A stretch of DNA of 64,000 nucleotides from Nymphaea colorata (lineage: Eukaryota; Streptophyta; Magnoliopsida; Nymphaeales; Nymphaeaceae), in NCBI RefSeq assembly GCF_008831285.2, contig NC_045147.1, positions 16,532,854 to 16,596,853 of the forward strand, in the 5' to 3' direction. Within the stretch, counting starts at the first letter, position 1, and every line of letters starts with the position of its first letter. Positions 1-64,000 of this stretch are shown piece after piece. The position numbers and the translations under genes were made by a program. The notes beneath the pieces are model-generated. The model was not told where the DNA came from, did not search any database, and saw only the letters and a list, made by a program, of their open reading frames with translations.

Positions 1-830
1 TGGGCAACTTGGAAGAGGAGCATGCCTCATTGTTACATCATGCTGCATCATTTTTTATTAGTTTAGAATCAAAATCACAAAGGAGGAGAAAAGATTTTGG
101 TGGCATATATCGTGTGGGCGCATTGCCACCCTCAGCTTTTGACTTTGTAAGTCATTCTTTTATGATATTGGTGCAGCAGACACCAAGGTATGGGGCACTT
201 TGAGTAATCCAAGAAAAATAATGCCCAAAAAAGTTTGTCCCTTTCAAACATTAGGTGTGCTTATGGTTTGGCCAACACTTGTAGCTAGGGGGCCACAATG
301 ACTGGTGACCAGGGCAACTCAAGCTTTACTTGACATAGACATGAAACTGGACCCAGTCTACAATTCATTGGCAGCTTTCATGGTGGGTCAACTCAGACTA
401 GCTAATCCATCTTGAATTGAAAGCATCAGAGGGATCTACACCTTGGATCTGTGTAGGTTTCTTTTCCCAACAGCTTAGCCCAAAGCATGCACACAAAATG
501 TGTAGGAAACTTCTTGATATTCTGCATCCTTGGCAGAACCAGATTTTCCCACTTCAAGTTCCAGCTAAGATAACAGGATACCAATCACAATTTTGCTTCC
601 TCTGGCCCCGTTTGGATGATTATAATGGGGTTAAAAGCACGATTTGAAAAATGTGGTTGTGCACCAGTTCATGTTTTTAGTGAAGCCAAAAAACCTGATT
701 TCTGTGATCTTGGAAAAGAGATCGTCCCCCGGCTGCTTGCAATATTGGCTGAAGTCATCCATGTGAAGCGACCCCAGCAGTTGCTTTTGGCTGGCTACTT
801 AGTGGATTGGAATGGGACCAGTTAGGTGAG
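1..830 (+). other. Unidentified coding-like fragments at the left edge
   Basis: Three short open stretches lie on the plus strand (about 9-203, 417-647 and 616-825), in two frames and with no obvious common gene model. The last, ending at a TAG at 823-825, has a fairly protein-like composition with a leucine-rich stretch before the end. I do not recognise a family. They could be terminal exons or a decayed copy of a gene lying to the left of the window, or chance open frames. No start context or clear splice borders decide between these. Confidence 0.2.
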
Positions 831-1526
831 TAAAAAGAGTATTTCATTATATCGCCCAATAAAAAAGGAAAATGTGTCGAGTGTAAGATGCAACTCGAAT
901 CAGCCAATTCTGCAAGTAAAGATATGCGGTTAGTTAGTGGATGAGGTCATATAGTTCCTAAATAGAGATGTTTTACTGTTGCATGCACCTGGCTTCCTCC
1001 TGTCCTGTCAAGATGAAAAGCAACGTCACAAAAAGTTAATTAAAAAAAAAAACATGTATCAGATTTGTAGATAGCCAACAAGATTAATGCGGAAAAAAAA
1101 TTCAACATTGTTTTATTAAAAGATTGGATCGGATTCGGACTTAAGAAATAACATCCCATGTTTCAATAATATGCATCAACGTAGTTGGTTAACTTTATTC
1201 AATATCCATACATTTCAAAAGTCGGTTATTACCATATCCAAATTGGATTTTCATGTGTTTGAATTTGAATTCAGATAATCTGTGAATCCAATCTATATGT
1301 CGACATCTCTAACTTAATGTGTTTAGGTTAACGAGAGTGGTTGAAGCCACTAGGTTGTGCTGTTCAGACGTGTGGACATTGCCCACCCCATTTACTTTAT
1401 ATGAACTAAACGTGACACTGAATTTCCTTTTAAGAGTCAGACGAGTATTTCAACTTATCCCTTAGCTAAGAACCGAAGCCCCCACCTTTCACCCCATCCA
1501 GGTAGGATACTTTTGATGTCTCGAGG
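831..1526. other. AT-rich intergenic DNA
   Basis: No gene is visible. The stretch is AT-rich. Around 1115-1300 it contains degenerate sequence built of GGATTCGGAT / GAATCC-like words, which recurs elsewhere in the window. Confidence 0.5.
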
Positions 1527-1723
1527 CAGGGGCGGAGCCAGGATTTTTTTTAGGGTCGGGCCAAGACGATTTGCGGGCCGAGCCAGGGTCGGGCCAAGAG
1601 GAACGACGAGGAGCGACCGGTCGGGCTAAACTAAAAAAAAATTGATTTTTTCAATGTAAAAAAAAAAATTCTTGGGCTCACCTGAGCCATGGCCCGGACA
1701 GGCTCCCCCTCCCTCTGCCCCTG
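1527..1723. mobile_element. hAT-type MITE (about 197 bp)
   Basis: The left end reads CAGGGGCGGAG and the inverted right end reads CAGGGGCAGAG, so 10 of 11 terminal bases match. The flanking 8-mers are TCTCGAGG (1519-1526) and TCTGGAGG (1724-1731), an 8-bp target duplication with one mismatch. CAGGGG ends plus an 8-bp duplication are typical of hAT transposons. There is no coding capacity, so this is a non-autonomous element. The interior is rich in GGGTCGGGCC-like words and A tracts. Confidence 0.65.
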
Positions 1724-1731
1724 TCTGGAGG

Positions 1732-3468
1732 TGCATTTCATTCTTTTGTAGTATAAAGAGTTGATATCATCAGAATTCGAAACAGAATTAACTTCATATA
1801 CCAACCCCCACCTCGTCGGTGGTGCCGACCCCCTCGAGGATTTTTAAAGTCAAATTCAGTTCTGCTGTACTTGTAAAGGAGTTTGCATTCAATCCTAGAT
1901 TCAACCATTGGCAGACTACGGTTAGTCCGACTAGAATCCTCAGTGGGCTTGACCAGGCAGGCTGGGTCAAGCTCAGAACATCAAATATTACTTAGGATCC
2001 GCCAGTGGCGGAGCCAAGATGAAATTCATCTGTGGGGCACTTGTGTAGGTGACATGACTTTGGTGCATGCACTGCATATGAATTTAGAGTCATAACAATG
2101 TGAATGAAGTTAACAAGTAATAATGAAAATTTTGATGGGCTGGCGTGGGCAGTAGCCCATCCCAGATCGTCAATTGGGTAAAAAATTCTAAAAACATAAC
2201 GTTTTTCTTACCAAACTCCATCTAAGCTCTTTAGACTCTAAGTGAAAGCTCATTGACATGAGAAGGAGATGTTTGCTCATGTATGCACTTGCAACTACGA
2301 TTACGCATTGTGGTATTATTCCTAGTCTCTACGTCTCATATCCTTTCACCAATTATTGTTGTATCATCATGCTGAGATTCAACGGCACATCATTATCATT
2401 CACTATTACCACGAGCGTCCTCATCATCCAACACCACGCGTGGCTTCTAATGGTCATCTTACCCTTAACTTTGCACTGTGTCTTGAACTCATACAAGTTA
2501 ATTGGGTTCCTCCACAATTTCTTGATACCCATTTAGCAAGGACTGGGTATTCAGATTTGAAGTCAATTAATATAAATCAAGAAAGTTCATATGGTATCTG
2601 AATCCCATTTTTTAATTCGCAATCCGAATCTGACACGAGTTAGGCTTTTAATTTCGCGTGTATATGAATCCAACTTTTTAAATACGCAATTGAATACCAA
2701 CCGCATTGTGATACGTTAGGACTTGACTTTGTGAATCTGTGGACATTAGATATATGACATTTACTTGAAATTGAACCCAAATGCAGATATTTGTTGAAAA
2801 CCAAATTTGGGTTTAACAAAAAGTCAAATTTTTTTTTTATCTAAATGCGATCAAATTTCTTACTTAGGTGTTAAATGCTTTTTCATATCCGGTTTGTTTT
2901 AAGCATTTCACTCAAATGCCTAATCTAATTCCAATCAATTGACATCCCTATTATTTCCTTTGAGACCTCGAGAACATGACACCAACATGGTGTTTGCAGC
3001 GCACACACGCAAGGGATGGGAGAAGATGATGCGGCCGGACCGAATTTGTATGCAGGAACACTTTTTTGGTGTTTTTGTGTTTGGTGGGAGACCATGGAAC
3101 GTGAGGAACCACATAACGTGTTCCCTTCTGGAACAAGCTCTTAATTAAGAACTGCTTGGTCTAGTGCAGGCGAGAAGGTAAAAACTAGAGTAAGCACTTG
3201 GATTCAGGCCGGCTCGAATGTCTAATACAAATTGGATCCAAGGTGATCTATTGGAACACAGAAAGAGAGTCCTGAAGGAACACAGAGAGAGTCCTGAAAG
3301 AGCATTCTTTCACATGGGGATGTGAAATATTTTATTAGTCACAAAAAAAACGTTCAACCAAAAAAATACTCAAAAAAAAGAACTCATCCATAGATTTGAC
3401 AACATTGGAATTTGTAAGAGGTTGCTTCGTGGTAGGGACACATTGTGAGTGTTTCATGAATTGCTTAA
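1732..3468. other. Intergenic DNA with transposon-end-like motif
   Basis: No gene is recognised. At about 2003-2015 there is an AGTGGCGGAGCCA motif like the end of the MITE at 1527, and about 2130-2160 contains a GGGCTGGCGTGGGCAGTAGCCC segment with inverted character, so an older MITE relic is possible. The remainder is AT-rich, with GAATCC/GGATTC-like degenerate sequence near 2575-2720. Confidence 0.4.
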
Positions 3469-3564
3469 ACATTGAGTATTGTTTCATGGATACGTCTCAA
3501 ACTTTGAGCCAGATTTACATTGAGTATTGTTTCATGGATATGTCTCAATCTTTGAATCAGATTT
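3469..3564. repeat. Tandem duplication, period about 48 bp
   Basis: Two adjacent copies (3469-3516 and 3517-3564) both begin ACATTGAGTATTGTTTCATG and differ at a few bases. A looser relative (TTATTGTTTCATGAATTTGT) occurs near 4138. No function is evident. Confidence 0.7.
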
Positions 3565-5632
3565 ATAGGACATTCATAAGGTGTTTCTATGACAAATGGC
3601 TCCTAAAATCACAAGACTTACGAAATTTAGTATACAATTCTGAATAAACACACTGGATTCTTAAGTTTTTAGACTTTAGCAGGAAACAATTCCAATGGGT
3701 CTTTCGTTCAATCACCTGCCTCTTATCCATAATAACACTGATTAATAAAAGCTTCTCTAGTTTCTTCCAACGTAAACAGCCCTTGAATGTAAGGTGCTAA
3801 TAAAATATATGACCAATCGGAGGGATTATGGAGCAGATCATCTTATTTGTTACATTAAGAAGAGGCCACGATCATATTAGATATTCATTATGCATCCCTT
3901 TTCCCTTTATTGTTGCGCTCAATCGAGAGCAAGTTGGTCGGACAAGAGCAAGTAAGTCGGATTCAATCCATCCAAAAATGCATGCGAAATTCATCTGAAA
4001 CCTCAAATCCAATATAATGATATCAGATCACCTCAGAGAGTTGTCTACCTTCACCTCACTGTATGTAGGTCTCATGCCAACACCAATACTAGAAATGGTC
4101 GTGACTATAGAGAATGTTTGGCAACAATAATAGTTTGTTATTGTTTCATGAATTTGTCCTAAAGATTGAGGTATGTTCATAAAACACTATAGCACAGTAT
4201 TTTATGAACTTGCTTCAATTCTTGAAGCAGATTCATGAAAAAGTAATAAGAACGGCCCCTTAGGCAACTTTTCTCCATAAATTTGTGAAGTAAAGTTGAA
4301 AAAACATATTTAGTGAAAAACTTAAGGCTGCTTCCTTAAGGAGAGAGCAAATTGCTACTAATGATCTTTAAATTGGAAGAGGAAAAGCATTAATTCAATT
4401 TTTAAGAGGCACCCAAATTAATGCAATAAAGTCTCGGCCCGACCAAGAAAAAAATGTGAAAAGTGTCAAGTTGAAGACGTTTGATCAAATCTCGGCCCGC
4501 CATTTTGTTCCTTGTTTTCCTCGTCAAGTTTGGTGGCCATTGTCTACTCTCATCATTGAAAAGAACGAATCATATGGCGCAGGATACACAGTTAGACTCG
4601 GTCCAGATCCAACATTTTCCAAATCAGATCCTGCTTAATTGGATTCAAATTCAGTTTAAATTTTTCGGGAGAAAAAAAATCTAATTTTCTCAAACATGGA
4701 CTGGACAACAATTTACATGTAATAAGGTCAGCTCCTTACTGCAATTCAAGCTGATTCGATCATACAACTGCATACATACAAGAACAAAAGTAGAATAAAC
4801 CCTGAGAAAAAGGTGGGCATGGACTAAAGAAAGTTGGAGACAGCAGCAAAAGAAGGCAGACCCCACAGCCTCTCCTATAATGGCGCACTAGAAAAGCAAA
4901 CCTGCCTCCATCAAGAATATAATTTGACAACTTGGTGCTGCAAATTATTTTTTTCTTTTTATGACATATCTCTAAATCCAAATGCATTGCTGTTCAGATC
5001 CTATTATTTTGTTAGCAGATCTGGATAAGTGTTTTAGATCTGGATCCGTTATCAGATAATTTTTGAAATCTGGATCTGGAAACACGGATTTGGAAAGATA
5101 AACTTCAAGATAGGTGCCAATCTAAAAGACAAGAGTGAAAATTTCAAAAATTTTGTGGAACAAATAAATAAATATAATAAAGCAGGAGCTTATTTGAAAA
5201 TAATATATAATAATGGCAAGTTGGCAGAATATAGAATTGTTTTAGGTGAACTCCCCGCGTTTCGTGCAAGACTGGTAAAGATTTCTTCCAAGTTCTTAAA
5301 ATTAGACATGGAAAAGCAGAAAAAGTAAAAACAATTACGGAAACTTAATAAATCTCTTAAAGCGCTACGAAAATTGAAATTCGAACTTTTTTTTTTGCTC
5401 ACTAAACTTGACTGACTTCTTAAGTTGGGAACGGTCTTCCAATTTATGATAATCTTTTTTAATAGCATGTCATATTCTTGCATCTCGCGGTTCCTATCCC
5501 GCGAAATTTAACAGCAACAGCTATTTTAAAAGTTCGTACTCTCCGTTCTCTCAAATGTCAGATTGCGATCAAGCCCGGCTTTTTCTTCCGCCGCGTGTCA
5601 GGTTGATCGAGGCATGACAAAAATGGTTTGAA
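3565..5632. other. Intergenic DNA and probable annexin promoter region
   Basis: No gene is recognised. The segment is AT-rich. About 4985-5095 is made of repeated AGATCTGGAT / GGATCTGG words related to the degenerate dispersed sequence seen elsewhere. The last several hundred bases precede the annexin transcription unit and presumably hold its promoter; I cannot pick a convincing TATA box. Confidence 0.35.
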
Positions 5633-5805
5633 GTGTTCTCATCTTTAATTTTCCGCGCTTCTTCGGCGTGGCAGTTGCCGACGAATGGGCTTGTTTTTCC
5701 CATAGTATCAATGCGCACTAATCGTACGATTCTTGCGCCAGATATCTTCAGAGGAGTCCTTCGCTCGCGTACCCTGAACGCAGAGGGCTTTCCGTTTGAA
5801 ATTTG

Positions 5806-5850
5806 GAGAGAGAGAGAGAGAGAGAGAGAGAGCTTCTTCTTCTTCTTCTT
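5806..5850. repeat. (GA)n followed by (CTT)n in the annexin 5' leader
   Basis: About 27 bp of GA dinucleotides (5806-5832) run straight into about 18 bp of CTT trinucleotides, 50-95 bp upstream of the annexin ATG. GA/CT tracts in plant 5' leaders are known binding sites for BBR/BPC (GAGA-binding) proteins. Whether this one is used is an inference from position alone. Confidence 0.7.
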
Positions 5851-5900
5851 GAGATACAGGGGCTTCTTCTTCCTGTTCTTGTGCTTCTGCGGGGCTACAG

Positions 5901-8900
5901 ATGGCTACTCTCACCGTTCCACCCGCGCCCACTTCACCTCAACAGGATGCCATCGAGCTTTACCGCGCCTTCAAAGGTAACAAAGGATATGTCTTATTTT
6001 TCGAGCTTCTCTTTGGTCGGGCTCTTCGTATCCAGCTTCCCGATGTCTTCGTTTCTCCTTTTTCCTTTCCATTTTCTTGTTTTATTTGGTTTATTTTAAG
6101 AATTTTACGGCTTGAACCAGCTGAAGCTTACCAACTGGAAGTTATGCATCTGAAATTTTTTTGGTGATAATTAAGAGCCGATTCTCTGAAGAAACGTTTA
6201 TAATAATGATTTACCTTTTCTTGAGATCTGATCAAGCGTCCTCTCTATAATTTCGATCTAAATTTGAATGTAGGTGATCGTTTCCTCATTTGACCGATTT
6301 CTAATGAGAAAATTTGAGAGGTGCATATGGCCCTATGGGTTTGATTTTAATTTTTCTTTTCCTTGGAACTTTCTGCCCATTTGAACGTGATGTTGTTGAG
6401 AAACCCTTTCTGCGAGGGAAATTCTATGCTATCACCCCTCTGTGGCGACTGGTAGTGGTACCAGAGCTTACAGAGGTTTGGTTGATCAATGACATGGAAG
6501 CTGAGACGGGATTCTAGTCCTATGTGGTGCAGAGACGCTGTGCTACTGCTTATTTAACTACTCAGGTTGTGGGAATGCATCCAGAAAATTGCGTGCTGGT
6601 TATTCAGAAGTAATTAAAGAAATGACATGCTATTATTCATCTGCGTTATTTTTATGCCTCTCTATTTTACTGCCGTTAGCACAATTCCGAATGAATGCTA
6701 AATGTCTCTTCAGCTTCCGTATCTAGGAATGTATACCGCCAGAGGTGCATGCTTTTCTGAACTACTTCTCAACGACGTAGCTTTGTGCTTGAGAAAGTCT
6801 TCCCATGTACTTATGCATATGCATCATCTATCTACGTTTCTCATTTGTTTCTGAAGCCATGTTAGGTACCATTATCTTTAAAAGAAACAAAAATAAGTAT
6901 TATGATCCAACAATTGAAACAAATTGATGGGATTATTACTTCTCAAACATGGAAAAATAAAGAAGCCATTACAATTGCTGAAGATTTATCAGGGACTCGC
7001 CTGGGTATGGTTGGTCTTACTGTCTTCCATGATTTCTATATGAGTGTGATTGCAGTAACATCATGGCCTGGCAGGTTTTAATGTTTTATGTTGTTGCAAG
7101 TAGTTATGGATCAGTAGCAGTTTGTGTGGCTGGAAGAGGGGATTCTGGTTGTCTTTGGTTGGGTCGGAAGCATAATGACAAATCTCATTTTTTTGAAATC
7201 TCATCATATTTTGAGAGGAAAACAGAAGCTTTTTGAGATAAACATGGACTAACTTCAGTATATGTGGACTTTTAAAGTATATGAAAATATTGAAAAAAAT
7301 ATAAAATATAAAATGTAAGAAAATTTCATAATTGAATCTTCTAAGCAATGGGAACATTTCCAGTTTTTTTTTTTTTTTGCTTAAAAAATAAATTTAGGAA
7401 TATATTGATTTCTGGAAACAGTACTACAAAGTTGTAATGTTTTCAAAATGTCATGGTACTTGCTACTATACTTGGAAAGGCATGCAAGCACGTCACGTCA
7501 AGTTGGTTCTTCCGTAACACTTTCTATGGCCATTCTTTCAGGTTTTGGGTGTGACAGTGCAGCAATAGTAAATATTCTAGCCCATCGTGATGCAGCCCAA
7601 CGTGGCCTTATCCAGCAAGAGTACCACAAAATGTATACGGATGATCTAATGAGACGTCTTTCTTCAGAGCTAAGTGGAGATCTGAAGGTCTTGACTCTTG
7701 TGAAATCGAAAAGCATTGCTTTGGAAACTGGGCATTTTTTTGAAGGAAAGAGTTCATCATGTTTTAGTTTTCTTTCCTGCTTGCATTCCATACTTGATCT
7801 CCATGAAAAGTATTAGTGTTTGCAGCCATTTCTGAAAATGGTGTTTTTTTTTCTGCTCTCAACAGCTACTTCCCCTCGCAGATCTAATTCTTTTCTATGT
7901 TTCAGAAAGCGGTTTTATTATGGATGCCTGATCCAGCAGGCCGTGATGCAACAATAATTAGGCAAGCATTAACTGGTGATACCATTGATATTGATGTGGC
8001 CACAGAAATAATCTGCTCCCGTACCCCATCTCAGATTCATTTTTTAAAGTATGCTTACCACGGCAAATTTGGCACCTACCTTGAGCACGAGATCGGCTGT
8101 CTAGCCTCTGGTGATCATAAAAAGGTGGCAAGTTGTTTATTCTTTTTGCTTACTGCCATTCTGTGATCTTTTATCATGTATTATATGTACTCATGAAAAA
8201 ACTTGGGTTTCTGATAATAAGAAAAAGAGTGACATTGCCTGCTTATAATCACACTTTATCAATTTATGTTTTCATGTATCTTTATATTCTTTTTGTGGTA
8301 ACTAAATAAGTGTTATTCTTGTTTTGTTAGTTGTAGTGCTGTACTGGTATCTTCATTGTGGTTACTCTTTTGCTACTTCCTACAAAAGTAGTTGCTTTTC
8401 CTTTTTTGACATTTTTTCGATTCAGTGGCAGAGTCAACGGGGGCCTACAAGGGCCATGGCCCCACAACACCCCCCCAACCCCCAAACCCAACCAAAAGAG
8501 AGCGAGCGAGAGAGAGAGAGAGAGAGGTGCCAAAAGTTCTAGCAAACTATTTTTTTCTTCTTAAAGGTTTTCCAGTTAGCAAGTTGGTCGGGGTCTGAGC
8601 TATTGTCCATTCTTTTGTTTGTTATCATTGTTATCGCAACAATGACTATGGCACCACTCAAACAACAACTATTTGCTCATCTTACTGTAATGCTATGTCA
8701 CATGGGTGTGGGTATGGTACGGGTTCGGGTATGATGGTATGGGTTCAGACACGACAATTTTGAAAATTGTGGGTACATGAGTACGACAAATTTTTATATT
8801 TTCAAAAATAATAAAATAAAATAAAAAGTTAATAGTTCACACTTATAATCTCATAAGAAAGTCTCAAACAAAACATTGTTTATCATAAGAAAAATGGAAT

Positions 8901-11400
8901 GAAAATATAGAATCTTAGTGGAAGGGAAATATAAAAGAAGGGAAAAGTCAAAATTAGAGAAAAAATTAAGTTTAAAAATATAATTTTAAATGTTATAAAA
9001 TGCAGCCGTACCCACGTACCAACACGGGTGCCTGGGCAAATTACACGTACCCGTGTCACATAGCTCTAATGTGCTATATCATCCAGCCCATTCTTGTATT
9101 CTAAATGATGATCTATGATGGCATACAAATACTGTACAAATATAACTATATAAGTTTGAGCCATATTTTATTGGCTAGTGGTTATTTATTTGTCACTAAA
9201 TTCTGATATTCACATTATTTACACACTCCTTGATTTAGGATAGTTGAAACACATGACCACACCAATTAACGTTTCAGTCTTCTGGCATATCTTTTCTTCC
9301 TTTTCCTAACATTATTATGGTATATGATTTCTTCCTTTTCTCAATGGTTTTTGCTCACTCTTCCTTTCTGTAAAAAGAAGTTTCACTGTTACTTGTTGCT
9401 CTTGGTTCACCATAAAGCATCGTTCAGTTACCTTCTACAGCCTTCTAATATAAACTATCTAGCTAATCTGTGTTAACATGTAACAGTGACGTGTTCTGCA
9501 GTTGCTTCTTGCATACTTATCAACAGGGCGCTATGAAGGTCCAGAAGTTGATTTAGCTATGGCAGAGATGGATGCAAAAGCACTCTATAAGGCAGGGGAA
9601 AAGAGGCTAGGGACTGATGAAAGTACTTTCATTCAAATATTCAGTGGAAGAAGTAGAGCTCACTTGGCTGCTGTTGCTTCCTCTTATCATCACTTGTACA
9701 GAAAGAAGCTCAAAAAGGTAACTTCCATCATCTTTGCTTTTATACGGCACACATTATGTTGATATAACTATTTATTTTTTTGTTACTACAAAATACTGAA
9801 ACCTAGTAAGTGTCAAATGCAGGTTGTAAAGAGTGAAACATCTGGAAAGTTTGAAGATGCACTTCTTACTATCCTGACATGTGCTGAAAATCCTGCTAGA
9901 TATTTTGCTAAGGTGTTTATATTAATTTCTGCCGGTATCTTTGTGTTTATCTGTGGTTCTGCTTTCTGTCATTTTCCTCTACTGTCCATGGCATGTAAAT
10001 AGCTTCGTTCAACTCTTCCTTTCATAATACATATCAGAGGAAAAGGGTTTTAATTTCATAAGCTATACAAATTTTATCTGTATGTGTGTTTGAGGAAGCC
10101 TCATCTGTGGGGAAGTGTTTATCATAAGGAAACATCAGCTGATGAGACCTGTGATTTAGGAGACTGGTCATTTGACTGTCTTTCGGATAACAGTAATTAT
10201 CAGTTCATTGTCTATTTTTCTTCTAGCATTCTTTTGAACCTGAAAGTTTTCTCCTTCCATGGTCAGTAGACTGCTGATAACATTGCTGCCTCCAAAGTGT
10301 TTCTGCAAGTTTGGATTTTGGAAACAACTCATTCAAGTGTCAAGTAGTTTTGGAATGTTGTTCACTTATGGCAATTCTTGGTTTAATAATCTATATACAT
10401 GAAATTGTACGTGATCACATGCAACCTATAAAAGTATAACAAAGACTATACTCAGAGATATAAAATTCATGTTTGGAAATGAGTAGTTCATCATGTCTAG
10501 GGACCACATCTATTTTATTAATCTCAAAATTCTCCTTTCACTGTCTTTCGGATAATAGTAATTATCAGTTCATTGTCTATTTTTCTTCTAGCGTTCCTTT
10601 GAACCGGAAACTTTTCTCCTTTTATGGTCAGTGGACTGCTGATAACGTTGCTGCCTACAAAGTGTTTCTGTAGTTTGGATTTTGGAAATAATTCATTCAA
10701 GTGTCAATTATTTTTGTAAAGTTGTTCAATTGTGGCAATTCATGGTCTAATACTCTATACGCATGAAATTGTACGTGATCACATGCAACCTATAAAAGTA
10801 TAACAAAGACTGTTCAGAGATCTACATGTTTGGAAATAAGTAGTTCATAATGTCCAGGGACCACATCTATTTTTATTAGTCTCAAAAGCTTGCTTGAAGA
10901 TTAAAAGGAAAATATCTTAAGCCTAGTCTGTGATTTCTTCTTTGATTGGATAATAATATCTTGTACACACCGTAGATTTTAAATAATGTCAAATCATTTC
11001 ATGCAATTCTAAAGATCTGGTCAAACTTGATCTAGACTATTTTCCCACTATATCATTAATTTTTGCCGCTGGCTGAATCTAGTGAACACAGATTTCTCTC
11101 AGTGTGTTGCTTGTTAGATACTTTCTGCAGTTTCTCCTTTTGGACGTATCACTGAATGATATGGCCTTTTTTGTTATAATGATGCATATTTTTCAGGGTC
11201 TTTATAAAGCAATGAAAGGTTTGGGAACCAACGATACAAAACTTATTCGAATTGTTGTTACAAGGGCGGAAATTGATATGCAATATATCAAGGCTGAATA
11301 TCAAAGTAAATACAAGAAGCCACTATCAGATGCCGTACACTCCGAAACATCTGGCCAGTATCGGGCGTTTCTTCTTGCTTTAATTGGAGGGAAACACTAG
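5901..11400 (+). CDS. ANN5: Annexin D5-like protein, six exons, 316 aa
   Basis: Calcium-dependent phospholipid-binding protein of cytosol and membranes. Exons 5901-5976, 7542-7687, 7906-8124, 9502-9717, 9823-9912 and 11197-11400 have GT-AG borders, agree in phase and give 316 aa, the normal plant annexin length. Residues around 17-75 form repeat I, then come repeats II and III, and repeat IV starts near residue 250. The repeat I calcium loop is degenerate (GFGCD, residues 26-30, where many plant annexins have GWGTN). Repeat IV keeps KGLGTND (256-262). His40 and an IRI motif (266-268) are present. The GFGCD signature and the wording of the second exon match the annexin D5 branch rather than D1/D2. 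The start ATG at 5901 gives the usual short N-terminus. Introns 3 and 5 carry a MITE and a tandem duplication. The gene appears intact. Confidence 0.95.
8498..8527. repeat. GA-rich microsatellite in annexin intron 3
   Basis: A GAGCGAGC start followed by GA dinucleotides. It sits just after a C-rich stretch (CCCCCCCAACCCCC-like, 8461-8490) and a GTGGCAGAGTCAAC motif (8428-8441) that resembles degenerate MITE ends elsewhere in the window. Confidence 0.7.
8692..9064. mobile_element. MITE-like element in annexin intron 3 (about 373 bp)
   Basis: The left end reads GCTATGTCACATGGGTG and the inverted right end reads GCTATGTGACACGGGTA, so the termini form an imperfect inverted repeat. The interior near both ends is rich in GGGTA/TACCC words (GGTACGGGTTCGGGTATG at the left, ACGTACCAACACGGGTG at the right) and the middle is AT-rich. 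There is no coding capacity. TAAT occurs near both flanks, but I cannot fix a clean target duplication, so the superfamily is open. Confidence 0.55.
10176..10887. repeat. Tandem duplication of about 350 bp in annexin intron 5
   Basis: Copy A (10176-10529) and copy B (10541-10887) both start CTGTCTTTCGGATAA and share long runs, for example TGAAATTGTACGTGATCACA, ending in CTCAAAA. They differ by scattered substitutions and small indels. Both lie inside intron 5, so the coding sequence is unaffected. Confidence 0.85.
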
Positions 11401-11722
11401 CGAGCTGGAGCCTCATTGTTTTACTGTGTATATGCAGATAGTACGATGTTCTCTCATGTTTACCTGTAATGAGCCAGACATGGTGTTGTACCTTGGGATT
11501 TCTCAAGTTGTGTATGTATGTGTAATGTTGTTGCTGAGAACTACTTATTCCTATTGGAGGAAAACACTAGGCTGCTGAAACCCTATTAATATACTGCGTA
11601 TAAGCAGATACTGAAGTGTTTTCTCATGATTGCTTGTAATGAAACGGACATGGTATTGTACTTTGGGATTTCTCAAGTTGTGTATGTATGTGCAATGTTG
11701 TTTTCTGAGAACGACTTATTAA
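11383..11722. repeat. Tandem duplication of annexin 3' end, period about 170 bp
   Basis: Copy A (11383-11552) contains the last codons of the annexin, its TAG stop (11398-11400) and 3' UTR. Copy B (11553-about 11722) starts with the same ATTGGAGG-AAACACTAG sequence and continues through the same GGGATTTCTCAAGTTGTGTA stretch. The second stop-bearing copy lies in the 3' UTR of the first and is not translated from the annexin frame. Confidence 0.85.
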
Positions 11723-12212
11723 TATGTATTACTGTTTGAAAAAATTCCAGATAAAATCATCAACGATTTCTGTCCTCCAGCTTGGTATAGGAGAAATCGT
11801 AATGGTAGTTGAGGCAAGATGTGAAAAAGTTACAAAAATGCTTGTATGAAGCTACGATATAGATAGAATCTGGAGTATGGGTATGAGGGTGATGACTATC
11901 CTTAAGTAACTTTCAATCTCTTCCAAGTGCCTGTTACGATTGAAGTACATTTTACAAGCTCTAAGAACATGCAACGTTGATTTATCCTTTTCCATGATCC
12001 AGCATGGTGCTCTTCTGCAATGCACCAAACTGCATTCAGTTCCAAGATATTCGTAGATGTACAGGTGAAACATCGAGCAAATTTTCCTGCTTAAGAGGTA
12101 TAGGCTTTACAAGTGGTTAATGTCAAAACATGCTTACAAAATGTCAGTGAAAGAAAATTTGCTGCAGTTGGAACTTTCCTAGCTAGAAAGATCAAGAAAC
12201 CTAAAGCTTGAT
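11723..12212. other. Convergent intergenic spacer
   Basis: This lies between the 3' end of the annexin (+) and the 3' end of the DUF1677 gene (-). It should hold both 3' UTRs and polyadenylation regions. No further gene or repeat is seen. Confidence 0.4.
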
Positions 12213-12626
12213 TTATAGTGTCTCCTTAGCTTCACTACGGGGCTTAGTGATGGTGAATGTTGGTGAAGAAGGGGTGGTTTGGCAGCCCACTATCTTCTTG
12301 AGTATTTGAAGAATGGAGCCGGCGATGTGGATTCTAGGATCGATCTTGGCCATTTCATTGAACCTTGCACAGAGGGAGATGTGCACTTTGAGCGCTGCTT
12401 CGACACTGACTCCAAGCTTTGCCTGTTCTTCCTTGATGGCTTCTGCACAAAGCCCGCACACCCAAACCCCGCAGAAACGATCCTGCACTGTCCCAACATA
12501 GCCCTTGGTGCACTCCTCACACATGCTGCAGCACACACAAACGGCCTTGACCAATTCGGCTTCTCCATTGGAGCAACTCTTGTGGTTGTGGCTGAGGGAT
12601 GTTTGGCAGTTGGGTGTTCCAGCCAT
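12213..12626 (-). CDS. DUF1677 family protein, 137 aa, single exon
   Basis: Small cysteine-rich plant protein of unknown function. From the ATG at 12626 the cysteines are C30, C32, C33, C36, C39, then C52, C57 and C60, in the context RFCGVWVCGLCAEA, which is the DUF1677 signature. A lysine- and proline-containing tail follows. The frame stays open for 39 codons upstream to another ATG at 12743. I chose 12626 because the upstream part is unlike the family and the length then fits it (roughly 110-170 aa). No intron is needed. The cysteine pattern suggests metal binding, but the family has no established biochemical role. It is convergent with the annexin, with no sign of shared function. Open frames on the opposite strand are shadows. 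Confidence 0.9.
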   Translation of the reverse strand: MAGTPNCQTSLSHNHKSCSNGEAELVKAVCVCCSMCEECTKGYVGTVQDRFCGVWVCGLCAEAIKEEQAKLGVSVEAALKVHISLCARFNEMAKIDPRIHIAGSILQILKKIVGCQTTPSSPTFTITKPRSEAKETL

Positions 12627-12743
12627 CTCGAAACCAACTAACAGATATTGCAACTCACACTTTCTGCCCTTCTTTGCATTATATGCGTGTTGTTGTATGA
12701 GAACTAGGCTTCTATGTCCCTCCCTTTCTGCAAAATGACACAT

Positions 12744-14930
12744 AAGTTAAACAGCAATTTTTTTGGAAATTGGAAAAGTTGGGAATCGTGATAAGCTTTG
12801 GAACCGAGCAAGAACCCATATTGGTTGATGTTCAAGAAGAGAACCAGTGAATTGATTTGATCCGCCCTAAATAAATGATGTCAATTACAGTTGACTGGAC
12901 CTGCAACTTGAGGATGCCCACCAATTTGAGGATGTTGACAATGATTTGCATATCTCTTAAAGAAAACGTTAAAGAGTGGTTATCCTGGCTCATGATGATG
13001 GCAACACTTTGTATTTGAAGATTGGGTTTAGGGTCCATGTGAATTTCAGCAGGTTGCTTGCTGAGGATTCGTTAGGGTACCCCTAAAATCACCCTAGAGA
13101 ACATGGGGTTATGGAAGGGAGGGTTGTGGGGCTGGGTGCCTATTGTTGGTGCCTTGGGTTGCGGAAACTGCATTTCATCCGTGAGCCGTAGCAGAAGACT
13201 GGTGACTGTAAATGTCCTTTTCTGGGTGTCAACTGTGTTAGGGGGGTGAACCATGTGCAGGTGCTCCTTCAAGGACGGTTTTCACATGCATTTGATGGGG
13301 GTGTTTCTCTCAGATGCTGTTGCAGTTAATGCTTGGTGGACCCTGCCTGTTACTTTTGGGGCATGGCCCTGTGATCTTTGAGCCCTTTGTGGTGGATGAG
13401 AGAGGCCAGAGGGCCCCCATCTGCCCCCCAATGCATGGAGTGGTTGACATAAATGCCGTTGCAGACAGGGGTATCTTTCTGTGGAAGAACTTATCCACTA
13501 AGGTGGAACCGTGGAAGTCGTGTGTGGGACTCGATTAATGTAATTTGTTCTGCAGGTGAGAAAATTTCACAAGTTTTGATCTCCATAGTTAAGGGTAGGA
13601 GGAGTTTCCTAAGCTTCTTTCTCTTTTATGATTGATATGGACTGCCTAATTGGGCTTAGGACAACTCTATGGTTGCAAATGGGTTTGAATCTGTAAGGGC
13701 CTATGTTCATTGCCAACCCTGCTTCTAAGGTATTCTTGCTGTCCTCAACCATAACCGATTGCATCTCTAGCAATTATCCATGGTGTTTTTTTTTTTTTTT
13801 CAAATATTGTATCATTGTATGCAAAGAATAGAACATGCAGTTGGCGTTGCTTGAAATTTCAACTGCCCAACATTGGTTTAGAATCCCTCTGTCTGTCTCT
13901 CTCTCTCATGATGTCTAGAATTATTGCCTTCATAATATAGCATAAAGTACGGAGACCACAATTGTTCCATAGGCCTTCTTACACCATTTTGCACCTCTGA
14001 TAGCATCATATTCCTCTTGTTCACCCGGGAACTTTTAGTTTTTTTGCCTGCAGACACTACCATAAGCCTGTGTAGGGCCAAATAATACGATAATTTTAAA
14101 GTTCATATAGTGCTTCAGATTTATACTTTTGGTACTCAGAATGTCCCGGCGAATCGGCGATCATTATTGGGCATCTGCTCTGGCTTATCTGCTCAGTATC
14201 TCTTTATCCCAAACATTCAAGTAAACGACAAGAAGCTCTGCAACTTTCATTGCATGGGGCTGCAGGCCAGATATCAAAAGACCTAAATCTAGCAGAACGA
14301 TGGTGCCTTTCTCTAGCATTTTTCACATCTCAAACCTAAGTTTGATTAAGACTTGCCCCTCGTTTCTCCCTTTCTCGTGACATATCCTAGAGCCTGTTTG
14401 TCAGGTTAAAGTTAGTCCTTTGTTGGGCTTGCTCTCATGGTAAAATCTCCCGCAGTTTTTATCTTCCGTAGTGTATCTGCGCATGGTAAAAGAGGCAGAA
14501 ACAGACAAAGGCGCTCTCTGCTATTATGCACCAAGAACAGCGTGCATGAACATGGTAATCTTCGTTGCAATCTAGAGAGAGAGAGAACATGCTCAGACAT
14601 CTTTGGCAGGATTGAGAAAAAAAGGTTGGAGGGTGTAAACATCGGTGGAAAATACAAAAATCACAAGGACGTTGATTTTGGACGAGGGGCTCGAGGCACC
14701 ATTCTCTCTCTCTCTCTCTCCCTCTATCTATCGACACAGGTACATCCTTGTGAAGGGGAGATGTGTACACATTGTTGTTGGTGAAAGGTTGGTGAAAAGT
14801 GGAACAACAGGACATGGCAGGAAGAAATTAAAGGAGAGAAATCCTGAACATGGTGAGAGCACCTTTGTATGTGCAGTATGAGAAGCAGAGAGATGGAGAC
14901 TGCAGAGGGCAAGCTAATTAAGTCTGCTTT
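12744..14930. other. Intergenic DNA, no recognised gene
   Basis: The first part is the probable promoter of the DUF1677 gene. About 13050-13550 is noticeably richer in G (GGGG-rich on the plus strand) than its surroundings and has short open frames on both strands (for example 12832-13038 minus and 13314-13538 plus), none of which I can assign. A T(16) run lies near 13785, and CT tracts occur at about 13890 and 14701-14722. Confidence 0.35.
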
Positions 14931-17900
14931 TCACGGATCATGATTGTTAGTGCGGCTAAACGATCTAGACTCCCCATGTTCATATCCCACCCAGGCTATG
15001 CACCTACTATCAACTGCAGGCCAGAAGGATTCAGCTAGCTCCATGAGTGACGTGATTAAGAATGTCACCACTGCCAACACCCACATGGTGGTCCTGGTTG
15101 CACTGCACATCCTGTTACTTAAAGCCACCCACCCAAAGTTGTTAAGTGGGTTGATGCGAATCGATGCATTGAACCTATGAGGCGACGAGGATGCGCAATA
15201 TAGTGATGTGATGCTGATGTTCAAAATTTTAAAATATATAATATCATTAAAAAGTATATAAAAAGAGAAGTAAAAATGATTAAAAAAACTAAATTATATG
15301 AAAAACTACTTATATATATCTTTCTATGAATTAAAACTAATTATAGAGATATAGTCTCCAACTTAGAAAACCTAAAAATAAAGATAAAAGAACATATTTC
15401 CTTAAAGTAAAATAAGATTTTATGAAAATTCAAAAGCCAAAGGTTCAAAGTTTTTCTTTGGCTTGTTAGTTCTATGTTTGGACAAAAGAAAGAAAATCTT
15501 GACAGTTGACTCTCAATTCATAAGTTTACAAAATTGAGAGACAAAAGAGTTTAACATATAAAAACTTATAAACAGGTGCCCAATAACAGATGAAATCAGG
15601 TCGACAAGTCTTGTTCTTAAAAATAAATTTCAGAAAACATAAATACCAAATTTAGATGTCTAATACAATGTAGATAAACCGGAAAGCATGTACATCTTGA
15701 AGAACTGGCAAGAATGACTACCGATCAATCTGCAAAAATATCAACTATTCAACCGGAAGAGAAGATGAGAGAAACATATGAGAGAGATAGATAAAAATAT
15801 TCACGGAAATTGAATCGAACTTTTTACCAAAGGTCATGCAATAATTGCCGAAGAGCAAGATTAACTTAGTACCATCACCAGACGGATAGAGAACAGAGAA
15901 CCCCTTTTGCATGTTCAAATCTGTATCTATATTGAGTTAGAAAGTCTTCTATGTTGCAAGGTCAAGTATGTTTTTATATGGTGCTAGGAAGGTTGGGACG
16001 GTAGGAAGGTGCACCCACCTGATCAAACCCTGGTCCCTTTCCATAGGAGGCTGACAGTCATGATGGGTATGCTACTGTTCTCACGAATTCTTGATGATAA
16101 AGGCCACCATTAAAACAAAATTTATAGCTGCCAAAGTAGAGATCAGGTATGAAAAGGGACATATAAAGCTAAATTGATTGCAAGAAATGCCCGGATGTGC
16201 CAACGAGTGTAGAGGATTTATGGAATAGAAAGAAACGAGGATGGGGAAAATAATGAGATCTCATAGGGGCAAAGGAAAATGACATCTCCATGGTCAGGGA
16301 CTCAGGCATCTTCCTGCCCGCCATGACATAATTTGGTGGGGTCTGCCCCTTCCCCTGCCACGGCGGGTGTAGTTATGACAAGGTAAAAATCGCTCAGGTT
16401 GGTTGTTTTTTTTCCCGGCATTCGCACCTGAGCATTCTTCTAAATGGTCGGCCCCAAGCATTCACGTCAGTCACAAAGGGTTTATGTACTCGTAACATCT
16501 CTTTATGTAGATTGCAGAATTTATACCAAAGGAAGCTCAGAAGAAGACCCTAGCCCCTGCAGGTGGCTGCTTTGAGAGATTCAAACTCCATTGCCGTCTG
16601 TTGCAGGGCAAAAGCTTGCACACCCTTCTTGCTTGGGTAAAAGTTCAAGGGATCACTTCTGGATGAAAGATGATCCGTTTAGATGGTTTATAGTAGTTGT
16701 CGAGGGGATTCTTCTTCTGAGTCTCCTTCCTGATCATCCTGAGCAATCTGCAATGCCTGTGGCAGGTGAAGCTGGTAGTCGTACTTTTATCCACCTTAGA
16801 TAAATGAGGCACTAGTAGTTTGTGAAAATTGGTCGAATTCTCCACTGTTCTTCTGTAGAAATAAACCCAGAAAATTGGAGGAAATTTTGTTGGCCGCTGT
16901 GTTGGTGGAATTAGATCGAGGAAAACCTAAGAACCGCCTTGTGGGTGCAATTGATTTTGAACATTGATCATGAGATAAGCAACGCTAGTTAGCATTTTAG
17001 CCGATCATCTATGTAAAGAACAACAGTTTACTTAGAAAAAGTCGAGTCAACTCTCATCCTCGGAAAATCGTGAAGGCAACTAAGCTCCCAACCTTACGCC
17101 AGCCAAACCAGCCAACCTATGGACAGAACTTGAAAGATCAAACAACAGAGATCAAAGTATTGTCCAATTTGTAATTCAGCAGATCCACCTAATTTGCTCA
17201 ATTAGTTTTAGTTGGGGTTTAGCTAGAACAATATTGTGGACTTAGAATATGTGCTTCAAGAACACCATCTTATTGTTAGAGGAAATTCAAGAATATCGTT
17301 CTTAGATCCAATAACCAAATGCTGGGTATAATAATAACATACTTACTAGAACAAGAACATGGCATTCTTCAAACATATACTTTTAGAAATATGTGTTTGC
17401 AAGAACGCGAGCATGCTTTTGGGTGATCACCTCATACTTTGAGGCATCCCCAGAGATCAAACCAAGATGTAGGTATGCCCTAATAAACCTCTTGCTTTTT
17501 ACTTTTGAAATTAATGTTAGTGGAAGGCCATAAGAGGCCAGGTGTGCTTGCAGCCGAGGAGAGTGTTCAATTTTGCTTAAACTCATTAGTTGGGTGAAAC
17601 GAAGTATTTCATCATACAACCCAACAAGAGAACCGAGCCTCCACCCTTTCCCCATATTCCTTCAGGATAACAGGTTTGCTTTCAGTGTGTCAGGGTGACA
17701 CCCCCACTATACTTCAATTTGCATATTGGTGTCTCTTTTTTACAGCATATGAAGTTGACATCTCGACAGGTCGAACAGAAACTACCACCCCCCACCCTAT
17801 TCGTTACTCCAACCCCCTTAGGAATGCTTAAACTCATTAGTGAAACTAAGGTAATTCCCAAGTCATAGATAAGGTGCACTTGCTATAGTGATTAGATCTA

Positions 17901-19770
17901 AACATTTTTATTTATACTTCCACACAGCCGGGATCTAAAAAGTCATTCTCAAGTTAAAGATAGGTTGTAGAAAATTCCATCTTGTTCATAGCTGTTCAAA
18001 TCATCTCTAGCAAAATGATGATCCTGCTGCACTGAACTAACTAGGAAAGTGAGAAGAAGATGGTGAGTTTGGAAGGTTCTTTTTGTTTTTCTGGGTAGAT
18101 TGAGTTGAATCAATACAGTGGTAGCTGGCTGCACCTGATATCAACATTACATGTTCAAGATCCTGTCCTGAGTTATAAGCAGCAGAAGCAGTCGCAGTTG
18201 AGGTATGGTGTCTTTCTTTCTTTACTGCGACCAAGTAAATTACAAGAAACCGCATGTCTTCAGTTGGCTCTATTAATAATTTCAGTCCATAGAAAGGAAT
18301 TGGAGCATCTTTGCAATTCAGTCCAAGAAGGAAAACGAGACCTAAAACTTTAGTTGAAATCAATGGTGCAGCACTGAATAGACTATTGAAGTTGTGGGCT
18401 TCGCTCCCCAGAAGTATATGGGCATGAAATTTTGGACCTACAAATCCTAATCCATGGACCATTTCAACCTTCATTGCTTTCCATGGTGTGCTTAGGCCTG
18501 AGAATCGAGCCAGACCGGCCCGATGTCCAAATCCCGAGCTTGATCCTTAGCTCCATGTTTGAAACCCAAATTCAGACCCGATCCTAGCCAGTTACAATAA
18601 AAAAAAATAATTTTTAAATATAAAATAAAATTTGAATATAAAATATAAATATATATTATTAATAAAAATAAAAATGATCGACATGACTGCAAATTGCATG
18701 TAAAGATTGCAGTTCTATCAGATTTCGTCCCGATTCGAGATTTATATGCTTGTGTAGAATAGAAGGTGCGCAAATTAAATCCGCTCTAAGTAAATCTTTG
18801 GCCTTCCTAAAATGCATTCAGATTCTGCTTTATGATCCAAAAGTGGAAAATATGAATCAGTTTTGGATTACAGTTTCCAGTTTCATCGACTTGCACTTCT
18901 AACTGGACCTCAAGAGCCGCACCTCCTGGGTTTTATCAAGATTAGATGATCCAGAATTGGATTCCATTACCGCTTGTTGGTATTGGATTCAGATTCAGGT
19001 TTGATATAACATATAATTATTACGAAAAGAGTAGAAAAAGAAAAGAAAAGAAGAGATCGACCACGAAAAACTAAAGCAAGACCCTAAGTCAAGGCCCCTT
19101 AAATAATATAAATAATATTTTTTAATCAGTGGTTCTTAATTGGATCTTCCCTTGTTTTTGTGATAAGCGGCTCTACTCAAACCGGTAACCGACCCGACCC
19201 GCTCCATCAGCTTCCGATAAGGTGGTTATGGGCTTCTTCTTGTAGACTACAAGGTGGGCGAGACCGTTACTTCTCTCCACCATTAAAAAAATAAAAAACC
19301 TGACAAAAATGAGGGTTCCATCACGGGTAGAGGGAGCTCCTTTACCCGCGCTTTTTCAATCTTCTTTTTAATTGGTAGAAAATTTATGGTTCGTGCATCT
19401 GTAACTTCTGATCTTTATTTTTTCCATCTGTTCATTTGAATTTCCTATTTTGCACTCCAATTTAGTTTTTATACGGTAGAGATTTCTGTCTCTGCAGGAT
19501 TGCTCCATCCATTGGTATCTTGATCACCTTTGGAGGTACATTCTGAAATAACCGAGAAATACGAGTCTTGCGTCTTGTTTTTCCGTTTTGCTGTCCTTGC
19601 TGCAGGAAAATTTGGAGTTCCGGTGGGCCTGGTATGAAGGTTTTACGTATTTTGATCGGCTTTTGCGTTGGCAGGTTACTGCGGAGTGTTATCGACCCGG
19701 TGGCTGTGTATGCGCATAGCTTAGTAGGTGATATTTTTTCTCTCTCTAGTCGATTCCTAGAGTTTTGGTT
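14931..19770. other. Intergenic DNA upstream of the SRO gene
   Basis: No gene is recognised. Open frames of 60-145 codons occur (for example 14931-15224 minus and 18037-18474 minus) but show no family signature and no splice-linked partners. About 15220-15320 and 18595-18680 are very AT-rich. About 18500-18990 contains the degenerate GATTC/GAATC dispersed sequence. The last 500 bases, including a T/C-rich stretch near 19350-19500, are the likely promoter and leader of the SRO gene, possibly with a 5' UTR intron. Confidence 0.35.
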
Positions 19771-19813
19771 TCTGATGAATCGAGCCCATTGTGCAGTTGA
19801 GAGCACGGGTAGG

Positions 19814-20290
19814 ATGGTGAAAGGAGAGGTCAGTCACGGCGGCAGTGGAAGTGCGGAGTTGAAGCGCAAGCGGGCGGAGAAGTGCGCCTTGTACCTGACG
19901 CGGTTGCGGAGAAGCCATTCTGGTTTGAAAAGGCAATGGTCGTCGCCGGTGGCATCGGTGGTGTGCCATGGCCGCTGGTGCATTTGTCGCTCTGGCAAGT
20001 TCCTGACAAACAACTATATGAACTTCCACAAGAGCGGGCTGCCCAGGCGGATCATGTTCTTCTCGCAAGGGGAGTGGCGCGATTTCCCTGCTCATGTCAC
20101 CGGTCCCCTTGCAAATGCCTTCTTCAGTAAGACATCCGCTTTGGTGGTGGTGCTGGATGGGCGTCCCTGCCTCGTCGATTTTTCTGGCATGATCCTGCTT
20201 GATTTGAGAAGCGGGTTGGCGCAATCCATTGCATGGATTGACGAATCGGAACGATGCTTCTTTCCAATGTTTACCTTTGATTGTAGTGAG
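19814..20290 (+). CDS. RCD1/SRO-like protein, 5' part with WWE domain, cut by a copia element
   Basis: First part of a plant RCD1/SRO (similar to RCD ONE) gene, a family of nuclear stress-signalling proteins that bind transcription factors. From the ATG at 19814 the protein has a basic KRKRAEK segment near residue 18, as in RCD1, then a WWE domain from about residue 80 (GEWRDFP, a VVVLDGRPCLVDF core, ending AWIDESERCFFP). An in-frame ATG at 19775 is an alternative start. The frame is broken at 20290 by the LTR retrotransposon: read into the LTR it adds four codons and stops at 20306-20308. After removing the element and one copy of the GTGAG duplication, it continues in frame into 25275. As it stands, this half can encode only a WWE protein without PARP or RST domains. 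Confidence 0.85.
20286..20290. repeat. Target-site duplication GTGAG, left copy
   Basis: Five bases GTGAG directly precede the left LTR and are repeated at 25270-25274 directly after the right LTR. This fixes the element borders and marks a clean integrase-mediated insertion. Confidence 0.97.
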
Positions 20291-20663
20291 TATAGAAAAA
20301 CAGAGTAGGAGCAGAGCAAACACAAAATATAACGTGGTTCAGCTTAAGAAAGCCTACGTCCACGGTGAGAAAACACGCCAAGAGAGTTCCTTTTTTTTTA
20401 TTAATTAGTACAGATGGCGTGAAGGGTATATATAGCGTTAAGGATCTACGCTATAAGGCAGTTTTCTACTGCCTTTGTTACAAAAGATTTCTTCCTTGTC
20501 CTGCCAAGATTTGGTTTCCTTGTTTTCAGAATTTTCCCTTATCGCTGTGATAGTTGCAACAACATCGTTGCCATCTTTATTGCTAACCAAAAGATTAGGA
20601 CGTTGGCTGTTATGTAACTGATCTTCTCTATCTGTGATGATCTCCTTTCCATAATTGCTAACA
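20291..20663 (-). repeat. 3' LTR of the copia element
   Basis: This is 373 bp, matching 24897-25269 except for two substitutions. In element orientation it starts TGTTAGCAATTATGG and ends TTTTTCTATA. It is bordered by the polypurine tract on the inside and by the GTGAG duplication on the outside. Confidence 0.97.
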
Positions 20664-23413
20664 CTCCCCTTCAAACTAGGCCGTGGAACAAGGCCGAGTT
20701 TGTTTCGTAAGTTGTTGAAGACTTGCTTGGCTAGACTTTTGGTAAAGACGTCCGCAATCTGATTTTTGGAACAGATAAATTTTGTTGCAAGCTGTTTTTG
20801 AGCAACACGTTCTCGAACATAGTGAAAATCAATTTGAATGTGCTTGCTTCTTCCATGAGCTACAGGGTTTGCTGCCATAAAGAGGGAACTTTTATTATCA
20901 CAATATAGCAAGAGAACCTTATCTATTCGAATCCCTATGTCTTTCATTAGGAACTGAACCCATGTAAGCTCTGCTGCTGTCGACGCCATAGCTCGGTACT
21001 CAGCCTCAGCACTGGATCGAGAAACAGTATTTTGTTTCTTGGCACTCCAAGTAATGCAATTAGCACCAAGGTATATACAGAAACCGGTGGTTGAGCGTCT
21101 GGTATGGGAGCAACCTGCCCAATCTGAATCTGAAAAGGCATATATATCCAAGGTACTTTGCTTCAAAATTTGAAGCCCAAAATGTAGAGTTCCTTTCACA
21201 TAACGCAAAATACGTTTAACCATTTGAAAGTGAGAGTGTAACGGGGCATGCATAAATTGGCTGATGTAATTGACGGCAAACGAGATGTCCGGACGAGTAA
21301 GACAAAGATACTGAAGTGAACCAACAACTTGCCTGTAGAAGGTAACATCATCAAAAGTCTTATCTTCTGCTTGTAGTTTATGTATTTTTGTACTCATAGG
21401 AGTATTACAAGGCTTAGAGTCTTCCATCTTAGCCTTTTCCAAAATATCCTTTGCATACTTTGTTTGACAAAGTATGAGGCCCTGATTTGTCCAAGCAACT
21501 TCAACGCCTAAAAAATAAGTTAGGCGACCAAGATCCTTAACAGGAAACTCACTGCAGAAAGTATCAACGAATTTTTGCAAGGCTAAAGAGCAGCTTCCCG
21601 TTAGAATCATATCATCAACATATATTAAAAGTATGAGAGTAACAGGTCCTTGATGCAAGGTGAACATGGAGGGATCGGCAAAACTGATAGAAAACCCATA
21701 ATCAAGGAGAAAAGTACTTAACCTGGCATACCATGCTCGTGACGCCTGCTTCAAACCATATAAGGCTCGCTGTAATTTGCAGACATGATCAGGTTTGGAT
21801 TCATCTATGTATCCAGGGGGTTGCCGCATGTACACGTCTTCACGAATCATCCCATGCAAGAAAGCATTTTTAATATCCAGCTGTCTAAGAGCCCATCCTT
21901 TAACAAGAGCAACAGTGATAACCATTCGAACCGTGGTTTGTCGCACAACCGGAGAAAAAGTCTCATGAAAATCTATACCCTCTTTTTGAGAGAATCCCCG
22001 AGCAACAAGTCTGGCCTTCAGTTTGTCTAGGGTCCCGTCGGATTTTAACTTGGTTTTAAACACCCATTTGGATCCAACCAAGTTCATCGTGTGGTCATAA
22101 GGAACTAAAACCCAAGTTCTATTTTCAATGAGAGCCTTCATCTCATCGTCCATAGCTTTCTTCCATCCAGCGTGATGCAAAGCTTGATTGACATTAGTGG
22201 GTTCTTTGGGAATGTTCTCATATAAGATATGAAGATTAGCATACCTTGGATTAGGTTTATATGTCCCCACCATAGATCTGGTGGTCATGGTTCTCACAGG
22301 ACTAGCGATAGAATCCATAGAAGTCTGAGTTGGAACATTTGCTTCAGGGCATGCAAGGTGGTCTGTCTCCAGTGGCACATTATTGACGTCCTCATGTTGA
22401 TCCATATGAGTAGACCTATCTGAACTTATATGATTGACTGCTGGCTGTTCTTGGACAGTGTCAAGAGGCGTTCCAGCACAAGACTGTATGAGAATGTCTT
22501 GAGAGTGGCCAGCATTTTGTTCATAAATAGTAGGCTGATCATCAACTACGGTGGATGGGGAATGTGCCACTGATTTTTGACTGTGTGAATCATGCAACTC
22601 AGTCCATTCATCAAAAGAAATTAAATCCGGAGTTAGTCCATGTCCATCATATAATTTTGCAGGATTCTTATATGGAAAATACTGTTCATCAAAGCAAACA
22701 TGACGAGAAACAAAAATCTTCCCTGTTCCTGGATACATGCAGCGGTATCCTTTATGATGTATACTATAGCCAAGAAAGATACACGGAAGGGATCTGGGCT
22801 CAAGTTTATCCTTTGCATAATCCCTTAAGTATGGAAAGCAACGACAACCAAAAATGCGCAGGAAATCATATTTAGGTTGCCGACCAAAAAATTTCAGGTA
22901 TGGCGAATCCATATTCAAGGAGGATGAAGGCAGACGATTTATGAGAAAAACTGCACTGCTGAATGCTTCGAACCAAAAACGTTTAGGAACTCCAGAATGA
23001 AAAAGCATAGTCAAGCCTAACTCAGTAATATTTCGATGTTTTCTTTCGGCCATGCCGTTTTGCTGTTTCGTATGAGCACAGGAAAATTGTTGTTTGATGC
23101 CAAGACTGCCCAAAAGTTGAGTAAATTTTGAACTAGTGTATTCTCCTCCCATGTCTGATTGAAAAATTTTTATTCTTGTATTGAACTGAGTTTCGACAAA
23201 TGTACGAAAGTGATCAAAACAATCAAAAAATTCAGACTTGCATTTTAATGGATACAACCATGTAAATCGTGACCACTCGTCAATGAAAATAACATAATAG
23301 CGATACCCAAGATGCGACGCAATAGGTGCCGGTCCCCATAAGTCAGAATGAATTTTTCCAAAAACTTCCATAGCACTATTATCTCTTTCAAGAAACGGAA
23401 GTTTACATGCACG
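20438..23413 (-). CDS. copia pol: integrase core, reverse transcriptase, RNase H
   Basis: The frame is open from 23413, with a first ATG at 23371, and runs 977 codons from that ATG. Counting from the ATG, the integrase core has D10, D73 and E109 (D-x62-D-x35-E, with QSDMGGEY and NGMAERKHR). The RT domain spans about 400-650 with QLDIKNAFLHG near 497-507 and the YVDD catalytic box at 584-587. RNase H follows (SDSDWAGC, then SSAEAEYRAMA). The N-terminus lacks the integrase CxxC zinc-binding half and is out of frame with the gag part, so it should belong to a single gag-pol polyprotein broken by a deletion near 23405-23415. The C-terminal 75 or so codons are read from the polypurine tract and the 3' LTR before a stop at 20438. 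Confidence 0.93.
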   Translation of the reverse strand, partial: RACKLPFLERDNSAMEVFGKIHSDLWGPAPIASHLGYRYYVIFIDEWSRFTWLYPLKCKSEFFDCFDHFRTFVETQFNTRIKIFQSDMGGEYTSSKFTQLLGSLGIKQQFSCAHTKQQNGMAERKHRNITELGLTMLFHSGVPKRFWFEAFSSAVFLINRLPSSSLNMDSPYLKFFGRQPKYDFLRIFGCRCFPYLRDYAKDKLEPRSLPCIFLGYSIHHKGYRCMYPGTGKIFVSRHVCFDEQYFPYKNPAKLYDGHGLTPDLISFDEWTELHDSHSQKSVAHSPSTVVDDQPTIYEQNAGHSQDILIQSCAGTPLDTVQEQPAVNHISSDRSTHMDQHEDVNNVPLETDHLACPEANVPTQTSMDSIASPVRTMTTRSMVGTYKPNPRYANLHILYENIPKEPTNVNQALHHAGWKKAMDDEMKALIENRTWVLVPYDHTMNLVGSKWVFKTKLKSDGTLDKLKARLVARGFSQKEGIDFHETFSPVVRQTTVRMVITVALVKGWALRQLDIKNAFLHGMIREDVYMRQPPGYIDESKPDHVCKLQRALYGLKQASRAWYARLSTFLLDYGFSISFADPSMFTLHQGPVTLILLIYVDDMILTGSCSLALQKFVDTFCSEFPVKDLGRLTYFLGVEVAWTNQGLILCQTKYAKDILEKAKMEDSKPCNTPMSTKIHKLQAEDKTFDDVTFYRQVVGSLQYLCLTRPDISFAVNYISQFMHAPLHSHFQMVKRILRYVKGTLHFGLQILKQSTLDIYAFSDSDWAGCSHTRRSTTGFCIYLGANCITWSAKKQNTVSRSSAEAEYRAMASTAAELTWVQFLMKDIGIRIDKVLLLYCDNKSSLFMAANPVAHGRSKHIQIDFHYVRERVAQKQLATKFICSKNQIADVFTKSLAKQVFNNLRNKLGLVPRPSLKGSVSNYGKEIITDREDQLHNSQRPNLLVSNKDGNDVVATITAIRENSENKETKSWQDKEEIFCNKGSRKLPYSVDP
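20664..20675 (-). other. Polypurine tract of the copia element
   Basis: In element orientation TTTGAAGGGGAG lies immediately inside the 3' LTR. This is the expected primer site for plus-strand DNA synthesis. Confidence 0.85.
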
Positions 23414-24879
23414 TCAATTAAATTATTTTGATGAAGGTACTTGATGACGCCAAAATGCGGATGACCAAGCCTGGAGTGCCAAAAATCAGCAGAAACACGC
23501 CTAAATCTGGATGAAAAGAAAGCTTCATGGAAATGACTAGAATCTTTAACGGTGCCATTAGAATCTCCAATGACGTAAACTCCATCTTTCTTACTGCCTT
23601 GCGCCACTGTCTTGCCCGTTCTCCTGTCCTTTAAGCAGCAAGATGAAGAGGAAAACTCAAAGGTATAAGGTAAATCTGTAGTTATTTGACTTACGGACAA
23701 CAAATTTTTCTTCAATTGAGGAACGTATAACACTTTAGAGAGAGGAATATAAGAACCATGAACGACCAAATTTCCTTGACCAGTATGAGTTATGGGCAGA
23801 GATTTACCATTTCCAATAATCACACGATCAGAACCATGATAAATAGATTTGTTAGAAATCTTACCCGCATCGCCAGTCATGTGGCTGGAGGCTCTCGAGT
23901 CAGCTAACCATTCAGCGTTGTTTCCATCATCAAGAGATAGAGCAGTCATGGCTTGTTGAGCATCTTCTGCTTGATAACCATGATTGAAACGTTCAAAGCA
24001 CTTAATAGCGGAATGATATTTTTTTCCGCATATTTGACAAACAACAGCACTTTTGTTTTTCTTATCATCAGATTTGGGAAAGTGGGAATCGTTGATTTGA
24101 AACTGATTGTAATTGCGTCCTCTATTATGATTGTAGTTGCGACCGCGACCGCGCCCGCGACCATGACTATGGTTAGGTTGACGTTGATTCACCATAGCCA
24201 TAAGAGGAGGCGTGGGACTTTTGAGGCGAGTGTCAAAACTTTGAAGGAGTGGAACAACTTCTTCATAGGATGGAGCAGGAGGTCGAATCATGGCAGCGAC
24301 AAAGGCTTCATATCCATCACCAAGTCCTTGGAGCAGCCAATAAACTCGCGCCCCATCATCAACAGGTTTCCCAATGGCAGCAAGATCATCACAGATTGCT
24401 TTGGATTTGTTGATGTATTCATCAACAGAATCATCACCCTTTTTGAGAGACGTAAGCAAATGAGTTAGGTGAAACTCTCTCTCTCTCGACTTGCGAGAGT
24501 AGGCATCCATAAGAGAGCTCCAAATGTCCCTTGATGTCTCTTGACCAACAACTCGACCAAGAGCACTTTCAGTCAAGGTACTGATTATCCATCCCTTGAC
24601 GAGGCGATCTGATTTCTTCCAAGCTGTGAACTGGGGATTAACAGTCCTTTTCTGGCCTAAAGGATCAGCTGCATCAATGACGAATTCAGCAGGAGCAACA
24701 ACGTCTCCAGTGAGAAAGCCTTGAAGATCTTGGCTTTCAATAAGAGCGAGAATCTGTGTCTTCCATAAAAGAAAGTTCTCTGGTCGCAGCTTAAGAGAAA
24801 CAAAGTTGGAGACGTTGATAGAATAAGGATAAGGATAAGAAATCTGTACCAGCGTGGAGGAAGATGAAATAGATGCCAT
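23245..24879 (-). CDS. copia gag, protease and start of integrase (frame-shifted)
   Basis: I start at the ATG at 24879 (MASISSSS), just inside the primer site; an in-frame ATG further out lies in the LTR. The first 250 or so residues are a UBN2/copia-type Gag. A glycine- and arginine-rich stretch (GRGRGRNYNHNRGRN) and a CCHC zinc knuckle follow (CQICGKKYHSAIKC, C-x2-C-x4-H-x4-C). The protease motif reads WLADSRASSHMT where copia elements have DSGA, with the arginine codon at 23893-23895. A GAG-pre-integrase segment (FWHSRLGHP) then begins. After about NNLIDVH the frame runs into non-homologous sequence and stops at 23245, because of an apparent deletion and frameshift. A native single gag-pol frame is expected in this family. 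Confidence 0.92.
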   Translation of the reverse strand: MASISSSSTLVQISYPYPYSINVSNFVSLKLRPENFLLWKTQILALIESQDLQGFLTGDVVAPAEFVIDAADPLGQKRTVNPQFTAWKKSDRLVKGWIISTLTESALGRVVGQETSRDIWSSLMDAYSRKSREREFHLTHLLTSLKKGDDSVDEYINKSKAICDDLAAIGKPVDDGARVYWLLQGLGDGYEAFVAAMIRPPAPSYEEVVPLLQSFDTRLKSPTPPLMAMVNQRQPNHSHGRGRGRGRNYNHNRGRNYNQFQINDSHFPKSDDKKNKSAVVCQICGKKYHSAIKCFERFNHGYQAEDAQQAMTALSLDDGNNAEWLADSRASSHMTGDAGKISNKSIYHGSDRVIIGNGKSLPITHTGQGNLVVHGSYIPLSKVLYVPQLKKNLLSVSQITTDLPYTFEFSSSSCCLKDRRTGKTVAQGSKKDGVYVIGDSNGTVKDSSHFHEAFFSSRFRRVSADFWHSRLGHPHFGVIKYLHQNNLIDVHVNFRFLKEIIVLWKFLEKFILTYGDRHLLRRILGIAIMLFSLTSGHDLHGCIH

Positions 24880-24882
24880 CGT

Positions 24883-24896
24883 TGGCTCTGATACCA
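24883..24896 (-). other. Primer binding site, initiator tRNA-Met type
   Basis: In element orientation TGGTATCAGAGCCA follows the 5' LTR with no spacer. It is complementary to the 3' end of plant initiator methionine tRNA, the usual copia primer. Confidence 0.93.
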
Positions 24897-25269
24897 TATA
24901 GAAAAACAGAGTAGGAGCAGAGCAAACACAAAATATAACGTGGTTCAGCTTAAGAAAGCCTACGTCCACGGTGAGAAAACACGCCAAGAGAGTTCCTTTT
25001 CTTTTATTAATTAGTACAGATGGCGTGAAGGGTATATATAGCGTTAAGGATCTACGCTATAAGGCAGTTTTCTACTGCCTTTGTTACAAAAGATTTCTTC
25101 CTTGTCCTGCCAAGATTTGGTTTCCTTGTTTTCAGAATCTTCCCTTATCGCTGTGATAGTTGCAACAACATCGTTGCCATCTTTATTGCTAACCAAAAGA
25201 TTAGGACGTTGGCTGTTATGTAACTGATCTTCTCTATCTGTGATGATCTCCTTTCCATAATTGCTAACA
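24897..25269 (-). repeat. 5' LTR of the copia element
   Basis: This 373-bp LTR carries the element promoter. In element orientation a CTATATATACC TATA-like box lies at about 25031-25041. The outer border is fixed by GTGAG at 25270-25274 and the inner border by the adjacent tRNA primer site. Transcription would run away from the 3' part of the SRO gene, antisense to that gene. Confidence 0.96.
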
Positions 25270-25274
25270 GTGAG
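25270..25274. repeat. Target-site duplication GTGAG, right copy
   Basis: Exact repeat of 20286-20290, directly flanking the right LTR. Confidence 0.97.
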
Positions 25275-27236
25275 AACGAGAACAGAGGGAACGGCGAAAA
25301 CATGAAGGTCGCAGATAGACCAACACTTGAGGCGGAATTTAAAAGTGCTGTCAACGGAACAGATCGTTCAAAGACAGCGGATGAGAATCACGTCCGAGTT
25401 TCATATACAAGGGTTGTAACCATTCAGCAGGGAGGCAAGAATGGTGGCTTTGATCGGGTTCTTGGTCCCAGTTCAAAATGCAATGGAGAAATGAAAGAAC
25501 TAATTGGTGAAGGCGGTGAGTTGCCGCCCAAGGATGGAGCTTGTGGATGACAGCCGTCCAGTTTGAGGGATGGGGCTCCATTATATCCCGGGTCGGGGGC
25601 CCTGCGTGATACGGTACAGGCATTAGATAGAGGTTCAAGTGATTATATTCGTGTCCGTAACATATTTCTTATCGGAATGGGAACGCTCGTTACAGCTGCT
25701 GATATAGTGGGGATCTATCGGTATTCTCCCACTTGTATATTAGCGCAGAAACGGGTAAAGTTATTTGAGGACTCAATTCAGTTTGTGAAAGGTTACCGTG
25801 GAGATGCAAACGTTCGATATGCATGGTATGGTTCTGGGATAGAAGGTATTCTCGAGGTTATGCTTCATGGCTTCGGAAGAATTCGTAAGCCAGCGAATGG
25901 AGTGGCTTATGGGAGCAGGGTATATCTTTCGCCGTATGAATGCTCTCATATCAGGTTTCTATTTTTTCCTTTTAACAATGCTACAGTCGTGTTTCTACGT
26001 TCCTGGTTGTTGCATTCTGATAACTCTTTGACAAGAAGTCTTCGTGAATTGCTTATGTGCTGAAAGATGTCTATTTTCTATTTCAAATGCTTGCTTACAG
26101 CTCTAGTTATTCGGACGTTGACGAAATTGGCATGCCACACATGGTCTTATGTCGTGTGATAATGGGAAATATGGAAAAGACCCCTTTTGGCTCCGAGCAA
26201 TTCCATCCTAGCAGTGAAAGATTTGACAGTGGTGTGGATGATCTTAGTAATCCCAAGCACTATGTCGTTTGGGGCACTGACATGAACATACACATACTTC
26301 CGGACTATGTTTTGAGCTTTAAGATACCCCCTGTTGCCCAAGGTAATCTGGTCTCACCAATATGGTTGAATGTTTGTATGCATTTTATTAAGTTTTTCAG
26401 CTTCATGATCATTCAGATGCTGATCTCCTTTTTCTGCATTACCTTAGTCTTTCTAAAATATTCAGAGACTCGCACTGAACTGAAGGGAAGGCATAGCAAG
26501 ATTGGGTCAGCGACAGTTACAGATTCCCAACCCCCTGACGTACAAAGCAAATCGTCATACGTTCTAATTTGGTAAGAGCGGACATTCTGAACCTCAATCA
26601 GTAAAAACCATTGTTTCTTTAACATCCCGGTATTAAAGTTTGTCCATGTACTGAATGGGATCCAATCACTTCCCAATTAATGGACCATGATTTATGGTTG
26701 TGTCATTTGGTGGCTTACCATGAAAAGATACCTGATGTATTTTGTAGATAAAGGCATCCGTGTTTTATGACTGTACCACGTTCATAGTAGATAAGACAAG
26801 TTTCTTTTGCTTATCTTTAGGCCACATATGGACAATAGCTCTCCAACGTTCTCAGAGTGGCCAGCAAAATATACAGACAAATCTCCTGGAGATGGCGTTG
26901 AATCCAAGTTCCATTAGACTACCATTTGTGCTACTGATTGCTGCAACTAAGAAGTATGTATATGCAGATGCCAAGAAGCAACTTGATTATTACGTTGGAG
27001 AGTTCGAGGTTTGAAAATTTTGAAAGTTTAATTGACTTTCATGTTGTATTTTGAACATTGGTCATATGTTATATGTTGGTTTCTGCCAGGAGAAAAGGCT
27101 GACCAGAGAGGATGTAGTTAAAAAGTTTAGGCTGATTGTTGGGGACGGCCTGCTTATGAACATCTTGCAAAAGTGGCAAAAACTTGAGGTTTGTACCAAA
27201 AAGGTTTCTCGAACTTGTCTTGTTAATGCACGGTGA
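25275..27236 (+). CDS. RCD1/SRO-like protein, 3' part with PARP-like and RST domains
   Basis: Continuation of the SRO gene beyond the copia element. The frame from 25275 fits the upstream half. A TGA at 25548-25550 is in this frame unless a candidate 111-bp intron (25516-25626, GTGAGT...TTAG) is removed; that splice keeps frame. The PARP-like domain lies in exons 25627-25954 and 26101-26342 (RGDANVRYAWYGSG, GSRVYLSPYECS, SSERFDSGVDDLSNPKHYVVW). The canonical PARP histidine position appears as tyrosine (WYGS), consistent with the enzymatically inactive SRO type. A further exon is 26466-26571. The RST domain lies in exons ending at 27008 and starting at 27090 (EKRLTREDVVKKFRLIVGDGLL). The last exon is open to a stop at 27234-27236, or a donor at 27189 may be used. 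The 26571 exon and an RST exon starting at 26821 do not agree in phase; an acceptor at 26857 would. Confidence 0.8.
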
Positions 27237-30200
27237 CTGATGGAAGTGAAGGCACTAGATCATTTGTCTATCTTACCTCATACTACCTTGATGATTACAT
27301 CTCAAATTTCTAGCTCATTTTTCCTATGTTAGTCAAATTCATATCTATGTTGATTATTTTCCTCTTAATTTCCGCAAATAAGTACAAGTTTCAACAACCC
27401 CCTGAACATTTCTCTTTGCTCTTCATGGATCTAGTCGTTCAGTTACTACCATTAAAAAACACAGTGAAATGGAAATTTGAGTTTCCTTGTTAAACATGGT
27501 TAGGACAGAAACAGTAAACACCCGTATGCAGTTTAACAACAATAACACAGATGAGGCGACATTTAAGTAGAGTATTAATCTGAAAATTATAATATATAAT
27601 TATTTCTATTTTTTCAATTTCACTTAGTTTAAAAGATTCCACAATCAAAAGTACTTCTTACTTGGGGAATCATAAGTATCATCAAATAAAATCCTTAGCC
27701 CTTCAATCAATATCTTAATTAGATTGCCATCATATTCTAATAATCATTCTGAAATTAGATTTACGAAAGAGCATATTTTTCACAAGCTTCCAAATTTTCC
27801 TTTTTCCAAATGCTTCCTGTCAATATCAATAAAAAGACAGTTACATTTCTCTCTACTAAGAAATCGTAAGTATGAATAACATCTTTAATAAATTATGTGC
27901 TTATAGAAGAACTTACATTTCTAATACCACCATAAACAGTTTACTTACATGCTGCAATAACATGATAATGCAATTCAGTTAATTTCTATGCATGTTCTTA
28001 ACACAAAAAACTATGTATGCTCACGTAAGAAAAGTTAAATTCTTACCGTGCAGCCACCTAGGAAACTATATGTGTGTGTGTGCGAGTGTGGTGCATGACA
28101 TAAGGAATTGCATTGAACTTGACTCCTGTTGGTCAGGCCCCAGCAAAGAGCATGAGAAAATGATGTTCTTATTCCAATCTCAGGTTGTAGATGTGTTAAT
28201 CGTGTCTTAATTAGTTAAAACCATGTACTAAATTAGTTACTTTTACAGTTTTTTAACAGAAAAGATCAACAGCCTGGATTGCATAAAAGATTGATTCAAA
28301 TCTTTTCAACAAACTAATTCAAACTAAAATGTATTCTACAGTAAATAAGTATTTAAAAGTTAAACTGCATCCATATGTTTAGAATCTTTAGATTCCTTAA
28401 AAAACGTCATGCATCATGTTTCTTACTGGAGCCTAACTTGGAACCTAATAACAATGGGACAAGATGGAAAGTTTTAGTCACATATTTTTACATATTCTTT
28501 TGGGTCTGTTCAGTAAATGGTCTTGCCTATTCTTTTGAGAACTAACTGTTGTAGATATGTTTCTCATGCCTTAAACTATTAAAAATCAACATAAAAATCC
28601 TTTTCTTTTGGACATATAAGATGGGTTTTATTAGCTAAAAGATTTTGAATACTAATTTTTGAACTTTTATAGAATCCTGGTTACACATCTGAAAAAATGT
28701 CATTTTTATATAAATTTATAATGTTTTTAGCTATGCTGATCAATTCCATTCGGTTGTTTTTGAGATTTTGAAATATCAGATTCAAACATTCACCACAGTC
28801 CTAATCCTGCCGAAAATGACCTGCTATTATTTCTTCAGCCTTTCCCAGCTGCAGATGAATCCGTTCATAGAGGAGGAACTATGGAAAAATGGATTTGTTT
28901 TAGTAAATGAAAGCATCTTTCCATATTTGGGTCCTCGTTGGTTACCCTCCTGCTAATGTTATGGTATTGCAGAAAGATGTAACTTTTGGCTGGGAGAAGA
29001 AACAAATTTAAATGCATTTTCAGGTGCAAAAGAATTGCAGTTTTTATTAGTTGCAAAAACAGATCAGCATCCAAATAGATCAAGTATACAAATATGTCAT
29101 GTCACATGTGTTGAACTCGCTATGATTATTTAGATGCACAAATTATCTTTTGTTGCCTCTCAGTTCGTTATGCTTATTTTCTGAGCAAGCTGTCGTGGAA
29201 GATGTGACAATAATTTATCCTTTTTTGGCTTATTTCGATATGTGTTTTGTTTGCAGGGAAACAGAACTCGACAAATGCTGTTCTGGAAGCTTTAGGATGA
29301 CAAACGCAGGTATGCTTAGTGGCATAATATTCGTATTTCATTCTCTGATTTCACTTTATCATTTTTTCTGCTTCCATAATTCCACTTCTCCAGGATATTA
29401 GGTTAGAGTACGAATGTGAGAATCATTTATTATTACTCAAGTGACTGTCATCATGTTGTAATTACTAGTGGAGATCTCATGTATGACTTGTGAACAACCA
29501 AATTTAGCTGGAGATCTATGATTCTCAAATAGAAATATTTGTGACTATTATTAAGCAGTGGCTTCAGAAATGGTGTAACTGCAATTTCTATTATGGGCAT
29601 TATATGTGAGGCATGGGCAGAAGCAAACTGGATTTTTGAGATGGACAATTATTGAGGGTTCCCATATTTGGGTCCAAATTTACTTTATGTCCAGAAACCT
29701 TCCATTTTATTGCTTCATTTTTATTGTTTCAGGAGAATTATTGTAGCTACCTATTTTTTCTCCAGATATCCTTTCTTGCAGAAAATAGAAAAAGGCTGCA
29801 GAAATTTCATGCTCCGCTCTGCTGAGTCAGTCAAGTTTTAGTATGACTTGTTGAGCTATAAATTTAGTCTGAGACTCATACATCTATTTGATATGTGTAT
29901 TTGTGTGTTTTGCATCACATCGTATATCAAGCATCTTATATACAGTGTTTTTATGTGGCATGTAACATAAAAAGTTTATTTTTTGTGTTATTTTGAATAT
30001 TAGGCTTTTATAAGCCAAAAAAAATTGGGCCTTCAATGTTTAATCCATTGTAAAAATCTGATCTATACATTGGAAAACATTATCTTGTGCTAATTTAAAG
30101 GTTTTTCGACGTGGTGATTACATGTGTTTACTTGTTTCCACTAGTAGAAGACACTGGTAAGTTCATCAGCTAGGCTGCTCCAATATACACAATACCCATC

Positions 30201-30339
30201 CCCTTGGAACACACAAGAAAAAAATGCAAGCACATAAAAATATTCATAAAATCATTAGCAACATTTCCTTCTTGTCATTAAAGGCTTTTCTGCTTTGCAC
30301 CTTTCATTGCCATTCTTTTTCTCCAATGGCTGTTGACAA

Positions 30340-30385
<46 letters not shown>

Positions 30386-30521
30386 AACATACCAACATAT
30401 ATGTGCGTGTGTGTGTGTATGTGCATGTGCGCGTGTGCAGACATTGTTAACTGATGTTTTCCATTGGATAAGCATGTGTAGTTTCATTCACTACATGACT
30501 TCAATGCCTTTTCCTAAACAG
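27237..30521. other. Intergenic DNA downstream of SRO
   Basis: This is AT-rich, with the SRO 3' UTR presumably at the left. A small segment at about 29258-29310 is bordered by TTTGTTTGCAG and CAG-GTATGC and could pass for a short exon, but I can attach it to no gene. A TC(n) tract (30343-30371), TATC repeats and a GT-rich stretch (30400-30440) are present. Confidence 0.35.
30343..30440. repeat. Compound microsatellite (TC)n-(TATC)n-(GT)n
   Basis: About 29 bp of TC repeats pass into TATC units, and after about 15 bp into a GT/GC-rich alternating tract (GTGCGTGTGTGTGTGTATG and on). It lies outside any recognised gene. Confidence 0.8.
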
Positions 30522-30833
30522 AAAGAATACTCCAATGACTATAATATATATGTACTTCTTCAAGACTTTCTGTTAATGCATTCTTTTTATGAAATTCTAT
30601 GAATTACTAGTGCAACAGTGGTCTGATACTTCCACATGAATTGCATGCATTAAATGCAGAGCGTGCTGAAGTTAAAAGAAAGGATATACTTTAATGACTG
30701 TCATATGTCTATTCTAAAAAGGCTTTCTGTCATGCATTGTCAATCTGAAATTGTGTGAACAACTAGTGGAATGGTGACCTGATATTTCCACTTGAATTGC
30801 ATGTTAGATTAAATGCAGAGCATACTCAAGTTT
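30522..30833. repeat. Diverged tandem duplication, period about 155 bp
   Basis: Copy A (about 30522-30674) and copy B (about 30675-30833) share AGAAAG-ATACT, CAATGACT / TAATGACT, CTTTCTGT, ACTAGTG, TTGAATTGCATG-like words in the same order, and both end AAATGCAGAGC followed by CAAGTT or GAAGTT. It is old by its divergence and has no coding content. Confidence 0.65.
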
Positions 30834-33373
30834 GGTGCTTGTGACTGGATAAAAAGTTTTAGTTTCCTTTTTTCTAAAATTTGTTGATCAAACTTGGTGG
30901 ATAAAGTACAAGATATGAGAGCTTTTAAGGGGAAGGCCATTCTCGTAAGCCAGAGCTGGTGATAGATATCATATTGGTGAGCAACCTGGTGACCATGTGC
31001 GTCATGATTACTTCGTCATTGAAATGGAAGTTTATCATGGGCTTGAACATTCAGAGACCCTGCAGTTTCTCTTCAAGATATGGTTCCTTTCTTTGCTTTT
31101 TCTTGTCCATATATAGAAGGAAGTCATCCACATCCCTATTCAATACTTGGAAGAGAAGAGGAAATGGTGGAACTCAATAATGAGAACTTTTTGGGAGATT
31201 GAACTCTTTGATGGAGGTAAATTTTTGCCTTTTTGTCGACGTAGCAGGTTATCTTTTGGACTTCCATCAATCAGCAACAATCATATGGTTTTTTGAAAAG
31301 GGCCATGGGTCATTGTGCGCAGAAGCCTTGCAATGGAATCTTAAGATGGGGTTTGAGATTTCCATGTTTTTGGGAACCACATTCTGTGCTTATTTTGGAT
31401 CATATTCATTCTTCCACCTACCATTCTGAGCAATTGCCATCTCTCTTTAGTTAGTTGAGGTCTCCGTTATTAGTATCAACTAGTATGGTTTTCAATTGGT
31501 TGATATGTACCATATTGGCAGCTTGTATTGGCTGGGATATGCCAATGTGCACCATATTGGCCCCTTACCAATATGAGATAGGAAAATACTAATTCTTGTA
31601 ACTTTTCTATTTTTTGATGGTTAATAGTCTCTTAAAATGGTTTTTATTTTTTAAATTTAAATATGACAAATAATCTAAGTCATCAAAATTTGATAGACTG
31701 AGATGGTACAATTTCACCTTGTCATTTTGTAAAGCTATTCACCACTGATAATGTTACTGAAACATTGTTTGAGGTTAGTTACTGGTGATGCTCATTACTA
31801 TGGATGAAAGGTCGATCAGAGCTTCACTACCTCAGTGTGAAAATCCACATTACTTTTGAATCAGTGGCACTGGTGGAACGAACCCTATTTCTTTTGGCTT
31901 AAATTCTGGTGGAATGTAAAACTTGAACAAGCTATTCAGACTTTCTCATGCTTGTACTCATACTGCAGATAGATAAGCTAGGACTTTTCTGTTAATTTCA
32001 AATTAATCAAGTTTGATAATGGCATGTCGCATGCAAGAAAAGGCACTCAAATACAGGTCCCCAAGTTCAATATTGCATGTGAAATCACTTTTTGATTTGG
32101 ACATTCTGGAATATGCTTTTGTTGGACTTTTGAGATAAATCTGGTTTCATCTTACTGAGGACAGTGTTACTTTTTTATGCTGATAGTAGTCCTAAATTCA
32201 ATCACTTCGCTGATGGTTTGCAAGATGTTCGCAAGGATTCATTGTCGGTATGAAGACTTCTGTTTATCATGCTTGGTGGCTCGTGTTTCCAATTTTCAAG
32301 AGCATGATCTCTCAAAAGGATTGAAGCAACAGATCATGCAACAGATCATGATTGAAGCTGTAGAACTTTTTGCTTGACTATTTTCAAGAGCATGATCTAT
32401 CAAGAGCATGATCTCTCAAAAGGATCATGCAACAGCACACTAACAAAGCTCTATCAGCCACGTTAAATACGGGGCCAGTGCCTGCGAATTTGACTCCTTC
32501 ACTGGACGATCTTCCATGCCGTTGCCAGAACTTCCAGATCACTGGATTTGAATCTTGGCTTCAGCTCCAATCCAGACCGGCAGGTCGACAGCAGCGTATC
32601 TACCTTCGCTTTTGCGAAGTCCATGATCGATTGGCTGTTCCGATTTCCAGATAATGAGGGAAAAAGGACTACTTCTCTCAACAAGGTCTGTTGAATCATG
32701 GTCATATAGTTCTCAGGTTTTTAAGAGCGAAGTTGTTGTTGAGTTTTTTTTTTTTTTTTTTGACAAAGTTGTTTTTCTCAATAAAATCTCTGTAAATTTT
32801 TTGTAAAATGAAAAGAATTCTTAAAGAAGCTAGATAAAGTAATAAAAATAATGTTTGAATGATGATAAATAATTAATTTACGTGTAGATTTGCATCTACA
32901 ACGATATTAACGTTAAAAAAAGGAAAAAATGAGAAGAATTGCAAAAAGGGAGACGGAAATGGGAATAAATTTATTTTTTATTTGCTAAATATGCAAAATT
33001 GTTCACTTTTTTTTTGTTAATATCGCCATGTTGTTAAAAATATCCCGATATTTGTGAGTGTTTTCAACTCCCTGATCAACTGAATTCCAATCGAGTTAAA
33101 TACTCGACCCGAATCTAATAAAAGTTCAATGTGCCACTGACAAATGTCGGATCTCATACTAAATACGGATTTAAATTCATTTTAGAACAAAGAAAAGTTT
33201 GGGTTCGCGTCATGATCCAATCCAATTACATAAGTTAGATCTGACACCGATGTTCATATTCCTCTGAGTTTTGGACCGCTTCCAAACTGAGATTCAACAC
33301 GTGCCCGACCCGTTTACTCTCCATAGGAAGGCCGGGACGCGGGAAGGGCAACGAGGGAGCAGTGGCGGCAAGA
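30834..33373. other. Intergenic DNA upstream of the 2OG dioxygenase
   Basis: No gene is recognised. Short ACAGATCATGCA / AGAGCATGATCT words repeat at 32300-32430. A T(17) run lies near 32745-32761. About 33080-33290 carries the degenerate GAATCC-like dispersed sequence. The last 60-80 bases, GC-rich and without stops, lead into the ATG at 33374 and are the probable 5' leader. Confidence 0.35.
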
Positions 33374-36300
33374 ATGGCGGAGACCGAGAGAGAGCGGGAT
33401 CGCCTCATTCTCCGGGACTTCGTCTCCCTCGATCTCTGTAAGGTAAACTTCCCGTTTTCTCCATTTCTTCACAGAATGATAGAGGAACTAGGGCGGGGTT
33501 TGGATCATCTCGTTCCTTCTTCTATCGTCTTGATCACCATTGTTGGCGCTTGGCAGGAACTCGAGTTCATACACAAGAGCTGCGGAACAATCGGTTATAG
33601 AGACAACGTGCTGTCGACGACTCTGCCTCACCTGATCGCCACTGGCTGCGGTCACCTCATCATGCCCTTCGTTGCTATCCGAGGCGCGTGATTTCATGTT
33701 TTCCTTAAGCTGCTTTCCCTTTTCCTGTTTCTGTTTCACTCCTGAACTTTTCTCATTTTTTGTTATTTGACGAAATGGAGATCGAATGGCAGAGAGGTTG
33801 AAAGAGAAGGTGGAGGAGTTCTTCGGTTGTGAATACGAGCTTTTTATAGAATTCACGGGTTTGATCAGGTGTCTCCTTCTGTTCCTCCGTATTCATGGAC
33901 TAGTGTTCGTTTCCTTTTTCTTAATGTTGAGAAAAGTTATCTTTTTTATTCTAAAATCGATATTGAGGGCCACATGTCAATTATGTGTTCACCTCTACAA
34001 GTAAGCAAAGCACCTCAGACTCAAGATATCTATCCATATATATGGGCGTTACCGAAGTGATGCTGGCATCTCGAATTTGACTCAATAAAACGCTTGAAAC
34101 AGATAGTAGAGCCTACGCTTGCCTCTACAAGTGCATACTCTTAAGACTAGTCAGGCCCGAGTATATAAGCAAGCACGCATCTTCACATAGACAAAGACAC
34201 CGACGTTGTGATAGATTCAATCCTGTCTGAACAATTTTTACATAATCAAGTTTTCTTTGCCTGTGAGCTGCCTAACATTATGATATTTAAAAACATTTCG
34301 TGCATGCTCACTCTGGCATTGGGAAGTAAAGTTAAGTCTGCATGGCTAGGTTTGTCTCAACGACCGTCTACTAAGGCATTACGAAGCAAGCTTAGCTAAA
34401 TTTCTTGAACGCATGCACGCTTGTATGAATGGACTTGCTTCGCAATGGCACTCAAGTAGACATTCTATCTTATCGATAGGGGTGAACATGAGCTGAATTT
34501 GAGCTGAGTGGGGCTGGCTCCATCCCAGCTCGAGCTTGGCTTGGACGAGTTCCAGGAAACTCAAACTTGGCTCGGATAATAAGCTCAAATTGACCATAAG
34601 TTGAGCCATTCCACAAGCTGAGCTGCACCAAGCCTGATAAAAAGGTGAAGTTTTTTTTTAAGAGAAAATGGCACCTGTGAGATTTGAAACTGGCGGCTAA
34701 GCCAAGAGGTACTTTTAAATTTTAATATAGCAACTACAAACAGGATAACAAATATATTAAATGGATGAAAGACAAGTTTTTAGATCATATATGTAACACC
34801 CCAGATGTTTAGTCCCGTATCGAAGATTGTGAGGGATCTTCAAGGGCTTATAAATGGAGGCTTTAATGAGATGATTGTCCTGGTTCCTAGCCTTTTTAGG
34901 ATTGGAACCGAAACTGCTAGGGGGCGGGTTGGGATCCGCCAGACCAGGGGCCCGAGCCCGGGAGTGGGTCGGGTTGTTATAATGGTATCAGAGCAGTTTC
35001 AACACTCGGACCTAGGGTCCCACACGCGCGGACGCGTGTGCCTTAAGGGGGGTGGATTGTAACACCCCAGATGTTTAGTCCCGTATCGAAGATTGTGAGG
35101 GATCTTCAAGGGCTTATAAATGGAGGCTTTAATGAGATGATTGTCCTGGTTCCTAGCCTTTTTAGGATTGGAACCGAAACTGCTAGGGGGCGGGTTGGGA
35201 TCCGCCAGACCAGGGGCCCGAGCCCGGGAGTGGGTCGGGTTGTTATAAGTGTTACAGAACCAAAGCATGCATCGCCATGCTTAATGAACATATGGACACT
35301 TGCAACATGTTATTCAACTCACGTTAATGATTCATGAGTTTCAGTTTCTTGGACTAAATGAAGGGAAAAAAGCCTTATCTGGCAGGTGTTCACCTTCATA
35401 GCAAGTTAACTTTGTCAGAATAGACAAAATTATACAAAAGCAGGTCAATATAATTAAGCTGATCTATGTGAGTGCAAGCAGGCATACTGACAGAGGAAAA
35501 CATGTTTGTGTATACTTTTATGTGATTAATATTAACTGGAGATTTTGTTTTCTCTTTTCTTGAGTGATAGTATAAAATGAGTCTGTTAAACTCATCTTAG
35601 TTTTTGTAATTAAGTGGGAAAGTTGTTGAATAGTGAGCATTCAGTCAGGGCTTCTTTAGTGTTTGGTTATGAAAATTCTCATATTTTGATTCTGTGTCTT
35701 TGTCAAGTTTGTGCATCAAAGCATGTGTGTTCTAGTTTAATGAAGGTTCAACCATTGAGTTAGAACAAATTATGATTGTGAAACTTTGAGTTGGACTATC
35801 AGATTATGAGCATGAGAAATCTGGCGAAACTGGTTGGACAGAGATTGAGCTACTTGGTGGTGAAAGTTAAGAAGTAACTCCAGTATTCATTTTGAGATGA
35901 CATTAATACTGGTAATGATGCCACATGAAGGTCAACAAATACAAAAGGTTGATTGAGAGTCTTAGACAAAGAATATGGCATGGAAGCCATGGAGGCCTTT
36001 GACATCAGGTGGTTACCAGTTGACCATGGCATCATGCATATAGAAGTGCTGCTGGTTCCCTAATATTTCATTAAAAGATATGTTTCACCATCCAGGCATC
36101 CACTACCGTCTACCGTTTACTTGGATTGATTCTTACTGTATCAACTGGATCCCATAACTTTTTTTTTGGTCAACAAACTGTTTGTGCCTTCCTTTCTGCA
36201 ATCTCATGGGTTATGTATTTATGTTGATTTGAGGATGACATTCCATAATTGGTGCTAGAGCTTGTTTACCACAAATCAATCTAAAAAAAAAAATTGTTCT

Positions 36301-38145
36301 CTTTCTTTCCTTTTGGTGTTCTAGAGGTGAGCATGGTACCAATTTTCACTGGCTTATTTGGTGAAGGAGATGAATAATAATACCTGTTCTCTCTGGCTTC
36401 TTTTTGTTGTAATAGTTGGACCACTGGATCGAGGATTGGATGGCACAGTGATGACAACCGACCATATCTGAAACAGCGGCATTTTGCGGTGCGTATTGAA
36501 ATTTTGTTATCTTGGCTTTTATAAGTCTACTTTAGCCACACTCCACTTTAGATTGGTTAGAGTATCTTGCTGAAATATGTGACATGGGACAAAACATTTG
36601 TGTGCTTTCTTCACCTTTTCTTATACGTCCATCAACCAAAGCTTGTTGAGTTATTGGAAGAGAAGCTTGAGAAGTGGGGTTGTTTAGCCACAAGAGAAAG
36701 CAAATCATTATTGCACCTAGTGAGCTTATATCATGCTATTTGCCGTAATTATTGGAGTCAAAGTTAAAATGATCAATATTATAGGTTTGTTTTTATCCAA
36801 CAAACAACGAATGTTCCTGCTGAATTTAATTACCATCATTTTCTTCTTTCAGAAACAGGCAAGCTGCATTTTTAACTTTTTATCCTGCTTTCTATGTAAC
36901 TCTGGTGGCACTACAACTAATTATAAGTCCATACTCCTGGAAAATTGAACTATGTGTTAGCAGTGTTATACGGATACCTAATACTGCCTTGTAACACGTT
37001 GACCCGTAGGAACCTTAAGATGGACCAGGAACAGGCACGGAACTTTGTTTTTATAGTAGAAATAAACACGTGTGGGGACAGCTTAAAATCCACATTGGGT
37101 TTTTCTTTTGGTAGCTTGGTTATATATTTTAAATTTTAATCAAGTATGATGTTTGAGGGTTTGTTTATCCTCTATTTCTCTATGGTTTCATCCCTCTTTT
37201 GGAGAATATTTCAATCATCTTTTGTTTCTTGTAGTGATCTCTATTTATATCTTACTACTTTTATCATTGTCAGCCTGACTCCAAATATTTTTGAAGGACC
37301 AAAGGCAGTTTGCTACTTGAATACTTGCAATAAAGATTTCATGGGCGGAATTTTCCACTTCCAAGAAGGTGAACCAAATAACATTTTGCCAACTGCTGGG
37401 GTAAGTGATTGTTACTCAAGTACATGCCAGGTGCTGCTATGCCTGTAGTTGGTTAAGCACGAAAGGAATTGCATGTTCCTACACAAAATTATCAAAGAGA
37501 ATCAACTGACAAAACATTATGTTCTCAAACACAAAACATATATTCACCCTCTATACATATTAACTTATTTTACACAAACACATATATATGGACATATATT
37601 TCGCACTCCACTGACACTTGTGTAACATAGTTACTCAAATTCATGCATGGTCAGCTGGTCACACTCACACATGCACACATGAGCACATTACCTGTTAACA
37701 AACACGTGTGTGATATGTGTATGTGTGTGTGTGTCTATATATCTGGTATTGTGGGTTAAGAATTGAGATATGCTTTGCATGGGAAGAATGGCAACTTGTT
37801 TTTCCCTTTCAGTAAGAAAGTGAATCAATTTATTTTATGTTTACCTTTTTTATGAAATATATTTTGATGAATCCAGTGAAGATTTGTGAAACTTTTTTAT
37901 TGGATAAATGTGTTATGTAAATGGAGTTGAGGATTGAACGGTCCTGCATCATGGCATGCATAGTTTCAGCGGAGTGACATATTTGTTGAAATTAGTTCAT
38001 TATATTTAGTAACTTTCATTTCAATTGGTAACCCTAGTTGTTTAACACATAGTGATGATATTTATTTCTTGAAATTGTAGACAGTTGTTATATATACAGC
38101 TGATGTTCGCAATATCCATTGTGTAGATGAGGTACTATGTCCTGA

Positions 38146-38180
<35 letters not shown>

Positions 38181-40618
38181 GCTATCATCCTATGAATACA
38201 TGATTGTAAATAGGGTAAATCAACATCTTGTTTTTGGAGGTTGTTTTCTCAGTCCTGTGAGATATGTTTAATTGTTACTTTTGCTCATGTAATTATCTTT
38301 AATGGTCCCCGACTTCATTATTTCTTTCATAACAGATAACAAATGGAGAAAGACTAACACTGACATTGTGGTTCACCCGTGATAGTTCACATGATGAGGA
38401 TACCAAAATCCTTGACCTTCTCTCGCAGAGATATTTGAGCTGCCATGATGATGTTCCTGACCCACGTCTCCCAGTGCCAGCCTCCTCCAATATGTACTGG
38501 TTTTCTTTTGTCCCAGAGTCTTCTAAGAAGTTGGGATTCGATATTCGTTGGGCCAGAGTTTATATCCTTGGTTACAATTTTTATTTTAATGATCGGAATT
38601 CGAGTATAAAGTTGGGTTCATCAGATGAAGTTCTTGAGTTGCTCAACATGCCACTGCTATTGATAAAGGATGGTTATATACTTGAGAGACAGTTCAGTAA
38701 TAGCTTACAGGCTCTTCAGGTACCTGCAAAAGATGCATTTTTTCCCAATCTTGTGCCTCTATTATGCAACTTTTATGGAGTGTCTTTCTATCTTTTTGCC
38801 TTTCAATAGTAAATTTTCTAAAAATTTATGTCAGGTATGATGTCTCATGTAGAAATTTGCGAAAACATGTTTAAATTCTGACATATTTACTAACATGTCT
38901 GGGTTTTAGGAAATTCCATTTCCTCGTGTTGCTACAAAATGAAAACTCAATGGCATGCTTACTTTAACTTGAATGTTGCTTGTTTGGGTTTTTTGTTAGA
39001 TATTTAAAATGTGTTCAGGCCAAAAATAAAAGTCGTGATCAAATTTTAGTTACAAGTCGACCTTTGGGTCAGTTTCAGTTTGTGTTGAATTTGTTGCAGT
39101 TCAAGTCCAGAGGCATGCAAGAACCCTAGCAAGAATCCTTGATCCAGACTCACTTGAGTGCATTGATGGTGCAAACTTTTGTTACTTCCTGAACATAACA
39201 ATACATGTGCTTTTGATGTAGAACTAAGCATTTGGTTCAAATTTTTGTTCATGCCTGATTTGGACTGACGCTAAAATTTTTATGCAGTCAGTCAAGAAGG
39301 GTATAGGTTTATGTATATGAAACGGCTTGTCAAATTGTACTGAAGGGTAACCTGTGTAGACTATCACAGATTATGAAACTTAGGTTTGGTCTAAGGCTCT
39401 AAGCTCATTTTGTATCTAACTAAACCAAAACTGCTATAAAATCTGTAAAATATACCTAGTTTTGTGAGAAAAATTTAAAAACATGGTCAAAGTTTTTAAG
39501 AAGTTGGCAGAAGCATGCACTGAAATTTTAAAGATAAAAACACTACCAAGTTTGAAAGAAATTAAAGAGTAAAAATTTTAAAAGTGTGCATAAGTTTGAC
39601 ATAATTACAAAAATATGCTTCATGGGTAATTAAGTGATTTGGGAGCCCAACATCTGACTGTAAAATACATTTTAGTTAAAAGAGACATGCCTTTGTGTTA
39701 ACTAATCTTGAACATCGTGTGTGTTTTTGTATGTCGAAAAGATAGGCATGTTCTTGATAGATTTCTCTTCTACTTTTTGATATTAGTAAAACTGACGAGG
39801 ATTATTGTGCCAAATAGATTTAGTTTTGTTGCTATATCATGTTTCTGTGGGAAGGTCCCTTTGCTAATGAGGTCTTATCTCCACATAATTGCGATCTATG
39901 ACCACAATTGGCCCCTGCTCACTTGGTTGCAGTCAAAATAATTTTCAAGTTGAGGTTTATCCTTCTGATCATTGAATAGGGCCGTCTTTATGCAGGTATC
40001 AGGACAAAAATGTTGGACAGGGCTTTAGGGGTGTCATTGATCTATTTCATGTAATTCTCATACTGGTGTTGTATTTGCATACAATTTTACGTAGAGTGAC
40101 TAAATCCATATGAGCTCCAGATTGCTAATAGGTGACTTGCATCTTAAATATTTCTGGTGTTGAGGCTTTTTGAATTTGCATCATGGCTCTTCAGATTTAA
40201 GGGTGCATTCATGAAAGTTTAGGCTTTAGCATTTAGTTTCAGATTTTCACTTCTGTTTGTTAGTACATGATTGGTCTTATGTTTCATTGAACTTTGTTAG
40301 GTTGTCCAATTTTGCCTGTGGAGAGGGCCTCATCTCCAAGGTTCTGGACTGCAATGTAGTGAGTCGGGGATTGAAGTCAAGTCAGGAGCAAGCGTTGAAT
40401 GCTGTCCTGTTATTGTGTCAGACCAAGAAGTTGCAGAAAGGATATTTGTGCAGCTTTCTTCTCCTGATGAGGACCCTGAATTCAGTTTTGCAAGCTTTGG
40501 AAACGGAATTGCAGCCTGGGAAAATTATGTCCACACTTTACACACACAACTTTTGGATAGTCTTCCACTATGGTTAGCATATGGGACCATCAGCCCTTTA
40601 ACACTGCAAGAATCATAG
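33374..40618 (+). CDS. 2OG-Fe(II) dioxygenase (prolyl-hydroxylase-like fold), eight exons, 397 aa
   Basis: Predicted iron- and 2-oxoglutarate-dependent oxygenase. The P4Hc-type core resembles prolyl 3-hydroxylase (leprecan-like) proteins; the substrate is unknown. Exons 33374-33442, 33557-33683, 33793-33868, 36416-36488, 37305-37400, 38081-38131, 38336-38719 and 40301-40618 agree in phase and give 397 aa. The metal and co-substrate ligands are visible: H101 and D103 (WHSDDNRPY), distal H160 (RNIHCVDE) and R170 (GERLTLTLWF). About 220 residues after the core are conserved-looking but belong to no domain I can name. Intron 2 starts with GC rather than GT in this model; a GT at 33688 gives a different junction and fits only with another acceptor. 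Intron 3 (2.5 kb) carries the TRIM-like element. The protein starts with a charged METERERDR-like segment and has no signal peptide, suggesting a cytosolic or nuclear location. Confidence 0.88.
34480..34640. repeat. Degenerate GAGCT-rich sequence in intron 3 of the 2OG gene
   Basis: GAGCTGA, GCTCGAGCTTGG and CAAGCTGAGCTGC words repeat in both orientations. The composition resembles the interior of the MITE at 49355, so this may be a related, truncated relic. No ends can be fixed. Confidence 0.35.
34792..35247 (+). mobile_element. TRIM-like miniature LTR retroelement, about 456 bp
   Basis: Two 190-bp direct repeats (34792-34981 and 35058-35247), identical by eye, flank a 76-bp interior. The interior starts, after one spacer base, with TGGTATCAGAGCAG, an initiator tRNA-Met primer site, and ends AAGGGGGGTGGAT, a polypurine tract directly before the second LTR. 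Each LTR begins TGTAACACCCC, contains a GGCTTATAAATGG TATA-like box, and ends GTTATA. There is no coding capacity. This is the full minimum of a terminal-repeat retrotransposon in miniature. It sits in intron 3 of the 2OG gene in sense orientation. I see no matching 5-bp target duplication (ATATA on the left, AGTGT on the right). Confidence 0.85.
34983..34994 (+). other. Primer binding site of the TRIM-like element
   Basis: TGGTATCAGAGC, one base after the first LTR, is complementary to the 3' end of initiator methionine tRNA. It is the same primer class as in the copia element of this window. Confidence 0.85.
38147..38180. repeat. (CT)n microsatellite in an intron of the 2OG gene
   Basis: A CT-dinucleotide tract of about 34 bp, with one TTT interruption, lies shortly after the 38131 donor. 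Confidence 0.8.
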
Positions 40619-43600
40619 GCTTGCTGTATGATCTATGAGTAGATCCCCTGCAGACTATCATAAAAGCTGAAGTTTGGAGAGTTTGATATGATGCTGGAAC
40701 CATTGGCTCCATATTGAGCATTTGAATTATTATCTATTACACCTTTTTGCTGCCTTATGCTTCAGGCCCGCAATATTAACCTAGTTGTTGACAAGCTTGC
40801 ATAGCCTCCTCTTCGTCAATTTGGATGTTCTGACGATGTTATTGCACTAGTTGGCTAGGAGCCTAGGACATTACCATATCTTCCACCCTTTGTTCTCTGT
40901 ATCTTGAATAACTCTTGTTTTCTCATAAGGTGAGGTGTTAAGCTGACCTCTATCAGTTCGTTGCAGACGATGAATTGTATGCATACTAAACCTCCTTCTC
41001 TTTGGAAACCGATATAAGTGTGGTCTGGATTAATGTGCCCTAGTATTTCATGACACTGTTGAGAAACATGAATTACATCTACATGCTGGAGCTTACATAG
41101 CAGTTTTGATTTTTTTGGCAAGCTTTATCCTCCATGATCTTCTGAATGCATGGTTGAAATTCCAGATGCGTCTTTGCATAATACTCGCACACCTTGTTAG
41201 GTGTCCAACTGTCAATTAGTAGCAATACTCAAGTCCGTTAAGACGATTGCCTACACTTGAGAGGATACAAGCTACAGGAGACCAACCTGCGTTAGTCAAA
41301 TGCGCGTCATTTCCGAAAGGGACATATGTGCTCACAGAAATTCAAGGGCTGAGTTTCATGTCATTCTGAAAGGTTCTTAGTTTCATCATGATAATTTTAC
41401 TGGGCAGTACCTTGATATGCTCCTGAAGGTCTCAGTGATTCTAGGGTCTTGATTTATACTATTGCACCTGTTCAAGCATTCGCAAGAACGATGTCGGTTC
41501 CATTCGATAGTGTCATGAAAAGCTTCTTTTGCTCCGTTGATCCCGTTCATTTTGTTAATCATTTGTGACACTCGGGTGCTCAAGCCTTCCTGTGTGTATC
41601 TGCTTAAAAAATGTCTCTGCAGAAAAGATGGAGCAAAGTTCAGTTGCTTGGAAACGTCATAAAATAATGGTGATCTTCTTCCAGATCCAAGCAAATTTTG
41701 TGCAGAAAGCAAGAAGGCGTGGTCCAGCATAACTGCTTGTCGTTTGTGGTTTTCCCACCGACTGTTCTGATGTGTTGTTAGCCAGAGGGTCCAAGTACGT
41801 CAGGCATGGGCAATGCAGAAACAGTCTGGTTATGAAAGCATCTTCCATACGCGCCACCTTTTCCTCTCTTTCTTCCTTTTTTGTGGATAGCATCGTACTT
41901 GACACCTCGATGCAGCGATAGCGTGTACAATCTTGATCCAGCTATCCATAGACATAACGAAGCTAGAAAATCTAGCAGCTACCAATGCTATCAGGCTAAA
42001 GATTCTACAATTTTTTATTCTATTGAGCAGAGTTGGAAGGGCAGGGCAATCCATTAGTCGTGCGGCTTGACCTGTTTGCCAGGATATGGGTATATGATTT
42101 CAACGTTACTCTTACCAAGTGCAATCATCCATTTACTTTCTTCCGTGATAAGGATCTCACTTGTACTTTTACCCTTCTCACTATGTTCCTCAATTATTGA
42201 AGCGTCGCGTTAAGTTTTCTAATATTTTGATTCTTTTAAGCATGTGAGACTCCGACGCCCGTTAAACTTTTGACCTTCTTTAACTTGAACGTCGTAACAC
42301 CCTTAACTTGAAAGTAGTAGATCGAAACTATAATCGATAGAAAACTTGTTTCGCTTCTGTTTTTCCACTACTAAACAAATCCCAGAGAAACAAATCCCAG
42401 ATATTGAATTTTTCAACCTACTTTAGCTCGATCTGAACCGTTGGACAAGTGGACAACTTGTTGGCACCTAGTTGGACGCATTTGGACGTCAGTCTTGTCA
42501 GGAGAACAGTTTTATACATATATATTGGTATTATGTTGTCTTGGTAAAAAGCAGATCAGCTGAATTGTGTAAACGTGTCTACGTGCAATTGGAGATTTCT
42601 ATTTTAGGGCCCAAAATGTTTTCCTTAATCTAAAAAAGGCTCTTTTCTGCATCAGCCGCAGGTGATAACTGGCAGAGAAAGCCTCACGCTAAATGATCAC
42701 AAGTCTTGTCCTCTTGGTGAAATTGATTTTCCAAAGCTTCTTTTGTTGCGTTTAAAACATTATAATATTTTAGTCCACTACCAAAGAACGGGGCAGTATT
42801 TCCATTTGCTTCAATCTAACAAGGATTTTAACCAGCACAGAGCCCAATGATAAACGAAATCTTGAGAATTACCATGGTAACTTGGAGGGAGCAGGTTGTT
42901 TCTTATGCTCTCTGGTGGAAGAACATGAAAAGGGGTGCCCACCTGTTGACAAGTAGGACGGAGTGAGTGCATGGCACATGGAGGGCCACTCCTTCCACTC
43001 TCTCCAACTCAAGAACATTACACCCAAAGCACCTCCACACCTTTGAGCCACGTTAGGAAAATAAGAAAAGTGAAACTCTTTTCTAGAATTAAGGCACTCT
43101 TGACTAGAAAACCTGGCTGGTTGAATGCTGTTAATGAAAATTATAATCCACCATTCTGAACAACAGGGCCTAAAAATTTCCGGATATGAAACTGGTCGAT
43201 GTTTGTATTTTATTCTCTTGTAATGCTTATACGTAAAAATTAAGTTGGTCTTCACCTATCAAAGGTCTCCCACCTCCTGATGATGTCAGTAATCTACTTT
43301 GATCAACATAATCGAGTGCTAATCCAACGCAGAAATCTGTGGCTTAATCAAAGTGGACATCGACATCAGAAAGCAGGCAACCCACCAAAAGCTCCCTTCC
43401 CGGAAAGGCTCTTACGCCGTCGCCTTCAACACGTTACACGTCTCATTCAACCGTCTTAAATCCAGTTTGTTTTTCCCACCGAAATAGTACATAAACTTCC
43501 ATGGTGGTGGCTTTTTATCATCTAAATGAAGCTTAATTTCTTGTATTGATGACGCATTGGCTTGGATCCACTGCCAAGACAGCTATTATTATCTCGTTCA

Positions 43601-43984
43601 GTACTGCGGACGGCAAGAAAGTCAAGAACACGAAGCAACGCGATGGAGTGAACCGACCTTGAAGTTAAGCCAATGAATTTATCTCATAAACTTGATAGAC
43701 GGCAAGAAAGTTGAGACTGTCAAGCAACCAAGTTGATGTCACAGAACGACCCTGCACAACAGTAGACGACATGAGAGAAGAGACATTTATGGATGATGGA
43801 TTTATGAATTGTTTGAATGGTGGGTGATATCTTTGAAAACTAAATCAACTTGGTACTTAATATATGTGTTGGTTGCACTTTAATGATACTAAAACAAGAG
43901 ACATAAATACGCCAGATGAAAAGCTTAGTGGATTAAGGACCATAAGCTAGCTTTCCTAATCATAAATAGCAGTTAGGCTACCAA
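40619..43984. other. Intergenic DNA downstream of the 2OG gene
   Basis: The left part should include the 3' UTR. On the minus strand, 41386-42054 has three overlapping open frames of 74-114 codons in different frames, none recognisable. They could be a decayed gene, but no domain supports that. Nothing else is identified. Confidence 0.3.
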
Positions 43985-44175
43985 TTAGAGGGGCGATGCC
44001 CGAGGAGCTAAAACTCTCGCATACCTAGGTGTGAGAACAATGCACCTTCAACTCGATGTCGCACCTCACCATAAAAAGCCCATGAGGTAACACCCACGTG
44101 AATCGAACTCATGACCGACCTGTAGTCCACTAGCCTGCCAACCTGACCAGCTTGGAGACTAACAAAAGAATGAGG
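43985..44175 (-). mobile_element. Possible tRNA-derived SINE
   Basis: On the minus strand a box A-like TGGTCAGGTTGG (44138-44150) is followed about 40 bases on by a box B-like GAGTTCGATTCAC (44098-44110), the internal RNA polymerase III promoter layout of a tRNA. The surrounding sequence does not fold into an obvious intact tRNA, and about 110 further bases of non-tRNA sequence follow, as in plant SINEs. The ends are not defined and no tail or target duplication was found, so this is tentative. Confidence 0.4.
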
Positions 44176-46182
44176 AGTCACTAGAGGCAATTGCACCCCA
44201 ATACATTAGTGAGAATTCACCGGTTTAGTTAGAACTGAGGGAGTTCTATTGTTCATGTAATTGGGTGAAAATGGGGAGACAGGTAGGCATGACGCGTCTG
44301 CCTTATTGTGATCGATTCAACTGACATTTTTTTTTTTATATATTTTGGTAATACATACAAGCACATTCATGAAATTGCGGCTGATGCCAGCGACCACAAG
44401 CAAAACATATATGAAAAATGAAAATGAAGGTAGGTTTTAGTTAATTGCGGCTGATGAGAGCGACCAGGCAGAAACTTTGGGCTAAGGGGCAGTATTTCAA
44501 AGATTCCCATTAATAAGTAAACAACAAAGGCGCCAACATTAAAAAATAAAAAATAAAAATTTATGGAATAAATTTTGGGCTTACCTTTCAACGTCTACTT
44601 GTGAAAATGCTGGCAACTTTTGGTGCCATGTTCGTGAATGTCAATTATTGCATGGCTCCAAAGTAAGGTGACATTGAAAGGGTCGTGCATGGAGAATCTA
44701 AGTACACAAGAGACTATATGGATCAGATAAAATGAGAAAAACTCCAAAATCGTATCCCAACAATTTGCATCCGTCCACGTGATGGTGGTGAAAGACATAC
44801 CTCTGAACGTCTTTCAACATTATCTGCCTGAAAGCGTGGACCAGCAAGGAGACAGCACAATATGTATGGAAATTTTAGAAAGAAAAATCAGTTGAACAAT
44901 TGATATGATGAATCGCTTCAAGAAAACTGAAGAAGAAGAAGGGCAATTTGGGTCGGACATAGAAAGAAAACAAATCGACTAAATAAACAATGTCAATTGT
45001 TTTACAGAAAGTGATTTTTTTTCTGTCTCTGTCAAAGGACCTTCTTTATGTCAAACACACACCAAAACCAACGGACGTAACATACTTTTTTATTTCGCTG
45101 AAAGTGGAAGCTCACAATCACCGTCATGCTTTCCAGTTATCCTCTGGACCTCTACATTATTGTGGCTGTTGCCGTCTATTATTGTTATTGTGGCCACTTG
45201 AACCACGAGATAGTGAATTAGACCATGATGAACGGTGGAAAGAGGAAAAAGGCAAGGGTATCAATTAATGTTTTATATATTATACACATCCATGCTTGCA
45301 CGCACGCTTAGCGTGCCTTCTTCGGGTTGTCCTTTGATCGGAAACTGTTCACTACCTACCCTTTGCCCACTGAAACATAAAAAATTCATGGGGCTTCAAA
45401 AGCTTCGTATATATCTTGATGTTCCTGATCCGGTTATCTTTATTTTCACAACCTCAACTTCTCAAGTATTAGTACACTAGGAACCCGTGTTATGATGACA
45501 GACTTGGTAGCTCATAAACCACATTGGCGGAGTCACAACTGGGCTTGTGTGGGCAGTTTGCCCATAGAATTCCACTAAAATTATTTACTAACTTGCCTTC
45601 AATTATTTGCTTATAATTTCTGCATCGATGGCCCGAATTCATTTTGCTTAGTGCCCCTTGATCCTTTTAAAAGGATGTAAAGTTTTTTCAATTAGTGCAC
45701 CTCGGCTAAAAGTTTCCGGCGAGCACCACTTTGGCAACTCTCGCGATGCTTATAGTATGACTGATGCATAGAAATTCAACCAAGTAAATTTTTCACACGC
45801 TTTGATTGTAAAATGATTCCAACTATGATCTGGTGACATATTTTACAGGGATCCATAGCGGCTAAAGGAAAGTCTATATAACTTATTCGGGTTGTCCATA
45901 TCCACCACAAAGATAGAACCACAGACCACCCAAATCGACCAGCAATTCCTTATAATTATTTTTTACTTTTTATATTTTGCTAGGAAAAAAAGAAGAAGAA
46001 GAAGAAAAAAGAAACTTGCTACGAAGGCAAAAGCTGCCAATCAAACGTGTTTAGAGCCTCTTGCAGAACGACGAAGCAAACCCTGGTTGGAGCCGCCGAG
46101 GCAGCTTGACCTCTCCAAAGCGTTTGCGCAGTTGGTAGGATTCGAACACGTGAACAGGCAGAAGTTGCTGGGATTATCTATT
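44176..46182. other. Intergenic DNA downstream of the phosphatase gene
   Basis: No gene is recognised. About 45525-45730 begins GGCGGAGTCAC and contains GCCCATAG and CTCGGCTAAAAGTTTCCGG words, resembling degenerate MITE-type sequence also seen near 2003 and 63540. An A- and AAG-rich stretch lies near 45985-46015. Confidence 0.35.
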
Positions 46183-48884
46183 TCATTGAGACGAGTAAAG
46201 AGGCTTGGATGCAGTCCACGTGTGTAGCTGGTCGCCGTTGATGTCGTAGAACGCGACGCCGGCCTCCGTCTCTGTGAGCTCGAGGGACATGAACCCTTGG
46301 CCGTCGTAGTAGAACTTCAGGCCCTCCATGTTGGCGGCGCTGTCGATGCCCCTCCACGCCTTCGACCCGCCCCCGCTCGTCAGAAACTGGATCGGGCTGC
46401 AGCATCCGCAGATAAACGATTAAACATTTCTTATCAATCATATCGGAGAAGAGCAAGGATCAGAAGATGCAAACACAAAAGAATCAGTGGCTTAATAAAT
46501 TGTTACCTGTGGGTACTACTTATGTGTTCTAGGCAGTGATCGTGGCCGTTTATGTAAAGATCGACGCCATTGGACTGCCAAAGCACACATACACGAAACG
46601 TTTATTAGATTTCAGAAATGTGGTGACAGAATTTCTTCTTCCAAACATTATAGAGAATTAATGAGGATAAACTTTTGGAGGCGATGTAAAATCGTATACC
46701 AACAAGATCTAACAAAGCAGGATTTTAGTTTCACACAGTCAAAATGAACTCAAAGTTTGGTTTCGTTCAAAAAATTGATCACATGTAGTGTATGCGATTG
46801 CAGTGGACGGAGTTGCTAACTTTACCTCCAGAACGGGAAGCAAGAGGGTTTGGAGCTCCACGGTGTCGCCGTGGTGGCCGACGCTTCTGATCGTGTGGTG
46901 GCCGACGACGATCTTCCACTTCGCCGGCGACTGTTTCAGGGCGGTGTCCAGATCCTGATTTGGGTTTCAAATGATGTCGATTTGTTTGAGAACAGCCAAA
47001 CGGGAGCAGAAGGAGAATGACAGCTTGGTAAGTCTCTTACCTTGAGGAGGGTTTTGATGTAAAGCTGCCTAGGAATCACTCCCCTCCAATCGTACGTGTG
47101 CTTGTTGGGAATGGCCCAATACTCGTCGACAAAAGGAGAGGTGTCCACCATGAAAAAGTCGGCGATCCCTGAGAATCAAACACAGGTGAAAACTCATTGG
47201 CCTCTGTGATTTTAGCGATAAATAATTTCTGAAACCATGCCTTCCTTTGAATTTAAAGAGAAATCCGGACCTGAACTCTGTCTGGGGGCAGGAGTGATGC
47301 ACATAAAATTTTAAAATAAATGCCCGCTTAAAGAAACTCGGCCGACGAACATGAGTGATTCATTTTCAGAGTAGCATTTCACAAAAATTAAATCATAATG
47401 ACATAATAAAAACCTAAAGTCTAATAAAGCGCATGCGCTTTTTCTGTTATATCATATTCCATGGGAGCTTTAAAAATAAATTGTACTTTTGGCTTAACTT
47501 TATGTGTATAACAGAACATCTTTTCCCCAAATTCCTACCTCTATTGTACATGAAGATGGCATTTATATGCTTAGTTCAAGACGTCTAATATGAATTTCAA
47601 CTGCAAGATTGAAAGCAAACTCGTCTTTTAAAAAGTGGTATTTCATAAGGATGTGAAAGCATCAAGTTGCCAAAACTATTGGTGATTACTGATTCCCCTA
47701 CCACTATCATGGGCAAGTTCACAATGTGAGTAAAGGAAAAATATTCTCTCCCTCACCTGTGTTGAGGATGAATGATCTCATGCAGATCCAACGGTGGTCG
47801 ATTCTGTTGAGAGCTGGATCGAGCTGCGCCAAGGCATCGCCACGGTAGTCATGATTCCCCAAAACTGAAACAGACGGTTCTCCGTTAGTGGTATGTCAAA
47901 GACAACTCAAGTTTTCGAGTGTCACTGGTCCTTTTACCAATGGCGGAAGCAGAAATTTGAGCAATAGAATACGTAAATTTGTAGTTGAAAAAAAAATAGT
48001 TATAAGATTCTTTTCGATGTACAGTTCTTACCGAGCAAATAATGGATCGTACACATATAGAGGGCGATGGCTTGCTTTCCGTTTTTAACTAAAACTCAGT
48101 TTTGCCCTCATGGAGGACTGTATTTCATAAACTGGGGACCTTTATAATGGAAAAGAATAAAACAGAAACCTTTTATAAAGGCATCTGATATGTCCATCGA
48201 AAAGAGAGTCCTGGATTGGTTGGATTGACGGGAAGGGAGAAGGATCGTTGGTAAAGGCATCCAATATGCCCGCATATCTGAAAGTCAGTCTAAAAGTTGT
48301 AGTTGGATTGACAGGCCGGTAGAAGAATCGTTGGCCGGTTCGACTCTTGTAGCCAAGTTGATGATATCAGGCAGCGATGCTACTCAGAGAGCAAGGGAAA
48401 AGAGAGGAATTCGGCTCTTGTAGGAAACTTTACCGGAGTACCATGGAGTCTGCAAGGCCTCCGCCGTGTAGATCTGGGAGAAGGATTCCTCGAAGGCCGG
48501 ATCGTTGATTCCCGTCAGTCCGTCCTCGTAGAAATTGTCGCCGGTCGAAATCACAAAATCGACTCCGAGCTCCTTCCCGATCCGTCCCATCTGCCTCGCA
48601 CACAGGTCGACAGAAACCGATAACCCGTCAGTACAAGAAAGGAGAGTCGTTGAAAAAGGCGGAGCTCAACGCAGAAACAGAGAGAGAGAGAGAGAGAGAG
48701 AGACCTGGACGGCAACTTGCGATTGGTTGTACTCGCCTTTCCTGCCCCAGTCGCCGACGACGAGCAGCTGGAGCAGGCCGTTGGCCTTGGGCTGGTGCTC
48801 CGTCACCGGAAGGATGGAGGACGCGAGCACGAGCAAGGAGAGGAGGTTGAGCAGCAACACGATCAGCACCGCCCACCTCGACAT
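46183..48884 (-). CDS. Purple acid phosphatase, low-molecular-weight type, seven exons, 327 aa
   Basis: Dinuclear metallophosphatase of the small plant PAP group (PAP3/7/8/17-like, similar to animal type 5 acid phosphatase), hydrolysing phosphate monoesters, probably secreted or vacuolar. Exons on the minus strand: 48884-48705, 48590-48434, 47864-47757, 47168-47041, 46954-46826, 46574-46507 and 46396-46183, all GT-AG and in phase, giving 327 aa. All seven metal ligands are present: D45 (GDWG), D78 and Y81 (GDNFY), N116 (GNHD), H210 (VGHH), H245 and H247 (GHDH). Residues 4-22 form a hydrophobic signal-peptide-like segment. The ATG at 48884 is the first in frame and gives this signal. Intron 1 begins with a CT microsatellite directly at its donor. 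A PHR1-type site lies upstream. The gene appears intact. Confidence 0.95.
48680..48703. repeat. (GA)n microsatellite at the first PAP splice donor
   Basis: In gene orientation intron 1 reads GTCTCTCTCT and on for about 24 bp, so the donor GT is itself part of the CT array. Slippage here would change the intron but not the exon border. Confidence 0.85.
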
Positions 48885-48935
48885 CCTTGCCGTCTTTTCT
48901 CCCTCTCCTTCTGCAACAACGATCTCCTGCCGGAG

Positions 48936-48945
48936 AACTTATAGA
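48936..48945 (-). promoter_or_regulatory. Possible TATA box of the PAP gene
   Basis: In gene orientation CTCTATAAGTT lies about 55 bases before the ATG, which would leave a leader of roughly 25 bases. A second TATATAT motif at about 49186-49194, 300 bases upstream, is an alternative. Position only; no other evidence. Confidence 0.3.
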
Positions 48946-49244
48946 GTTGGGAGGGGCCAGTGAGGGCGACGTCGTTGACCCGAACCAACATGAAGTAACC
49001 ACTCGGGGTCAGGGGATTCATTTGGTTTCGCTCTCTCTAGTATCACAGAGAGGGAGGGCTGGACGTAATCTGGGGAATGGTTGCGTAAGGGTCATCCTTA
49101 TCGTATCTTAGAAAGGGCCTTACCGATGCCGTTGAAAAGGAGGAAGATTTTGTGGGGCCGACAGGGACAGAGTATTATGTTGCAGAATATATAGAGGCGA
49201 GCCTGATGGGACGGTCGGAAGGAGAATGAAGATGCCGTTGATTC

Positions 49245-49252
49245 GGATATTC
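49245..49252. promoter_or_regulatory. P1BS-type site (PHR1-binding motif) upstream of PAP
   Basis: GGATATTC fits GNATATNC, the palindromic site bound by PHR1-family regulators of phosphate starvation genes. It lies about 360 bases upstream of the PAP start codon. Small PAPs are commonly induced by phosphate starvation, so the pairing makes sense, but one match of six fixed bases can arise by chance. Confidence 0.45.
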
Positions 49253-49354
49253 CCTCATTTGGGGAGAAGATGGCGTTGCCATGGGTCCCGGCCGTCGTGA
49301 CCGTAGGGGTAATTTCGTCAAATGATTACGTTCGTCTGATGGCATGCTTTCTGA

Positions 49355-49760
49355 TGGGGCTGCACAACAAATCGAACCAACTCGCTCAAAAATAAATTTA
49401 GCTTGTACTCGATTCGTTTATAATTGAGCCGAGTTCGAGCTTATAAAGATACTCGAAACAATAAATGAGTCAAGTTCGAGTACTCGACTTGATGCGTAAA
49501 TCAATACTCTATATAATATTGCTGAAACCGATTTCATAAGTTACACGAGTTAAATGAATTAACACTTACACAAGTTAAACTTGTTAATGCTTACAAGAGT
49601 TAACATTTAAATAAGTTAAACAAGTTGAGTTCGATTTTGCGGTAGTCGAGTCGAGCTTGTTATAAGGAGCGTTTGAATTGAGCTCAAGCTAGAGTTTTTT
49701 GAGCCAAGTCAAGCTCGAGTTGGCCAAGATCGGGCTAGACTCGACTCACGTGCAGCCCTA
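49355..49760. mobile_element. hAT-like MITE upstream of the PAP gene (about 406 bp)
   Basis: The left end reads TGGGGCTGCAC and the right end GTGCAGCCCTA, an inverted repeat with one mismatch outside the first base pair. Flanking 8-mers CTTTCTGA and CTTTAAGG agree at five positions, possibly a decayed 8-bp duplication. The interior is built of GAGTT/AAGTTAA and CTCGA words, several in near-tandem (about 49535-49625). It has no coding capacity. Confidence 0.55.
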
Positions 49761-50760
49761 CTTTAAGGTGACCTTTTCTATATTACCACCTTTTTCTTAC
49801 AACAGGAAGAAATTGATACCACCAAAACTTTGGTCACCAACCAACTCTGTCCTCTCCACTACACCAACTCGTGCTCCAATTACGAAAAGAAAGATTCGAA
49901 TGTAATGTATGTATTTTGAAGAAATATTCAAGAGTTTATGTACTCGCATGCCACGTTTTAAAATATAGACAGAAGAAATTGAGATCTGTCAGTAAAATAA
50001 AAATTGAGAGAGAAAAGTGCAAAGCGGTGGTTCCGAGAAAAGGATTCTCAGGACCATGACAAGTGCTGGCAATTTCTTATGGAAAAAGAAAAAAACAATT
50101 CTGGTGGGAAGAGGATACCACTTTTTCTGATTAGAAACCATTTCCCCAAAGTATATTCCTGCAGATGAGGAATTAATTATCAGAACGTACGGCGCTTAGG
50201 CAATTAAATTAAAGTTAAAGTTGAGAAACTTTCGACACATTATCGAACTAGCGAAGAAAAAGTTACAGTGTCTACAATTGGATTTCTTCAAAGGCATCTT
50301 GGTCACTTGGATACATAATCACTGAAACTTAACAATATTTATTTTAGTAAACAGCAACGGCAATACTTACAAGAAAAATTTAAGTGCATATTCTTAAGTT
50401 CCATTAGGTGCCCATCAATTTGGCTTTGGTTTTCGGAAAAGGGTTTTTGATTCAAAACTCATTGCCAGAAGTTAGTATGTGTAATGAAATATACACATGG
50501 CATGATGATAGTAAGCAAGCAAAAGACTTCAATATTAGGAAACTTATTTACAGACATTGATAGGATTTTTTTGGTATAGCATCGAGATGTTAAACTTGTC
50601 CTCAAGTTAAAGGCTACACGAAGAAAAACAAAATTACATTTGAGATTTTCAGCCGTCTTACCGAAAGATACAAAAAGCACAAGAGACATAGTGTTGCCAA
50701 AGTGAATCTTATTGGTGTCTTTCCCTTGGTTTTAAGTTAAAAATAGTGACTACACATGTG
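49761..50760. other. Intergenic DNA
   Basis: AT-rich. Short open frames only, without recognisable content. Confidence 0.4.
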
Positions 50761-50765
50761 AAGAA

Positions 50766-50946
50766 TATAACACTTTAAAAGTTTAGTCTCGTATTTAAAA
50801 TTATGAAAGATATTGGAAAACTTATAAAAGGTATTGTTGAAGTGGTTAATCTTTAACTTTTTTTAAATTGAACCTGAAACTGTTAGGTGGTAGATTGAGA
50901 TCTGACAGCCCAAGGGCCTGAGCTCGATGTAGGTTGAATCGTTACA
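50766..50946 (+). mobile_element. Solo LTR of the TRIM-like family, diverged
   Basis: About 181 bp align along their whole length with the 190-bp LTRs at 34792 and 35058: TATAACAC start, TTTAGTC-CGTAT, CTTATAAA, GAACCTGAAACTG, GGGCCTGAGCTCG, GTTACA end. It is flanked on both sides by AAGAA (50761-50765 and 50947-50951), a perfect 5-bp target duplication, so it is an excised or recombined single LTR and not a fragment. Many differences are C-to-T or G-to-A, as expected from decay of methylated DNA. Confidence 0.8.
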
Positions 50947-51497
50947 AAGAATATTCATTACTTTCTTCCACATAGGCCTTGCTTTTGAAAGTCATCGAGA
51001 AAGTGGACATGTATGATAATCACTTACTATACCTGATGTCGATCACTTAGGATGAAACTTATCAGTCAATTCATGCATGCTAGCCCCATGTGTTCCTCGC
51101 TGTGAGATTGTTTTCAAATTGAAAGACATCAACCAAAGCGTCCTCTGATGGTGGAAGTCCAGATGAAAAGAAAGAAGGATGAAAAATAAAGACTGGTGCA
51201 GATTGGAGTGGGGTACAAGAGGTTGATACCTACACACACATAAAATAAAGGGTCTCGCGCAGCACCGACTAGGTGCAAGCTAGGCTCGCATGGATGAATC
51301 AGGGGCCTACTAAAAGGCGTCGGGATAAAAGAAAATGTTAGGTCTCGTAAACTTTCAGTCACGGTCAAGCTGCTGTAGAAATGATACATCGAAAGAAGGG
51401 AGCGACTCCTTTTTAAATCACAATCAACTGATTGAATTGATGAAGACAAATAATAAACAGTGTTGTTGATTACAAAAAAAACCAAATCATAGTTTTT

Positions 51498-51634
51498 CTT
51501 CGGTCAACTACCAAAAACTCTAAATATTAGAACAATAAACATACACTAAAAACTCTAAATATTAAAAAACATGCCAACAATAAACATACACTAAAAACTC
51601 TAAATATTAAAAAACATGCCAACAATAAACATTT
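51498..51634. repeat. Tandem array, period about 45 bp
   Basis: Units containing CTAAAAACTCTAAATATTA and AACAATAAACATACA repeat about three times, the second and third nearly identical (starts at about 51543 and 51588), the first shorter. Confidence 0.8.
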
Positions 51635-51756
51635 AGAAGTTGATATGCATGCTGGCACCCTCAACCAGCAGTTCCATTGAGGACTGGTCCCTGGGCATGT
51701 CTTGCAAATTCACTACCAAGTCTCTTCGAGTCTGCTCTATGTCAAAAAAATAACTT

Positions 51757-51901
51757 ATAAACATATAGAAGGTGATTTTCATTTCAAAAATAAAAGAAAT
51801 CTGATAAAAATATATAGAAGTTGATTGTCATTTCAAAAATAAAAGAAACCCGATAAACATATAAAAAGAAGTTTATTGTCATTTGAAAAGCAAAAGAGAA
51901 A
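51757..51901. repeat. Tandem array, period about 48-49 bp
   Basis: Three units starting at 51757, 51804 and 51853, each ATAAA-ATATA-GAAG-TGATT-TCATTTCAAAAATAAAAGAAA in outline. The third is more diverged. This is a different unit from the array 120 bases to the left. Confidence 0.8.
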
Positions 51902-54900
51902 ATGCAAGAAAAGTGGAGCTCCTCATATTAAAAATGAAAATCTCATAGGTTCACAAAGCCCACCAAGAGTGAAAACTTATGGGTCATTACAACAAGGTTG
52001 AAGCCCGTAAGGCCCCACAACTTCAGCTTGAGGGGGAAGTGTCAAGGCCAGTGATATTTTTCCAAAGGGTCCATCTTGGTAGGTCGTTTTTCTAAATTAT
52101 CGTCTTTCACATTTGGATGCTGCATTTGAGTTCCTTGCGCTTTTTCTAATTCACTGTGTCAACTACTAAATTATCGATTTCTTACAAGCATAAATAGTCA
52201 TGTTATAGAGCATGGAATTGGGTGTAACGGATACTTGATTTTTTTTTTCTTTTTTCCTGGATCAACCAAGACAACTAGATAAGAAGCATTTAGCAGAGGA
52301 AACCCTGGTTCCTAAGTACTGGAAGCCACCCACTTCTGAGATCAACAGAAAGCAGTCACGAATCCCAAGTTACATGTTGGTTCCAGGATTTTGGTTATTA
52401 AGTTACTAAAACGTTTGAAACATTACTGGGTCGTTTGGAAATGGGAATGGTAACATACTATTCTTTGGGGTTCCGGAAGCCACCCACTTCTATAATGAAC
52501 AGAAAGGAATCAGGAACTCCAAGTTATACTCTGCTGGTTCCAATTTTTTTTGTGTTGAAGAATTTTTTTTTACTATTATGGAACTAAGATGCTTGAAAAA
52601 TAGAGATTGTTTTCCCTGCAAAGGTACCAGATATACGTATCTTTCCTTAATATGTCGGATAGTTGAAAATTGTATTTAAGCTGCTTAAACACAAACTTAT
52701 TATCTGCAAATATTGGTTGTGCCCTTAGTGTTAGCCGGAACAGATCAGGATCAGGCCACCGCGCAAGAGTTGTGGAGATGGCGGTGATAACCTTTCTAAC
52801 CGTATCCACCTTCCCAGATAAGGCAAATCTACAAATGATAGAGAAAATGTTCAACAGCTTAATGATAAAGATTATAAGAATTCAGCATTGGATTGAACTA
52901 AATTATAGGAAGGGGAGTGTGCCTCCTTCCTTATCTCGAGTAAATCAAACATTGGTCTTTCTTGAGTGGAACCTCCATCGAAGAGTATGAATGGAGAGAC
53001 GACTATCGTGGATGTAGGGGCTTAACCCGAACCAAGTTAACTCGTTGCCTCTTTTGTATATCACACTACAAAAGAAAAGTGAGAGACAACGATACATATC
53101 CTCATATTTCTATTCTCTTTGAAAATTAAGTGCATATACTTCAAACTTATGCTAGTTTTACTCTGTCCTCATGTTGGTGGCATAGATTGTCGGCATGAAT
53201 CCTGTGTTGTTCTTAGCGGTTTTCCATAATCATATGACTTTACGAGAGTGGTGCTTGCTATCTTTACATGACTACCAGAGGAAAAGGGCCACCGCACTAG
53301 AAACAGAGCATTCATATGTTTGATGACTTGAGGCTCGAGTCGATAACCTGAATATCCTGAAACAATCGGTGATGTTCTTCAAGTGTGCATAAACTACACC
53401 ACACGATTCCTGTTTCTTATTTCTTTATCTTCTATGACATTAGACAGTGAAAAATGTGAAAGCAGTGCAAACGCAGCCGCCTGGATGCGTATTAATTTCA
53501 TGCTACAGTGGGTAGTTTTGAGTTCGATTTAGCAAGGGGCTTTCCACCTTGCAATTGTCAATTACATTGAATGTATTCCCTCATTTCTTTTCCTGTCTCC
53601 TCTGTTAAAAAATATGCCTTTCCAATTGTGACAGCAAAAAGTCAAAACAAAGGGCAACCACTCAGTTTTCCTGTTTCAAATATTGCTCTTCAAGAGACTG
53701 CTACATTATATTTTCATGCAACTATGACTCCTGATTAATGGAACGAAACCTACTAAGATTAGCTTTCTGCTTCAGTTCACCTCATTAAGTATATAATTAC
53801 TTAAAATGTTTTGCTGCTAATTGAAATCCTGAGTGGCCTGATTCATGCCACGATGAAACATTTATTACCTAAATATTCTGAAACTTAGAACATATTTATC
53901 CTGCCGTACATTATCAAACTTTAGTCAAGGTGGCATCTTAACAATTATGCAGCTAACTATAAGCAACAGATCATAATGCATAAATATTTCCCCGGTCGCT
54001 GTACATGACAGCTTATAATTAGAAAAGCTTTCAAGCAAATCTTGATTGCAGATGGCTTATTTCCATCTTCTCTGGCTGGTTCTTATTTTTAAACTTAAGG
54101 CCCACCAGATGGTGTTAAAAATTGTCAAAGACATGATCATGGGGTTTGGTTGCGTGGGTATGGTATTGTGCTGGTGGTCTTCGTGGACTGCACCTTGGTA
54201 ATTTCGTCATCTGCATGTTCATTAAACAAATCTTAAGGGCTTCAAAGGACAAAAGTGATTGTTTATGTAATCCAAAATCAGCGCTCTACTCTTTATGGGC
54301 TTGAGAGAAGTAGAATCCGGAGTAGGAAATTTGATAAGGATATGATAGAAAAAAAAGAATAAGAAAATTCCCCAATTCTGATTACTTTTATGAAATAGCT
54401 ACATCCTTTACCCTTCTTAAGCTTTGAGATCCAGTTGTCAGATGAGTCCGTCCATGCAATTACAGAAAAACAGCTGGTTGTTGCAAGCCAATGGCAATAC
54501 AAGGGCACTCATAATTTATCAATTTGTTTCTAGTACTGTAACATCAGTAAGGTTGAAGCCTTAGATGGCGCCCGTGAGGTGCTAAACTGCGACGGCCATC
54601 CGAATTTTTTGAACAATTTTCTGTCAAAATACATTGTTGCACAGGTTCTTGTAAGCCAGAATGTGTGTGTGCTTTCTTCTCCTGACGTATTATTCTCTTT
54701 GAGGAGTTCACTATGCAGTCATATTACATGATAATACCACATGGTTCATTAATACCCACCTTCAAGTCCCTTTCGCTCACTAGTTAAACTTTGTTCATGT
54801 GGCTAGCTGCTTTTTTCTAATTGCAGATGCATCAGTCAGTACGGCCATTTGAGTTGATCAGTTTCAGAAAAGTTTCTTTTCTACTTCTAGGACCATCTAT

Positions 54901-55999
54901 CTTGCACCCATGAATCACGCCCACTGGCCAGACCCAACTGAGGATCGGGACTCCATGTTTCAGTTATTTTTGTCATGCACTGAATCCTACGTTCACTGCA
55001 TAAAAATTTAGTTAGTGTATTTAGAGATCGATCTGGTTTGAATGCTACGGGGACCAGTCTAGGGAGGCTCATTTTTTTCCTTCTGGTTCAAATGGCTGGC
55101 ATCTCACAAGTATGGACTTTCTGGTATTTGCTTCAGGCTTTTAGAAAGTCCAAGTCTGCAACTATGGAAAGGGAAGATCTGACATTTGTTAGCTTTTGAA
55201 CTTTGCACATGCCAAAGTTTGCTTCGATCTTACTTATTGCTTGTTCCTCTGGATAGAAGAGAAAGAAACCAATCTTGAGCTGGGAGATCTAGTCCAGCTG
55301 GTTTGGCTTGTCATACCAGTAGTCAGTACTGCAACGACTGGCTTAAAGCTGGCCCGGGTGCTTGGTTTGGTGGATCCCTACGACCAGCTTTTCATATTTG
55401 GAAAAGCTAAAAATGATGACATGTAGTAGTATGGCACATGAACATAATCATTTGGTGGTATGGTCATGCTGGTATGTAGATTAAACACTTGAAGTTTCTT
55501 CAGAATGTTTGATTTTCTTCAGAATGTTTGATCTAGGATCATTAATCTCTTTAAGTCTTCCTCCTATGTGGGTGTTTCAGCCACCTCTTGAACAGAATAA
55601 AACTCAGAGGTGAAAACTCCTTCAAATATTGAAACAAACTTACAAGTACACAAATTCGTCAGTCCCTATTCTTTATAGAAATGGTGCACAAACCAAACAG
55701 CCCTCTTGCAGTACTCGAGTTCTCTACATACTCTGGCATTTTTCTTACTCAAAGCAGCCTAGTTATGAGGAGGAAGCTCTGGTTTCTCCTGCAGTGGATA
55801 TGTTTACTTCTCAGTTACTGAGAGGTCCAAGAGGAATATTCCGTGAGCCCCGAACAACTGATGCATAACTCAGGGACTGCAGCAAGGTTTGAACTTGGAA
55901 TTACATGTCTACGAGCACCCCCTTCCTCCATACATAGTGCCAACTATATAAATCCACGGATTTTAGGCCAAATTTATGATTTGAGGGATGAACTTGGTC
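51902..55999. other. Intergenic DNA
   Basis: No gene is recognised. CTGGTTCC-A and AAGCCACCCACTTCT words recur between 52300 and 52550 (for example at 52323 and 52479), a loose duplication of a 40-60 bp segment. Short open frames on both strands near 52576-52990 and 55196-55426 have no identifiable content. Confidence 0.35.
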
Positions 56000-58900
56000 T
56001 AGTAGGAAGGAAGAAGGGAGAGAGAGAGAGAGAGAGAGGGCTCATTCATGGACAAATGCCATGGATTTGAAAGGTTTTAATGGCATTGATAGATCAGTCT
56101 GATGTGGTATCAAGCCACTCACATGGTGGAGAGGAAAGAAAGCCAAGCAAGGTGAGGCAGAAAGGAACCCCAACATGCAATCTAGAGCAATATTAACAAG
56201 GATCTTGACTTGACGCCATGTGTGGTCATTGTACTATCGCTTTTGGCTTGTGGTCCTCAAGAAAGGAAGAAATTGGAGGGTGACAGCACCAGTTTTCCTG
56301 CCAAGGAGAAACTAATGGGCATCGAGTGGACAAAATCTGTTGTTTCCGATTCGGATGGGGCGAGGGCAGACGGTTTGCCTTTTGGGTGTAAAGCCGCTCT
56401 TTATTTCTCACAGGCATTGGTACCGCGGTTGGGTTTAAAGATGAGAGCGACGCATGCCTGCGGAGGAGACAAAAACCACACGTCCACTCTTATCGACTCA
56501 TCCAAATCTCTGCAACGTCCTTTCATTGCCGATGTTAAAAGCTCATAAAGAATGTGATGGCCCATCAAATATATATAAACAATCTCTCTCTCTCTCCCTC
56601 TCTCTGTGAAGGTGAGGAGATGAATGTGTGTGCTTTTTGTTCAGTCATGTCATGACCAGAGAAAGAAAAGGTTGGTGCAAATTGGCTCGAGAGAGATAGA
56701 GAGCGATGAGCACGACTCAAATGTTATAGAAGAAGTCCTACTGTAAACGCATCGTCCGAATTGTGGTAATGAGTTAAAAAAATGAACTTCGATTAATGAT
56801 GGTTGATGGGGTGACGACGGTACTGCGAGAAAAAGCAAAAGAACTAGAAAAAAGAAGCAAATGGATGACCTCATGAAGAACATCGATAAGTGAAGCTGTA
56901 GCTCCTCATGCCTTTCTGAATATTGATGACTCTATTCTAATTTCAATCTCTTATTTCTTCCCCAATTGATCAAGGACGGAACATTCTTTTACTCGATCCA
57001 AATTCATGAATTTTATGTTGACCAACTAATTGCTATCATCCATCCTTCTGTTATTTGTAGTTTCGATTACTGTTAGCATTACTTGCTTGAATGCATGAAT
57101 TCAAGAAACCTAAATCATCATAGGAACAATGGTAGATAAAACCATCTAAGTATACCTTTCGATGTCCGGAAAACTATGTTTTCCCTTCAGGTCTGGAGTG
57201 GTACCAGACTCCTATCCAGGAAGCCAAGATTCTGCTTTCCAGAGATGCATGCTTTAAACACACATACGTACCCATGGTCATTTTCTTCCAAAAGAAAACC
57301 TGTAGCCCAAATTTTCTGCTGGCATGAAACATCCTCATCTAAATCCAGAATGCAGAATTACATAATCTAAAGATTGTGGTTTTCGTTAATATTAGTATTG
57401 TCATTCTATGAAGTAAAGCATTTTCCCTTGAAGTGAACCTTGTAAATAATGGCTTAGAAGCCTGAAAATCATGAAAGAAGAAAAAGGAAAACCATAGTTA
57501 CCCTCTTTTGTTTAATTTTCTCCTTTTCAGAATAAGTTTGAAAAAGAAACCTTTGGGCCTTCCCCGATTGCTTTGTTCATTCAAAACATCCAGTCGTTGG
57601 ACAAGCATATAGCTGGATTTTTCGAAGTCCAAACAATTCGGTAAAAGCAGAGAAACATAAAAACTGCCGACCTTTCATATGAAGAACATTTTAGAAAGAT
57701 AAGGCCTACAAATGCAGAAGCGAATCTGATTGGACCTTAGTCCAAATGTGAAATGAAATTATGATGAAATTCTTCAAATCATTGACGTAGGAGACATATT
57801 CTCTTTGATCCTTTAATGGATCTTTAAAATTACTTTTGCTTATTGTTTGTAGAGATCAAATGAAATGTGAATTAAATACTCGTCCTCGTCTCTTTGAAAC
57901 AAGGGGCTCTTCCAGTTCTAAATTGGCTTCAAACAATTTGGTTTTCTCTATATTAGTTTTACAAGAGGAATTAACCACTGAACTCAATCACCTGTATCCA
58001 TTGCTCTTCATTTTTTAGTTGAGGTCAGACCTAAAGGCTTTGACCCATTGTCCAATTAGTGGAAAGCTAAGCCCACTTATTTTAATAATATTCAACTATC
58101 TAGCTAGTACTTGACACGGTTTAATCCAAGGCATATTACTTGAACTAACCAGGATTAATTTATTTTCTTTCTGTTTTTCTTTAAGATCTTTAAACTTCCA
58201 TGGATGAAGAATGCTTGTCCTTCGGTATGCTGCAGCATATGGGCCTCACCAAAATGATGCGGTGTCATAAGGTCACATAAGCATGTTGATATAATATAGT
58301 TTACATTATATATATAAAATAAATTGAATTAGTGATTGTGACACTTCAGAGTCACTCTACTCACTCATACGAGGCGTCTGGAAGGCAAGAGAAAAGCAAG
58401 GAAAAAAGTGTATGAACTAATACTCGATAACAAAAATGGTGATCATCTTTTTCTCCATCTTGATTTGGGTAGAGTATCCTTGAGCCTCTTATAGCATCCT
58501 TCTCGGACTTGGACTCAAAAATCCTCCATCCTCTCGCTGCATTTGGGGGTGTGTTTAGTCACTTTCATTCTATGGCAGACATAATTGGACAAAGATCAGG
58601 ATAGCTGGAGGATTTCACTATGACTGACTGCATTTTACATAGCATGGTCATGCTTTCTCCGTTTCTTCATTGAAGAAAGCTCAGCTGGAACTTTATTGTT
58701 TTCGAACGGAGAAGATTGAACTCATATAACGGTGCTGGGGAGAACTCTCTCCCCTCCATCTCGTTCATGTTGCAATATTTCTGAAATCCTATGGACGATA
58801 ATGAAGAAGTTTGAGACGGGCATTGGCCATTGGGGACCTCTACCCGTCGACCACTTTGAATATATTTCCTTCATATTAAAGATTTCCAGAAAAATAAGTT

Positions 58901-61900
58901 CCTGTACACGTATCGGCGCTTGGTACGAGTACTGTAACGGGTCAACACGAACACCACATCGATCACACCCGAGCCAAAGAAATTTTTTTGGTGGGGGCAC
59001 TCATTCAACACGGCACAATGCTTCCTGTGATCGTATCTGTTCCGCGTATCGTCAATCTTAGCTGCGGTGCATTTGGTGGTGCTTCAGTCATCGGGAAACT
59101 AGACCGGTCATGTAATTCTTTTAACGCCAGAAAATGGTATTCTTTTCGTAACTCTTCCACCATGGAAGATCGGGAACGGTGAAACCGAACGGTTGGGGAT
59201 AGAGGTTTGCACAGGGACGTCGACCTTCTTTAATGGCGCCTTGGTATCCGTCATGGACGGGACATCAGAGAACAGACGAAAGGAGAAAAGAATGTGGTAC
59301 GGCCTCGAGTTGAGTCAAAAAGCAGAACAAGGAGAATAGAAAAATGGGGAGGAGATGAATGATGGAGTAATCATCTTTAAATAATTTATCTCCCCGAACA
59401 TGTCTGTCCCCTCCACAGTAAATTATGCCAGTCGCCGCTGTCCCCTCTCCATTTAATTCTCTGTCTCTTCTTTTCACTCTTCCCGCAATTCCATAGGCAC
59501 ATCTTGTCCTGCCCTTCCAGTACAGATCCAGCTTTTTTTGCTCATTTCTTCTTCCGTTGTTTTTTTTTACACTTTTTTAACCGTGGTTGGAAACTTCCGG
59601 TTTATACCTTGAGTGAATTAGTCGGCGACTTTGGGTTGAAGAAACGACTCTTGTTCTGGCCTCGTTGGAATACTAATCAATAAGGCTACAGTTATAATTT
59701 TCAAAGGTAAAATTATAACTTTTACTAACTTAACGATTAAGTTTTCAAAAATAATCTTAAGAATCATTCTGATTGACGACGAAAAACTTAGGTATGTGAA
59801 AAGTTGTGCATATTCTTTTATTGTTGCCCAATCCTTTGTGTATGCTTCAGAAAGTTTGCCATTCACAATCTTTTGGGGTGCAGATTATATCCACCATGAC
59901 GAGGCTAACAGGCCGAGAACTGGTTAAACACATATCTCTCTCTCTCTCTCTCTCTCCCACGGTTTTGACTTAATTTCACATTCTTAATTATGATTTTAAA
60001 AAATAACTATACGAAAGAATATGCCATTAAGTTTGGAAATCATACTTCAACAAAAAATATAGTTTCTTTGATATCTAACGAAAGTTATATAAGCTTATGA
60101 TGCCTCTTTTATGTTAGGAAGGAGAGTGCGAATGATCTCGCATGAAAATATAAATATATATATATATATATGCCTCATCTAGTATGTACACAAGTTTGTT
60201 TCTAGAATACATACACCTTGCCTAGCTTGATGTGGAAAACTAAATTTATTTAACTACCACTTTGGAGGTACTTGGAGTCTGGACTCGAAGCTCCCAACTT
60301 CTTGATACATAAATTCAGTCATGTTATGTTTGATGATCAAAAGGTGGCCTTGTCATAAGTTGGGCTCACATTGCCATGAGTTTGAATCTAGTCAGTGTCT
60401 TGTCTTCTGTTCCTTTCGCTGTTGGATTCCGATGAACATGATGACAGGGTTCTTGCTTTTCTCCATTATAATGTCAAAGAATTACGAAGTGGTTAGATTG
60501 ACAAGCACCACTCGTTTTTTTTTTTTTTCTCGACAAAATTTAAGTTCAAGCTCTGATGTCTCAGACAATATTGGTCCCATGAGAGACATTTTCTTTTGCT
60601 AATATTCAAGGGGAAATGAACTCCCATCTTTTACACTTGTTCATTTTTTTGTTGCCCTTAAAGCTCATTAATCCCAACTTCTGCTTTATGTTAAAGACGC
60701 CTCTTATGCACCTTAAGATTATGACATCCTACCAACTTGGTGACATCTATCAGTTGTCCCTACGAGATGGGTAGAATCCCTGCTGAACACCACGTGAGAT
60801 TGGACGTTCAAGCCAAGATCAACTCCCTTGTGCCTTTGCTGCAACAGATTCAACATGCCTAGTATTTGAAATGTGATTCAGTTTTAGAGATATCTCTAAA
60901 TCTGTGCATTATGAACCAGATTCAGAAAGAATTCTGTGCATCAAAAAAGCAATTCAAGTGCACAAATCTACAACGCCAATTCTTCGTTCGTTTTTTCTTT
61001 GCTCCGTGCTGGAAAATGACTTTTAACCTGACCATGGTAATTTAATCTGATGTACCTGTGGAGGCCTCCTTGACAATGCACAATTTCTAACCTCAAGACT
61101 AATTGAAGGCCATGAACTTTCACCCAGCTGATAGCTCCTTCTCTAATTAGACCAGACTCACAGCATAGGAAAGGTTTAATCCTTGAAGCCCGTAACTGCA
61201 ACAATTGAATGACATGACGACCAATTCTTTATATGGCAGGAGATAAGATGGTCCATTTATTACACTGATGAAGACAGGTAGTGAGTACTAAAAGCACTTC
61301 TGCTGCATTCATTTCCCAAGACTCCTCATACTGTCCTCGTGATTCAATAACTGTGGCGCCCTGCCCAAATGGACTTCTATTCTCTCTCTCATTCTCTTCG
61401 AGAAAGGAAAAAGAAAATTGATTCGAAGGCCCAATTTACAGTATTCTAAGCAAGTTCCTTTAGGCACCCTACAGGTAACTGTGAACTGACAGGAAACAAA
61501 TTTATATGACCCGGAAAACCAGAGACATCCGGGAACAGACGGAAAGGAATGACCCCACTCCTTAACACAGATCGAGAGTCACGGGTACCATTACCCTCCT
61601 TTTCGATATTGCTTTCGATTGCAGTCTGACCAGTAATAAGCACTCAAACAGTAGTATTCATTTTCGTTATTACCTCTGTCTCTCGGTCTTGGATGTTACT
61701 ACCCTCATCGTCATGATCTCTCTCTCTCTCTCACACAGAGGCTCCACTTTTGAATTCTATCTGGATACTGGAATTGGCTCCCATCTTGTCTTTTTCACTG
61801 CTAATATGGCTAATTTTTTACCACGACTCACTACTGTATCTGTGGATGTAACGGAAAGATGTACTACCGTTGCTGCACGCTCCAGGCAATGTTGCGTCCG

Positions 61901-64000
61901 GTAGATGCAACTGGTGGCCGCGTTTTGTTGCAGGACGAAGGTAAAGCAGTTGAAGGTTGAAAGGTATATAGAGCAGGTTGGCCTTGATTTACAGAGGTGG
62001 GGAGTTGTCCAGAGGTGGATTGCACATAGATGGAACTGCCTCAGAAGGCTAGAACTGCGATCTGGATGGCTTGGGCTCTAAATCTTCTTGAGAAAAGGAA
62101 CAGCTGAAGATCATTAATGGGTCCGCAAAGACTGCAAGGATTATTTGTGATCTGGGTCTAAAAGTTGTGGCTATGATTTGAAGAAATAACGGGCGGGCGG
62201 TCTATAAAAGTATGTTCATAATGTAAAAGTTGTGGAAAATTACCAGAACTTTTAGAGGACATGAATCGTCTCTCCTAAAATTAAGAAATCTTTCGGCCAA
62301 TGGTGGAACCTACTTGAGGGATCGAATCACTTATGATGTGAAGCTGATTATATCCAACAGGACAAGTGCCTAAAAAGACAAAAAACACCTCTTCAAGAAA
62401 CCAGGAAAGACAGCTAGCGAATGAAAAAAAGGCCCCCCAATTAGGATAAAATGGAAAAACAAAAGGCTTGCTAGTTGATAGAGAGTGTTGGAATCCAAAA
62501 GCACATCGTGTACTGCTGGTGATGGATGTTGAAATGACGTCCATTGATCGATTCTCAACCCCACCGATAATGTTGAAAAGACAAGGCAAACTTAGGGATA
62601 TCAACGATTTGATTTGAATCAGAATATTCTTTACCATTTCTTTCTTTTGATGTATCCACAAATTTAGGTTCAAATTAAGAACAAAACTCTTACAATATCT
62701 GGATCTAAATCTGATCTAAAACCATTTTGCAAGTTCATAACCAATTCCAAATGTCTTTCTATCCGAATCTAAACCATACTAAGAACTGATCACTTTCAAC
62801 ATGTAAGATATTTATTTAAATCTACCAAATTTGTTTAGATTCAAACCAGCCTATTGAGGCCAACTCCGATAACATTAACCGAAACCCCACCATGAATGGG
62901 GACTACGACGTCTCAACCAGATTAAGGTTACCCTTTGAAAAATGTGGCCAACTAAATGTTTGTGCCTTTAATGGTTCCTTACCATCGAAGAAAATTAAAA
63001 GAATCGAGCTTTCCAAATTAATTAGAACAAGAGATTTGATTTAACTTCAGTACAATGCAGCCTAATTTAAGCTTTCATCTCTTCGGAGCTCGAAGAAGCA
63101 ATTGCTAGTCATGCACCTCCCACCAGCCAAATAGCACAAAACCGCTTCTGCAATAATTCTTCTAACCTACGCGACCGAGAAAAGAGTGAAAAAAAAAGCA
63201 AAAAGAGAGAGGGAATGGGATTAAGTCGCTAATTGTCACGTAAGAGGATGCAACTTTATAACCTCAAAGATTTTTTCAAAATAAAAAAATGATCGCCAAA
63301 TTAATTATTTACTATTAATTTACGCATTTAAACTAGAGCACAAACAATAAAGGCTATAAATACTGTACATCTTGAATTTTGAAAAAAAAAAAATCAATAC
63401 TTGAAAAATTAATTAGTAGTTGGTCCTGCTTATTTGATTACTTTGTATATTGGTTTCCCTCAATCATTTACATATTTATATGTAGCGTCCCTCATTCATT
63501 TTACCACATACTTGAGAGGGCCTAAAATTTATGACCCGGTGCCCCTCACCCGAAAGTTTCTGGCTCCGTCATTGCATAAATGCTGCTAAACCCTAAAGGA
63601 GAAAGTTAGGTGCGTAGCTGCAAACTCAGAAGCTATTTGACATTTACTCCTTTGGAAAGATATTTACATTTGATACTTATTTCTAAGACATCTAATCATG
63701 TTTATTGGTTGTCTCATAGTAGTTTTTTTTATACATATACTAGTGTTCATAATATGTTAGTGACCGTATTGTAGAAAAGAATTATGTATGTATTGAAAAC
63801 TAACCGTACTTTTCTCGGTGCCTAGTTATCTCTCCTGTTACCTCTTCCTTTAACTAAATCATATTTAGTAGAAAACGAGTGGTAGTCTAAAAAGTCAAGT
63901 TGACAAGAATTTTGTGGTAGTTAAGGTCTAGTGCCCAAACATATTGGAAAACAATATCTTTATTCTGCACATCTTAAGATTGCAAGGACCGATCAGTCAA
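56000..64000. other. Intergenic DNA, right flank
   Basis: No gene is recognised. The longest open frames (56210-56548 plus, 112 codons; 62281-62673 minus, 130 codons; 58732-59061 plus, 109 codons) show no family signature. GA/CT tracts lie at about 56017-56038, 56583-56606, 59934-59957 and 61718-61733, with TA repeats at 60155-60172. About 62690-62900 carries the degenerate GAATC/GATTC dispersed sequence. GTGCCCCTCACC and TGGCTCCGTCATTG near 63540-63575 resemble a MITE end. Confidence 0.35.
59934..59957. repeat. (TC)n microsatellite
   Basis: About 24 bp of TC dinucleotides outside any recognised gene. Confidence 0.85.

Follow-up and report, generated by a model that had tools for sequence, protein, structure and literature searches.

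The interrupted SRO gene

A 64-kb stretch of the Nymphaea colorata assembly (C10:16532854-16596853), referred to here as the window, carries on its forward strand a gene of the SRO/RCD1 family, and the large first coding exon of this gene is occupied by an LTR retrotransposon. Sequence searches covered 407,766,735 bases in 783 contigs of the assembly, and scans of the 64-kb window for tRNA genes and Rfam families returned no match at the thresholds used. The features of the locus are given below in window positions, with reference to a paralogue on C8.

19814-20290, plus strand: SRO exon A, left piece, with the start codon (placed by homology), the WWE domain and the start of the linker
About 20024-20263, plus strand: WWE match (Pfam), codons 71-150
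20286-20290: target-site duplication GTGAG, left copy, reading GTGAGT with the first LTR base
20291-25269, minus strand: Ty1/copia LTR retrotransposon, 4,979 bp, antisense to the SRO gene
20291-20663, minus strand: 3' LTR, 373 bp
20438-23413, minus strand: open frame of 991 codons with integrase core, SH3-like and RVT_2 in that order, continuing into the LTR
23245-25056, minus strand: open frame of 603 codons with copia gag, Pol_BBD and gag-pre-integrase
24897-25269, minus strand: 5' LTR, 373 bp
25270-25274: target-site duplication GTGAG, right copy
25275-25954, plus strand: SRO exon A, right piece, with linker and start of the PARP-like domain; a GT donor at its end matches the place of the C8 donor
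25548-25550, plus strand: in-frame TGA within the linker, upstream of PARP; the corresponding codon of C8 is a sense codon
26101-26342, plus strand: SRO exon B, remainder of the PARP-like domain
26466-26571, plus strand: SRO exon C, assigned by position and poorly conserved (106 nt, against 110 in C8)
26877-27008, plus strand: SRO exon D, first part of RST, with a C8-like acceptor at 26877
27090-27236, plus strand: SRO exon E, end of RST; gene end as set in an earlier note on this DNA

There are further in-frame ATGs upstream of the start codon at 19814. The SRO frame reads ...FTFDCSE up to 20290, enters the LTR and ends at a TAG (20306-20308), giving a reading frame of 164 residues, and the SRO sequence is taken up again with NENRGNGEN from 25275. 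The earlier note had described a young copia insertion in an SRO coding exon, with a frame that is continuous once the element and one GTGAG are removed. Both points hold: the 373-bp LTRs differ by two mismatches, the GTGAG duplication is perfect, and the flanks joined at the empty site (...FTFDCSENENRGNGEN...) are open in a single frame. The insertion does lie between WWE and PARP, as the note had it, not exactly at a domain limit but within the linker, nine codons past the WWE match.

The placing of WWE to the left of the element and of PARP-like and RST to its right agrees with Pfam, which gives WWE 94.5 bits (cut-off 24.9) and RST 50.7 bits (cut-off 22.7). Neither PARP piece passes on its own: the first scores 16.3 bits where 26.7 are required, and the second has no match. 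The two pieces are 67% and 70% identical to the C8 paralogue, with which exons B, D and E can be aligned. The RST exon was first read as frame-shifted, a reading that was dropped when the comparison with C8 showed an acceptor (exon start 26877) from which RST is read in frame. When exon C ends at its GTAAGA donor, the RST frame is not kept from this C8-like start of exon D, and among the starts tried it is kept only from 26858 or 26801. The exon C/D junction thus requires an acceptor other than that of C8, and a further frame problem at this place is possible, though unproven.

A type A SRO carries WWE, PARP-like and RST domains in one product; in the window these pieces are present, separated by the element and by the in-frame TGA. 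Their order is that of the type A (group I) SROs RCD1 and SRO1, as described in PMC2848248, from which the window copy differs in being broken at two places and in its diverged RST, whereas the C8 copy is regular.

The copia element and its family

Over the two frames of the element, scanned separately, the Pfam order is Retrotran_gag_2, Pol_BBD, gag_pre-integrs, rve, SH3_retrovirus and RVT_2, and this succession of gag, pre-integrase, integrase, SH3-like and RVT_2 identifies a Ty1/copia element on the minus strand. The 603- and 991-codon frames differ and meet near 23.4 kb, so that gag and pol are split rather than joined in the single frame of an autonomous copy. On the element strand, TGGTATCAGAGCC lies directly after one LTR, at the place of the primer-binding site, and GAAGGGGAG directly before the other, at that of the polypurine tract; we take TGGTATCAGAGCC to be a match to the initiator tRNA-Met. 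The LTR starts with TG on this strand and ends in TA (TATA), the usual LTR end being CA. The two mismatches between the LTRs (2/373) are both transitions, and there are no gaps. With the substitution rates used for dating, 1.3e-8 and 7e-9 per site and year, the LTR difference gives an insertion age of 0.21 My (95% Poisson 0.02-0.74) and 0.38 My (95% Poisson 0.05-1.38), respectively.

A search of the assembly with the LTR gave at least 31 matches. Ten other apparent LTR pairs were examined; outside this set are two apparent pairs, at about 8.36 Mb on C12 and about 5.53 Mb on C13, and a further place on C2 (about 29.15 Mb). Nine of the ten have the same LTR ends as the window element and each has its own perfect 5-bp duplication; the one pair without a duplication (C8 near 3.14 Mb) has different end letters. 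The distance between LTRs is 0 to 0.011 in seven pairs and 0.034 to 0.075 in three, and the family appears to have been active recently. Since nine pairs share these ends and carry duplications of their own, the borders of the window element are not due to chance. They are read from one assembly, which may hold gaps, and could conceivably be an artefact; this is extremely unlikely, as a perfect 5-bp duplication with LTR ends common to nine of ten other pairs speaks for integration and not for a misjoin. Among the matches listed there was also no near-identical second SRO locus, as the other haplotype would be, the next best being 57% identical with the WWE query and 67% with the PARP query.

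As a check of exon preference, the empty site was rebuilt from the flanks of seven other young copies. An open frame of at least 60 codons crosses the join in four of the seven, and none of these four frames reached a Pfam cut-off. Two of the joins, both on C4, are a few bases off, their duplication not having been found by the script, and they account for one (60 codons) of the four frames. In this small sample of seven copies there is no sign that the family prefers coding exons.

A second lesion downstream of the element

A recent knockout by the element was one of the readings offered in the note. The full-length frame is indeed lost in the assembly, but the element is not the sole lesion, the in-frame TGA at 25548-25550 having been overlooked. 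This codon lies upstream of PARP, and therefore even a precise splicing-out of the element would lead to a stop before that domain. There are 35 in-frame GT-AG pairs of 60-400 nt that could skip the TGA; in five of these the donor is the GTGAGT at 25516, and the acceptors lie at 25626-25743, within the PARP region. Skipping of the TGA by splicing is at most possible.

The C8 partner and the duplicated block

The note had called for a search for an intact SRO paralogue, and one is present on C8 (15626259-15623738, minus strand), where an unbroken product of 587 residues can be read with splice borders chosen by eye, and WWE (102 bits), PARP (46.1 bits) and RST (82.3 bits) are all above the Pfam cut-off. 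In all, five other loci match the WWE query, with WWE and PARP matches in open frames of equal length (402, 452, 596, 325 and 360 codons); a single frame with both domains was seen directly for C8, C12 and C1, and is deduced from the equal lengths for C3 and C4. Among these paralogues of the same assembly there is no intron border at the site, as had been supposed, and the target of the insertion was thus exon sequence. One further locus (C9:19175869-19176240), with a 169-codon frame, matches the PARP query and is not listed for the WWE query, and is possibly an SRO without WWE. Group II SROs, which lack WWE, are described as occurring in eudicots and not in monocots or cryptogams (PMC2848248).

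When the window was compared by blastn with a 70-kb stretch of C8 (15590001-15660000), five places matched in inverted order over about 55 kb:

Window 4.1 kb: C8 stretch 62.8 kb, inverted
Window SRO gene (20-26 kb): C8 stretch 36-34 kb, inverted
Window 34.8-35.3 kb: C8 stretch 20.4 kb, inverted
Window 56.1-56.6 kb: C8 stretch 15.1-14.6 kb, inverted
Window 59.4 kb: C8 stretch 9.9 kb, inverted

Of the 12 blastn rows, two (window 32.7 and 50.8 kb) do not fit the collinear order. Judged by these collinear neighbours, the window and C8 copies appear to be a duplicate pair from a large-scale duplication. Their dS is 1.22 (Nei-Gojobori), a rough figure near saturation, which is somewhat above the paralogue KS peak near 0.9 for the Nymphaealean whole-genome duplication (PMC7015852); the duplicate pairs of that event lie in collinear blocks, as here. 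Within the window, 34792-34994 and 35058-35262 both match the same part of the C8 stretch (20.2-20.4 kb) at 80-81%, which suggests a tandem copy.

Selection and rate of change

Between the window and C8 copies, dN/dS is 0.22 in WWE, 0.61 in the linker, 0.15 and 0.13 in the two PARP pieces and 0.52 in RST, or 0.28 overall across 528 codons, with synonymous sites near saturation (pS 0.54-0.64). Branch values of omega were taken from a three-sequence codon model (window, C8 and C12), in which the C12 branch length was at its bound in three of the four fits. On the window branch, omega is 0.12 for PARP and 0.18 for PARP and RST together, and both values reject 1 (LRT 7.91 and 13.09). The values for WWE (0.26, LRT 2.73) and RST (0.52, LRT 0.91) are not different from 1, and the window and C8 branches show no significant difference in any of the four fits (LRT 1.68 for WWE, 0.21 for PARP, 1.32 for RST and 0.00 for PARP and RST).

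Residue changes were counted in columns where only one of the duplicates departs from C12. Changes in the window copy outnumber those in C8 by 20 to 4 in RST (chi2 10.67), 10 to 2 in PARP exon B (chi2 5.33) and 9 to 4 in the first PARP piece; the excess is not significant in WWE (15 to 9, chi2 1.50), and the total, summed by hand, is 54 to 19. Residues common to C8 and C12 have been lost in the window RST (26877-27188), where the 20 window-only changes fall in 74 columns and include the tryptophan of the WMxFP stretch. The overall dN/dS of 0.28 and the rejection of 1 for PARP and RST together show a gene under constraint over a large part of its history. Taken together, the codon model and the residue counts indicate a copy that, in PARP at least, was long constrained and yet is the faster of the two duplicates, most of all in RST. 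The age of the element leaves too little time for so many window-only changes, and we infer that they precede the insertion. This faster change before the insertion, that of RST included, would reflect either relaxed constraint or merely a higher rate, between which the codon model does not settle.

The order of the two lesions

The TGA may have come first, in which case the copy was already dead or truncated and the element fell into a pseudogene. Consistent with this are the presence of a second lesion at all and the excess of change over C8 in RST and PARP exon B, beyond what the age of the element allows. Neutral decay was also simulated over 1,623 coding nt, with indels at a tenth of substitutions, and at the age of the element (K 0.0027) only 35% of runs had at least one disablement, so that the stop may be the older of the two. 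Against it stand the PARP frames, which are otherwise open, the retained splice borders and the low omega of PARP on the window branch. Any earlier death would, moreover, itself be recent. At most one disablement was left in 78% of runs at K 0.005, in 14% at K 0.02 and in only 4% at K 0.03, where K 0.02 to 0.03 corresponds to about 1.5 to 2.3 My at 1.3e-8, and K 0.03 to about 4.3 My at 7e-9. With a single point lesion in the 1,623 nt simulated, the loss of constraint therefore looks recent. A stop that preceded the element is a serious alternative, which we hold tentatively and as the less probable reading.

Possible products of the interrupted gene

The insertion has left potential splice signals at both borders. 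A GT at 20290-20291 (last base of the duplication and first LTR base) and an AG at 25269-25270 (last LTR base and first base of the duplication) enclose a candidate intron of 4,981 nt, the removal of which would add one codon and keep the frame; a second frame-keeping pair is GTGAGT at 20286 with an exon start at 25288. These borders, together with a CTCCTTTCC stretch near the right LTR end, speak for removal of the element from the transcript as an intron. The SRO frame is kept by 13 of 40 nearby GT/AG pairs, about chance for three frames, and each of the 13 resulting products ends between residues 228 and 256, where the TGA upstream of PARP is met, so that splicing-out alone would restore no SRO protein. 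The GCTAAC near the right LTR end is just two bases away from the first AG, a distance too short for a branch point of that AG.

A precedent for such removal is Evelknievel, a copia-like element in exon 13 of Arabidopsis CMT1, for which splicing-out is documented by cDNA, with borders in the duplicated target site and the LTR ends (PMC6238269). As there, a copia LTR element in the window lies in a coding exon of a gene-family member and truncates the product, and the 5-bp target duplication of Evelknievel (GGCTG) has G at both ends, like GTGAG. The cases differ in that splicing was seen in cDNA for CMT1 and is hypothetical for the window gene, in the additional downstream stop of the window gene and, possibly, in orientation, the window element being antisense. 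Furthermore, the 25% of Evelknievel splicing events that restore the frame do so via a GC donor inside the duplication, not a GT (PMC6238269). On balance, removal of the element as an intron is very improbable, and it is marginally more doubtful still that the insertion created, in one step, a working GT-AG intron out of the duplicated target and the LTR ends, and that the gene still makes a spliced WWE-plus-linker protein. The borders nevertheless point to a general rule, by which an LTR element with a T start and an A end on the coding strand, inserted at a 5-bp target of the form GNNNG, would create a GT-AG pair that adds exactly three bases, and hence keep the frame unless the new codon is a stop. 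Such targets are GTGAG in the window, one of nine other targets of the family (GAGTG), and GGCTG.

The truncated left half might instead now be used as a separate WWE protein. The 164-residue frame from 19814 is open, its WWE scores nearly as in C8 (94.5 against 102 bits) and has changed without significant excess over that copy, and the gene strand has two hexamers (AAAATA, AATATA) loosely resembling poly(A) signals at 20324-20331. The other five of the seven hexamers tried, including AATAAA, are absent from the gene strand of 20291-21200, and plant poly(A) signals being loose, this result is weak either way. The insertion is also too recent for any selection on a new product to show, and we regard such a use as unlikely.

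Discussion

The locus very probably records the recent loss of one member of an old duplicate SRO pair. The large first coding exon of a type A SRO gene has received a copia element, in antisense orientation, right after WWE, and a stop codon has arisen separately in the linker before PARP, earlier or later than the element. With splice borders chosen by eye, the C8 partner keeps an unbroken WWE-PARP-RST frame. On this reading, transcripts from the SRO promoter would terminate or be mis-spliced within the element, at most a WWE-only protein of about 164 residues would be encoded, and PARP and RST would be lost. The C8 partner would cover any need, and the loss would be tolerated. We infer that the window gene yields no full-length SRO protein and that C8 compensates. 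The TGA, the collinear unbroken partner and the faster change of RST were absent from the earlier note; with the gene being one of a duplicated pair, the visible consequence that the note had considered is less likely.

In the literature searched, no paper names RCD1 together with Nymphaea, none of the papers listed for SRO and its domains mentions Nymphaea, and a search on SRO with pseudogene and retrotransposon gave no SRO paper among the matches listed. The event is of an ordinary kind, the recent loss of a redundant duplicate, and copia elements in plant exons, even spliced out, are already known. Its value lies in being a clean and datable case of such loss, in which a copia family with recent activity, an insertion into an exon, a further lesion and an unbroken partner in a collinear block are found together. 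Should the insertion allele still be polymorphic, what the loss of a single SRO copy does could be measured directly. The border rule for in-frame intron formation can be tested on LTR elements in exons generally.
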